A stretch of 64,000 nucleotides of DNA from Tachypleus tridentatus (lineage: Eukaryota; Arthropoda; Merostomata; Xiphosura; Limulidae), in NCBI RefSeq assembly GCF_004210375.1, contig NC_134830.1, forward strand, positions 47,869,094 to 47,933,093, in the 5' to 3' direction. Position numbers and translations under genes: made by a program. Position 1 is the first letter of the stretch, and each line of letters starts with the position of its first letter. The notes beneath the pieces are model-generated. The model ran no database searches and was not told the DNA's origin. It saw only the letters and a program-made list of their open reading frames with translations. Positions 1 to 64,000 of this stretch are shown here, piece by piece.

Positions 1-771
1 TCCATCAATACACGTAAAATTGAGTCTAATGAAACAATTTGTCACAGCTCTTGATAAGGAGTTTGAAGTTTTCAAGTATCTTCGAGACTTCTTCCCTAAG
101 CTGTCTGAGGCAAAGGTCAAAGCTGGTGTCTTCGTTGGACCACAAATAAAAAAGATCCTGGAGTGCACATAATTCCCCAAGAATCTCAATAGGAAGGAAA
201 AAAGCTTGGGGCAGCTTTGTTGCAGTAGTTCGGGGCTTCTTGGACACTCACAAGGCCGAAAATTATGTGGAACTGATTGAGGCTCCGGTGAAGAACTACG
301 GCAAAATGGGCTGCAGGATTTCCCTGAAAGTCTATATCCTTGACGCTCATCTTGATAAATTCAAGGAAACATGGGAGCATACTCAGAGGAGCAAGGCGAG
401 TGCTTCCATTAAGATATACTGGACTCGGAACGCCGCTACCAAAACATGATGGGAGACTATATATGGGGGCTGATATATGAAAGTGATTTACATTACAGTC
501 GCAAATCTCGAAAAGTTACTCACTTCTAAACATTTCTGTTCATTTTTGTATAACTTTAGAATAAATGTAAATGTTGATTCATATGTTGTTTTATTCATAC
601 CTTATGCAAATGAAAATGTACAAATTTGCCCGTCTTTACTAAGAAAATAGGTCAACTTCTAAATTTCATTATCTAGATCACAAAAGCAAAGTTTGAAGAA
701 ATTAATGGCCATTTTCTGTACTTTTACGACATAACCAATTAAGAAATAACACATACTATCCAGGAACAAAA
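1..771 (+). pseudogene. Decayed CYxCG-type element, 3' half (copy 1)
   Basis: The window opens inside a sequence closely matching 54260-55341. The coding part (to about 560) lines up with the better copy from its KLGLMKQF-like segment through the C-terminal part ending near HYSRKSRK, but carries an in-frame stop after LECT, further frameshifts and a missing segment near 445. Homology continues into the 3' flank and stops near 771. This family is one I associate with multicopy, uncharacterised arthropod proteins; the N-terminal CYxCG part is outside the window here. Not functional. Function of the family is unknown to me; a transposon origin is inferred from its multicopy, decaying state. Confidence 0.7.
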
Positions 772-3000
772 TTACACAATTACGAAAGAAGAAGGTGAAA
801 TTCTTTACTTCATGACGTTTTCCTGCTCTTTCACTTTCAATGATGTCATCGAAATGTATGCCATTTTTATAAACATGAATGAAAATATTTAACGAAGCAA
901 TAGGAATAACACATCACTCATTATACAATTTATCTTTTACACCTGAAACTATGTTTCCAGTGGTACTAACTGTCAGGTGTACTCTGTAGATAATACAGTG
1001 TAAGTGGTGAAAAAAAACTTCAATAACATAATATGTCTCTATCAAAAAGATGTGTAATGTTATTTAGTAGTAACTGTGAAACAGCAAGTGCGAGTACTAG
1101 AGGCATAGAGAAATAAGTCTTCACCGAAACTACAGAGAATCCAACATTTATATACTTCTTACATCATATTTATGCTTAACTCATGAATCACCCTTCTTGA
1201 AATGAAGATATTTATATTTTTACAAATATATCATACTGGAAATTTCGACAACAAAACGGCTCACAATCGTTGTAAACTTTGAAGATAAGAAAAGTAGAGT
1301 TTGTGGAACGTGGTAATTTCTTTCCAGAATCACGAAATATAAGTAAAATTCTTGTTTCTCATACAATCATAAACGGTATCACTGTGTTTAGACTTGTCAA
1401 TAGTTTTAATAAAGTTTTCTTAAAAGCATAGTTTGCGTTTTATCTACGTACTAATTATATAACTCCATTTATATCAACAATCACATTTCATAGGCAAATC
1501 ATTTACCGTGAACTTTAGATACAAACGATCTTTGTTCTCTGAAATAATTACGAAAGAAGAAGGTGAAATTCTTTACTTTATGATCGAGACGTCATTATGA
1601 AAAGATATTTGAGAATTTCTAAGTAATTTATTGCTTTTACTGCTTTATATCTTTACAGTTTCAGAGAAAATTAAATAAAACACGGAACGTTTCACGAATT
1701 TACCAAAAATTATTCTTCTTTTCGACTGTGAAATTTGCAAGCACCTATTCTAATCAAGTATAGTTTGAAATACTAAAATTTGTTCTAATTTGCCTCTAAA
1801 TTCGAATATTTTTCATACTTTTAAAGAGATATATGAGCATTTGATTGTAAATTGAGAACTAACGCCCACAACTTTGAGGCATAATGATCATCACAGATTT
1901 TTAGTAGTAATTCTCACTATTACGTAGGCAACTGATAATGTTCCAAAAAATCCCATAGCTATTGTTCATCTGTCTTTAAAGTAGGTAAAGAGTGCGTTTT
2001 ATAAAATTCTTCGTGATCTTGGATTGTCCAATGAATACATACAGACAAATCTTAATAAACAGAACTGTTTCGATTGACCCTTCAAAGGAAGGGTGTGATG
2101 TATGAGTCGAGGTATCACTATGAGAAATTATTACGATATCTTATCTAAACTCACATTGACTTGGTTGAGAATACAGTGTATAATTTACCCTGATAAGCAC
2201 CCTTCGAAAAGTGTCCATATTTATCTCTGTGGAGTGTGACATCTCTCGTTTGAGGAACACACAATGGGATGACACAATACTCATGAAGTAGGTATTGTGT
2301 TCGCCTATTTGATAGTTTGTCTCACTAAACTGGGTGTTAAGAAGAGGATGACATTTTTAATTGTAGATATGATGGTTGGTCCACTTTTCCCATGGTAATG
2401 TGTGATATCCTAGCCAGCACAGTACATCTAGACTAGTCTATCTCCTTTCCACATCAGACATCCCGGGAATCAATCTGTTGGAGAAGATAAGACGTCGGTT
2501 TTTTAACCAACTAATATTATTTGTTTGGTCCAGTACTTTTCTAAAACCAGTTCTACCACAAAATAACAGTTATAACGTTTTCTGGTATACCACAGAGGAA
2601 AAATGACATGTGGAAATGAAAAGGAAATAAGGTATATGAAACCAGAGAGTGGCGACAGCGGGATGATAATTTGACACTGAGTCTGATAAATGGGTGATAT
2701 TTAAAGAGAAAGTTTTAAGTGGGGTATTTTCTGGAGAAAGATAAGGTCTGTAAATTAAGTTTGTGCTGGCTGTTATGAGAAGAACAGATTCTGGTGTGGA
2801 CTGAGTGATGGATGAAACCGAGGGAAGAAAACATGCAGATATGTAGGTAACTTGGTCCAATCTTGATAGAATTAATTTACCATCTAAGCAGAACGATGTG
2901 ACTTTTCTTACTGAGACGGGTGACAAATGTGTACAGACGTTGAGTATTTCACTGATTAGATAACTATCAGAACACTTGGGTATTGAAAGAACACATTGTA
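772..3000. other. AT-rich non-coding stretch
   Basis: No convincing gene. It holds a 37-bp direct repeat (779-815 and 1547-1583, one mismatch). The 161-codon minus-strand open frame at 2570-3055 has no recognisable domain. Confidence 0.5.
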
Positions 3001-3261
3001 AAAAGGATCTGATAGGCATTATGGAATAGATACAAGGTTCCATTGATTCTGTCATACTGAGTGACAGATGTAAAAGTGAGTGTGACTCAAGGATATAAGG
3101 ATTTCCATTATCTTATTTTATCAGGAGTTAAAAAGATAATTGAAGAAGATATTCTGTTTCTACAATACATCAGGTTAATGACACGTTTAAATTTTAAATT
3201 AAATAAACATGAAGAACTTACAAATGAAGCAGTAGATATAATGTGAATATTACTGATAATG

Positions 3262-3379
3262 AAGTCCACCGCTGGTACAGCGCAAGTCTACGGATTTTAA
3301 ACGCTAAAGTCAGAGTTTCAATTCCTCTCTGTAGACTCAGCAGATAAATGTAGCTTTGTTTTGTGAAAACACACACATA
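3262..3379 (+). repeat. SINE2 (Val-like tRNA head, CA tail)
   Basis: A diverged copy of the short SINE also seen at 20.6 and 21.0 kb: tRNA-like head with a B-box-like GTTTCAATTCC, then CAGCAGATA...TAGCTTTG and a (CA)n tail. It interrupts the env relic. Its CA tail is in turn the insertion point of the Tc1-like element. Confidence 0.7.
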
Positions 3380-4366
3380 CACCCTTGTGCAAGTTAACTT
3401 AAAGAAAACGGGAAATTACGATTTTTTCAATTTTTTGCATTTTATTTCTGAGAATCCAAAAATTACTCACAATTTAATACATGATTTTTCAAAAGATCAT
3501 TAATCCGCTTTGGCATCGAGTCCACGAGTTGACTGCAATCTTTACTAATTTGTTGTTCGCGGTATCACACCTCAATTATAGCCTCAATTAGTTTTTCTTT
3601 CGTAGTACAGTCTTTTCTCCGAAGTCTTTCTTTACAAATCGCCCAATGATTTTCAATAGGATTTAATAGATTTAATGCCTATCAGAGTTTCCAGGCCAGT
3701 CCAGCACCTTTATTCGCGTTGTAGTCATAAAATTCTTCACAAGTTTCGATGTGTGGCACGGAGCCAGATCTTGCTGAAAAATGCCAGATCCATCTGGAAA
3801 TCTCTTTTTCAATTCTGGAACGACTCTTGTTTGCAAAACTTCGATGTACTGTGGTCCTCGCATTACACCTTCTACGATATGTAAGCTTCCGACGCCATAG
3901 TAGCTGAAAAAGCCCCAAAACATCTTCTTCAAGGGATGTTTTACGAACTGATTGATGTGAGATTCTTGAAGTTTCTCACCTGGAGATCTGCGAACATGCA
4001 GACTTCTTTGACCCTGTACGAAGAAATTAGTCTCGTCACTGAATAACACCTACCTCCATTGTTCTTGCATCCAGTTCTTGTGTTTCAGACCCCACTGATA
4101 CCGTTTTTTCTTCATTGAGTCGTTAAGAAGTTTTTTTTGACTGGCCTCCTTGCCCTTTTAACGCAATTTCGAATGACGTAATATCCCTCAAAATTTCGTC
4201 ATATATCCCAAAAATAGATCGATCGCACTGCAAAACACAGCTAAAGACGCCGTATATGTGAAAAAATGAGTATTAAATGAAATTGGCGTGTCCAGAGAGC
4301 CTACACTGGCCGCCATGCTGAAAATATTGTAAAAGGACCATTTGTTTCAATTAATTTGCACAAGGG
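3380..4366 (-). mobile_element. Tc1-like DNA transposon, deleted, nested in SINE2 tail
   Basis: Terminal inverted repeats share CCCTTGTGCAA at both ends, bounded by TA. Transposase fragments lie on the minus strand (about 3465-4160). The first catalytic Asp is in FSDETNFF, the second in FQQDLAPCH, and the Glu in a NPIENHW-type motif, the Tc1-family DD34E pattern. The protein is broken by frameshifts and a stop, and the N-terminal DNA-binding domain is missing, so the ~990-bp element is shorter than full-length Tc1 elements. Nonautonomous and presumably inactive. Confidence 0.85.
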
Positions 4367-5295
4367 TACGTACAGAAGTTGATGAATTATTGAGCAAACT
4401 AAACAATATGAAAAATAGCGTTTCGGTTTCAGACAAACAAAGACAGACATATGGACTGATTAGTGCATATAGAAGTACTTTAAAACTTCTTTTTGAAACA
4501 GTAACGACAGATAACCTGACAAAATTAAATAAGATAGTAGATGAGTTCCTAAATAAATGATACATTTAATAAGTGAGCAGGCTAATATTGTGAACTGTGT
4601 GAACCAGACATTTGAAAAACATGATGAAGAAATGGGACGATTATCCATAACTTCAGTAAATATTACCAATGAACTAATTAATAACAAACTCGAGTAAAGC
4701 GAAATTCACAAAACAGAACCGGAAATGTTAGTTTTTATTGCTAGAGCCCAAAATAATCTACAACAGCTAACATTTACAGTGAGATGTTGTAGGAAAGAAT
4801 TAGGTAACTTAGTTCAAACTTTATATGCAGCTACAGGAAGAAAACTGGCTTCTCGTTTGTTACCTCTAGTAGATTAGAATAAATACTAGATGTAACTGAC
4901 AGTAGATTACCTAAACATGTACAGTTTGTAATCCACACTCGCAGTCATCAGACTTATTCCTACTGTACTTGGTCTGATGGTAAGACAGCCACAAGCAGAG
5001 ATATTTGAAGAATGTTCATAGAAATACAAATAAAATGCTACAAATATAATGTTTAAATTATATAAGATTGTTCCATTGTCTTTAACTTTAAACTATTCGT
5101 TTGCTTTTACAGTAGATAACGAATTAGCTGAAGATACGTTAAAAAACAGCGTGTTGTCCAAATTTTAGAATGTATTCAGTATCCGTAGTAATATGTAACT
5201 ATCTTATATATGGAAGTGTTAAGAATAATATACCACATTTACATGAAAAAAAAGTGTTCATACCAAAAGCATTTTACTTTTTTAAGACAAAAACC

Positions 5296-5567
5296 TGGCC
5301 AAACGCGTAAGGTGTGCGACTCGTAATCCGAGGGTCGCGGGTTCGCGCTCGCGTCGCGCCAAACATGCTCGTCCTCCCAGCCGTGGGGGCGTTATAATGT
5401 GACGGTCAATCCCACTATTCGTTGGTAAAAGAGTAGCTCAAGAGTTGGCGGTGGGTGGTGATGACTAGCTGCCTTCCCTCTAGTCTTACACTGCTAAATT
5501 AGGGACGGCTGGCACAGATAGCCCTCGAGTAGCTTTGTGCGAAATTCAAAAACAAACAAACAAACAA
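5296..5567 (+). repeat. SINE1 inserted in env relic
   Basis: Near full-length SINE1: tRNA-like head with B box, the conserved body (TCCCACTATTCGTTGGTAAA, then TTGGCGGTGGGTGGTGATGA), 3' hairpin GCACAGATAGCC...AGCTTTGTGC at about 5512-5540 and a (CAAA)n tail. Flanked by ACAAAAACC at 5287-5295 and 5568-5576, a 9-bp target duplication. The head lacks its first ~10 bases. Confidence 0.9.
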
Positions 5568-6703
5568 ACAAAAACCACAAGAACTTGGTTAATGAATGTG
5601 ACAAATGAATTGGATTTACCTGTAGTTTGTCCTAAATCTAACGCACACCAATTCGATTACCAAACATAACTGTTAAAACTAAATGACGTTTGTTATTTAA
5701 AGTTAGTTACAAACTGTTCAGCACATGGACAAAAAATCACGTTACCATCCAGTTTTAGAAGTAAAACTAAGCGCACTCTTGTCCAGTTAAATATAAAAGT
5801 ACCTGAACTGTCAGACTTTATTGACAAAAGGAAAATCAAAAGCCAGTAACAAATATGTGATGACGAGAAACCCACTTGAAGTAAAACTTTATCTCAGAAC
5901 GGTTGGTATAGGTATTGACGCTTTCACTAATAAAGTAGAGAACAATGGTTCGACCTTTCTCATATTGCAAAAACGTTAAGAAAATAACTGTTTGAAAAAG
6001 TGGAACAGCACATTAAAGACTTGCGAATAACATCTGTCAGTACTAGGTTAGATAAGTGGAAACAGATAGAAACCATACTTGTATCACTACGTCTAATAGT
6101 TTCGCTATTAAGTATACTGTTACACAAGGCTAGAGAAAGACAACTTGATTGGTGGAAAATGTTAAAAATGGACGGATTATTAAAATTCGGTAGAAAGCGG
6201 AATGGAAATAGTTTCGAAACTACCGAAGTAATAGAACTAAACGATCCTTAATCCGAAAAGTAAACGATCCCAAATCGGAAAAATAGGATATAGCTTAATT
6301 AGGTTAAATGACGACAAAATTCACTACCTAATTAATCAATCTTTAACAGTAGCAAATTTTAAATAAACATGATATATTCGGAATGAAAATTATTAGCTTA
6401 AATTAACAGGAATAGAAATTACCGATAAACCAATATAATTCAATTGAAACTGCATCTATAACATTTACTGAGAAGAAGTGAAACTTGACGAATTGGAATG
6501 TTAGCCATAAAAGGAATGAGGTTCGGAAATTATGACAAACCGGCAGTAGAATTCTTCGTGTGTGAAAAGCCACCAAGAAAAGGAAAATTTTTATAGATAA
6601 GTTTTTTTGTGTGTTATGAATACTTAGATTATGTGAACCTACTATAACTCCTATTTTGAGAAGAGTGCCATAGTGGAGATCAAAGGGTTTCAGATATCGG
6701 GTG

Positions 6704-7310
6704 TAAATGTTATTAAGAAAATATCAATTGCGCTCTTGTTGACTGGATACTGGAAGACGTACACTGTCTGACCTTATTTTCCGAGGAGGCACGTGCCTGT
6801 ATTTACTACAAGGGAAGAGGGGAAGTACTTTTTCTTTGAACACCACTACACCCAACTGTATATAAAAGGACGGGGAAGACAGACGCAGCTCCTTTCCCAA
6901 AACTTCATGATGCCCTATGTGAACCTGGAATAGCTGGATTGTCCCACCAATAAAGAGTTAGTAGCCCCTGTAATACGAGATAAACCGCTACTTTGCAATA
7001 AACATATGGATCGATCAAGTTTAACTGTGGACTTGGGGGATGTTGCAAAATAATAGTTGTGAAATGCTTATGAAAGACGAATCTTGAACAGAACCTGTTA
7101 AGAACAACTAACATTGTCTGTATATCAGTGACAATGGAGAAGATCCTGACGCTAAGTGATTCAACTAGACGGATGTGTTGGTTTAAACACTTCTGTTGAG
7201 GGATCTGAAATGTAATTTGATGTGACTTAGCTGGAATAATATGGTTATTCAGGACAGACAGTAGAGAATCAGAAACTGTATACACAGATAACCTTTTACA
7301 TTATTTAACA
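6704..7310 (+). repeat. Candidate 3' LTR / promoter region of the env element
   Basis: Lies about 450 bp downstream of the env relic. It begins TGTAAATGTT, ends ATTTAACA, and holds a TATA box (TATATAAAAGG near 6859) followed by AATAAA near 6949, the layout of a U3-R-U5 unit. No second LTR is in the window, so the boundaries are only inferred from TG...CA ends. Confidence 0.35.
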
Positions 7311-8413
7311 TCAAGCCCTCAATTACCAATCACTAATGGAAGAAGAGTTAACTCTAAGGGCTGGACCAGTCATTTCAAACTCTAATCTCATGAGTTTAGA
7401 TGTATTATGCTGCCATACATTATAAGTCTTCGTATCTGAGCGTTTTCTACATTTTCAAAACATAAATAGGTAATTTTCTGTTTTTAACGATGACAATAGT
7501 GTAGCATTTCATAGTAATATGATTAATCGTGCTACAAGGAAATACATTAACTTTGAATTTATAGTAAAGATTTATGATATATGAAATGTTAAACTAAAAA
7601 GAAACAAAATGAAAATAATTTATACAATAATTAGCACCGTTGAAATCCATCTCGTCGGATTATTTCTTGTTTTCCACCGTACAATAGATTTTTTTTCATT
7701 CGTTCATACTTTGATAATTATTTACTAATATATTTCCTTCTCGATGTAAAATTGTTTAATCCTAAAAGTTGTAACTGATAAATAAAAATATTTAGTGTAT
7801 TTCTTTATAAAATAACTTAGCAGTTTTATCTTGACAAATAACATCTTTCTTTAAAGTGTCAATAATTCATTAAACGGTAAAAATCGTGTAAGTTTTTATA
7901 CACTACAGAAATATCAGCTCTTCAGACAGGTGTAACTGATAGTTCCTGGCTATCAAACCTGTGGTATTTTTTGGAAGTGTCTGATAATTTACTTATACTT
8001 CACATTCACCAATGTTCACCATCCATAAGATAAATGATTTTATTGAGATTTCAGTTTAAGAATGAGCTATCACCACAGCGTATATTTTATTTGAAGTATT
8101 TCTTTATAGACACAGTTATGTGTGAAAGTGACTTGCTTTTTTGTTGCGACATGAAATTATCATTTTAAAAAAATCATACACTTTTTTAAGTTTGTTTTTC
8201 GATTGTTTTATATTTGGAACTTACCCATTTTTTGTAATTTTATTGGTTAACTCTGAAACATATTATTCTTGTGGAAATTTGAACTGGTTTATTTATTACT
8301 CAGCTGTAAAAATACTGTCTAGTTATAAACATATAACTTAGTTATGATAGGTGATAATTGGTGTGATAATTTCCGAAATTCGAGCTACATTATAATAAGA
8401 CGGTGAGAATTTT
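7311..8413. other. AT-rich stretch, nothing recognised
   Basis: High A+T, no domain-bearing frame and no clear repeat. Confidence 0.5.
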
Positions 8414-8582
8414 GTAGGTTTATAAACTTGATAACAGTTATGTAGGTTTATAAACTTGATAAGAGTTATGTAGTTTTATAAACTTGATAAGTTATGTAGC
8501 TTTATAAACTTGATGAGAGTTATGTAGTTTTATAAACTTGATCAGAGTTATGTAGGTTTATAAACTTGATAAGAATTATGTA
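8414..8582 (+). repeat. 28-bp tandem repeat, ~6 units
   Basis: Units of the form GTAGGTTTATAAACTTGATA plus AGAGTTAT repeat six times, one shortened. TTTATAAA makes each unit locally palindromic. Confidence 0.95.
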
Positions 8583-8913
8583 GTTATGCAAATATAGTGA
8601 CAGATTGATTATTTCTATTATCGAAAAATATAATAATTTATGTTGACTCTGACCTTTCACCTGTCAACAACACGAAACAAAACAAGTGTGCTGATTCACT
8701 TTTGAGTCACAAACTGATTACGAATTTATCAGCCTTTTTAATAATTTCATCACTGATGTATTATCTGTATTGAAACCTTTATGTAAAAGAATTACCATCT
8801 TACTACCTAACCTTAAGGAATCCCTATTAAAGGAAAAAACTGGGCACAGACAGAAAGTATCCCATGTGAATGAGAAATAACAACGCACTGTGTAAATGTC
8901 ACGTTTCCTCACG

Positions 8914-9180
8914 GTTTTTGTTTGTTTATTTTGAATTTCGTGCAAATATACATGAGGAATATCTGTGCTAGCCGTCCTTGAGATTAGAGGGAATGAAGCT
9001 ATTCATCTACACTCATCGCGAACTCTTTGGTTACTCTTTTACGAACGAATATTGGGATTGACGGTTTATTTATAACGCCGTTACGGCTGAAAGGGTGAGA
9101 ATGTTTGACGTGACAGGGATTTGAGCCCTCAACCCACATGCTACGAGTCGAGCGCTCTGACTATTTGGCCATGCAGGGCC
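8914..9180 (-). repeat. SINE1 (diverged)
   Basis: Reverse-complement SINE1 running from its tail (TTTGTTTATTTTGAATTTCG) to the tRNA head (GGCCATGCAGGGCC). Many substitutions; no clear target duplication. Confidence 0.85.
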
Positions 9181-9610
9181 AAAATGACGGGAAGATATAT
9201 TCTGGCATCCATATATATATATATATACACACACATAAAAGTCCATCTCTCAAAAAGTTTGGAATCATACCCTTCCATGACCCTCCATGAAAATTCCACC
9301 TATATTTTTAAGCATTTTACATAAGTCTTTATTTGACGTGTTAGAAGTATATTTTTACAAATCTACCAAGTTATTATCATGTTATAAAGCATTAAAAGAA
9401 AAGAAAAGTTTTATTGCCTTTGTATTCCATCTAGTGGTAATATTACAAACTCTTATTTTATAGTAACTTCATAATTTAAGATTAGACATTATTATGAAAG
9501 TATATTAATCTGATTAAATGTAAAATACGATTTACGAGTAACATAATTATATTTAGTTTTGCTGCCTGTGAATCCTGAAAGGTTAAATAACGCTTGACAA
9601 AGGGAATGTA
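9181..9610. other. Non-coding, short TA/CA microsatellite
   Basis: A (TA)n(CA)n run near 9213-9236; otherwise nothing recognised. Confidence 0.5.
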
Positions 9611-9647
9611 ATACTAGCACTTGATACAGTGTGGGATATGATGTAAC

Positions 9648-9885
9648 ATGGTTTGGGTTGCTTTGTTTTGAATTTCGCGCAAAGCTACACTAGGGCGATC
9701 TATGTTAGCCGTCCTCAGTTTAGTAGTGTAAGACTAGAGGGAAGGCAGCTCATTACCATCATCCACTACCAACTCTTGGGCTACTCTTTTACCGACGAAT
9801 AGTGGGATTGACGGAAATATTATAACGCTTCCACGGTCGAAAGGCCGAGCATGTTTGGTGTGACGGGAGATGTAGCCCCGTAACA
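9648..9885 (-). repeat. SINE1 lacking its tRNA head
   Basis: Reverse-complement SINE1 with tail, hairpin and body but only the end of the tRNA-related region. It is bracketed by an imperfect ~35-bp direct repeat (from 9611 and from about 9893). Confidence 0.85.
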
Positions 9886-9934
9886 GACGAAATATACTAG
9901 TACTTGATACAATGTGGGAAATGATGTACCGTAT

Positions 9935-10510
9935 ATCAAACGAAATGTACCAACAACTGTAAACCTGGGTACAACCACTGAAATAGTCATGACACAAAAC
10001 TCACGATGGTAGAGATGAAAAACGTAAGTTTCCTTCTAAACTTATAAAAATAGGAAATAAAAGTTAAAGAATCTGGATTTTAATACAAATTCTTAGCGCA
10101 TAGAACCAGCATATCTTGACCGATCTGAAATGTGATTACAGTTTTAGACTCAAAAGTCAAACCCTTTCGATTAATGCATTTGACTACGCCCAGGGTCTCA
10201 AATATTAACTTACTTTAATTCTACATAAAATAATTTATATTTTAGAGTAGGCTAGTATTGATGAGTATTATAATAAAACTGGGGAGATACGTGAGACTCG
10301 CTCTTGGTATTACTGGCAAACAAAAAAAGAGCAACTATTAAAAATGAGAAATATTTGTCTATATTAATGTAATTGTATCTAAAAAATTTTCAAGTGGCAC
10401 GGCTATTGATGATTCCCTCTTGTTTATTAATATAAACCACATCAAATAAAATCAACAACATTTAATAATAACTCAATCAGAACAATACATAGATTTAAAC
10501 ATTATTGACA
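9935..10510. other. AT-rich stretch, nothing recognised
   Basis: No gene, no clear repeat. Confidence 0.5.
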
Positions 10511-10513
10511 TAC

Positions 10514-10621
10514 AATGGCACAGCAGTATATCTGCGGATTTAACAACGATAGTAACCGAGTTTCGATACTCGTGGTGGGCAGAGCACTTGTATAGCTTTG
10601 AGTCAAACTTCAAAATAATAA
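10514..10621 (+). repeat. SINE3 (third tRNA-derived family)
   Basis: tRNA-like sequence with CAGCAGTATATCTGCGGATT, B-box-like GAGTTTCGATACTCG, then GTGGGCAGAGCAC...TAGCTTTG. A reverse-strand copy is at 23.2 kb. Related to SINE2 in its head but with a different T-arm. Confidence 0.65.
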
Positions 10622-10624
10622 GTA

Positions 10625-11799
10625 CTGTACACAAATTAATACAAAGTTTCTTATCAAATGTTAATTTAATCCAAATAACTTCTGAAGCTGGATTACTTTG
10701 TCTCATTTACGTGTGGATGTCTTACTACATGGCATTTGATAATTAAACGAATACAAAACATTGCGGGACTCAAAATCTGAGAAGGTTCACACTTGAATTT
10801 TTGAAAACTTTTTTAGTCCTTGTTAACGAAATCGTATACATTGTTCCATTAATAATTATGTTACAATAATAACAAAATTCACATAATACCTTTTTAAAAA
10901 TAACGTCAATATTACGTACAATAAATAGCACGTGTACATTAAATCTATAATTTACTACAATATGTCCTTTGTCTACGTACTTGTGAACACTTATAAAACA
11001 GATGCTCGTAGAGTTCCCCGTTAAGACACCAGGAAAAGTAATCGTTATATTTAGTTTTCTGATGCTAGAATTCCGTGTTATAACTTCCACATTATATCTA
11101 CGGCTTATTATTATGTTTAAAATTCTGATATAATTTCAATTATTATTGTAGCCACTATTTAAGTTCCGGGTAAATAAACGATGAAATTTTATTATAAATA
11201 TCATAAGTTTATCATAAAAAAATTGACTTTGGTGTTTGACTTATTATGACTCAGATGTTTAAGAATAAAGTTTTAATACGCCTGCACTATTTCTTCATAA
11301 AATAAAGGCTTAGCATAAAAGATTATGGTCTATAAATTGCTTCCTAAAGCATTAATGAATGGCTATCGATGAACTATGATACACAAACAAACACAGTAAA
11401 ATCCGTGCTCACCTTTGCCTGATACAATATCAACAACATGTTTGAGACGTAAAGCCTTAATCTTCTCACATATATATATGAACGAAGACTCATCGTTTTT
11501 GTGTCCTTGATGTATGCGTTCTATACATTTTATGTACAAAAAACAGACGAGTCAAAATATGGAAGAACAAGTATTATCTAAAATATTGAAACATCTGGCT
11601 TTCAAAATAATGGAGTAGAGACAGGTTGTTGACACAATAAATGTTTTATTGACATTAAACAAAATTATTTACATGATGGAAAAAATATTTATTGAACATT
11701 TATCTATAAGAAAAACAATACATCATGTACATGTAATGAAGGTTTTGATTGAGTTACCAGTTCAAATATAGGGTCTCTGTGGACCTGACTACCAGAATT
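10625..11799. other. AT-rich stretch, nothing recognised
   Basis: Open frames here are low-complexity and show no domain. Confidence 0.5.
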
Positions 11800-11919
11800 C
11801 TTCATATATAGTAAGTCCATAAACTAAAGAACACGTGGAAAACAATGTGCACTTGAAGACTTCATATACAGTAAGTCCAACAACTAAAGAACGCGTGGAA
11901 AACAATACACTTGGAAACT
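11800..11919 (+). repeat. 60-bp tandem duplication
   Basis: Two units (11800-11859 and 11860-11919) beginning CTTCATATA(T/C)AGTAAGTCCA, with about 10 differences. The second unit runs into the tRNA-Ala relic. Confidence 0.9.
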
Positions 11920-11962
11920 TCGGGTATCGAACCCGGTACTTCTCATATGCTAAGCGAGTGCT
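11912..11962 (-). pseudogene. tRNA-Ala(AGC) relic
   Basis: The reverse complement matches the tRNA-Ala gene at 19.6 kb from the anticodon arm (CTCGCTTAGCATATGAG) through the T arm (CCGGGTTCGATACCCG) to the acceptor end. The D arm and 5' acceptor strand are missing, so it cannot fold as a tRNA. Confidence 0.75.
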
Positions 11963-12199
11963 TTTTTTTCTTTTCTTTTATTACACTCATTACAGTGTAT
12001 CTGGTCTTTATGCTTGAATCTTAACCAATCAAAATAGATTTTATTCTTAAGTTTAGCTTTATAATAACCAAAAAGATTAGGCTTAGTTTTACCAGTTTCT
12101 TATTAATTTTCTAGATGTAAATACGACATATTTAACCAGTGAAATAGCGTAACACATTATCGGCTTTAGCGAGTTTTCTGTGTTGCAATATCCAGACAC

Positions 12200-15100
12200 C
12201 ATTGTTAACTTAAATTATGTAATACTAGCAAGCTTCTTTGTGAGAAATTCCAACAAACTCTTAACGTAATTCCAAAGACATGTTGTTTCTTCGCTTTCTA
12301 AATAAAGGTGTTCAACTATTTCACTAAATTTACCACAAAGACAACAAGTGTCACGATCAATTAAACTCATAGTTTTGAGTTTCGTATCAATTATCAATGA
12401 TTTATATAGAAACAAAAAGTATATATCAGCCATTAGGTTTTCATTATACTTTGAATATACACTCTTCCACATACATCGTCATTGTAGAGCCTCGACAGAA
12501 TTGAACAGAGGATCCCAACTATGTTTTACTCTATTATTATTCAGTTGATTTTGACGAGATTTATAAATGATTTTTACAGAGATATTGGCAGCATCTATTA
12601 ACTTATTATTAACTTGAACGTAAAGTATATGTGGTAACACTTCCAAACCATATTCAACTGAATAGGTCAACTTCTCAATTACCTCTCTTTAACTTTGAGG
12701 AATAGCATTCTGTAATGTTTCAAAACATTTTTCAAAATTGTTAATTGTGATAGCTGTCAAGGATGGAGAAATTTCCAGTAAACATGTAATTAATATAGTG
12801 TCTGTAAAAAAAATTCTGTCATTACTTCATAACATAAGGGATTAACACAAATAATATCACTTGTAATCAATAGTTCACTATAAAAGTAATTAACGTCAAT
12901 GGTTTTAATGTATAGATTTAGAAATAATGGTTCTTACGTAATACCTTGTAGACTTTCTGGAAATATAGATTCAGGTTTACCTATATCAAACCAATCTAGC
13001 AATAACTCTTTATAAAACTATGGCATATCTTTCATGTAGTTCGGTTGAATATGACATTTAAAAACTTTCCAATCTAATTTAAGATTTCCATATAAATTTA
13101 GGTAATACAGCATTAAAGGTTTATATAATAATCATTTGTTAGAGTTTAGATAATTATTGATACATTTAATTTGCAATGTTTGTCTCTTCAAGTTAATTTC
13201 ATGTAAAGGTAAGTCACCATTAGCAACACTGGATGTTATAATTAAGGAACCATATGAATATCATCGTGCCAAAATAAACGTAATATTGATGTTTTAAATC
13301 TCTGTATGTATTTGTCAGGCATAGACATAATGGTCAGGACGGACTACCATACCATAGACAATATTAATTACAAAATTATTAATACCTTACCTTTAAAAGA
13401 TAATTTCCAACTTAGCCAGCTATTGATAACATTTCGTACATGTTGTTCTTATCGTTAAAGGGTTCTTTGAAATTGAGAACCCATCCACCTCGGTTGGACC
13501 TCTATTCTTAAAGGTACCTCACCATAAACCTCTGGATTTGTCCCAGTTGACCTTTCATCCTGAGGCTTTTTCATAACGTTCAACTATTTTTCGTATATAC
13601 AATAAAGAACTAACATTATTTACAGTAATTGTGGTGTCATCCACATGCTAATAGTGAAGGTAAATATCCTTGTTTTGATAGGTATTCCTTGTATACGTTT
13701 ACGATTCAATAAATTGAAATGAAGTGGTTCCGCTGATAAAAACTTACAACAGGGCTGACAAGTCACATTCCTGACTTATCTGTCTATCTATTGGTATTGG
13801 TGTCGTGAGAAAACATATTAAATTTAAAACGACTAAGTGTTTCAAAATAACATATTCTAACCCATTAAATAAAATATTCACCAAATAGATATTTATGATT
13901 AACTCGATCAAATGATTTGGATTGTTTTATCTTCAACAGAATTCCTCGTTGTTTCTGATCCTGGACATAACGAATGACATCGCTTATAACCATAACTGTA
14001 TCTGATATTTCTCTATTCTTTACTCCACCAGATTAATGTAGTGAAACTAAATGATCCATGATTTTTCATAAAAGTTTAACCAATATTTTACTGACAACCT
14101 TGTAATCAACATTCAACAACGTTATTGGACGCCAAATATTTAGATATTGACGATTCCCATCTTTAGGACACAAAACTATTAGCTATGGTTTCATACTCTC
14201 CAGTAAAGTACCAGTTCTATGGATTTTAGACATAAGGCGATGAAATTATTTAATAAATCTTGTCAAAAACATTTGATAGAATACAACTGTTAGCCCATCA
14301 CTCCCAGGAGACGTGTCTGTCTTAAGGAAAGTTTGGGCCTCCTGTATATCCTGAATACTAATAGGACATTCCAACACTGACCTGTCTAAATCATTTAACC
14401 TAGTGGATGATACAAATAGAGAACTGCGTTCTGACAATTGGTACGACTTGTATACATTTATGTAATATTGTGTAATGTAGACATGTAGATTTTATTGGTC
14501 ATTGTAAACATGACCCTCCTCATCTACTAAACCATTCATATATATTTTCCTTGTCTTTGATGTTCAACTCTGAAACATGTTTAAAACTCCTTTCACATTC
14601 TTCCACCCATTTGATCTTCGCTCACAAGCAGACACCGGCTGTTTTATCATATTAAACTATTTTTATTTGTTATTCTATGTCCTTAGTTCTTTCAATGTTT
14701 CTGGTATGTTTGACCTTTCTGGTATATTTTAGAATATACAATAAATTTGTGTTTTAGTTGTTCGTATAATTCCATCATCAAAATATATTTATTGATAAGT
14801 TTCACTTCAACATCAATAATACGATTTATCATCTTCTGATACTCCTCCCCTCTTGAGATCCAATTATTGAGGATCCAAATCTCAGGTCCTTGGGGTAACC
14901 TATGAAAATCAAAGTTACATATTACTGAGTCGTGGTCTGTAAATGTGTACAAAGTGATATAACATGATTTCACATGATTTATGTTGTTATAGGAAAGTAA
15001 CATTTTATCTATCCGCGATTGAATAATTTTATTTTGATAGGTTCTTTTCCATGTATATTGCTTCTCCGTGGGATGGAATTTTCTCCACACATCCACTAAA

Positions 15101-15613
15101 TTATGCTGGCTACTGCAATCAGTCAGACAAATACGGGATCTATCGTAATAATAATTTGGAAGGTTTTTATCCAGCTGGGTTTCCAAAATGCAATTGAAAT
15201 CCCCCATTAGAACTCTCATCTTGTTCTAAGGTAGTTTGAACGGCAATTCTTGAAAAAATAGGTATCGCGCATAGGAAACATTTGGACTGTAAATGTTCCA
15301 TACGGATACGGGTCCGTCCTGTATTATACAGTCTATACTCAACATACGACCATTATTTTTATTAGATACATTATCAACTGTAATATACAAGTGTTTTCGA
15401 ACTAATATAGACACCCATTTTGACCATCAACACAAAAATCATTATATATATTAACATCCCATGTGTTTTAAGCTCTTGAATATAATCATCATTCCAATGT
15501 GCTTTCTGTACACATAAGATATCATATCGCATAGAGATGAACCAAAGTTTCAACCTACTGACAGTATACGTACCTTCACCTCAACAAATATTTAATGTTC
15601 CTATTCGTACCAT
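12200..15613 (-). pseudogene. LINE ORF2 relic: endonuclease, reverse transcriptase, CCHC
   Basis: A start with IGTLNIC is at 15613. The endonuclease follows, with NIYSPN (about 15320), GDFNCI (about 15205), SRIDKMLL (about 15010) and the catalytic DHD in TFTDHDSVIC (about 14930), then WILNNW (about 14870). The RT region has SPGSDGLTVVFY (about 14300), the active-site motif VDD (about 13640) and VNWDKSRGLW (about 13545). The C-terminal zinc-like motif CCLCGKFSEIVEHLYLE is at about 12350. This order and the SDGLTVEFY-like motif fit the L1/Tx1 group. Several in-frame stops (for example after NIC at the start and in the RT palm) and frameshifts prevent expression. Confidence 0.85.
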
Positions 15614-16089
15614 TATGTATCGATGGTGGGTATTACTATTGTGTATAATTAATTAAGGTGTTTTTCAGAGCCATCTTACCCTTTGGAATTTTAGCTCTTT
15701 TCATTCGTTTACTAGTTTCGTTGATAGTTTGTACCAATGTTATCTTCTTGCTTCAGAAACCGATACAGTATCTGTTACATTATCCTCGGCCTCGTTCATT
15801 AACTTTTCCTTACTTCCTGTAAGTGAGAGAAGTACCTCTATCTCTTCTAAAGGGTTGTCCTGTACACTAGATAGATCACCGTTCTGTTTCTTTATATCAC
15901 CACTCTTGTTCAACGTATCGATTTCATCTTCTTCTACACTTTCTGGATTTGTTCTATCAGTGTCATTGTTAATAAATTTTGCATTCTCTATAGGTCCCTC
16001 TTCCTGCATTCAACTAGTTCCGAGTCATGGCCTTCCACATTCGAGTCACTACACTCTGATTTGAGACTCTTTAGTGTTTAGAATAAGTC

Positions 16090-16930
16090 TTACAATAATA
16101 ATTATTACATCTTCTGGCCATATGTTCTTGTTTATTACAAATATGGCGGCCCGGCATCGCCAGGTGGTTAAGAAACTCGACTCGTAATCCGAGGGTCGCA
16201 GGTTTGAATCCTCGTTACACCAAACATGCTCGCCCCTTCAGCCTTTGGAGCGTTATAATGTTTCGGTTAATCCCACTATTCGTTGGTAAAAGAGCAGCCC
16301 AAGAGTTGGCGGTCGGTGGTGACGACTAGCTTCCTTACCTCTAGTCTTGAATTGCTAAATTAGGGACGGCTAGCGCAAATAGCTCTCGTGTAACTTTGCG
16401 CGATATTCAAAAACAAAGAAAAACAATAAATACAAATGTAGCATTTAAGTTCAGGGCAATCGCGGAAAAGATGACTTTTCTCATAAATATAAATTCCATA
16501 TTTTGTGTTCGTCGTTATGTTTAATGTTGTAATAATGAATACGACAAAAGGTATCACTTAGTTTTACCGTATACGGTAATAACGATTTGTCTGGTGGGAA
16601 CACCACTCAAAATATTCAAGTTCATATGTACACTTCCTTAGTTTTCTTCCAGTGCCTTTTTACTGTTTCTGTTTTGTCGGAGTTGGCCTCCAAATTCCTC
16701 AATCTTTTTAACTATCTGGTCATCGTCAATATATGGTGATACGTTGAATATAGACACTGTCACCACTTTATTCACAGTTTAACCCGTTGGTAATAATGTT
16801 TCCCCACATTTAATACCCATATCTATACATATTTTTGCATTCGATAGTTCCTTAAACATAATTTCATACCTCTCAGGTTTCTGAACTGTCCATTGTATAT
16901 TACCAACTCTGTATAACAGTTCTACTGTGT
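16090..16930 (-). pseudogene. LINE ORF1 relic: RRM-like plus CCHC knuckles
   Basis: From MVDTVELLYRVGNIQW near 16938, through VSIFNVSPYIDDDQIVKKI (RRM-like β-strand and helix), to zinc-knuckle residues HLFRDCPELKCYIC and, beyond the SINE, KQEHMARRC. ORF1 proteins of L1/Tx1 elements bind their own RNA. Stops are present, and SINE1 lies between the two halves of the second knuckle. Confidence 0.75.
16143..16430 (+). repeat. SINE1 inside LINE zinc knuckle
   Basis: Full-length SINE1 opposite to the LINE, with tRNA-like head (GGTTTGAATCC B box), body, hairpin GCGCAAATAGC...AACTTTGCGC and A-rich tail. Flanked by TACAAAT at 16136-16142 and 16431-16437. Confidence 0.9.
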
Positions 16931-16941
16931 CCACCATTTGT

Positions 16942-17101
16942 TCACTTTATAGCGCCCCATGGCTGAAAGGGCGAGCACGTTTGGTGCGATGGAGATTCGA
17001 ACCCGCGACCCTCGTGTCCTTAACGTTAGAACTCGCCACTCCAGAAAAGGTATGTCTTGCTCCTAAGCGAGCGCTCTACCATTTGAGATACATCAACCTT
17101 T
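16942..17101 (-). repeat. Chimeric tRNA-Ala 5' half joined to SINE1
   Basis: Read on the minus strand, 17101-17066 is the 5' half of a tRNA-Ala (TCTCAAATGGTAGAGCGCTC, D arm and half the anticodon arm). It is followed by an unrecognised ~35 bp, then SINE1 from its T arm (GGGTTCGAATC) into the start of the body, ending near 16942. Confidence 0.7.
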
Positions 17102-17154
17102 TCGAACTTTTTCTAGTATAATAGTTAATGGTCATAAAATTTGGCCACTTTTAA

Positions 17155-17570
17155 ACCATGGAGGTACATTAGATCTGGTTTAACAAGTGATAAAAACATA
17201 GTTACCGGATGAACGTCAGGTTAGGTAACACCCAGACAAACCCTATTTCAAAAGTAAGGATTCTAATGATTCGTTTCATGGTTCACTTATTACTATAAAA
17301 TCTTTATAAGATATTTGAAGTAATAAAATACGTAACGTCCCTTTCTTCACCTAAAATATGATCAGTTTATCATAAAACAAAGTCATGAGTCTAACGATAA
17401 AAGTGAGTTAATATAAAATAAAAGAATATTTCTGTCACATAGAACCAGCATTTCAAGGTTTGTTAGTAAATGTTATGTTTCTAATGCAGCATATCTTCAT
17501 CTTTATTAACGTCTTTATTTGTGTAAAACGTTATCAAACAAAGATTCTTCAATCTCCAAGTACACCTGTG
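17155..17570 (+). repeat. Left arm of large inverted duplication
   Basis: Matches the reverse complement of about 19125-19545. Shared landmarks are CTGGTTTAACAA, GAACGTCAGGTTAGGTAACA, ATACGTAACGTCCCTTTCTTC, AAAACAAAGTCATGAGTCTA and GCAGCATATCTTC. Divergence is moderate. Confidence 0.9.
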
Positions 17571-17610
17571 TGAAAGATTTGATAAAATAAGTACGATTCC
17601 TTCAAGAAGA

Positions 17611-17790
17611 CTTTTGTATCAAATTATTTATCAATTTATTTCCCAATCTGTTATTGTTGAACAATTCTTAACATTATTGAATCGTGAATCGTGATACAAT
17701 AGAAACTTTTGTATCAAATTATTTATCAATTTATTTCCCAATCTGTTATTGTTGAACAATTCTTAACATTATTAAATCGTGTATCGATTT
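17611..17790 (+). repeat. 95-bp tandem duplication
   Basis: CTTTTGTATCAAATTATTTA and the following ~60 bp recur exactly 95 bp later (17611 and 17706), nearly identical over ~80 bp, so the duplication is recent. Confidence 0.95.
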
Positions 17791-17871
17791 TATTTGCAAT
17801 ATATATTTATTTACACAAAGATTCATTTGTTCGTTCAATTTTACTTAAAACAGAATTCACTACATATTGTT

Positions 17872-17999
17872 CCCCGCTCGTAAGGTGGTAAGTCTACGGA
17901 TTTACAACACTAAAATTAGGGGTTCGATTCCACTCGGTGGACTCAGCAGACAGCTCGAGCTCGCTGTGGCTTTGCTACAATAAAAACACACACACACTC
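17872..17999 (+). repeat. SINE2
   Basis: CCCCGCTCGTAAGGTGG head, anticodon-like GGATTTACAA, B box GGTTCGATTCC, tail hairpin AGCAGACAGCTC...GTGGCTTTGCT and (CA)n. It carries a small insertion in the hairpin loop. Confidence 0.9.
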
Positions 18000-18737
18000 A
18001 TCACTTATAATCGCCACATCTAACTAATATGTTAAAACAGTTCAGACCAAGTATAAGCTACATAACTATCACCATGTTTATAGACATTTCTATACAATGT
18101 TTTTTGAAAGCGTTGACGATTTAACTGCTGTAATAACATCAGGAGTTTTACAAAAGTTGATTTACTTCTCGTGGTTAATGTTGCCCCTGTTGTACTACTT
18201 TCCTGCTTAACGTTATACAACACACCTGCTACAAATATAACAAAACTAAATTATTGTGGTATTTAATACATTATAGTGGTAAGATGACTCGTATCAACTT
18301 CATATATGTATTAAATTTTAAATTATTTATTGAGGTTTAAAACTAAAAGCTACATCTAGAACATAAAACTTTATCATTTATATGTTATTGAAGAAAATAT
18401 AGAAGACAAACCATGGTTATATATAAGTAAAACAATGACCATATAGAACAGATAAGTATATGAACTTCTGTAACACCATCCATATATATTTGTACAACAA
18501 ATCTAACTGGTTATGTTTCCTCATGGAGTTTCCTGATATTATATTTCTGTTATTTAACAGAGACTTATATCATTCATGTTCATGAAGTTAGAAGATATAT
18601 CACAAAGTAAGATATAATTTTCGTGTTCGTTTGGTGCCATTTGGGTGTTACCTGTGTTAACTATTACTAACTTCGAAATGATGGACTATATAACATCTTG
18701 ATCTAGTTTCTATCAACAAATAATAGAATTAACCATC
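18000..18737. other. AT-rich stretch, nothing recognised
   Basis: Spacer between the inverted-duplication arms; no gene seen. Confidence 0.5.
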
Positions 18738-18850
18738 ACGTTATAACGCTCCCACGGCTGAAAAGTTGATCACGATCGGTGACAGGACGTGAACCCGCGT
18801 CCCACTTGTCGCTATTCGATGGTTTCACCACCAGGCCATTCCATGGCCCT
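18738..18850 (-). repeat. SINE1 head fragment
   Basis: Only the tRNA-related head and start of the body remain (TTATAACGCTCCCACGGCTG to ACCACCAGGCCATTCCATGG). Tail and hairpin are lost. Confidence 0.75.
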
Positions 18851-19124
18851 TGAAAATGAACACGTGTTTTTATACGTACTTATGTGTTTATGTAGATAAA
18901 GTGTTGTTGGTGTTAAAGGTCTGGGTATCCTATGTTAAGAAAATCTTTTTCAGTCTTCTTGAGTGGTTGATAAAATGGTGAAATTAAAATCAAATCTCCA
19001 TAAGAAGCAGTCTATTAAAGTAGAACCATAAGATCTATGTGAATAAAATATTGTAGGACTAACTAGCTGTACAATATATTGTACTGAAAGCTAACATGGA
19101 TCAGTGAGAGTCTATTTAAAGTGA

Positions 19125-19545
19125 GCAGGTGTATTTGGAGATTGAGGAATGGTTGTTTGATAACGTTTTACAGAAATAAAAACATGGTAGTAAAGAAGAA
19201 GATATGCTGCATTAGAAACATTACATTTACATACAAACTTTAAAATGTTGGTTTTATGTGACATAAATATTATTTTATTTTATATTAACTTACTTTTATC
19301 GTTAGACTCATGACTTTGTTTTAAGATAAACTGATCGTAATTTGGGTGAAGAATGAAGAAAGGGACGTTACGTATTTTATAACTTCAGATATTTCATAAA
19401 CGATTCAGTAGAAACCTTATATGTGAAAGAGGGCTTGTCTAGGTGTTACCTAACCTGACGTTCACCTCGTGACATACTTTTGTTACATTTGTTAAACCAG
19501 TTCTAATACACTTTAAACGTGACATTAAAAAAAAAAAATCTATAT
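19125..19545 (-). repeat. Right arm of large inverted duplication
   Basis: Inverted partner of 17155-17570. Its outer end lies about 45 bp from the tRNA-Ala gene, just as the left arm's outer end lies close to the tRNA-Ala 5' half at 17.1 kb, so the duplicated unit included the tRNA gene. Confidence 0.9.
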
Positions 19546-19588
19546 ATAGGTATTAATTAAGTATTGTACTCCTATATTTTTAAACGAA

Positions 19589-19661
19589 GGGGACGTAGCT
19601 CAAATGGTAGAGCGCTCGCTTAGCATGTGAGAGGTACCGGGATCGATACCCGGCGTCTCCA
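19589..19661 (+). tRNA. tRNA-Ala (anticodon AGC)
   Basis: A complete 73-nt cloverleaf. The acceptor GGGGACG (19589-19595) pairs with CGTCTCC (19654-19660). It includes the G3-U70 wobble (19591 with 19658), the main identity element for alanyl-tRNA synthetase. The D arm holds A-box TAGCTCAAATGGTAGAGCG. The anticodon stem is CTCGC/GTGAG with loop TTAGCAT, and AGC is at 19622-19624. The T stem CCGGG/CCCGG encloses ATCGATA, and the discriminator is A at 19661. TTTTT at 19663-19667 is a Pol III terminator. No intron. Looks functional. Confidence 0.95.
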
Positions 19662-19662
19662 A

Positions 19663-19667
19663 TTTTT
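19663..19667 (+). terminator. Pol III terminator of tRNA-Ala
   Basis: Run of five T starting two bases after the discriminator base, the usual RNA polymerase III stop. Confidence 0.85.
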
Positions 19668-19669
19668 CC

Positions 19670-20637
19670 CTTTTCGAAAGGTTCTACAGTAACTAAACTT
19701 ACATTCAGTGAAAAATATCTATCAATAACGAGTTGCATATTAATAACTTACTTCATTTGTCTTATGTTGGAGTAATTTATTCTATTCAAGTGCCAATATT
19801 TTATCCATACATGATGTCTGACGATGACCGAAGAAGGTCGTGAACATTGTTTGCTCCTCTGCATAAAAATTTTCTCAACCCAAACCAGCCCTTTTTACAT
19901 ATATATTTTTCAAACATAAAGTCTGATGTGAGTGTCTTTCAAGCCCTAAAGATTATATTATTTCGTTAAAATTATATATAAAGCTGTTTAACTTGATACT
20001 AAAATCCTGAGAGCTTGATGATTTGTGTCTTTAACTGATAGCTAGACCAACATGTTTCGTATTATTTGTGAAATTAAATTACAATATAACTTACATAACA
20101 TAATCAGTTATCTTTCTTAACCCTGTCCTACTCGTGTTATTTTTACTTTATAAAATACTTGGATATTGATGTTCAAACTTTGGTATCAGTGAGCTTTGAC
20201 TAAAACTGTTATATCATTAGATGACTTAGGCACTCCAAAGAAACATCTCAACTTTACCTGTCAACCAGTAGAGAAGATGGAAGAAACAAGACAAGTTGAC
20301 ATATTTGTATAATAACACAAACCATGAAGAGGGGTATTCGGCAGAAATATATTTGGTGTTTGTTACCATGGTTACACCACATTAGAACTCAGCTAGTCCT
20401 TGATCCATTTTGTACTAAGGTATTTTTATATTTGCATATATTATGTGCGATAATAAATACACACACTAATATTAGTGAAGAAAGTTATAATTCATTTTTT
20501 TTGTACTTAAACGTATTGATGAGAAATGGAACGTATGTGATTAATACATTTAAAACATTACAGATGGTTATTCGTTATGATAATCTTGTACTAAACGTTA
20601 TGTACATGTTTTGTTAAGAATTTATTATTAACTTACG
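19670..20637. other. Non-coding, one dispersed repeat scrap
   Basis: Around 19817-19870, GACGATGACCGAAGAAGGTCG resembles a dispersed repeat whose other end may be at 5886-5965 and 24933-24960 (TCTCAGAACGRYTGGTATRGG). Nothing else recognised. Confidence 0.4.
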
Positions 20638-20755
20638 GCCCTCCGCTAGTATAGCGGTATGTCTCCTGATTTACAACGCTAAAATCAGGGGTTCGATTTC
20701 CGTCGGTGGGCTCAACAGATAGCCTGATGTGGCTTTCCTCTAAGAAAACACACAT
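20638..20755 (+). repeat. SINE2
   Basis: The tRNA-like part (20638-20711) has GCCCTCC/GGTGGGC acceptor-like ends, GATTTACAACG around a TAC anticodon position, and B box GGTTCGATTTC. The tail CAACAGATAGCCTGATGTGGC and (CA)n follow. Flanked by ATTAACTTAC / ATTAGCTTAT. Confidence 0.9.
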
Positions 20756-20980
20756 TAGCTTATGACGTATATACAAATCTGTTTTCAGGCACATGATGAA
20801 GATATGCCTGACTTTCGAGAGACGTTGCAGAGTAAGGTAAAGGACTTCCCGAAACATTGAAAGGTTCGAAAATACAATGACAACTATATTACTCCCAAAT
20901 TCATTAAACGATTCGAAGATATACCAACAACGCTTTGTTTGTTTTACAATTTAAAAAATCTAAATAATGGGCTCTGATGA

Positions 20981-21107
20981 GCCCTCCGCTTGTACAGCGG
21001 TATGTCTACAGATTTACAACGCTAAAACGAGTGGATCGATTTCCCTCGGTGGGCTGAGCAGATAGCCTGATGTAGCTTTGCTATAAGAAAACACACACAA
21101 ACACTGT
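20981..21107 (+). repeat. SINE2
   Basis: Second plus-strand copy 340 bp downstream; hairpin AGCA (21057-21060) with TGCT (21079-21082), then (CA)n. Confidence 0.9.
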
Positions 21108-21410
21108 CTAATGATAGTGACATTTTCACTCTTAAGCTTTGGGAAGTATCCCTAAGAACGTTTACAAATTATCATATAAAATATAAAGATACAATACGTC
21201 CTTGGAATTACGTTAAGCGTTTGTTTGAATTTCTTACAGAGAGTCCTGTTAGTATTACACAGTTTAAATTAACCATGGGATCTGGATGTTTCAACATAAA
21301 CAAATTTCTACAATCGATTGTATTTTATATCAGGGATGGCCAAACTTGCTTAACGTAAGAGCCACATACGATAAACTTCAGATGCTTGAGAGCCGCAAGA
21401 CATGAACAAT

Positions 21411-21524
21411 GTTTCTCTTGTAACAAAGCCACATCGGGCTATCTGCTGAGCCCACCGAGGGGAATCGAATCCCTGATTTTAGCGTTGTAAATCCGGAGAC
21501 ATACCGCTGCACTAGCGGGGGGGC
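21411..21524 (-). repeat. SINE2 in hAT copy A
   Basis: Reverse-strand SINE2 with GGGGAATCGAATCCCTGATT and the head ending GCACTAGCGGGGGGGC. Flanked by GACATGAACAAT (21399-21410) and GACATGAACCAAT (21525-21537). Confidence 0.92.
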
Positions 21525-21899
21525 GACATGAACCAATATTACACACACGTTTTTATTGTTACATGTACATTTTGTGACATAACTTTTGTATAAATATTAA
21601 TAAATACATGTACGTAATAATATTTATTAATGTATGTAGGTTTTAAACTGTTAATTTGTATTAATTTTTATAACAATAACAAAGTATACATATACATACC
21701 AAATGTTTTCAAAATTCTGGCTGATTATTGTTTTAACTATATTGAGCGTTTTAATACGGTGATGAACTAGGGAAACTTCTAAGAAAAATATGCAAATTTG
21801 CATTTCACATTTTAGTCTTATCATAATATTTTCCCGACACAAACATACATTGATACAATTATCAGGCTACTTACTACTAGTTGAGACCTTGTGAGTTTT

Positions 21900-22676
21900 G
21901 ACCTTGGTTGTGAGTCGGTGAAATTTCGGCTCATATATTGTCTAGGCTGTACGAATTAGCTACCTCAGGTGTTGATTTGTAAGAAATGCACCATGCTTCG
22001 ACTTCACAAACTTCATTACAGAGTACAGTGATTCACAGCACTATAATGTGCTGAAAATTGAGATGAGTCGCACACTGATTTTTTCCAGTTCAGGATATTT
22101 TATTTCTAAAACTTGCTTCAAGAACTCAATTGCAGAATAGGATTTATGAGTCATCTTTAGACCCAAGTCCTCCTGTAGTTCTATTAGTTCCATTTCCACA
22201 CCAAATGATTATGTAACCAGATGTTCGAGAATTGGACAACCATCATTAATAACATCAACCATGAATGAATTTACAAGAAAGGCGAAGCAGGTCTTCAGCT
22301 TCTGCAAGTCCTCAAACCTGTCTAGGAAGTTATCAAACAGTCCTTGTAAGTTATCGTCGTATTCTTCTAGTTTGTGGTCTTTTATTTCAATAGCAGGAAA
22401 TTTATTTACTCTCCTTTTAAGACTAGGAAAGTAACTGAAGTTTCTTGACAATATGTCTCTTTGAAAAAGTCTTATTTTATTCTGAAAGCTGAAAATTGTC
22501 TGAGTAAGACCAGAAACAATCTTATCCTTCCCCTGGAGTCCCAAGTTCAGAGTTTGTAGATGATTCATTATATCAGTAAGGAACATTAGATCTTGCATAC
22601 ATTCATCATTTCCCACTTGAGGATAGAATATGTTCTTTTCTTCAAGAAAAGTAATAATAGGCTCCAAAAGATCCAC
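21900..22676 (-). pseudogene. hAT transposase C-terminal part (copy A)
   Basis: A 155-codon open frame (22209-22676) with ECMQDLMFLTDIMNHLQTLN and LGLQGKDKIVSGLTQTIFSF matches the ZBED/SCAND3-type hAT transposase of copy B. In later frames (to about 21900) come FLKQVLEIKYPELEKI and a CCESLYSVMKFVKSKH-like stretch, the hAT C-terminal dimerisation motif. The N-terminal BED finger and the first catalytic residues are absent. Transposases of this group cut and paste with 8-bp target duplications; this copy cannot. Confidence 0.8.
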
Positions 22677-22699
22677 AAACCTATTTAAGACATTATTGG

Positions 22700-23215
22700 T
22701 TAACAGTCACCTCACAATGCAGTTTCTGTTATTTATATGTGGAGAAATTATTAAATCCTGGGTGAATCCACTTTAAGAGTTAATATCCCGCGATAAATCG
22801 TGTTTATTTTGTACTACTTAAAAATAAAACAAACACTTCTGAGTTATGTTATTAAATTATGTGAACATTTTTTTTACTTCAACAGTTTTAACAAGTTAGT
22901 TAACCCTGTTACCCGCTGATTAATATTTATAAATGTCTGCTTTTTTGTATAATTGTTCTAATCGTCTGTAACAATAAAAACGAAATATGCAGCTCTACAG
23001 TTTTCTGGACTTAATTAATTCATTTTCTCTCATAAAACAATTTTTTAATCTTAATAAATATCCTTACTGTACGACTTGAGTAAAGTTGTCCAATTTTTGT
23101 TTTATATAACCATCTTCACTTTTATTGGGAATAGATAAATAAAAATGAAAAGAAAAACATTTTCTTTTCTGCGAATTATTTGAGAAATAAGCGTTATTTT
23201 GGTTTAGTGTACATT
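22700..23215. other. AT-rich stretch, nothing recognised
   Basis: No gene or repeat identified. Confidence 0.5.
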
Positions 23216-23216
23216 A

Positions 23217-23330
23217 TATTTGTTTGTTTTGAAGTGAAGCACAAAGCTACACAACAGGTATGTCTGCTCTGCCCACTAAGAGTACAAAAACTCGGTTTCT
23301 ACCATTGTAAGTCCACAGACACATCGCTGG
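23217..23330 (-). repeat. SINE3
   Basis: Reverse-strand copy: TTTGTTTGTTTTGAAGTGAA tail, GCACAAAGCTACACAACAGG hairpin side, CTGCCCACTAAGAGTACAAA T-arm region and anticodon-arm-like GTAAGTCCACAGACACATCG. Confidence 0.7.
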
Positions 23331-23387
23331 AAAGCTATTGTACAGTTTCGACAGCGAGTGTTCGTACCCCTACGTCGTGAGTAGTTT

Positions 23388-24915
23388 TTTCCTTATAACT
23401 TAGAAAGTAACATGACTAGGATAATGAAAATGTAGTGTATTATAAATAGTATACTAACACACATCTACACAATTTTTTATGTAAATTGAAAGACAAATAA
23501 TGTGTTTATAAACAAATAACCAAACATAGGAGGGGCAGAAATTGTTCGTGCGTCTACTTTAATGGTCAGTTGTGTAACCTTTTAGGTGAATTACTTGGCG
23601 CAATCTTTACTCATAGTTCTCCATGATCGTTTGACAGTACTCGACTGGCATTTTCTTCCATTCTTCTTTGCAGAAGGTCTCCAACTCTTGCAAGTTTTTC
23701 GAATGACGCTGATGAACCCTGGTCTTCAACTCATGCCAAACGTTTTCAATTGGGTTGAGATCGGGTGACTGCGATGACTACTCCAGAACGCTTATATGGT
23801 TCTGCTGCAACCAGAATTGCACATAGTTCAATGTGTGCTTTTGGGTCATTGTCGTGCTGGAAGATACAACGACGCCCAAGCCGCAAGTTCCGAGCATCAT
23901 TCTTGATATAAGTGCCTAATATATCAATGTGCTCTTCTTTTTTCATGATTCCGTTGACGCGGTGACGGCTGCCTACACCAGAAGAGCTGAAGGAACTCCA
24001 TAGCATGATCGAGCCACCTCCGTGTTTAACTGTAGGGACGGTGTTCTTTGGAAGATTTCATTCCTCCTTCTTACGGAAAATATAGCGAACATCATTGTGT
24101 CCGAAAAACTTGATTTTAGTCTCGTCTGACTTTTCCAATAGGTAAAGGGTTTATCTACATGCTTTCTTGCATACATCAATCGTGCTTCTAAATGAACAGG
24201 CTTTAAATATGGAGTTCTACGAGGACGACATGCTTTGAACCCAGAAGAGCGTAACATGTTCGTAACTGTAGAGGTGCTTACTTCAACCCCATTTTCCCAT
24301 ACCAGTTTCTGTGTGTCATTACGTGCTAAACGAGGGTTCCTACTAACTTCTCTGAGAACCTTCCTCTTGGTTCTCTGGAATTTTGGTGGGGCGTTCGGAA
24401 CGAGGGAGGTTGGCAGTTGATCCTGTGAGCTTAAACTTGGCAATTATGTTTTGAACAGTAGATTTCGGCACATTAAGTTGTGTAGCAATACCGGAAATAG
24501 ACACTCGAGACTTGTATTTCACAATAATTCGGTGTTTTAAATCACTGGACAGTTGTTTCCTGTTCGCCATGATGACCAAACAGATAATGACGGAGACGGC
24601 GCTGAGTTGCCGGAAGTACATTTTTTTGCTGGCTAAATTCTAATAATTATGAACCAAGTGTCTAGTTCTGGAATGGTATAATGTAGTTTATTCGCCAAAC
24701 TAAACAAAATTTTGACGGGAATATAAGTTTTTTTCACACGTTCTGTAATGTACGAACACTTTCTGTTCCTCCTATTTTTGGTTATTTGTTTATAAACAGT
24801 TTATTTGTATTTTAATTTACATAAAATTTCATTTAGATGTGTGTTAGTATGATATTTATAATATATTATACTGCTATTAACCTACTCGTGATACTTTTTA
24901 AGTTATGAGCAAACA
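23388..24915 (-). mobile_element. Tc1-like transposon with ~200-bp terminal inverted repeats
   Basis: Left 23388-23587 and right 24700-24915 are inverted copies, with shared stretches CATACTAACACACATCTA-like, TTTATAAACAAATAACCAAA and TAGGAGGRRCAGAAA. A TC1-type transposase lies between them. Arms are imperfect but alignable end to end. Confidence 0.85.
23607..24570 (-). pseudogene. Tc1-type transposase (frameshifted)
   Basis: Starts MANRKQLSSDLKHRIIVKYK with a helix-turn-helix (SISGIATQLNVPKSTVQNII). A second DNA-binding segment follows, then catalytic motifs: the first Asp in SDETKIKFFG (about 24130), the second in FQHDNDPKA (about 23855), and the Glu in NPIENVWHELK (about 23745). It stops after MENYE at 23607. 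About 320 codons span the whole, near the usual ~340 residues of Tc1 transposases. At least two or three frameshifts (near 24345-24440, 24135 and 23750) break it. All three catalytic residues are still legible, so inactivation looks fairly recent. Confidence 0.9.
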
Positions 24916-26957
24916 ACCACATTATTGTATCTCAGAACGACTGGTATGGGTATTAACTCTATATATTGTAAAATTCCTTGATCTTTATATAAGTTTTGTT
25001 TGTAATTTTTATTAATTTTGTTTGTTGGTTGGTGTTGTTTGTTAAATCTTTATTAATGAATAATGATCGCAGTACACTGCATTGTCATGGTTTCTGAAAT
25101 GTTCTTAAACTAAGGTCATATCTTTAACTACTTTTAATAAGCAGCAATATTTGGTTTCATGAAGGTGGGTAGAGCAAGTTTGTACCTTGGGCTTTCCATT
25201 TTCTAACTCAACTTGACAGGTAATATGTTATAATTAACACTTTATGAGACAGTACAAAAGTGATAAAGAAAACTGTGTGGTGGTTCACTGTGTTGAAGAC
25301 TTGGCAGGTTTGTATTTTTCATATTCTTGATTTTATAATTTGTTTCCATTTATTTCTAAACCATTTTATAAATGAATTGAAGCTATTCGTTAAAACTGTC
25401 TAGAGATCATTATATTATCTAAATAATGGAATTTATTTAAAATCCAGAAGTAATGAAACATGCTTCCCATGAACTAACTACCAAATAGTACAACAAACAT
25501 TTTGATTTTTGTTAAATTTGTTGATGCAGAGATCTATTTAGATCTTCGGAGAAGATAAAGTTGATTAACAACTACAGATTGTTGTTGTTGATGTGGTATT
25601 GCGTGATGTTACATGGTGATTTATAAGGAAACATTCCAAACTCAGATACTTGTCCAACATAAACAGTTAACCAGTAAACATGGTGACTGAACAGCTTCCT
25701 TACATCATTAGCTGGAGGACAATACAGTTTTTAAAAAGTATATTTGTCTATCATGATATAATCTAAAACATGTACACATCTTAACTCACATGTTTTGATA
25801 ATCACATACTATACAGAAACACACTTTTCTTTTCATCAATCTCATTGGATTAATTTCACTTAAAAAGTGCCAATGTATTTAAAGTTTTGCACATTAGAAA
25901 AGGAAACAACACTTTGTTAATTATAATTAATGATGGATTACAGAGGCATAAGTTGTAGTTAGTAAAGTGTTAACTTCAACTTAATAAAAACTATTAACAC
26001 TGATAATGTTAGATAGGTGTAGTATTTTATTTTAAAAAAAACAGTTATAGGTAGAAACGTCTTCTCATTTAATATTCTCAACTATATATAAGTTGTATTC
26101 ACCATAGAAAAGTGTTCTCATATCTCAAATAAACATAAGCAGAAAATGTGTGTTTCTGAAATTTTCCAGCAGACATAAACATAAAACAAACATCCAGACC
26201 TGTACTAAAAGGAACAAAGTAACTCATGTTTACCATACTTAACACTCGCTTTATGAACTATAAACTGAAAAACAAATTGGCTAAATTATGTTGATTACAG
26301 GTGTCTGAACCAGTTGGGTGTTACCCAATTCGTATCAATTATTTCATTTTATTCCAGCCACCAGCTGGATACATGTACATTCATAACCTATTACAAACAG
26401 ACAGTATAACTGACAATATCTATATGTAAGATGTTGGTTGGTTAAAGCAATGAACCGAGATCTTGTTCGGTAAAACATGTAAATATGAGAGTTACATTAA
26501 TATGAAGTTTTCACATTAAAGAAATCGATACAACAGTAACTAATGATAGTCAGGTCTAGTATACTGTAACAAGAACAGATATGACAAAAACAAGTATAGT
26601 TCTACTGAGATAATAATTGGCGTATCTGAAGAAGTACTGTCTCAAATCTTACTTCAAGGTTCAGGATAGTCTCAAACAATGTTTTATGTAATAAAACTAT
26701 TTCTATATGTAATTTTATTTGATAATAAAGAAGTGAAAAATGAAATCGAATGAAAGCTGATAAATAGCATAAAATCTTGTCAGATCTGAAAACAACTAAA
26801 ACTTAATTGCAACATGATGGATGATAAAATCAGTTTTAAGAGTTAATAATAAATTAACTGACGTGGCAATAGCTTACCTTTTTATCGTCATTGATATCAT
26901 TACTTAATACTAAATAAACCAAATTTAGCTCTAAACACCTTACCCAGTTGATGTCAT
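24916..26957. other. 2-kb AT-rich stretch, nothing recognised
   Basis: Apart from a short dispersed-repeat match at about 24933-24960, no gene or repeat stands out. Confidence 0.5.
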
Positions 26958-27045
26958 GGTTTGGTTGGTTTTTGGAATTTCGCACAAAGCTACTCGAGGG
27001 CTATCTGTGCTAGCCGTCCCTAATTTAGCAGTGTAAGACTAGAGG
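26958..27045 (-). repeat. SINE1 tail, cut by assembly gap
   Basis: Tail, hairpin (CGCACAAAGCTACTCGAGGG...) and start of the body, near-consensus, ending at the first N. Confidence 0.92.
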
Positions 27046-27545
27046 NNNNNNNNNNNNNNNNNNNNNNNNNNNNNNNNNNNNNNNNNNNNNNNNNNNNNNN
27101 NNNNNNNNNNNNNNNNNNNNNNNNNNNNNNNNNNNNNNNNNNNNNNNNNNNNNNNNNNNNNNNNNNNNNNNNNNNNNNNNNNNNNNNNNNNNNNNNNNNN
27201 NNNNNNNNNNNNNNNNNNNNNNNNNNNNNNNNNNNNNNNNNNNNNNNNNNNNNNNNNNNNNNNNNNNNNNNNNNNNNNNNNNNNNNNNNNNNNNNNNNNN
27301 NNNNNNNNNNNNNNNNNNNNNNNNNNNNNNNNNNNNNNNNNNNNNNNNNNNNNNNNNNNNNNNNNNNNNNNNNNNNNNNNNNNNNNNNNNNNNNNNNNNN
27401 NNNNNNNNNNNNNNNNNNNNNNNNNNNNNNNNNNNNNNNNNNNNNNNNNNNNNNNNNNNNNNNNNNNNNNNNNNNNNNNNNNNNNNNNNNNNNNNNNNNN
27501 NNNNNNNNNNNNNNNNNNNNNNNNNNNNNNNNNNNNNNNNNNNNN
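27046..27545. other. Assembly gap (500 N)
   Basis: Exactly 500 unknown bases, a conventional placeholder; true length unknown. The LINE's ORF1 and 5' end would fall here. Confidence 0.99.
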
Positions 27546-27584
27546 TCTCACCCAATTCACCTACACATAAATAAAATGGCTACT

Positions 27585-30500
27585 TTGATATAATGGAACT
27601 GTTGAGGTTTACGTTCTAATTTGGATGACTTCAAAACTCTGATTGCTTTCTACCATCCTGTATGTCTTTCCTTACAGGAAACTTTTTCAAACCTGCCTAT
27701 ACTGTCACTTTTTGGCAGTTTTTGTGTACAGAAATGACACGTTGCATGAGGGACGAGTGCATGGAGGGGTGGTACTGTTTGTTGATCAGCATGTGCCCAC
27801 CCTTTCTTTGCCACTCAACACACCCTTGGAGGCTATAGCTATCCTTGTTTCCATGGGTCATACCATCACTGTTTGTTCTCTCTACCTGTTGTCTATGATT
27901 AATCAGACCTTGATGCTCTCATTAAACAGTTGCCATCTACCTATTTAATCCTGGGGAACTTTAATGGACATCATTCTCTCTGGGAAGTGCTGATATTAAT
28001 AGCAGTGGTAGCTCCATAGAGCATATGCTCTCTCATCAGAATCTTTCTCTTTTCAGTATTAGTTCTTCTACCTATTTTCATGCACCTAGTCAGTTCTTTA
28101 CTGTTATTGATCTATTAATTTGCTCCCCTTTACCATTCTCCCATTTTCATGGAGGGTTGACAATAATCAACGAGGTAGTGATCATTTTCCACACACTTTT
28201 GAGAGAAATTTGCTGTGGTTGATGCCATCTGACTCATGCGCCCCGAGTGGAAGCTGGAGCAAACTGGCCCTGCTGCACTTATTTCGCCATCTTCTGTAAG
28301 CCATGAATAGACTGTGTGGCAGTAGTAACTGACTGTACTACACAAGCAGCTGCTCAATGTATTCCTAAAACCTCAACATGTTTTCCATGATATCCTCATC
28401 CATGGTGGAATCCTGCCTTTCACATGGCACAGAGAGCTGAAAAAATGGGCCTGGGATACTTTTCATAGGTATCCCACATTCTCGCACTGCATTTCTTTCC
28501 AGCAGGCCCATGCACATGCTTGGTGGGTAAGATGCTAAAGACAGAAGGAGTCTTGGATTAAGTTCACAACCAGCAAATTTTCTACCACCAATTCCAAAGT
28601 CATATGGGACAAGATTTGAAGGTCAGTGGGCAATATAATTCTGTCCCCCTCTTGATCTTGCTTTCTTATGGCCAGGAAGTAGCTGATACTTTAGGTGAAA
28701 GCTTTTACCAGGTATCTAGTACTTCTGCTTCTTCCTTCACCTTTTTAGCCATCAAAACTCGGGAAGAGGGACCACCTCTTCCCTTTCGAGCTGATTGTCT
28801 CTATGACTATAATCATCCATTTACGCTGGTTGAACTCAAACTGGCCCTTGATTGGTCTGGCAGTACATTGATTGGACATGATGATTTACACTATGAAATG
28901 CTCCTTTATTTATCTCATGCTTCTCTTTCTATTCTTTTGATTGTTTTTAACCAGATCTGGCAGGAAAATGTTTTTCCTGATGCCTGGTGCCAGGCTGTTT
29001 TCCTACCTTTCTCTAAGCCTGGGAAGGATCCCAGAATTCCTTCGAAATACCGTCCAATTGCTTTGACAAGCTATCTCTGTTAGACCTTGGAGAGGATGGT
29101 TAATGCTTGTCTCCTTTAGTTTCTCAAAACATACAACTTCCTCTCACCCACCCAGTGTAGGTTCTGATGACAGCGCTCCACCGTCGACCACCTGATTTGA
29201 CTTGAAACATCAATTAGAAAAGTCCTCCTCAAATGACAACATCTTGTATCAATACTCTTTGACATTGAGAAGGCTCATGATGCAACATGGAGGTATGGCA
29301 TTTTGTTAGACCTCTATATACATGGGTTATATGGCCATTTGCCCATTTTCATTAAACATTTTTTAATGGACAGGAGATTCAAAGTTCATATTGGTTCAAC
29401 ACTTACCCGTTCTTTTTTACAGGAACCTGGAGCCCTTTAGGGCTGTGTTTTGAGTGTAACACTTTTCAGTGTAAAGATTAATGTCATCATTGAATAACTC
29501 CCTCTTACTCTTGCAAACGGGCTATATGTCGATGACTTTCACATCTTATGTCAGTCATTGAACATGAGGTATATTGAGCAGCAGCTACAGACTGCCCGTA
29601 TGTGGACCACAGCAAATGGCTTTAACTTCTCTCTCTTTAAAACTGTTTGCATGCAATTTTGCTGCCAACGGATATTCACCCTGATCCTGAACTCCGTATC
29701 AGTGAAGTTGTGCTGCCTGTGGTCACTGAGACAAGGTCTTGGGGTTTATCTTTAACCGTAGGCTGACCTTTATACCACACATCAAGCAGCTACAGGTCAA
29801 ATGTACAAAAGCACTGAACATCCTCCATATCCTCTCTTCCACCACTTTGGGAGCAGATCGATATTCTATGCTGAAGATATATTGTGGTCTTATTCATTTG
29901 AAATTCAACTATGGATCAGTGGTCTATGACTCTGCCAGGACTTTGGCCTTAAATATGCACAGACCCCATTCATCATCAAGGACTTTGGCTCTGCACTGGG
30001 GCTTTCTGCTCTTCCCCAGTTCAGAACTTATACATAGTCTGATGAACCTTCTTTGCACCTCTGCCATTTGCAACTGTCTTTACTATATGCTTCGAAACTT
30101 CTTTCATTACCAAAGCATCCCACCTGGGGTAGTGTTTTTCTTCTTCAGTGGGCCATACTTTTCAGAACAAACAATCTGCCATTGCTCCTTTTGGTCTTCG
30201 TATCCAGGTGCAATTGGATCAATTGGTTCTGTCCTTGTATAACATTAATGTATCTACTGGTCAGCCCATCCCACCATGGTTTCTTACAGTTCCCAAATGT
30301 GACCTATCTTTGAGTCATTTAAGAAGAACAAACACTGCTGATTGGAAATACTGTCTGTTATTTGCTGAACATCTTTCGAACCATCTTTCCATTTTCTATT
30401 TATATAGATGGTTTGAAATCAGGTGACTGATTTACTTTTTCATTTCGGGACAGGTCCCGGCCTTTCTTTCTCTGCTGCCTTTGCCTCCACCCAAAAGAAC

Positions 30501-31420
30501 ATTTAGTGAGACATTCTCCACCCAAAAGTCAAGAATAATAACGATAATTAATTTATTAAAATAATAATTAAAAAAACACCACTTAATCTTAATAACAATC
30601 CACGAAAGGGGACGAAGAGGAACTACAAAGTTCCTGAACACCCCAGTTGGAGAGAGAACTCTTCTGATTTCTCTCTCTCTAAACTGAACCCCTGCCACGT
30701 TAGTTAGTTAGTTAGGTGACTGTGTGGGCTCAGCCATGGTTTGTTGTGGTTTGGTGGTTGGATACAGAAACCCTTCTACAGCTTCTGTGTTCACTGCTAA
30801 ACTATATGCCACTTTACTTGCCCTGGATCAAATAGAAGCTAAGCAGTATTTAAACTGCACTTTTTATACTGACTCGGTTCTTTGTTGGCCCTGGAATTGC
30901 TTCATATTAGTTCACATTCTGTTGTCACTGATTTTCAAAACTGACTGGCCCATTTCTCTTTAACATCTATTTCTATTAAGTTTTTAGGGATACCTGGCCA
31001 CGTTGGTATTTGTGGGAACGAGCTTGCTGACACCGCAGCTAAACCTATCTACTTTGGCCTATCACTGCTGTGCCTGTTCCATACGTGAGCTATGGTACTG
31101 TATTTAAGCCTTGGTTCTGTGTCAGTTGGCAGTTGACTTTGAGTGAGCAACATGAAAACAAGCTTTTCAAATAAAACCCTATATTGGACTTTGGCCATCG
31201 TGCATCTGTAAGGATCAGAAAGAGGAAGTTGTTCTAACTAGACTATGCATTGATCACAGTTTTTAACTCATTGTTTTCTTTTATCTGGGACTGATGCACC
31301 AATGTGTCATCTGTGTAACACTCAGGATACAATAAGCCACATTTTACTGTCTTGCCATTGTTATGACCCTCAATGACAGCATCATTGTAAACATGTTCTG
31401 TCACAAGGTTTATCCATAAT
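27585..31420 (+). pseudogene. LINE ORF2 relic, copy 1
   Basis: The endonuclease starts at WNC*GLRSNLDDFKTL (about 27592). LQETF follows at about 27675, and ILGNFNGHHSLW at about 27945, where the usual GDFN catalytic Asp is Asn. RT follows, with FPDAWCQAVFLPFSKPGKDP (about 28975), KYRPIALTSYLC (about 29045) and active-site YVDDFHIL (about 29525). RNase H includes SAMVCCGLVV (about 30725) and YTDS (about 30868), then GIPGHVGICGNELADTAA-like residues near 30985-31040. CHLCNTQDTISHILLSC-like zinc residues lie near 31300-31355. Several stops and frameshifts make it non-functional. Confidence 0.85.
30430..30713 (+). mobile_element. 284-bp insertion with GTTA-repeat end
   Basis: Interrupts the LINE RNase H codons. 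Flanked by AGGTGACTG at 30421-30429 and 30714-30722, a perfect 9-bp target duplication. LINE copies 2 and 3 lack it at the same site. One end is (GTTA)n (TTAGTTAGTTAGTT), the other GATTTACTTTTTCATTTCGG. No tRNA-like B box or protein match seen. The 88-codon minus frame inside it shows no domain. Confidence 0.8.
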
Positions 31421-31582
31421 GTTAGACAGTGTTATTGGTGATGGTGACACTGTCCAAGTGTTTTTAGTCTTTTAAAGACTAATTTTAATGCTATTTAAGT
31501 TTTTATATTTATATATTAGACCTTTTTTAATGTGATTCCCTTTTAAGAATCAAAAAGTTTATCTAGTTCGATTTGAAATTAG

Positions 31583-31880
31583 AAAATGGCTGTAATGTCA
31601 AATAACTTGAAACCAAGACTGGAAATACCAACTTCAGATGACTAACACTGCTGTTTGAACTACCCGTTAGTATCCTGGTGAGTTATTATTACAATTTTGC
31701 TACAAGTCTTTTAAAACTTTTATTGCTTTACTTTCTGAAAATGGCCATAACATCAAATAACTCAGAACCAGAACTGGAAAGGTCAACTTCAGGTAACTGA
31801 GAGTGGTTTTTTACTTACCTGTTAGTCTTCCTGGTGAGTTATGATTAAATATTACAGTCACACTACAGAAAGTCCTTTAC
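31583..31880 (+). repeat. Tandem duplication in LINE 3' UTR
   Basis: Two ~155-bp units, each with AAAATGGC(T/C)(G/A)TAA...TCAAATAACT and GTTAGT(A/C)TCCTGGTGAGTTA. Copy 3 (44590-44740) has only one. Confidence 0.8.
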
Positions 31881-32064
31881 AACTTGAATTACTGTAGTTT
31901 TTCTTTTGACGTTGTAGACTAGATGTAAACATTGGTTTTATGCTATTTATTTATTTTTTAACTTTGTTTTGTTTTACCTTAATTTTCTTTTACCTTTTTA
32001 CTGGACATTTGGCACAGATAGCCTAGCTGTTTTGTGCCATAAAACATAAATCAACCAACTAACC

Positions 32065-33515
32065 AACCTTCCTTTCACATTTGTATGGATTGTTGATTTG
32101 AAATCAGGTAACTCTGTGGGCTCTGCTATGGTTTGTTGTGGTTTGGTGGTTGCTCGCAGAATCCCCTCTACAGCTTCTGTGTTCACTGCTGAACTGTACG
32201 CCATTTCTTTTGCTCTGGACCACATAGAAACTGTGCAGTACAAAATTGTACTATTTATACTGACTTGCTTAGTTCTCTACTGGTCCTGAAATCACTTCAT
32301 GCTAGTTCTCACCCTCTTCATGTTGATATGCAAAACCAATTGGTCCATTTCTCTCTATTATCTACTTTTATTCACTTTTTGTGGGATTGAGCTCGCTGAC
32401 ATTGCAACTAAGCCTGTCTGCTCTGGTGCTATCATGGCCATGCCTGTCCCATGCATGGACTTTGGCCCTATATTCAAGACTAGGCTCCATGCCATTTAGC
32501 AGCTGACTTGGAGTAAGCAACATGATAACAAACTTTCCCAGATCAAACCTTCTGTTGCTCTTTGGCCATCTTGCTTCCATAAGGATTGGAAGAAGAAAGT
32601 TGTTCTGGCCAGGCTATGCATTGGTCACAGTATTTAAGTCATTGCTTTTTTTTATCTGTGACTGATGCATCAGTGTGTGGTCTATATGACACTCAAGTCA
32701 CAATATCCCACATGTTACTGTTGTGCTGTCCTTATGATCAAGAGTGATGGTACAATTTTAAACATATTTTTACCTTGACATTAAACAGTGTCATTGACAA
32801 TGGTGAGACTGTCCACCTTAGTTGTGTTTTTAAATTTTTAATTGTCATTGGCCTGTTTAATTTTGTTTAAGTTGTTAATTCATAAGTTGGCCTTTGTTTT
32901 GTTTTAGCATACTTCCTTTTTATGTTCTAATAGTTTTATTATTACTTTTGGGTCATTCCATGTCAAATCATCCAGATGTTGGAAATGTTTTCAGGTGACC
33001 CTCTCAGAATGCCTTGAAAAAATTCACATATGCTTATCTACCCATATAATGAAAAACTGTCAAAGATTAGATCAATATCTCTAATAGTTTCTGATTTACA
33101 GCCTGTAAAATTTCATTAATTTTCTTTTATATTTGGCAAATTAATTTTTGGGCAACTTTGGCTGCTTAAAGCTTCAAGAGTAATGGTGGTAGAAGGCTGA
33201 AATTTGCCACACTGACTGAATTAATCTTGCAGCTTTTAGCAGCCAAAGTTGCCCGAAAATGAATTTGCTAAATATAAAAAACAATTAATGAAATTTTACA
33301 GGGCTGTAAATCAGAAACTATTAGAGATATTAATCTAATCTTTGGCAATTTTTTATCATATGGGTTAAATGAGCACGTGAATTTTTTCAAGGCATTCTGT
33401 GGGGTCCACTGCATGCCCCTGGATGATTTGACTTGGAACGACCCTTTTTACTAGTTGTTTTACACAGATGGCCTTGGTGCTTTGTGTCAATAATCACTAA
33501 ACAACCAACCAACCA
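32065..33515 (+). mobile_element. RNase-H-bearing LINE, copy 2 (5'-truncated)
   Basis: Begins inside RNase H directly at the (AACC)n tail of copy 1. It contains SAMVCCGLVVARRIPSTASV and ELYAISFALDHIE, then ELADIATK-like residues, a decayed Cys-His motif, and a 3' end with hairpin ACACAGATGGCC...GCTTTGTGT (33462-33487) and AACAACCAACCAACC tail. A foldback element (32949-33447) sits in its 3' UTR. Frames are broken. Confidence 0.85.
32949..33447. mobile_element. ~500-bp foldback (long inverted repeat) element
   Basis: Almost entirely palindromic. GGGTCATTCCATGTCAAATC at the left matches GGGTCGTTCCAAGTCAAATC from the right, and the arms pair over ~230 bp (CAGAATGCCTTGAAAAAATT, TCTCTAATAGTTTCTGATTT, GGGCAACTTTGGCTGCT) around a short centre near 33190-33215. 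No coding capacity, so a MITE-like element mobilised in trans. No clear target duplication. Confidence 0.9.
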
Positions 33516-34065
33516 GTCTAACATTGCACTAACCCTTAATTATGTAGAAAAATTCTTGTTTAGAAAATAAAACTGTAATATTTTTTTTCAAATCATAAAC
33601 TTGTATCTTCCCATTCTGTTGTTTTCAGTACATAAAAGAAACAAAAATTGAAAACCTTTGTCCTATTGACCAGATAAGCTTGTAATCTTGAATAATTAAT
33701 AGGTCATAATCTTTCTAGAAAAATAACCCTTCCATCTTTGAAATTGTAGTATTACCCTTCCTCTGAGTTATTTTGAACAAGTTATTGTTCCATGGACCAA
33801 ACATAACTGAAAGTATAATCAGCATTCCAGGTGAGGCCTAAATATTGATTTGCATGATGTTCTAATTTTTTTACATTTTCCTGGCTATAAACATTATGTG
33901 GGAGATATTAATCTTTTAAATATTTTACGAAAACTTAACATTTCAGAGATGATGTATTCTCATTTGTTTTAGGCTTAATGGACACTTTATACTGGAATGC
34001 TAAATGTGAGAACCTTCTTTGTTTACTTTTTTAACATATAGCAGTGTCTAGCTTTGTTGCGTTTG
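33516..34065. other. Non-coding, nothing recognised
   Basis: No gene or repeat identified. Confidence 0.5.
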
Positions 34066-34230
34066 ATTCTGAATAATAAAGCCATTTTGTAAAACTAAAC
34101 CTTTTGTGTGAATCAAATACATTCTGTTAAACTAAAGCTATAAGGTGAATTATAAAGACATTCTGTAACACTAAAATTGTTATGTGGATTGCAGACATTC
34201 TGTAAAACAAGCTGTTATGTGAATCATAAA
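34066..34230 (+). repeat. ~45-bp minisatellite, ~4 units
   Basis: Units around AAGACATTCTGTAAAACTAA followed by TTATGTGAAT(C), diverged. Confidence 0.8.
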
Positions 34231-34737
34231 GATAGGATGGTTGATCCTCTCTTAGTATAGATTTATTCTAGAAGTAATAATTGGAACAACTAATTTCAGC
34301 TACTATTATTTGATAATTTTTATAACAGTTAATGTGATTGGAATTTTTATTAATTAGTCATTGGAATAATTTTGATTTACGATTAACTTATACTTATTGG
34401 TCTAAATGCTGCTAATAAGAAATCAGTAAAATCAGCCATTTGTAAGCATTATTGAATAATGAGTATCTTTTACTAACAAAATGTATAAAATAATCTTTAT
34501 ATTATTACTGTAATAAGTTGTTAAATTGCTGTTACTATTATATTAGATACAGCAAGTTTTTATTGTCTGTATTGGGGACTATGTAGAATGGAATTCTGAA
34601 CAGGAATTTGCAGCACAAGAGAACGTTGCCAGGCATTCCAAAGTGAAAGTGTCTCCTTCATTGCAAGGTGTAGTTCATGAACCTCACTCATTCTGGTGAT
34701 TCGTTTGTTCATTCTAAAGAATAAAGATTATCCTTCA

Positions 34738-35100
34738 GATTGGTAACTAGAAAATACCGACATCATGTTATAGACTGTTAGAAAATGTTTATCATCCTTG
34801 GGCTTGATAAGAAGAGAATGCCGACATCACGTTATGGACTATTAGAAGATATTTATCATCCTTGAGTTTGGTGAGGAGAGAATACCGACATCATTTTATG
34901 GACCATTAGAAGATGTTCATCATCCTTGAGTTTGGTAAGGAGAGAATACTGTCATCATGTTATGGACCATTAGAAGATATTTATCATCCTTGAATTTGGT
35001 AAGGATAAAATACCGACATCACATTATGGACCGTTAGAAGATATTTATCATCCTTGAGTTTGGTAAGGAGAGAATACCGACATCACGTTATGGATCTGTA
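34738..35100 (+). repeat. 64-bp minisatellite, ~5.6 units
   Basis: Exact 64-bp period, units starting GAATACCGACATCACGTTAT and containing AAGATATTTATCATCCTTGA. Little divergence between units. Confidence 0.95.
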
Positions 35101-35570
35101 CAAAATACTTAATTCTGTGACTGAATGAACACAGTAAGTTGAATCTTGGGTGACATATTTTCACCACCTGTGTGGAAATGAAATACTATTTAACAAATCT
35201 AAACTAAACCTAAATCTCTGTAACCAAACACTGTTTTTATACAACAACAATTTAAATAGATGTAAACATCTTGCAATGTAATGAGAAGTTATGTATGTTA
35301 TATAAGTGCTTGGTAAGGGCAATATAGTACATGTAATTTCACCCATGAAAGAGCATTCATATATCTGTAAAACAGATATTAAATTAATATATCTAGATAA
35401 AAATTGTGCTTACACAGTGAGTGAAACTGCTAATGTAACCTCCACAATTACAGATCTCTCATACCTCTCATATATAACTTTTATAGAGAGAGTTACTTTT
35501 GATTCTAGTTTATAAAAGCCTGTACTTCTGTTATTAGAATGTTCTGTGGAAATCATAAGTAAAATCTATG
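35101..35570. other. Non-coding spacer
   Basis: Short open frames on both strands, no domain; nothing recognised. Confidence 0.5.
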
Positions 35571-36060
35571 CAAGTACAATAGTCCTAAATGGTACATTTT
35601 AAGTACAGTAGTCCTAAGTGTTACATTTTAAAGTAGCACCTTTTTAAGAATAAAGTAAAAGTGTGATGCATTCTTGTTACATGTAGGATTTCTGTAGTAC
35701 ACTACTATAATAATTCTACCAAGAAACCTAGTTACATGTAGGATTTCTGTAGTTCACTACTCTAGTTGTTCTATCAATTAACCTTGTAACATGTAGGATT
35801 TTGGCAGTATACTACTGTAATAATTCTACCAAGAAACTGTTACACTTAGGATTTTGGTAATACACTACTATAGTTCTATCAAGAAAACTTGTCACATATA
35901 TGATTTCTGCAGTACACTACTGTAGTAGCTCTATCAAGAAATCTTGTAACATATAGGATTTCTGTAGTGGTTCTGGAAACCTTGCTACATGTAGGGTTTC
36001 TATAATGGTTCTGGCAAGAAGCCTTGCCACATATAGCGTTTCTATAGTGGTTCTGTCAAA
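35571..36060 (+). repeat. Minisatellite block, ~30-bp then ~55-65-bp units
   Basis: Two units of AGTCCTAA(A/G)TGKTACATTTTAA are followed by about seven units of the form ACATGTAGGATTTCTGTAGT...CTACCAAGAAAC, the later ones shortened. Confidence 0.85.
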
Positions 36061-36270
36061 ATACCTGGTTTACATGTGTCTTGGAAGTAAAGTTGCATAC
36101 TGGTTTACGTGTGTCTTGGAAGTAAAGAATTATGCAACTTTACTTCAAGACACACGTCCAGTATGCAACTTTACTTCCAAGACACACGTTAACTAATATG
36201 TAACTTTACTTACAAGACACACGTTAACTAGTATGTAACTTTACTTACAAGACAAATGTAAACTGGTATG
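36061..36270. repeat. ~35-bp satellite with an orientation switch
   Basis: Two units of GTTTACRTGTGTCTTGGAAG then, from about 36131, the same unit reverse-complemented four times (CAACTTTACTTCCAAGACAC). The junction is a near-perfect palindrome. Confidence 0.92.
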
Positions 36271-36399
36271 TAACTTAGTTACAGAGTGCACAGTAGATGA
36301 AAGTTATAACAAGAAGCAAAATGCAAAAAATACAAGTAGTCCAAGTAAGAATATTATTGACATATCTCTGTAACAGACATTAATATTAGATATGGACCA

Positions 36400-36804
36400 T
36401 GCCAGTAAACTCATTCTTGGCCTATTAAACATACTGCTGTCACTATATTATAGAACAATGTAGTGTACAAATTAGATTCTGCGCACGTATTGCCGAAACA
36501 TCTTTATATTATAAAATAATATATATATAAACCAGGCCCAGAAAATGTATTGTTGAAATGTCATTATGTCACAGAACAATACATTTAAAGATGACCTGGT
36601 AAAAATTTAGTTGAATTGTCACTCTATTATACACAAACTGGACCCAGTAAACATATAGTTGAAGTGTCACTGTATTATAGGACAATGTCGTATATAAACT
36701 ACACCCTGTAAACATATAGTTGAAATGTCACTGTATTATAGGAAAATATTGTATGTAAACTACACCCGGTAAACATATAGTTGAATTGTCACAATATTGT
36801 AGAA
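36400..36804 (+). repeat. ~62-bp minisatellite, split by hAT copy B
   Basis: Units with AAACATATAGTTGAAATGTC and ACTGTATTATAGGACAATG. The array continues at about 41890-41932 and 42085-42145 on the other side of the hAT insertion. Confidence 0.85.
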
Positions 36805-38835
36805 CAGGGGTAGCCAAACTGTGGCTCGCAAACCTCTTGCAGCTCTAGGACATATGTGTGGCTTGCGGAAATATGTTGGCTGAGCTTCTTTTGCATCACA
36901 ATTAATATAAAAGGTAAATACAAAATTTTCAAGTTTTATAATCATTTACTGGCTATAAACTGAGAGTTCACTGGATTAAAATGTAAGTTTAATGTTCATG
37001 GTGAGTAAATATATTTCAGAATTTAAATCCTAATTTTAATGCTAGATTTGAGTCAGGGATTAAAGAAATTTTGGATCAGCAAGGATTACAGAGGTATTGT
37101 GCTGGAGAATCAGTAATCATACAAGGTGGTGCTAACAATGTTAGTTTTACTGGATGTGGCTCATGATCGTGTGATTGTGGCATATGCAAAGTGTTATTTT
37201 GATACTGGGTGCTGTAGAGTTTGGTTGTGTTGCGCGTGTTGGAGCTTATTGTTTCTTTTCCTTTAATTTTTAGAAGTGTCTGAAAATTTTGTGAAGGAAG
37301 ATCGTGTCATCAAATTGTAAGAATCAAAAGTGTGAAGATAAAAACAGAAATTTGAAGCCAGGGTGGAAGATTTTGCATTCACTATTAAAGGAGGTAAACC
37401 TTTGTGTCTTATCTGCAGTGTGTTACTCCATCATTACAAAGCTCGTAACTTGAAATGCCACTTTGAAATAAATCACAAAATTTTCGTCTTATCATCCACC
37501 TAAATCAGAATTATGGAAAAACAAGTTAACTGTGTTAAAATTATCACTAAATAGCCAGCAGACGCTGTGGACAACATTCATTCAGGAAGTTGATAAAATG
37601 ACTGAAGCTAGTTTTGTTATATCATGGAATATTGCTCATGCTAAACACCCATATTCTGATGGTGAAGTTGTTAAGAAGAATATAAATGAAATTGTTGCAG
37701 TGTTAGATCCAAATAACAAAACTTCAGTGATTAATAGCACAAACAGTAGCTTCACGTCACACTACAGAGAGGCGTATCTCCCAGATCAGTCCTGATGTTG
37801 CAGGCAAAATGTAAAATGATTTAAAGAATTCTCTCGCATTCAGTGTACCCCATGACGAATCCATAGATACACAAGACAACCCACAACTGGTGGTATTTGT
37901 TTGTTATGTTTCCTCTGATGCAACTGTGAGAGAAGAGATGTTGAACTCAGTGGCACTAAAAGAAGCAACTTGTGGTGGTGACATTAAAATGCACTTGACA
38001 GAGCCTTAACAAATGCTAATATTCCACTGAATAAACTTATCAGTGTTGCAACAGATGGAGCACCTGCAATGGTGGGGAAAAATGCAGGATTAATTGCACT
38101 CATGAAAAGTGATCCCAGCTTTCCAGAGTTTCTTCCTGTTCATTGCATTATTCATTGTGAACACCTGATAGCCAGATATTTCAAGTATGAAGATGTTATG
38201 AAATCTGTTCTTGAAATTGTCAATTTCATGTTTAAATGGGAAGACCCACGGACAGTTCAAAAATTTTATTAAAGAACTGGAGTTTGAAAATAAACCCAGT
38301 GATGTTTCTTTCTACTGCATTGCGAGGAGGCTGTCAACCAGCAATGTCTAAAATAGGATGTGGGAGCCTATTATTACTTTTCTTGAAGAAAAGAAAAGAT
38401 TCTATCTTCAACTGGAAAATGATGAATGTATGCAAGATCTAATGTTCCTTACTGATATAATAAATCATCTACAAGCTCTCAATTTGGCACTCCAATAGAA
38501 AGATAAGATTGTTTCTGATCTTACTCAGACAATTTTCAGCTTTCAGAGTAAAATGAAAAGTTTTTCAAAGAGACATGTTGTCAAGAAACTGTCTCTAAAG
38601 GAGAGTAAATATACCCTGTGATATTGAAATAAAAGACCACAAACTGGAAGAATACAAAGATAAATTACAAGGAGTGCTTGATAATTTCCTAAACAGGTTT
38701 GAGGACTTGCAGAAGCTGAAGATCTGCTTTGCCTTTCTTGTAAATTAATTCATGGTTGATGTGATCAATGATGGTTGTTTTATTCTCGAACCTCTGGTTA
38801 CAGAATCATCTGCTGTTGAAATGGAACTAATAGAA

Positions 38836-40781
38836 CAGTGGTGCACAAAGTCCGGCCCATGATGTCCAATGGGAAAGTCGAACATAGAGAGTTCACATGC
38901 TTAGAGTTCACGCCTGTGTGAAGATTAAGCTCTATAGAAGAATATGCATTAGATTAGATACTGAATGGTTCCATATTTGTGTCGATCAGTAAAGAAACAG
39001 CTCGAATTGAATCTCTGTGGCAGTCGCTAAATGACCAGCAGAACATTTTCTCAAAGCAGTCAGCAGATTTAGGTGCAGCATGTGAGGTCAGTTACAATAT
39101 TTCGTTGATGATAGTGAAATCTGGCTGACCGTTCACTTATGGTGATTTTGTTAAGTAATGTATGATTACTGCATCGTAAAAGTTGTGTCCGGAAGCAGTT
39201 TACAAGCTACGGACGGTGGCTTTGAATCATGTGGCAGTTGAACGAAGAATTTCACACCTCTCAGCCCATGTGACAAAGCAGCTTACAAATAAAGCAGCCA
39301 ACTTTGTCTACTTCTCTTTGGCAGCAGACGAGTCGCATTACATCAATTCAACAGCGCAGCTACTAGTTTTTGTTCGTGGTGTGTCGTCATCATTTGATAT
39401 CACAGAGGAACTAATCAGCATGGGTTCCATGAAGGGTCAGACAACTGAGTCTGCTCTACTTGAGGAGACAGTACAACTGTGTAGTAGTGTTTCATTGGAT
39501 TTCATGAAACTGGTAAATATGACAACTGATGGAGCACCAGCCATGACTGGAGAAAGTAGCGGGCTGGTAACACTTTTAATGAAGCATCGACGAAAGTAGA
39601 GCAGACAGTTGGTGAAGTTGCACTGTGTTATTCACAACAGAACCTGTGCAGTAAAGAACTTGGTTTTCAGTCACTGATGGCATTAGTGACGAAAACCATT
39701 AATTTCATCACATCACGAGGGCTCAATCACCGTCAGTTTTGAAGTCTTTTTGAAGAAATTGATTCAGACTATGGTGACCTTGTGTATCACTGTGAAGTAC
39801 GCTGGCTGAGTCGAGGGAAGATGCTCAGAAGATTCTGGGAGTTGATTGATGAGGTGATAGAATTCCTCAGAAGCAAGAACAAAGACACAGAAGTGATTTC
39901 CATGACTGATCCAGCATGGCAAGCTGATTTGACCTTTCTGGTCGACATGACACAACACTTGAATGATATGAATTTGAAGTTGCAAGGCAAAAATCAGCTT
40001 GTCTGTCAGTTTGCAAATCACGTCTCAGCTTTTAGGACAAAGTTGCAGTTGTTCTGGCAGCAAGCAGCATCAGGCAACTTTGTGCACTTTCCCCACTTTT
40101 CAGTCACAGCTACAGAAGAATCAGGATATTGACACACAAGTTTATGTTGGGAAACTAGATAACTTGATTCAATCCTTCTACTCACGGTTTCATGACTTTG
40201 ACCAATGCAGATTGTTGATGAAACATTTTGCTTATCTGTTCAGTGTGTCAGTGGATGACTTGTCAGCAGAATATCAGCTCGAACTTACTGATCTCCAGGC
40301 ATCTGATGAACTGCGTGCTATTTACCGAAAAAACAGTTTGCTTGACTTCTACAAAACGTTGCCTGATACATTTGATAATCTGAAAGAGAATGCACTTGTC
40401 CACACCAGCATGTACTGCTGCGAACAGGCTTTCTCGCATATGAAACTGAACACAAACAACACTCGCAATCAGCTGACTGATGATCATCTGGAAGCAGTCT
40501 TGCGTCTTTCAACGTCAAACATCAAGCCGGACATTTCTAAGCTCGTAGATGACATGTAGCACCATCCATCACACTGACTTTGTGACAGTTGACGTATCAT
40601 AACATTTGTTAGAATAATGTGCAAACTTTTTGATGTAATCGTTATTTTTGTGTTCGTAAATGTGATGTCCATCTTGTGTGAAACAACTGTGGGACGATTT
40701 TAATTTTCACTTTTTCATAGCCCCCAACGGTTACGAGAAGTCTGTTTGTGGCCCCTGACTCAAAACGTTTGTGCACCACTG
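38836..40781 (+). mobile_element. Second hAT (GTF2IRD2/ZBED5-like), nested
   Basis: A 1,946-bp element with terminal inverted repeats CAGTGGTGCACAAA at both ends and a perfect 8-bp target duplication TAATAGAA (38828-38835, 40782-40789). It lies inside the coding region of hAT copy B. Copy A retains the uninterrupted site (GGAACTAATAGAACTACAGG, read on its strand, near 22180). Confidence 0.97.
39000..40559 (+). pseudogene. Transposase of nested hAT
   Basis: CPEAVYKLRTVAL (39183), FSLAADES (catalytic Asp region, about 39320), TTDGAPAMTGESSGL (about 39523), HCEVRWLSRGKMLRRFWEL (about 39790), LNLKLQGK-like DMNLKLQGKNQLV (about 39967), and a C-terminal CCEQAFSHMKLN with RNQLTDDHLEAVLR (about 40420-40500), the hAT dimerisation motif. 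This is the protein type called general transcription factor II-I repeat domain 2-like in databases. One stop (39597) and about two frameshifts break it. The 5' part (to about 39180) is decayed. Confidence 0.9.
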
Positions 40782-41418
40782 TAATAGAACTGCAGGAGAA
40801 CCTGGGTCTAAAGATGATCCATAAATCCCATTCTATAATTGAGTTCTGGAAGCAAGTTTTAGAAATAAAATAACCTGAACTGAAGAAAACCTGTGGGCGA
40901 CTCATCTTAATTTTCAGCATAACATACTGCTGTAAATCACTGTTCTCTGTAATGAAGTTTATGAAGTCGAAGCATCGTGCAATTCTTACCAATCAACACT
41001 CGAAGGAGCTAATTCGGGAATTTCAATGACTCACGACCAATTTGGAAACTCACAAGACCTCTATTAACCGGAAATAGCCTGTTTGTGTAAGAAAAATATT
41101 ATAAGACTAAAATTTTGTAAGGTGGTATCTGATTAAAATATCTCTAATTTTATTGTTTTACATATTTTATTTCCATGGTTTGACCAGATATTTATTAAAT
41201 ATCATTAAAAGTATCTGTTTTACTCCTTTTATTTTTATTTTTGGCAGTCTCATTTAATGTTAATGAAATGCAAATTTGCATATTTTTTTGAGATGTTTCC
41301 GTAGTTCAACCGTATTAAATATGCTCAATAAAGTTAAAACAATAATCATCCACAATTTTGTAAACATTTGGTATATATATGTGTACTTTGTGATTATTGA
41401 AACTAATACAAATTAACA

Positions 41419-41700
41419 GTTTGTTTGTTTTGAAATTTCGCACAAAGCTACTCGAGGGCTATCTGTGCTAGCCGTCCCTAATTTAGCAGTGTAAGACTAG
41501 AGGGAAGGCAGCTAGTCATCACCACCCACCGCCAACTCTTTGGCTACTCTTTTACCAACGAATAGTGGGATTGACCGTCACATTATACGCCCCCACGGCT
41601 GGGAGAGCGAGCATGTTTAGCGCGACGCGGGCACGAACCCGCGACACTCGGATTACGAGTCACACGCCTTACGCGCTTGGCCATGATAGGCCAGGCCATG
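41419..41700 (-). repeat. SINE1 in hAT copy B
   Basis: Near-consensus reverse SINE1, from TTTGTTTGTTTTGAAATTTC to the tRNA head. Flanked by ATTAACA at 41412-41418 and 41701-41707. hAT copy A has the empty site near 21650. Confidence 0.95.
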
Positions 41701-41931
41701 ATTAACATTTTAAAAACTAGATACATGAATAAATATTATTACGTACATGTATTTATTAATATTTATATAAAATTTATGTAAAAATGTGCATGTGACAATA
41801 AGCACGTCTCTGTAATATTTGTTCAAGTTTTCAAACATCTGAAGTTTATCATAGGTGACTCTTATGTTAAGCAAGTTTGGCCACCCCTGTCTATATTGTG
41901 TACAAACTAGATCCAAGAAACATATATTAGG

Positions 41932-42084
41932 ATGCGCAGGTGCTGTTCTCGGTTTTTCGCATTTTGCTCGCTCACCTTCTTAGGAAAAGGAGCCGTGGTA
42001 GGCGCCGTCGCATCAGCCATTTTTTAAAGCTTTATTTTAAATTTTGCTACTCGGTTGAAAAATACGAGCCCCAGCACGTATAAA
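41932..42084. other. GC-richer unexplained insert in minisatellite
   Basis: About 150 bp (GATGCGCAGGTGCTGTTCTC through GAGCCCCAGCAC) interrupts the ~62-bp array and is unlike its surroundings. No coding or tRNA-like structure recognised. Confidence 0.4.
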
Positions 42085-42390
42085 AACTGGAACTAGTAAA
42101 AATATAGTTGAAATGTCACAATATTGCAGGATAATGTTGTATACAGCATACTCCGGAAAGCAGGAAGTGTTTTATTTTATCCATTTACAAAATGTTAGTC
42201 TAGCTTGTAATACTAAACTTATCAGTAGCCACTGGTACAAACATCAAATGAAATATTCCTGTTACAAAGGAGTTCTAGCTGTGCAGAGATCTTGTGAATA
42301 TAGGGTTTAGACTGATCAAGATGATTCTCTTTAATTTCGTCAATCATTGATACTTTACTACAAACCACAGAACGACAATAACCAGATATT

Positions 42391-42620
42391 CGGCTCGGCA
42401 TGGCCAAATGAGTTAAAGCATTCGACTCGTAATCTGAGGGTCGCGGGTTAGAATCCCCGTCGCACCAAACGTGTTCGCCCTTTCAACCGTGGTGGCGTTA
42501 TAATATGACGGTCAGTCCCACTATTTGCTGGTAAAAGAGTAGTCCAAGAGTTGGTGGTGAGTGGTGATGACTAGCTGCCATCCCTCTGCTAAACTAGGGA
42601 CGGATAGCGTAGGTAGCCAT
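42391..42620 (+). repeat. SINE1 without its 3' end, fused to LINE copy 3
   Basis: Complete tRNA head and body, ending at GGATAGCGTAGGTAGCC, in the middle of the hairpin. LINE coding sequence follows within 10 bp. Confidence 0.92.
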
Positions 42621-44945
42621 TTACGTGGCCATTTACCCATATTTATTAAAGATTTCTTTAACGGGCAGTAGATTCCAAGTTCGTGTGGGTTCAACACATT
42701 CCCGTTCTTTTCTACAGGAACTTGGGGTCCCTCAAGGCTGTGTTTTGAGTGTCACACTTTTCAGTATAAAGATTAATGCCATCACTAAACAACTCCCTCT
42801 CACTGTTGCAAATGGGCTCTATGTCGACGACTTTTACATCTCGTGTCAGTCGTCGAACATGAGATATATTGGCAACAACACAACTGCCCTCGATCGTGTA
42901 CTGAAGTGGACCACAGTGAACAGCTTTAATTTCTCTCTCTCTATAACCGTTTGCATGCACTTTTGCCGCCAACGGGGTATCCACTCTGATCCTGAACTTC
43001 GTATCGATGAAGTTTCGCTGCCTGTGGTCCCTGAGACCAAGTTCTTGGGGCTTATCTTTATAAGGGCTGACCTTTATACCACACTTAAAGCAGTTACGGG
43101 TCCAATGCACAAGAGCCCTGAACATCCTCCGTGTCCTCTCTACCACCAGTTGGGGAGTGGATCGATGTTCTATGTTAAAGATATATCGTTCTCTTATTCG
43201 ATCGAAACTCGACTATGGATCAATGGTCTATGGCTCTGCCAGACCCTCGGCCTTAAAGATGCTGGACCCCATTCATCATCAAGGACTTCGACTCTGCACT
43301 GGGGCTTTCTGCACCTCCCCAGTTCATAGCTTATATGTAGAATCTCATGAACCTTCTTTGCACCTTCGCCATTTGCAACTGTCTTTACTATATTCTTCGA
43401 AACTTCATTCCTTACCAAAGCATCCCACCTGGGGTTTTGTTTTCCTTCCTTGATGGGCCATACTTTTTCAAAACAGACGATCTGCCATTGCTCCTTTTGG
43501 TCTTCGCGTCCAGGCGCAATTGGATGAATTGTGTCTATCCTTGGATAACATTGATGTATCCATTGGTCAACCCATCCCACCATGGCTTATTACAGTCCCC
43601 AAATGTGACCTTTCTTTAAGTCATCTGAGAAAAGCAGATACTCCTGATTGGAAGTACCATCTTTTATTTACTCAACATCTTTTGAACAATCTTTCCATTC
43701 CAATTTATATAGATTGTTCCCAATTATATGACTATGTGGGCTCTGCCATGGTTTGTTGCGGTTTGGTGGTTGCACGCAGAATCCCCTCTACAGCTTCTGT
43801 ATTCACTTCTGAACTGTACACCATTTCTCTTGCCCTGGATCATATTGAAGCTAAGCAGTACTCCAACTGCACTATTTATACTGACTCTCTTAGTTCTCTA
43901 CTGGCTCTGGAATCGTTTGACATTGGTTCACACCCTGTTCTCGCTGATATTCAAAACCGACTGGCCCATTTCTCATTAACATCTACTTCTATCCAGTTTT
44001 TCTGGATACCAGGCCACGTTGGTTTTCGCGGGAACGAGCTTGCAGACATGGCAGCTTAATCTATCTGCTCTGGCACAATCACCACTGTGCCTATTCCATA
44101 CATGTACTATGTTCCTGTATTCAAGACTCGGCTACGTGCCAGCTGGCAGTCGATTTGGAGTGAGCAACGTGAAAACAAGCTTTTCCAAATGAAACCTTAT
44201 ATTGGACTTTGGCCGTCTTGTTCAGTAAAGATTGGAAGGAGGAAGTTGTTCTAACTAGATTACGCATTGGTTACAGTTTTTTAACTCATCGTTTTCTTTT
44301 ATCTGGAACTGATGCACCAATGTGTAGTTTGTGTAACACTCAGATCACTATCAGCCACATTTTACTTTCTTGCCATCGTTACGACTCTCAACGACGGCAC
44401 TATTTTAAACATGTTCTGTCCCAAGGTTTGTCCATCACGGTAACACTGTCCACCTTGATAAAGTTTTTAGTTTTTTTAACGGCCATTAATCTTTTTAATG
44501 TCATTTAAGTGTTTTATATTTCTTTATTAAACCTTTTTATTGTGGTTCCCTTTTAATAATCACAGTCTCTCGTTCAATTTGAAATTAGAAAATGGCCGTA
44601 ACATTAAATAACTCGACACCAGGACTGGAAAGGCCAACTTCAAATGACTGACGGTGGTTCTTGTACTTACCTGTTAGTCTTCCTGTCGGGTTATGATAAT
44701 ACCATTATGCTGCAGAAAGTCCTTTATAACTTCTCTTTCAGTAGTTTCTCTCTTAACATTGTAGACTGGATGTCAACATTCGTTTTATGCCATTTATGTT
44801 TTTAAATCCTGTTTTGTTTTACCTTCATTTCCTTTTATGAATTTTACTACATTTACTTTTACCTTTTTACCGGACGTTTGGCGCAGATAGCCTAGCTGCT
44901 TTGTGCCATAAAACACTAAATCAACCAACCAACTTACCCATGACC
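42621..44945 (+). mobile_element. RNase-H-bearing LINE, copy 3 (5'-truncated)
   Basis: Begins in the RT palm (corresponds to 29330 of copy 1). RT, RNase H, CCHC motif and a 3' UTR follow, then hairpin GGCGCAGATAGCC...GCTTTGTGCC (44880-44907) and an AACCAACCAAC tail. It is the best-preserved copy, with long open frames. Confidence 0.92.
42625..44508 (+). pseudogene. LINE ORF2 3' part: RT, RNase H, Cys-His
   Basis: A 234-codon frame with GVPQGCVLSVTLFSIKINAI and active-site YVDDFYIS (42820), then thumb sequence in other frames. A 179-codon frame (43520-44059) is RNase H, with the four acidic residues visible: Asp in YIDCSQ, Glu in SELYTISLAL, Asp in IYTDSLSS and Asp in GNELADMAA. WIPGHVGFRGNELAD matches the family closely. 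A last frame (44209-44508) carries CSLCNTQITISHILLSC. Only a few frameshifts and stops separate the frames. Removes the RNA strand after reverse transcription in active relatives. Confidence 0.9.
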
Positions 44946-45880
44946 CTTTACATTGAATATTGGCACACAAGGATACTTCCCTCCAGACATCTTCCCTTCT
45001 GTTATTATAACATTTAAAAATTGCACATCATTCAGTACTCCAACTTTCCTAGCAGTTTTTAATACTTAAGTAGGTATATCATCTCAGTCTACTACTTTCC
45101 AATTTTTAATTTTCTCTTTTAATTTTCTTTTTAATTTTCCTTTAACGTCTCACCCTTATCCGTGTTTCGTATTATCGACAGTTTCTCTCAATCATTCCGT
45201 TCAGTTAATAGGTGTTAGAAGTATTCTTTCCATCTGTCACACCTTACCATTTTCGCCCTTAATAAACTTTTACCTATCCCTTTCCCTGCCTTCAGCTTGT
45301 CTGTGTAGAATTTTCTACTCCTACCTCCAAATACGTATACAGCTCAACCTGTGCTCTCTGTTTGTCATCAACTCTTTCCTTTGTCGCTACCACTTCTTAA
45401 ATTTTACTTTCTTTTCCTTCATAGTTATTTGTTTTTTCTCGTTCCACCACCATGTTACTTTCTGTGTATAGTTTTCTTCTTTAGTCACTTGTATACGTTT
45501 AACAGTTCCCCTGTACCTGGTTCACACTTTTATACCATTCAACCTGTCTACGTTTTTATTACAATATTGCCAAATAACTCCTTTCATGTATGCAGTTCTC
45601 TCAGAGCTCACCATTTTATTTTGAGGAATCCATTTACCATGCACCCTTCAATTCATAATTCATCACCAAAATCCTCTCTTGCGAGACTTTCCCATGGTGT
45701 AACTTCTTCTCTTGTAACCATTAGGTGATTAATTCGACTCCTAATATTCTCACTTCTGTTTGTTATTAGTTGTTCTTTTGAACCACCTGCAGGATCTCCC
45801 CACCTTCCTTATATTCTTGTCTTTCATGTTATCTCACAACCATCTCTGTACTGTCGGACTAGTCCACTTAATCAGCTCCC
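44946..45880 (-). pseudogene. RTE/BovB-like LINE relic
   Basis: The plus strand is strikingly pyrimidine-rich. The minus strand reads as a purine-rich, much-broken coding relic: WFKRTTNNKQ (end of endonuclease, about 45785), TWWWNEKKQITMKEKK (about 45455), CDRWKEYF (about 45230) and DDIPT with VLKTARKVGVLN (about 45085). This order (endonuclease end, WWWNE linker, RWKEYF, RT start) is typical of the 'craniofacial development protein 2-like' RTE group. Stops throughout. Confidence 0.6.
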
Positions 45881-46164
45881 ATTGCTGTTAACTCTTTATT
45901 TATTTGATTTAAATGTGCAATCGTAGAAAAGGAAGTTATAAAATAAAGCAAAACAACTTATTACTAAGATCTACCCAAATTAAAATAAAAACAACGCTAT
46001 CTACAAATTTACATTCAACTCATTTGAAAAAGTGTAAAGTACCAATTCACGTTGTGTTACTTCTAACCATCCCATAGTGTGCCTACCCTAGTACCACTTC
46101 ACAACGTGTCACCATCCCACAGTCTGTCTGCCTTACACTTAGGCTTAACCTTTGTGTGTTTGTT
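45881..46164. other. Non-coding, nothing recognised
   Basis: No gene or repeat identified. Confidence 0.5.
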
Positions 46165-46345
46165 TTTAATTTCAGTCGTTGAAGCGTTATAATGTTATGG
46201 TCAATCCCAATATTCTTTGGTTAAAGAGTAGTCCAAAAATTGGTGGTGGGTGGTGATAACTGTCTACATTCCCTCTACTCTTTCACTGATAAATTAAGGA
46301 CGGTATGTAAACTATGCTATCTTGTGGGCATTATCTGTTTTGGTC
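46165..46345 (+). repeat. Old SINE1 fragment
   Basis: Body only (GTTATAATGTTATGGTCAAT ... GTGGGTGGTGATAACTGTCT ... ATAAATTAAGGACGG), diverged, head lost. Confidence 0.8.
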
Positions 46346-46370
46346 GAAAAATCCTGGTCCATTTGGAAAT

Positions 46371-46652
46371 GGGGCCCAGCATGGACAGGTGGGTAAAGGC
46401 GTTCGACTCGTAATCTGAGGGTCGCGGGTTCGAATCCCGGTCGCACCAAACATGCTCGCCCTTTCAGCTGTGGGGGTGTTATAATGTTACGGTCAATCCC
46501 ACTATTCGTTGGTAAAAGAGTAGCCCAAGAGTTGGCGGTGGTTGGTGATGACTAGCTGCCTTCCCTCTAGTCTTACACTGCTAAATTAGAGACGGCTAGC
46601 GCAGATAGCCCTCGAGTAGCTTTGCGCGAAATTAAAAAAACAAACAAACAAA
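46371..46652 (+). repeat. Full-length SINE1 (reference copy)
   Basis: 282 bp. The head has CGACTCGTAATCTGAGGGTC around a CGT anticodon position, and B box GGGTTCGAATCC. Body, hairpin GCGCA (46599-46603) with TGCGC (46623-46627) and (CAAA)n tail follow. Perfect 12-bp target duplication CCATTTGGAAAT (46359-46370, 46653-46664). Confidence 0.98.
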
Positions 46653-46679
46653 CCATTTGGAAATATTTTACACGGTTAG

Positions 46680-47125
46680 ACAAAATATCATGCAGACTTA
46701 ACTATGTTTAATAAAACTAGACAAACTTATACTTAGTTTGGAAAACAAACTACGCGAACATAGCTTTAGTTAATAAAAACCACACAAACGAAAAGCCACA
46801 TCGCGTTATTTGCCGAATCCACCGAGGGAAAGCGAATCCCTGATTTTAGCATTGCAAGTCCGTAGACTTAACGCTGTACTAGCATGAGACTACACAAACA
46901 TAACGTTATTCAATAAAACTACGCGTACATAACGGTAGTTAACAAACTACACGTACATAATGTTAGTTAACAAAACTACATGGACTTAGCGCGTTATTTA
47001 TTAAACTACACGGACTTACCGTTATTTAATAAAACTACACGTACATAGCGTTATGTATTATAACTACACAAACATAGTGCTAATTTAAAAAAATTACACG
47101 TACATAACGTTAGTCAATAAAACTT
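46680..47125 (+). repeat. ~33-bp minisatellite, ~11 units, with SINE2 inside
   Basis: Units of the form AATAAAACTACACGTACATA + ACGTTAGTT, diverged. A reverse-strand SINE2 fragment interrupts at 46790-46886. Confidence 0.85.
46790..46886 (-). repeat. SINE2 (diverged)
   Basis: AAAAGCCACATCGCGTTATT tail side, then TGCCGAATCCACCGAGGGAA and GAATCCCTGATTTTAGCATT, the reverse complement of the SINE2 head. Confidence 0.85.
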
Positions 47126-47285
47126 AAACGTAGAGGTATACTATAAACTAACTGAACAGTAAACAAGAGTGTTTATTTGTATGTTGTTAAACGTAGAGAT
47201 ATACTACAAACTAACTGTACAGTAAACACGAGTGTTTATTTGTATGTTGTTAAACATAAGGATATACTATGAACTTACTGTGTTG
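47126..47285 (+). repeat. ~69-bp tandem repeat, 2.3 units
   Basis: AAACGTAGAGRTATACTAYA then GAGTGTTTATTTGTATGTTG recurs; the third unit is partial. Confidence 0.9.
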
Positions 47286-48849
47286 CGCTAATCAGGAGTA
47301 TCGAAATACGATTTTTAGCGTCTTTAGCCTCAAACCTTACCGTTGAGTCAGTGACGTATATTCAAATAATAGATTACGTGGGGATCAGGAGTTCAAATAT
47401 AATTTTTATAATACACAAAAGACTGTTGGTTTTGAGCGCAAAACTGCCCTATGGGCTATATGTGCCCTGTCCATTGCTAGAAATTGGACCCATAAAATCG
47501 CTTTGTCATCGGGTTAGTATTCCATAAACTACAGTTCTCTTGAATACTGCGGTAGCATGAACATTATATTAGGTTTATATTATTATATATAGCTACATCG
47601 TTTTTACGACTTATACCCCCATCCCTCCCCTGCTTGTTCAGCAGTAATTCTGAGGGGTTACAGCTCTAGCAATCAGGTTTTTGATTGTTACGGTGAGCGA
47701 AAATTTATATAATGTTTTGTGAATTTTGAAGTAAATATATATGGCCATGCATTAGGAACTCGAACCCCCTTCGTACCCCATTGGAGGGGGATCCGAGCGT
47801 GAAAGTTTCAAAAGTTTAAATACAAATACTTGTTTTCAACATCCCCTTTCATATAAAACCTGATATGATTATGAATCAGTAGATTCCCCCCCCCCCAAGG
47901 AAGGGTAAAATTAAAAAAAAATCCAAAACATTATTTCGTTGTCCAATGTCAATGCAGCTTTTAAAGTAAATCAATTAAATGTTAGACTTTGAAGATCCCC
48001 AACCCCTAATACACACGACTTTTGTGAAGACTTCCAGTCGTTTTGTCGATAACTGTAGGAAATGTAAATCAATACAACTACTAAACCTTAATTATAAAAT
48101 CTTATAGATAGCAATGCTTATTACTGGTCAAAGAAAACGTTCTACCACTGGCGAGTGTTGCCGTCTTTGGATAACTGCAGTGTTTTTAGGGTTCCTGTTT
48201 GCCCGCATTTCTTTGACCACTAATTGAGTACCCTTTGAACTCTTACTTTTCTCGCTGGCAGAAGCAACGCTTGAAACCAAAATCCAAAACGGGGCCGGGG
48301 CGTTTAGTATACGTTGATGAAATATAGTTATTTTACACAAGATTAGTTAAAGACAGTAGCTCCCTCTACAACATTACAACATAAATAATAATTAACACAA
48401 AACATATCTTTAGACAAACACATATTTCAAGAAATTTTGTGAACATTCGTTGCTATCAAACTATTTTGCAGGATCTCTTTGAAAATCCCCAAGAGGGGCC
48501 ATGCTGAATTGTGAACCTAAGTTTGGAGGTAATAAGGATATCTTCTATCAATAACTAAATTAAATATGAGATTTTTAAAATTACAACTCGTGTAATTGTT
48601 ATTTTTAAATTACGACCTTCACTAACGATCAAGCTCATAACAAAACTCGTGAATGTTAAAACCCGGTAGAAAAGAATGCAACAAATGTTAAACAACCGAA
48701 ACGGAAAGAAAGAAATCACACTAGGCTTGCGAATTGTCAATAAAATAATGAAATTTAACTATAATATACAAAATGTAAAAGTGTGCACATTAAAATTTTC
48801 CTCCTAACTTAGTTAAAATGTCAAACTCTATTAAATGAAATTCATGTAT
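47286..48849. other. Non-coding with possible SINE relics and a C11 run
   Basis: At 47430-47490, TTGAGCGCAAAACTGCCCTA and GGGCTATATGTGCCCTGTCC vaguely recall a SINE tail. A C tract lies at about 47887-47897. No coding evidence for the 70-codon minus frame at 48128-48340. Confidence 0.4.
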
Positions 48850-48857
48850 CACTAAGG

Positions 48858-51800
48858 CAGAGGCGTAGATTTTTTACACCCGATGGGGGGGGGGGATGAT
48901 TTTTGCAACCACTTATGTGGACTGTTCAATTTACAAATTGGTAATCTCTGATTACGTGAACCTGAAAGCTGTAAACATGCAGTCACAGAGTAATCTTGTT
49001 GCCACGATACTTCAAGGTTTCCATGTAGGTTTGTATGAGTGAGGTGTTATGAACAGTTTTCAAAATGTTAATAGAATAAAGACAAATGTGTCACAAATTA
49101 ACTGCCACACGAATTTATTCCTCCACACTGCACAGTATTAAAGATGGCCATTAAACTTGACAAGGTTACTAATAACTTTTATTGCAATTAATAATTACCC
49201 TTGATAAGTTTATATCTACTGAAAAACTGTTCACGTTGTTTGATAAAAATAATTAAAATGTCTTTGCGAACTCTTGAAAATTACACATCAATACAATATA
49301 GCACATAATTATTCATACTTTTCATTGAAGTAAGATTCATTTAGTCCTATAGTCTACATGTTCCCAAACGTAGACCTCATTTGTGATGATCTGTTTATGA
49401 ATTATTTCATAAGCTCTTCTATATTTATCTTGTCGACCTCATCTTTATGAGTGTAACAAACTGCCACATGGTTGAGATGGCACTGAGACACAGTTGAGCT
49501 TAACCACGTCTTCAATCATCTTAATGCAGAAAAGCTGTGTTCACATTCGCAGCTGGATACTGGACATACAAGCAGAATTTTCATGAGAAGAAACTTCACT
49601 AAACATCTGCTGGCTTGTTTCATGCATTTTGCAGTAAGCATCCTTCGCACCTTTCAGAGATACTGCTTTTGTTGTTCCTTTGAGCATGGGCAACTGAAAC
49701 TCGAGTCGTTGTGCAGAGATTTCTGCATAGCAGTTTATAACCGAGTTGTCAACCTTGCCATATGTGATCATGTTCTCAAGTGCCAGATATTGCCTCAAGT
49801 CATTGTTGTCTGCATTGAATCTGGTGGTCAGATGTTCTATGATTGTGTCCACAAATTCAAAATATTGGCTTCTGTAGTAATCTCTAGCTGTTGCAGAATG
49901 ATGTGTTGAGCCATCACCTGTGATCCTTCTGGGGGCCTGCGAATGCGTGATAGTTCACTAAGCACCGGATCTAGGGAAGTTACCTTTTTCTCAGCTTCAT
50001 CAAATATCTTGTTGTAATTTTCCTCTGTTCGCAATACCCGCAATTGCTCAACTGTCAGTCATTGCAGATGTTTCAATCATGACAGATGCTGTCGCTGATT
50101 TTGCTTGGAATGCACGGTTTAGTTCCTTTAATGCAGCTAATGGAAGCTGAGCCATCAACAATCCTAAAACTGTCTTTCCTTTGTCAAATCTATCCAGCAG
50201 ACCTCGTGCTTTCACTGCTACATCTGATTTTTCATTTGCTAATTCAGACAAAGAATCAACAATGTCACTGTAGTGATTATTAGCACATGTAATTGCAGAT
50301 AGGCGGCACAACCAGCGTGTTGGACACAGTGGACGGATGTATTTAACTGGACTATTGTGGCTGTCTGACGATACAATACTTTCAAAGATTGTCTTGTATT
50401 TGCCTGACCTCTGAAGCAAGACACCAAGTTCATGTACCCACTGGATAAAATGTCGAACACATTCACAAGCTTCAACTGCATGTTGCATTATTAAATTAGC
50501 CTTTTGTTGCTCCGCAGTGAAAAAAACAAAGCTGACAGTTGCTTCTCTTTTATTTTTGCCTGGCATCCACTGTACGCATCACTCACGTTAGCGGCTCCAT
50601 CATGCGTCTGTGCTCTTAATCCTGACAGTGTTAAATTGAGTCTAGTCAGTACATCAAGTATAGTCGAGGATATTGTTTCACCAGTTGTATTGGAAACACT
50701 GTACAAACCAAGAATTGTCTCATGGACGTCAAGGTTCTCATCTACGTATCGTACACATATTGCTTCCTGTTCGGCACCTGTAACATCTTGAGTGCCGTCA
50801 ACCATTAATGCAAAGATTTTACTTTACTGCACTTCGTGTGCTATGTTCCTCAGTATTTGATGTCTGAACATCATTATTTCATTCTGACCCTGGGGTGATG
50901 TGAATGTGGTTTTCTTTGACAAGTAGGCCGTCAACTCAGGATCTTCCTCTTCCAGGAGCTTCATTAACTGCAGGAAGTTCCCTTCAGTAATAGTATGTCC
51001 ATGTAATGCTAAACATTGACGCAGTAAGAAACGTAAACTTCTGAATATTTCTGTTTTGCCTTTTTCAAGTTCCAAAAACTGGTGGACATGAAGGTATACT
51101 CCACTGGCTTCTCCAATTTCCCTCTAAAAAGTCCTCTATTTTCCGCCTTGGCACAATGAAACCATATGACTTTGAGTATGATTGTCGAAGTGCAGCCATG
51201 GGAACTCACCAAACCACTTACCCTGGAAGTTGATATTTTGCCTTCTGTCGTGGTATTAGTTGTGCGTCTGGATGATATGGCTTTCCACACTGTATCTATG
51301 GAGTGTCAGATTTTTCATTACTGCACAAACTTGTTTCACAACTATCTAGTGGTTCATGATATGCAATAGTTGCACAAGCATTTTCAGACTCGTTCTCTGA
51401 TGAACATGGTATTTCCTCTGTATGGCAAGTTTCTATTTCTCTGCTTGAGATTGTTGGATTATCTGCATCTACATTGTCACTTGTAGTACTAGTAACTGGC
51501 TTGCAGAACTGTCTAATATCGGAAAGTTTCAGACGCTTGCTTGTCATAATTGGAATCTGTTTCCCAGATGACTCAACAGGCTAAAATACAGTCTTCATTG
51601 AAAAACTCTTTAACGTACAACGAACGAAGATGGAACAGAATGGAAGTAGGACTGAACTGTAGAATATATTTAAGTCGAACATGCGAACCTCACAGTGACT
51701 ACCGAGCCGACTGACCGCCTGGGCATCGCTGAGACAATAATGTGTGCTTGTTACAAAACATGTAATTGCAATTTTTTTGAAAAATACTTAAACAATAACA

Positions 51801-52783
51801 AATATATTATATTCCTGTTAAAGCTCATCAAAATGCAAACACGTTGTGATATAATGTCTATTAGCATTATAGACATCATTAAATAATAATACCTAAACAA
51901 AAACTAACAATACAATTTGTTGTAATCGCTCCTTTTGTGTTCTAATTATACAAGAAAATACAATATTTTTACTATCTATGATAAGAAAATATATTGTTCT
52001 TTTACCATAAAGCACCAGTACTTTATTAGAGGGCGGTGATAATCTGAAATTTCATGGATTAATGAGGGCCACAAACACAGGCCTAATGAGCCCTCTTGTA
52101 AAATCGAGGCTCAGACTAAAGGGAGCAGAAGGGGGTGATGTAGGGCGCGTCTGGATCCGAGTGGCCCGAAGCTGTCGTTAACTGTACACTAAACGTACAC
52201 TATGGTCAGCTGCTTCGGCAGCTGAGGAGAGTAAGGCTTTCGACAATACAACCGGCTAGACATGCATAAAAACAAATGACGTAGGAAAACCGCACTATAT
52301 ACACATAAGATTGATGCAGCTACAAGCTACAAATGGCCTGCCAGATCTAGATCACAGGAGTTTACGCTTGGGAGTAATATTTTCGAATTTCATTCTCTGT
52401 TCAATCTGTTGTGATAAAAATTTTACTTAATCTTACACTACGTACAAGAAATAGGTAGATTCTGTGATAGTGTTTGCAAGCCTTGCATGCATGCTTAGGC
52501 CTACTGACTGATACTAACGAACTATCACTTAGATCGAAAAGCTTAGAAGCACGCCTATATTAAAGATGTACATTTCGGCTACTGAAAAAGCCTACATCTA
52601 GGCCTAATTATGTAATTCGACTGGTAAGAACACGAGAACCACAAGAACAAATACAATTTGTGGGCCTGTGATGCAATAAAACAATTCAACAGACCAAACT
52701 GTAGGGGGAATGATTGTATGCACCATACCCCACCTAAAATGAAAGGGGGATGTATCCCCATCCCCCCAGGATCTACGCCCCTG
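48858..52783 (-). mobile_element. hAT transposon, ZMYM1-like, complete
   Basis: 3,926 bp. Terminal inverted repeats CAGAGGCGTAGAT (left) and CAGGGGCGTAGAT (from right), each followed by a G-rich stretch. Perfect 8-bp target duplication CACTAAGG at 48850-48857 and 52784-52791. The interior codes a broken minus-strand transposase, with about 1.2 kb of non-coding DNA upstream of it. Confidence 0.97.
49395..51547 (-). pseudogene. ZMYM1-type hAT transposase (TTF/DUF4371/dimerisation)
   Basis: Starts MTSKRLKLSDIRQFCKP with an acidic Ser-rich N terminus. Then come a decayed TTF-type finger region (about 51290-51080), SLRFLLRQCLALHGHT (about 51020), and the DUF4371 core with MVDGTQDVTGAEQEAICVRY (about 50800), THDGAANVSDAYSG (about 50600) and CPTRWLCRLSAI (about 50315). 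It ends with CECEHSFSALR, KTWLSSTVSQCHLNHVAV (about 49540-49450), the hAT C-terminal dimerisation motif. Open frames are interrupted by about four stops or frameshifts, and the finger seems internally deleted. The catalytic-domain pieces are otherwise well conserved, suggesting recent decay. Confidence 0.9.
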
Positions 52784-52791
52784 CACTAAGG

Positions 52792-54046
52792 TTTTCAATA
52801 GAGATATGGGTCTAAGCTCATAAATAATCCGCTTCCTACGTATGGGTAACACCATATGGAAATTTCATCTTTTATTATTCTCTACTCTAGAGATTTTTAA
52901 CTTACTGCAGTGGTTGTGACCTGCAAGGGCCATAAATGTTTTGTAACACTACTACATATTATTTTAACACTTTATAATATCACAGAGATAATAATAAATT
53001 GTCCAGATGTTTACAAACACGTAAGTATACATAGCCTTGATCTAATAACTTGTACAACGTTTATCAATCCGTTTTTGTACTTGGAATCAGCGGGGGGAAG
53101 ACATATCTTCTGTTGCTTGTAGACCTAAATACAAGTGAATTACCTTGCTTATAGTTTCCAGGGGTGTTCCGCCTTAGTTGCACTGTTTAGGGTTTACTTC
53201 CACTATCTGTTAGTCGGTACCAAGGACGCTATTTATTCTAAGTGGAATTATGCTTTCCCTTGTTTGTCGATATGATCGACACTAATATATTCTGTTTTCG
53301 AAACTTTAAAAATTCATACCTTACATGATTTTATCACCAAGAAATAGGAGAATATCACGCTGGAAAGACTTAGCCGTCAAATAGCGTTAAATTTGGGCAT
53401 GATCTGCACTTGCAAATTTTCAGGACTTTCAACATTTTAAATCACAGACTACAGCGGAGCAAGAAGTAAAAGTAATTAGATGCAAAACTTGCTATCAAAG
53501 GTCGTGAACAAGTGTCTCTTTCAGTATTACGTAATACGATCCTGTATGTCAATATCGTGGAATAAGTGTGTGATAACCAGTATGTTATAAGTACCTATAA
53601 ATCGCTTTAAAACAGAATATTTCTACTGAACAAAACGTATAAATTTTAACAAATATTGATAAAACTATGTAACAAAATTTTTACTTTTTCTTGTTTCTTG
53701 GCAGAAAGTGTTAATTCCCAATTACTTATGCCTAAAGTAAATGGAAAATACTTTTTTTTCTCTCTTCAGACTTTGTTTTTTTGACCTGGGTAATGAAATT
53801 TTCAAATTTACTCATTTTCCAGAACATTCCAGGTAGATTCAGTGCTGAGTAGCTGATAGAAAATTTTCTCGAACTTACAAGAATTTTCAATACCTTTCTA
53901 TAATGTTGTAAAGCTTACAAAAATTTAAGAACCTTTTACGATTTTCTTGAACTTTCCATAGTAATAATATATACAGGTGCTCACCACTCATTACTTCAGT
54001 GTAGTTCTAGCTGCCTAAGTTCTAGACCTATCTGATTTTATCAGAG
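52792..54046. other. Non-coding, nothing recognised
   Basis: No domain-bearing frame or repeat. Confidence 0.5.
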
Positions 54047-54800
54047 ATGGCATCAAGAAGCTGCAAGCATTCTCCAGATGCATTCTGTTATGTATGTGGC
54101 CAATTTATCAAGACAAAAGCGAAAAGTACTCTGTGACATCATCTGCTAAGATGTGTGAAGCATACAAGGAAGCACTGGCCACAACGGACCGAGTTCTCTG
54201 TGGGAAGGAACAATGTCAAGTGTGAGCCACTAGTGAACCTCCTAAAGGTGTTGTTTCCACCATTGTACATAAAATTGGGTCTTATGAAACAATTTGTCAC
54301 AGCTATTAATAAGGGGTCGGCAGCCTTCAAGTACCTTCGATACTTCTTCCCTAAGCTGTCTGAGGCAAAGGTCAAAGCTGTTGTCTTTGTTGGACCACAA
54401 ATAAAGAAGATCCTGGAGTGCACAGAATTCCCAAAGAAGCTCAATAGGAAGGAAAAAGCTTGGGGCAGTTTTGTTGCAATGGCTCGGGGCTTCTCGAGCA
54501 ATCACAAGGCCGAAAATTACATGGAACTGGTTGAGGCTCTGGTAAAGAACTACGGCAAAATGGGCTGCAGGATGTCCTTAAAAGTCCATATCCTTGACGC
54601 TTATCTTGATAAATTTAAGGAGAACATGGGAGCATACTCAGAGGAGTAAGGCGAACGCTTCCACCAAGATATACTGGACTTTGAACGCCGCTACCAAGGA
54701 GCATATAATGAAAACATGATGGGAGACTACATTTGGGGGGCTGATACGTGAAAGTGATTTACATTACAGTCGCAAATCTCGAAAATCTACTCAATTCTAA
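54047..54800 (+). pseudogene. CYxCG-type element coding relic (copy 2)
   Basis: ATG at 54047 opens MASRSCKHSPDAFCYVCGQF, a Cys-pair motif I know from multicopy uncharacterised arthropod proteins. After a frameshift near 54125 comes a 164-codon frame (54155-54649) with IKLGLMKQFVTAINKG, FPKLSEAKVKAVVFVGPQIK and KMGCRMSLKVHILDAYLDKF. A stop after AYSEE is followed by GERFHQDILDFERRYQGAYN in a continuing frame and MMGDYIWG. Two or three lesions break it. Copy 1 at the window start shares the C-terminal two thirds. Biochemical role unknown to me. Confidence 0.75.
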
Positions 54801-55003
54801 ACATTTTTGTTCATTTTTGTATAACTTTAGTATAAATGCATGCAAATCTTGATTGATATGTTGTTTTATTCAGACCTTATGTGAATGAAAATGTGCAAAT
54901 TTGCCTGTTTTCACACAGAAAATATGTTAATTTCCAAACTTCATTATCCAGGTCACAAAAGCAAAGTTTGAAAGGAATAATAGTCATTTTCTGTACTTTT
55001 ACA

Positions 55004-55283
55004 AGCTTGGTTTGGTTTTTTGAATTTCGCACAAAGCTACTCGAGGGCTATCTGTGCTAGCCGTCCCTAATTTAGCAGTGTAAGACTAGAGGGAAGGCAG
55101 CTAGTCATCACCACCCACCGCCAACTCTTGGGCTACTCTTTTACTAACGAATAGTGGGATTGACCGTCACATTATAACGCCCCCACGGCTGGGAGGGCGA
55201 GCATGTTTGGCGCGACTCGGGCGCGAACCCGCGACCCTCAGATTACGAAGCGCACGCCTTAACGCGCTAGGCCATGCCAGACC
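55004..55283 (-). repeat. SINE1 with paralogous empty site
   Basis: Near-consensus reverse SINE1 in the 3' flank of the CYxCG copy 2. Flanked by CTGTACTTTTACA (54991-55003) and CTGTACTTTTTACA (55284-55297). Copy 1 carries one uninterrupted CTGTACTTTTACGACATAA at 715-733. Confidence 0.97.
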
Positions 55284-55341
55284 CTGTACTTTTTACAACA
55301 TAAGCAATTAAGAAATAACACATACTATCTAGGAACAAAAT

Positions 55342-56239
55342 TTGTGTTACATAGCGTAACATAAGAAAGTACAGAGATGAATCATGCATGTTGATTCTTA
55401 CTGCTTCGTAACAAGGAGGCTAGAACCATGAGTCACGCCTCCCCTTTCAGAACTTTACAACCCTAAAAGTTGTAATGGAATAACTCGACGTTAGAAGGTT
55501 TCGGGCCTTCCTAGGTGAATTTATATTTTATTGATTTTTAGAAGAGTTTCCTGCACACACTGTTTCCCACCCGACTGAAAACTTGTAATGCTGTTATTAA
55601 TGGTTCTGTATAGTTGTAAGATAGCAAGATAAAAGAAAATAATCCTCCCATAAATAGGAATAACAACTACGATGTCAAATTAATTTTACCTGATTCACAT
55701 AACAAGTAATTAAATAATTACAAAAGTACTTCATAGATGACGAGGAACGCATTGTTTTGATTGTATTGAAACGAGGTAAACTTAGCCTATTAGAAGACTA
55801 CGTCGTGATTTAGATTTAAATTTAGTTACCAAACAAAATGTAAAGCAGCTGTTAATTTATAATTTCACAACTAAAACTACTGTTGTTTTGAAACAAGTCA
55901 ACATATTTCTCAGGTGACTGTTCTGTGAAAACACTTGTCTGTTTTAGTGTTTCGATAAACATAACTTCTGCAACTAAGAGAAAGAACTGTTGGAGGACAT
56001 TTTATTCTTGAATTACAATACTGGAAACATTAAACCATCATGGATATTACCAATTTTTTTACTGTGATGTTTTTAAGTTTGTACTGTTTTGTTTCTTAAA
56101 GTGGTATTCAGCGCATGATTTAAATTGAAGCTTTCGTGAAAGTCTTAGAGCAACTTGCGCGGTATAGAACGTGTGTTAGGCTATAGTAGATTTATTAACG
56201 ACAGTTCGTGTTGTCGCCTTAGTTCAAATCTACAAAATG
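55342..56239. other. AT-rich stretch, nothing recognised
   Basis: No gene or repeat identified. Confidence 0.5.
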
Positions 56240-56330
56240 GGCTCTTTCATCTGTGTCCATTGCAGGAAATCAAGTCTCTGATTTTAGTTCAAACACTTCT
56301 AACTGTCTCACAGGGTAACAAATAAGTGAG
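56240..56330 (-). repeat. Probable SINE2 relic
   Basis: GGAAATCAAGTCTCTGATTT and TAGTTCAAACA resemble the reverse SINE2 T-arm and anticodon arm; heavily diverged. Confidence 0.4.
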
Positions 56331-56639
56331 TTTTTTAGCCAGGGAATAAGACTTTATGTTGCTTTGAGAAATTTGAGTTTTGTAAGTATTGAGATGCTGG
56401 ATATACCGTATGAACGAGAATTTTAACTACAGGAATAGAATATGGCAAATAATGTATTTTGTATATAGGTAATATCGATAGTTTTAACAATAATATATAT
56501 GATGTATTTACGTCGTTTGAATTTTTCCTACGACCTTACCGCAGCTTCAAGATGTGGTATCGATAGATTCAGTTTTCATGTAAATTGTTGCCAAAACACC
56601 AATTCTTATCTCTGATCTAAAACACTGAATAACATTTAC

Positions 56640-57744
56640 CCTTTTTGTCTTCAGTTGGTCACATTTTCTAATTTTACATTTCTGATGACTGCGGACGTTC
56701 TTACAGGGTCCACATTCGCCACAGTTTTCTTTTGTCATACACACAAGACATTCTCCAAAACGTTTTCTTTTCTTTTTTTGATTTTCTGTTGCTTCAGGTA
56801 ATTCTGTTAGGACACCAACAGTACTAGTTGTTTCCCATTGGCCAGATAGGCCTACTGCTAACGGAATAACTGAACTTGGAATGGTTGAAGAAATAAAATG
56901 CACTTGGAAGGAATTTTCCAGACTCCCTCTTCCATCACTTGTAGAAGTGTCTGGTTCAGTTTTCTGTTGCTTAGTACTTGTGAAAAGAGAACTGGTATCC
57001 TGGATGGGACACGAAAGTTTCAGATGGAGAGTTCTGAAGTGAATTTAAGTTCACAAGACATCGGTGAGTCATATGAGCTGTGTTTGAGTTGGAAGACAGA
57101 AGCATTTGCTGTGGAGAATTCATTGACTGAGTTTGATACTGAGAACGACGAGAACTTACGCTTTGAATCTTGTCCTCTTGTGGCAAAGAATTTTGATGTA
57201 GTGCTCCAGAAGATGACACAGGATGTGGTGACAGTATAGAAGAAGAATCAACTTGTTCTTTAGGTACAGAAGTTATCTTCTCATTTATTTATTTCCTGTA
57301 CTGTTCTTGTGAAACACTCTCATCTGATTCCTTGGTTGCTTGCAAAGATGTTTCCTCCTGTTGTACAAGAGATAAAAATGAAATTCTGGAAGATTCATGG
57401 TGGGATTCTTGTGAGGTCTGTTGCTCATCTTGACCATATTTTTGTTCCCAGGTTCTGTAACCAACGATTCTTTTTGCATCTGAAGACAATAGTCCTGTAT
57501 TAGCAGCTAAAGGTGGATAGTCAAAAGTACGAGGAGTCAGTCCTTCTACTGTTAATTGGTGACTCGACACAGAATCTCCCGAAGAGTAACATTTTGTTTG
57601 GACTTGAGATGCAACGTAACCAGAACCGTTAGTTACATCCAACTGGGCATGAGGTTCACGGTTCACCGGCTCAACAAATGAATATTCACAAGGTCTATTC
57701 ATTGTAGAATAAGAGTGTAAAATAAGTTTCAGAGTGACATCCAT
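56640..57744 (-). pseudogene. TET/CXXC4-like exon with CXXC zinc finger (disrupted)
   Basis: A ~365-codon exon-like stretch. It ends in KKKRKRFGECLVC, ENCGECGPCKN, HQKCKIRKCDQLKTK, the CXXC zinc finger of the TET1/TET3/CXXC4/CXXC5 class, which binds unmethylated CpG DNA. Seven of eight zinc cysteines are present; the first is Phe (KRFGEC where the family has KRCG.C). The coding ends at AAAAGG|GTAAATG, a good splice donor near 56640. Upstream the region is Ser/Gln-rich and disordered-looking, starting at MDVTLKLI (57744) or MNRPCEYSF (57702). Lesions are one in-frame TAA after EQYRK (about 57289) and one frameshift near 56970. Possible reading errors cannot be excluded. No TET dioxygenase domain is in the window, so a lone decaying paralogue, or an exon of a gene continuing to lower coordinates outside it, are both possible. 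Confidence 0.65.
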
Positions 57745-57946
57745 TCATCCACGATTCTCTGCCAATGAACAGTCCAGGTTCTTGGATTCTGCCTATTGGG
57801 TGTAGATGGGGGGCACAACTTCTTGATAAGACCAACGGTGCTGTACTGTCCTGCCTGATGTTAGCGTTCATCCTCAAGGGATTGTCATATAAAGAAAAAT
57901 ATTTAAATAAAAGTAAATCATCATAACATCTTACAAAAGTTTTCAT

Positions 57947-58305
57947 TTATAATCTTTGTCATAAAACAATAAGATAAAAAGGTGTTACAATATAATATCA
58001 CAAGCAAAGAAAATACAATAATCACAACTACCATATCCAGTGCCACGGCCCATCAGGCAAGCAGTGCTACAACAAACTCTGTAGAGCATTGAACGTCAGT
58101 AGTAGAAACAACAAAACTGCCATAGTGTGGACCAGAGGAAGAAAATGAAAGGTTATTACCATGAAAAATAATATTGCCAGATGTATAGTAAAATTAACAA
58201 TACACTATTTTTATTTATATTCACGGAATTAACTTTACTGCTATTCAGAAGAAGTAAAGAGCAAACAAGCTAGTCTTATTGTTCCCTGATCAGTAAAACA
58301 ACAAA
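57947..58305. other. Non-coding, nothing recognised
   Basis: Upstream of the CXXC exon; a possible intron or 5' flank. No repeat identified. Confidence 0.45.
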
Positions 58306-58309
58306 CAAA

Positions 58310-58530
58310 CCAGTCTGGTACTATCACTAAATCATAAACTAAACCATAAAATAAACTAGTAATATTATGAAATGGTAAACTAAACCACACATTAAACTAG
58401 TAAAAATATTATTAAATCATAAACTAAACCACATTAAACTAGTAATAGTATTGTTATATCATAAACTAAACCACATTAAAGTGGTAAAAATATTATTAAA
58501 TCATAAATTAACCAGACATTAAACTTTTAA
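58310..58530 (+). repeat. ~50-bp AT-rich minisatellite, ~4.5 units
   Basis: Units of ATCATAAACTAAACCACATT + AAACTAGTAA plus a variable (A/T) stretch. Confidence 0.88.
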
Positions 58531-59160
58531 TTTGTCATGAATAAAACGTTTTTGAGGATTAATAAATTAAAATTTCCTGATTCTTACAGGATTAAAAGGT
58601 TGAATATTTATGAACTTGTGTAAGTGATTGAATAGAAAAATGCTATAATTAATGAACATATGATATAAAACCATTTATAGAGTAAAAGATATTTTTCTCC
58701 AAATAAAAGCATGTTATAAATAATCTGTGTGAAAAAAATCAACGCCTTTATTTGTTTCTCTGAAATATTTTTTCCAGATAGTAAATTTCAAGGTTTTCCC
58801 TTCAACCCTGGGGCAGTTATTGCCTGAAGTGTGTATTGCAGTACTGGTTTCGGCATTATATAAAATCGATACAGATCCGAACGTTTACTTGGAAGTAGAG
58901 AGAATCAAACAACCGAAAAACTATTGAGCTGCGATATTACACAACACCAGAAAGATATTCGTATTTTCCCGTTACGTTTTAATATTTTTTATTACAAGAA
59001 ACTAGTTATTATAACTGCTGCTTCTTCTGTCTTTACCAACTTTATTCATGTTGTTAAGTTTAAACATAAATAAAACAAATGTGATACGAAAATTTAGTAA
59101 GTAACGCGTATATTTAGAACTCGATCACACATAGTATCAGTTCAGAGAATATTTTAAACC
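58531..59160. other. AT-rich stretch, nothing recognised
   Basis: No gene or repeat identified. Confidence 0.5.
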
Positions 59161-59224
59161 ACGCTCACGGCGTTTTATCTTGTGCCTAACTGAAAGCACG
59201 TGTATGTTCAGCTGCCATAGCTAT

Positions 59225-59400
59225 CATTAAGCCCCGCCTTCTAGAGCGATCACCCTGTATCTATACTGACGTACATCTCGGGGGCAATCTAAGCCTTCTT
59301 CGATTGGTTGTTAGCATAAGAAAACAAAGAGACAACCCTATTAAGCGCTTCTTCGATTGGTTGTTAGCATAAGAAAACAAAGAGACAACCCTATTAAGCG
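59225..59400 (-). promoter_or_regulatory. Candidate promoter-like block with duplicated CCAAT
   Basis: Holds CCCCGCC (GC-box-like, about 59233) and a perfect 53-bp tandem duplication (59295-59347, 59348-59400), each unit containing ATTGG, a CCAAT box on the minus strand, the strand of the CXXC exon 1.5 kb away. Regulatory role is inference only. Confidence 0.3.
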
Positions 59401-59890
59401 CATGAGGTTAAGATAACCGTGTCATAAGGCTTTGGAGTTTGGGTTGAAAACATGAACACAGTAATGTAAGCCCTTAGATAATGAAATCGATTTTCTTTTC
59501 ATTTCTTTATAATTTTACACAAATTTTATTAACAACACGATTTTCTTTAAGGTATTAAAGTAAACATAATAATTACCGAAACTTTTATCCATATATTGCC
59601 TATTTTTACACAGCACTCATCTGTTCCGCTTTCCTTTGTCCCGAATACGTTCGCTACCAACTTTGTAGGAGTGACGTATGTGAATTTGTCCACACTCGTA
59701 CCCACGTGACTTAACAATGCAGTTTTGCTTCATCCATTCGACATGTGTGGTTGACACTGATTGTATCATGATAGTAAGAAAACCTCGCGACAGGGGCCTA
59801 GTGCTTTCTGATCTTCATCGAGTTTACTGTTTGTTTATGTCATCGGGATGTTGACGACAAACTCTTCATGAACTGCCTATTACAAATTTA
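59401..59890. other. Non-coding, nothing recognised
   Basis: Somewhat less AT-rich than average; no gene recognised. Confidence 0.4.
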
Positions 59891-59904
59891 TCCCGAAAGA
59901 GAAA

Positions 59905-60182
59905 GTTTGAATTGGTTTGTTTTGAATTTCGTGCAAACCTACACGAGGGTTATCTGCGCTAGCCGTCCCGAATTTAGCAGTGTGAGATTAGAGGGAAGGC
60001 AGCTAGCTATCACCACCCACCGCCAACTCTTGGGCTACTCTTTTACCAACGAATAGTGGGATTGACCTTCACATTATAACGCCCCACGGCTGAAAGGGTG
60101 AGCATGTTTGGTGTAACGGGTATTCGAACCCGTGACCCTCGGATAACGAGTCGAGTGCCTTAACCACCTGGCCATGCCGGGC
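59905..60182 (-). repeat. SINE1
   Basis: Full-length, near-consensus, with 14-bp target duplication CCCGAAAGAGAAAG (59891-59904, 60183-60196). Confidence 0.97.
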
Positions 60183-60199
60183 CCCGAAAGAGAAAGAGT

Positions 60200-60790
60200 C
60201 ATCAGATTCTAAACACGTGTCTTCAGTTCAGCACGTGCAACGTACATGACAAATTCGATATTCAAACTTAATTAATTATTGTTGACCTACCTACTCTTAC
60301 TGTTTCTGTTTCATTGGCAGCGCCTCTACACTATCAACATGTCTGTAAATGCTAAAAATTGAGTTTTGACACTCGTGGTGGACACAGCACGAATAGCCCA
60401 CGGTGTAGCTAGGTGCTTAACAATAAAAATAAAGTTACTGACAAGGTAGATTATTCTCAGAAGTCTGCAGATATTGAAATTTTATCAATATAAGTAAGGT
60501 GTATTATGTCATTCAGACATCAACCAATGTGCTTCTATTTTCATTAAATAATGATTATTTTAGCAGAAAAAATTAATTAATTATTGCATTAAACGCACCA
60601 TTGGTGCGTTTGCGTTGTAGTCACTATGAGAAAAGACTTACAGTGGATAGGTGAAGAAAAATGCCTTTCGTCACTATTCAGTTCTTTTATCATATAGCCA
60701 TACGGTGGCAATTATAAAACATTGTCTAATCTCGAAGTAAAAGTTCAAGAGAAGTCCAGTTCAATCTAAATAAGAGAGGGAGAAATAAAT
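60200..60790. other. Non-coding, nothing recognised
   Basis: No gene or repeat identified. Confidence 0.5.
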
Positions 60791-60794
60791 AAGA

Positions 60795-60990
60795 TAACAA
60801 TGTTAAGAATGTAAAAAAAGTGATGAAGAAATGAAATAAAGAACATAAAGATGTTTAGAAGTTAAAAAAGTGTTGAAGAAATGAAATAAAGAACATCATG
60901 ATGTTTAGAAGGTGAAAAAATGTTGAAGAAATGAAATAAAGAACGTAAAAATGTTTAGAAGGTCAAAAAAAGTGTTGAAAAATGAAATCA
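60795..60990 (+). repeat. ~55-bp minisatellite, array 1 (~4 units)
   Basis: Units GATGTTTAGAAGGTCAAAAA + AGTGTTGAAGAAATGAAATA + AAGAACATCA. The same unit forms array 2 at 63225-63520. Confidence 0.95.
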
Positions 60991-61012
60991 TAGAATTATG
61001 ATTAGAGAAAGA

Positions 61013-61293
61013 TTTGTTTTTGTTTGTTTTTTAATTTTGCACAAAGCTACTGGAGGGCTATCTGTGCTAGCCGTCCCTAATTTAGCAGTGTAAGAGTAGA
61101 GGAAAGGCAGCTAGTCATCACCACCCACCGCCAACTTTTGGGCTACTCTTTTATCAACGAATAGTGGGATTGACCATAACTTTATAGTGCCCCCACGGCT
61201 GAAAGAGCGAGCATGTTTTGTGCGACCGGGATTCGAACCTGCGATCCTCAGATTTCAAGTCGAACGCCTTAGCCCACCAGGCCATGCTGGGCC
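61013..61293 (-). repeat. SINE1
   Basis: Full-length; 12-bp target duplication ATTAGAGAAAGA (61001-61012, 61294-61305). Confidence 0.97.
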
Positions 61294-61585
61294 ATTAGAG
61301 AAAGAGCATTATTTTACATTGCCCAATCACAGATTGTGTCATAATGAAAATTTCAAAATGGCCGTAAAAATGGAAACAGTGTCAACAACACAAAACCATC
61401 ACACAAGCACGTGTGAATTTCGAAGTGGGTGAGAGTTTCCTGAGAACACTATATAACTAACTAAACATGCTTGCGATTATAGCAAATTGCGTGCTTGAAG
61501 TAAATGTGCGCAGGTAATTGCCGGCCTTATTGTCGTATAACGCCTGGTGGGCATCATAACGTACCTGATTCAGTATAAATTTAGT

Positions 61586-62273
61586 CTATATTAACGTATG
61601 AGTACGAGCCATTCCCTTGGGATCAGTCTCACATTCCTTCAGTTCATTCAGAAGAAGATCCAGAGTTTTATCACTGAAGTTTAGTGACATCAAATCAACT
61701 TGCGCTTTGGTGAGAAGATTCTTTTGTTTTAGGATTTGTAACAGTTTTGCGGTAGAATCAGTTTTCCTTTTCATTTATTGTTCAGCAGACAGCTCACTGT
61801 GGCTTTGCTATATGAAAACACACACACACTAGTTTATTGCTTGCGTACTCTCAAATCGATTTGTATTTTTTTAGCTTGTTCTTAGTTGCTTTAAGCTGAT
61901 CTCCCACTGAGACAGTTAAACAGCATGAATGCTCGACACCCGATGTCTTTTTCTTCTTTTTGACAGGTTCTGGGCATGTTTCCTTGATTTCAGGAGCTCG
62001 TTTCCTTGGAGGTGATCTGCTTTGTGATTGTACAAGTTGTTTATGTCGAGAATGACCTGAAAAGATGATAGGCACTGCCAAAGGTTTCAGTTCATACTTC
62101 AAGATATCTTCTTCTAAGTTTTCTTATAAGAGATATTAATATTGACAGTGTTGTTCAAGTGGTTTTATACCCCTCATAATAATCTTTCGCAAGAAAGTGT
62201 TCACTGCTCACTCTGTGATGCTTCGATGGCTGAAATCCCTCATTTTTGACGAACTATTTCATCAGAAGGGAAC
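61586..62273 (-). pseudogene. P-element/THAP9-like transposase fragment
   Basis: An exon starts at a good acceptor (TTTTTAG|G at 62274) with FPSDEIVRQK, the middle of a THAP zinc finger. A frameshift follows, then FQPSKHHRVSSEHFLAKDYY (about 62220-62165) and, after another, the THAP-closing AVP box in LKPLAVPIIFS (about 62080). A basic linker (RSPPRKRAPE, KKKKK) and coiled coil (LKATKNKLKKYK, to 61851) come next. After a SINE2 scrap (61781-61832) comes LLQILKQKNLLTKAQVDLMS and LNELKECETDPKG (61770-61610). THAP9-type proteins are P-element transposases; the catalytic part is not in the window. The first THAP exon with the leading cysteines was not found. Confidence 0.65.
61781..61832 (+). repeat. 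Minimal SINE2: hairpin and CA tail only
   Basis: Only CAGCAGACAGCTCACTGTGG, CTTTGCTATATGAAAACACA and further CA remain: outer stem AGCA (61784-61787) with TGCT (61806-61809). Flanked by TTTATTG at 61774-61780 and 61833-61839. Confidence 0.85.
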
Positions 62274-62289
62274 CTAAAAATGAAATTTT

Positions 62290-62900
62290 ACTGTAACTGA
62301 TTTTGAGGTTAAACTTTCCGACGTCTCTCCGCTACATCAAAAATATTTTTCTTTTTTTTTTCAAATTTTAAAGCTGGATAAAAAAGAAAACAGTATTGGA
62401 GTCATAAACGTGTTTAATCTACTCCTAATTTTTACCAGTGGCCATTGCTATTCATGATTTGGCTGCTTGAGCACTTATTCATATCTAAATACTGGTATAT
62501 TCAATACCTCAATTAAAGCATTAAAATATCAAACTCAAATCTGACGTCTAATATCTTTATTAGGCTTAAGGTATATAGCCTAGTAGATCTAGTAGAAATT
62601 AATACATTACAATACAGTTTGGCCCTTTGTGCTTTGACAGACACAAAGCAGACGAAAGTATGTAATTGCGCGAGCTTCGAAGCCTTCATTTTGAATGAAA
62701 AGTTCGTAAATGTGAATATTTACATATGGAAGGAGATTCCTGAGGCCTTTTTTCGCATATTTGTGCAATTAAAACACGCACAGCTCTAAAGCATTGTTTA
62801 AGAAGTTGGCAGTTATCCGTCAGTGATATTCAGATGTCTATTCCCGTTTTGACAATGGCTGCAAGTTCCCCATGTCGTCACACAGTCACGAGATCAGAGC
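62290..62900. other. Non-coding, nothing recognised
   Basis: Would hold the upstream intron of the THAP fragment; no exon recognised. Confidence 0.4.
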
Positions 62901-62919
62901 TGTCTCTCTCTTTATAACT

Positions 62920-63191
62920 GGCCCGGCATGGCCAAGTGTGTTAAGGCGTGCGACTCGTAATCTGAGAGTCGCGTGTTCGCATCCCCGTCGCGCCAAACAT
63001 GCTCGCCCTTTCAGCCGTGGGGGGTGTTATAATGTTACGGTCAATCCCACTATTCGTTGGTAAAAGAGTAGCCCAAGAGTTGGCGGTGGGTGGTGATGAC
63101 TAGCTGCCTTTCCTCTAGTCTTACACTGCTAAATTAGGGACGGCTGACACAGATAGCCCTCGAGTAGCTTTGTGCGAAATTCCAAAACAAA
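62920..63191 (+). repeat. SINE1
   Basis: Full-length; 12-bp target duplication CTCTTTATAACT (62908-62919, 63192-63203). Confidence 0.97.
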
Positions 63192-63224
63192 CTCTTTATA
63201 ACTCTTTGAATGAAGTAAAGAATA

Positions 63225-63520
63225 TTACGATGTTAAAAAGGTAAAAAGGTTGAATAAATGAAACAAAATACATCTTGATGTTTAGAAGGTCAACAAAAGT
63301 GCTGACGAAATGACATAAATAACATCACGATGTTTAGAAGGTCAAAAAAGTGTTGAAAAATGAAACTAAGAACATCATGATGTTTAGAAGGTGAAAAAGT
63401 GTTGAATAAACGAAATAAAAAGCATCACGATGTTTAGAAGGTAAAAAAAATGTTGAAAAAATGAAACACAGAACATTAAGATGTTCAGAAGGTCAAAATA
63501 AAATGTTGAAGAAATGAAAA
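63225..63520 (+). repeat. ~53-bp minisatellite, array 2 (~5.5 units)
   Basis: Same unit as array 1 at 60.8 kb: GATGTTTAGAAGGTCAAAAA, GTGTTGAAAAATGAAA, AACATCACGATG. Orientation is the same. Confidence 0.95.
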
Positions 63521-63524
63521 GCAG

Positions 63525-64000
63525 TAGGTACAGAGTCTTTTCTAAACTTACTCAAAGAACGAAATTTCAACATATATTTATTTACCATTTTGATTGATAT
63601 ATCAAGTGTATAATGAAATATATTTTGAAATTTCGACACAGAAACGGTAGGTCTTGAAATCGAATTTTCTAACTTAGAGTACTGAGGAAAATTATGAATC
63701 AAAATGCTTCGTTTTATTTACCATTATTGCATTGTTCTGCAGTAGATCATTGAACGTTTATGTACTTAACAACTCTAAAATCCATGGTTTAATTCCTTGG
63801 TAGCACAGATAAACTCTTCTGTATTATTGCTGTTCGTCGAATTGTTGTTAAGAGCGTAGTTTACCACAGTACTGTCTGGGTTGTGCTCACTGCAGGTATT
63901 GTATTCAGAATTTTAAGAGCTAGAAGCCATCAGATTTACCTTTAAGTCGTCAGGGATCGTGTAGCTTTGCATTGAAAGAAACAAACAATTGTAACATAAT
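63525..64000. other. Non-coding, possible SINE2 relic
   Basis: At 63766-63812, TTAACAACTCTAAAATCCATGG with TTTAATTCC and GCACAGATAAAC resembles a decayed SINE2 T-arm and tail. Otherwise nothing recognised. Confidence 0.4.

What the first reader, a model, noticed from the sequence alone, without database searches (positions are those of the whole stretch)
32011..46627. A covarying two-helix hairpin shared by the 3' ends of a LINE and at least two SINE families
Seen: the three LINE copies end GGCACA-GAT-AGCC...GTT-T-TGTGCC (32011-32038), ACACA-GAT-GGCC...GCT-T-TGTGT (33462-33487) and GGCGCA-GAT-AGCC...GCT-T-TGTGCC (44880-44907). SINE1 ends GCGCA-GAT-AGCC...GCT-T-TGCGC (46599-46627) or GCACA...TGTGC (other copies), and SINE2 ends AGCA-GAT-AGCC...GCT-T-TGCT (21057-21082). 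The outer stem changes sequence but stays paired, the GAT/T internal loop and AGC/GCT inner stem are kept, and loops vary. Known: some SINEs borrow the 3' stem-loop of a partner LINE for recognition by its reverse transcriptase. Inference: this RNase-H LINE is or was the partner of SINE1 and SINE2, and possibly SINE3.
Basis: partly seen in the sequence, partly recalled or inferred. Interest (0 to 1): 0.8.

Follow-up and report, generated by a model that had tools for sequence, protein, structure and literature searches.

The report
Shared tail hairpin of horseshoe-crab retrotransposons
In the genome of a horseshoe crab, one family of self-copying DNA elements and three kinds of short parasitic elements end in the same small RNA hairpin, which is probably the label by which the long element's copying enzyme picks up RNA; this is a new and very abundant example of a known type of partnership.

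Summary
The core AGATAGC-N4..14-GCTTTG occurs 252,783 times against 279 for the reversed control pattern. It forms the 3' tip of an RNase-H-bearing LINE lineage in 24 of 29 loci, and of three tRNA-like-headed SINE families, SINE3 included. Fourteen core letters (CAGATAGC...GCTTTG) are identical in four family consensuses; outer stem and apical loop differ. Outer-stem covariation exceeds 500 of 500 shuffles. Much of it lies in two facing CpGs and must be discounted; three changes do not. The inner AGC/GCT helix is conserved sequence, not demonstrated structure. None of 20 control LINE loci carries the hairpin at its own end. Best reading: a stringent-type LINE/SINE partnership in which three SINEs use the tail mark of an RNase-H LINE lineage. 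Against a simple pairing: 3' terminal repeats differ, SINE1 and SINE3 tails resemble each other more than LINE-A, SINE hairpins fold weakly, and another repeat family (L071) also ends in the hairpin. A new member of a known kind.

The parts
32011..32038 (+). Terminal hairpin of LINE-A copy 1 (GGCACA...TGTGCC)
   Evidence: model R1 hit 32003-32044, 50.2 bits
44880..44907 (+). Terminal hairpin of LINE-A copy 2 (GGCGCA...TGTGCC, one G.U)
   Evidence: R1 hit 44872-44913, 56.6 bits
33462..33487 (+). Terminal hairpin of the LINE-B copy (ACACA...TGTGT)
   Evidence: R1 hit 33453-33494, 32.7 bits
27643..32059 (+). LINE-A copy 1, decayed open stretches, 3' UTR, CAAC-type 3' repeat; 5' limit approximate
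   Evidence: no Pfam hit for the two stretches of this copy tested; blocks alignable to copy 2 at 79-89%
42613..44935 (+). LINE-A copy 2; RVT_1 hit in the ORF at 42613-43326 and RNase_H hit in the ORF at 43454-44056; 5' limit approximate
   Evidence: 23,382 first-look candidates genome-wide for the stretch with RNase H
32104..33487 (+). LINE-B copy, 5'-truncated in the RNase H region, about 72% identical to LINE-A DNA, interrupted by a MITE at 32950-33444
46371..46652 (+). SINE1 copy: tRNA-like head, central domain, hairpin, AAAC repeats; flanked by 12-bp target-site duplication CCATTTGGAAAT
46599..46627 (+). SINE1 hairpin, G-C version (GCGCA...TGCGC)
   Evidence: R1 61.0 bits
5503..5547 (+). 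SINE1 tail, A-U version
63138..63182 (+). SINE1 tail, A-U version, 12-bp TSD
61032..61076 (-). SINE1 tail, A-U version, 12-bp TSD
55022..55066 (-). SINE1 tail, A-U version, 10-bp TSD
41433..41477 (-). SINE1 tail, A-U version
26975..27019 (-). SINE1 tail, A-U version, body cut by the run of N
59924..59968 (-). SINE1 tail, G-C version with one broken pair, 14-bp TSD
16364..16408 (+). SINE1 tail, G-C version
9670..9714 (-). SINE1 tail, decayed
8933..8977 (-). SINE1 tail, decayed
20980..21100 (+). SINE2 copy: tRNA-like head followed directly by the hairpin and ACAC repeats
21057..21082 (+). SINE2 hairpin (AGCA...TGCT)
   Evidence: R1 41.6 bits
20704..20747 (+). SINE2 tail
21414..21457 (-). SINE2 tail, 9-bp TSD GTTCATGTC
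17935..17984 (+). SINE2 tail with longer loop
61781..61817 (+). SINE2-like tail, no head recognised
   Evidence: 23 bits
46781..46824 (-). SINE2 tail, decayed
   Evidence: 16.7 bits

Best explanation
The hairpin is the 3'-terminal recognition mark of an RNase-H-bearing LINE lineage (I superfamily; the clade name is recalled, not tested) in Tachypleus tridentatus. SINE1, SINE2 and SINE3 carry the same mark at their 3' ends and are, or were, copied in trans by that lineage's reverse transcriptase at target-primed reverse transcription. What is recognised is probably the near-invariant 14-nt core CAGAUAGC...GCUUUG presented on a paired outer stem, since stem sequence and apical loop differ between families. 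Shown: shared tail, terminal position, identical core in the consensuses, outer-stem covariation above shuffles, absence from the control LINE loci examined, target-site duplications on SINE1 and SINE2 copies. Inferred: binding by the LINE protein, trans-mobilisation, and which LINE family drives which SINE.
For: Core 252,783 places against 279 for the reversed pattern. Terminal hairpin in 24 of 29 LINE loci (of the other 5, L025 ends before the tip). In the same 3' UTRs, 19 internal repeat units lack it. Core identical, 14 of 14 positions, in four family consensuses made from 26 LINE, 24 SINE1, 9 SINE2 and 4 SINE3 tails (tails had been accepted by a loose match to this core). Covariation score 0.251 against 0.176 +/- 0.013, 0 of 500 shuffles as high, and higher than all six slid structures. 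Changes not explained by CpG: cols 9-44 G-C in 23 of 26 LINE tails, A-U in 4 of 4 SINE3 (L001 and L002 share flanks, so about 3 independent; two more, L072 and L073, agree); cols 11-42 C-G, A-U in 8 of 9 SINE2; cols 10-43 G-C to A-U in 2 of 26 LINE tails. SINE1, 100 listed of 94,644 tails with intact stem pattern: A-U 65, G-C 26, G.U 5, A.C 4, Fisher 5e-15. LINE GTT-loop tails, 70 printed of 762: both variable pairs Watson-Crick in 32, shuffled mean 21.1, 67 of 20,000 as high. Further 3' UTR types of the same lineage carry it (L064, L065, L067-L070). 0 of 20 other LINE loci have it at their own end. TSDs of 9-14 bp on SINE1 and SINE2 copies.
Against: 3' terminal repeats differ between LINE-A and SINEs. 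Outside the hairpin, LINE and SINE2 or SINE3 tails are not alike upstream (2 of 8 positions each); SINE1 matches LINE at 6 of 8; downstream, SINE1 and SINE3 share 5 of 6 positions with each other against 2 and 1 of 6 with LINE. In the 70 LINE tails neither pair alone is significant (p 0.40 and 0.13). Of 14 LINE tails picked for rarer loops, 6 have all six outer pairs and 7 break by the fourth pair. SINE folding energies equal shuffles; in isolated tails the outer stem forms with probability 0.01 in SINE2, 0.41 in SINE1 G-C, 0.47 in SINE3. The number of pair types is not above shuffles (199 of 500). No clear TSD on the SINE3 copies tested. A further repeat family (L071) also ends in the hairpin and its coding capacity is unknown.
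Confidence: 0.7

Rival explanations
1. The SINEs are driven by a different LINE, related or not, that shares the hairpin; the LINE-A and LINE-B families of this window are sisters of the true partner.
For: L071 (C1:2552590) has a 3' region unrelated to LINE-A/B except for the last 47 nt. That region is an interspersed repeat with 40 scored matches, itself included, the other 39 at 74-78% identity. SINE1 and SINE3 end in AAAC repeats, LINE-A in CAAC/CAAT. SINE1 and SINE3 tails are closer to each other than to LINE-A.
Against: Of the 20 sites whose flanks were fetched (picked, not random), 6 were this LINE lineage, 11 were SINEs, and only L071 was another dispersed family. Some LINE-B-type tails read CCAAACAACC, nearer to AAAC. 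41 genome-wide hits of a pattern excluding SINE1/SINE3 upstream bases show only two 10-mers twice each, though that filter would miss most families with fixed upstream letters.
Confidence: 0.18
2. The conserved core is recognised as linear sequence; the outer stem is incidental and its covariation is CpG decay of two facing CpGs plus a few subfamily founders.
For: The left CpG faces the right CpG in the stem, so C->T on one strand or the other yields TG:CA or CA:TG pairs. In SINE1 the two intermediates are equally rare (G.U 5, A.C 4), as strand-symmetric decay predicts. Neither LINE pair is significant alone. SINE hairpins fold no better than shuffles.
Against: Independent decay at the observed single-loss rate would give about one A-U copy, not 65 of 100 (inference). 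Three compensatory differences are not CpG changes. Both-Watson-Crick excess in 70 LINE tails, 67 of 20,000.
Confidence: 0.1
3. SINE-to-SINE exchange: only one SINE family got the tail from a LINE, and the others captured it from that SINE by recombination or template switching.
For: SINE1 and SINE3 share downstream sequence. SINE2 and SINE3 have related tRNA-like heads (matches of 72-76%). The elements lie inside or beside one another (L073, L074).
Against: SINE2's stem, loop and 3' repeat differ from both others. This concerns origin, not mechanism.
Confidence: 0.15

Closest known systems
UnaL2 / UnaSINE1-2 (eel, L2 clade) and zebrafish ZfL2-1, ZfL2-2
   Same: SINE shares a 3' tail with a LINE; the LINE protein recognises the cognate stem-loop (PMC4176376, abstract and parts 1-2 of 5 of the text read; eel pairing listed in PMC3747384 Table 1)
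   Different: There the apical loop is the specific determinant. Here the apical loop varies in length and sequence and the conserved letters lie in and below the inner stem. RNase-H LINE rather than L2. No UnaL2 hit in an all-Rfam scan of the window.
Gecko SINE / I-74_AAe and other I-clade LINEs (mosquito)
   Same: tRNA SINE with an I-named LINE tail, the only protostome pair in PMC3747384 Table 1 (section 21, part 1 of 2 read)
   Different: Different animal; one SINE family listed there, three here; tail sequences not compared here
SINE2-1_Acar / Vingi-2_Acar (Anolis)
   Same: SINE paired with a Vingi LINE, an Ingi-related clade (PMC3747384 Table 1 and a reference title there)
   Different: Vertebrate; tail not compared; Vingi membership of this LINE not tested
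Monocot L1 / ZmSINE2-3 tail hairpins
   Same: LINE/SINE tail hairpin with compensatory stem changes and conserved unpaired letters (PMC3747384, passages and figure legends read)
   Different: Conserved letters are in the loop and the 3' flank; L1 clade
MetaSINEs (Nishihara et al. 2016)
   Same: Recalled: widespread invertebrate tRNA SINE superfamily with a conserved central domain, possibly the class of SINE1
   Different: Paper not held; membership not testable here

Membership tests
Stringent-type LINE/SINE pair | SINE and LINE share a 3'-terminal sequence absent from unrelated LINEs | tested here: met
   24 of 29 LINE loci, three SINE families, 0 of 20 control LINE loci (few families); the shared part is the hairpin only
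Stringent-type LINE/SINE pair | The shared tail can form a stem-loop | tested here: met
   outer stem by covariation and LINE-A folding; inner stem inconclusive; SINE2 and SINE1 G-C fold weakly in isolation
Stringent-type LINE/SINE pair | 3' UTR or stem-loop required for retrotransposition and bound by the LINE protein | not testable with these tools
   needs cell and binding assays
Stringent-type LINE/SINE pair | Same 3' terminal repeat in LINE and SINE (frequent, not defining) | tested here: not met
   LINE-A CAAC/CAAT, SINE1 and SINE3 AAAC, SINE2 ACAC; some LINE-B-type tails intermediate
I-superfamily (RNase-H) LINE | RT followed by RNase H in one ORF | tested here: met
   RVT_1 1.4e-21 and RNase_H 4.5e-11 in L050
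I-superfamily (RNase-H) LINE | APE-type endonuclease upstream of RT | tested here: inconclusive
   outside the ORF tested; some of the 120 listed relatives carry PF14529 or PF03372
I-superfamily (RNase-H) LINE | Exact clade (I, Nimb, Ingi, Vingi, LOA) | not tested
   no labelled reference sequences at hand
UnaL2 LINE 3' element (Rfam, family recalled) | Covariance-model match | tested here: not met
   all-Rfam scan of the window at E <= 1 lists 7 matches, none of that name
SINE (SINE1) | tRNA-like head, central body, LINE-like tail, TSD | tested here: met
   tRNA origin by eye only, ARAGORN finds none of these heads
MetaSINE superfamily (SINE1) | Meta-domain sequence | not testable with these tools
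   paper not held

The most novel reading that the evidence does not exclude
A recognition code opposite to that of the L2 pairs. One RNase-H LINE lineage reads a fixed internal-loop/stem core and ignores the apical loop, so that several LINE families and at least three SINE families can diverge in loop, stem letters and 3' repeat yet share one machinery. SINE2 and SINE3, a tRNA-like head plus a hairpin of about 27-35 nt, would be natural minimal substrates showing sufficiency.
Probability: 0.35. Interest if true: 0.7.

Novelty: new member of a known kind. Interest (0 to 1): 0.48.

Why it matters
How LINE enzymes choose their template RNA is known in detail for few clades. This case offers many natural variants of one tail, a fixed 14-nt core to mutate, and a tRNA-like-head-plus-hairpin SINE that shows how little may be enough. 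The mark is very abundant: 94,644 SINE1-type tails with intact stem pattern against 1,276 and 762 LINE tails of two types.

Tried and rejected
Structure-only scan: too permissive. Negative-filter pattern for other elements with a SINE1-like hairpin: 41 scattered hits; weak, because a family with fixed upstream letters mostly passes or fails as a block. IMG/VR scans by pattern and by LINE protein: nothing. GTDB scan: 9 hits, with no similarity to the SINE or LINE queries beyond about 34 nt at the hairpin, useful as a chance control (R1 gives them 15-23 bits, so R1 scores in that range are not evidence by themselves). PDB by sequence: nothing. One fold (L001) held only part of a hairpin and was not used. 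Text searches for the tail letters and for horseshoe-crab SINE/LINE pairs: no description found (listings seen, and passages or sections of six papers). The library holds only CC-licensed papers, so this is not proof of absence. The planthopper virus paper holds the 8-mer in a PCR primer only. Thermodynamic stability as an argument: rejected for the SINEs. Rows left out of the 63-sequence alignment, of 82 made: 15 internal LINE 3' UTR units, the L031 tip (deletion in the stem), an L043 stretch, a SINE1 body without tail (window 46296), one decayed SINE1 (L014), one L001 near-duplicate and one decayed SINE3 (L006:8760); 9 further candidates had failed the fuzzy tail match. L016:3746-3790 and window 33453-33494 were added by hand.

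Full report
What and where. The window is C6:47869094-47933093 of a 2.17-Gb genome in 205 contigs. Proteins annotated as Tachypleus tridentatus lie on contigs of 156,482,250 and 169,002,194 bases, exactly the lengths of C2 and C9, so I take the species to be the tri-spine horseshoe crab.

Beyond chance. A structural descriptor alone gives 26 window hits at 5 or more outer pairs against 15 in simulated sequence. With the GATAGCC letters 0.025 are expected. Genome-wide, GATAGCC-N7-AGCTTTG occurs 152,807 times against 4 for the same pattern read backwards; AGATAGC-N4..14-GCTTTG 252,783 against 279. In the GTDB genome collection a 27-place version has 9 hits, 6 of them in Paracoccus.

Which elements. 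(a) An RNase-H LINE. The ORF of L050 carries RVT_1 and RNase_H; named relatives among the 120 listed are from spiders, scorpions and a limpet. 30 loci were fetched by the stretch with its RNase H; one is the window itself. Of the other 29, 24 show the hairpin at the 3' tip (training sequences of the model included). The flank was only 1.5 kb, and L025 ends before the tip. The LINE 3' UTR holds internal repeat units; 19 such units matched have no hairpin, so in these copies it is kept at the terminus only. (b) SINE1: tRNA-like head, central domain, hairpin, AAAC repeats. (c) SINE2 and (d) SINE3: tRNA-like head followed almost directly by the hairpin. TSDs of 9-14 bp are clear on many SINE1 and some SINE2 copies; for several older copies, and for the SINE3 copies, my simple search found none. 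In the window itself three SINE3-like matches (ending near 10587 +, 60420 +, 23222 -) have lost or decayed tails, which the model does not hit at E <= 0.1.

Diversity of hairpin carriers. Of 100 listed core sites I fetched the flanks of 20, picked for unusual loops. By eye: SINE1 6, SINE2 3, SINE3 2, a 43-bp tandem repeat 1. By BLAST: this LINE lineage 6 (L064, L065, L067-L070); no relation 1 (L066, a chance site); and L071, whose last 47 nt match the LINE tip while the rest is another dispersed repeat with 40 scored matches, itself included. L071 is the main loose end.

Controls. The 20 loci L001-L020 start at top-scoring RVT_1 hits, of a jockey-like kind by my eye, so few families. The model finds hairpins in several of them; the 8 on the LINE's strand (L006, L015, L016, L019) lie 2.0 to 8.2 kb downstream of the RT start and in SINE copies. 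The 3' ends of these LINEs were not mapped.

Covariation. On 63 tails (60 distinct) the given structure pairs 86.5% of cells (shuffled 81.0), has 34 both-sided changes (12.5) and a score of 0.251 (0.176 +/- 0.013), with 0 of 500 shuffles as high on each of these three. Pairs with a both-sided change: 5 against 3.2 (25 of 500). Further pair types are not in excess (199 of 500). The tool's own text warns that related sequences can exceed shuffles without structure. By family: columns 12-41 are G.U or A-U in LINE tails, G-C or A-U in SINE1, mostly G-C in SINE2, A-U in SINE3; 11-42 are mostly C-G but A-U in SINE2 (8 of 9); 9-44 are G-C in LINE (23 of 26) and A-U in SINE3 (4 of 4), unpaired in SINE1 (0 of 24) and SINE2 (1 of 9); 10-43 change to A-U in 2 of 26 LINE tails and are unpaired in SINE2 (1 of 9). 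Of 14 further LINE tails picked for rarer loops, 6 keep all six pairs, among them C-G, U-A, G-C, A-U and G.U versions; the others break somewhere.

The CpG caveat. The stem can hold a CpG on each side, and these pair with each other, so methylation decay (inference) makes TG and CA on either side. In the 100 listed SINE1 tails (start of C1) the A-U and G-C versions dominate (65 and 26) with 5 G.U and 4 A.C: linked subfamilies, not independent decay of copies, but the equal intermediates look like neutral decay after insertion. In 70 LINE tails of the GTT-loop type (those printed with letters, of 762), 32 have both variable pairs Watson-Crick (21.1 expected, 67 of 20,000 shuffles) and 57 have both standard (51.3; 222 of 20,000); the single pairs are not significant. 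Both samples were chosen by patterns that fix the core and allow only Y/R at the variable places.

Structure. The outer stem is the supported part. RNAalifold prefers to extend the outer helix through G15.U38 and A16-U37. SINE2 with its flank folds otherwise, which may not matter if the tRNA-like head folds first (inference).

Mechanism. By analogy with ZfL2 proteins, which bind the cognate stem-loop through the region between endonuclease and RT (PMC4176376), I infer that this LINE's protein binds the tail and primes reverse transcription, and that the SINEs ride on it. If the same protein serves all, recognition should lie in the core and not in the apical loop. That is the testable, less ordinary part.

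Abundance. Exact or near-exact tails: SINE1-type 94,644, SINE2 5,992, SINE3 4,083, LINE-A 1,276, LINE GTT-loop type 762 with the stem pattern and 1,806 without it. These are pattern counts, not copy numbers.

Novelty. SINE/LINE pairs sharing a tail are long known, including an I-clade pair in mosquito and a Vingi pair in a lizard (PMC3747384, Table 1, part 1 of 2 of that section read). A T. tridentatus genome paper mentions SINEs as a small share of repeats (PMC7815833, passages). I found no description of this tail in the papers searched, but the MetaSINE paper, the likeliest place, is not held. I file it as a new member of a known kind.

Noticed in passing
32950-33444: A palindromic MITE with terminal inverted repeats of about 26 bp (GGGTCATTCCATGTCAAATCATCCAG, two mismatches) and a long internal palindrome sits inside the LINE-B copy; weak miRNA-model hits below cut-off (mir-7131) fall on it.
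   Followed up: partly
L076 (C1:204560-205100), also places near C1:268806-269390: A 43-bp tandem repeat whose unit holds the SINE1-type hairpin core: a tail turned into a minisatellite.
   Followed up: no
L071 (C1:2552590-2552960): A dispersed repeat family (40 scored matches, itself included; the other 39 at 74-78%) unrelated to LINE-A/B except for the hairpin tip; possible further LINE or SINE partner.
   Followed up: partly
L022-L050: Many LINE-A 3' UTRs contain a second unit about 400 bp upstream of the last; these internal units end in GGACATTTGGC followed by different sequence, only the last unit ends in the hairpin.
   Followed up: partly
37472-40559: Broken open stretches that look to me like an hAT-type or ZBED-like transposase (recalled resemblance; the one stretch tested had no Pfam hit).
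   Followed up: no
19589-19661: A tRNA-Ala (AGC) gene, the only tRNA that ARAGORN finds; none of the SINE heads is recognised.
   Followed up: no
27046-27545: A run of 500 N cuts off the body of a SINE1 copy upstream of LINE-A copy 1.
   Followed up: no
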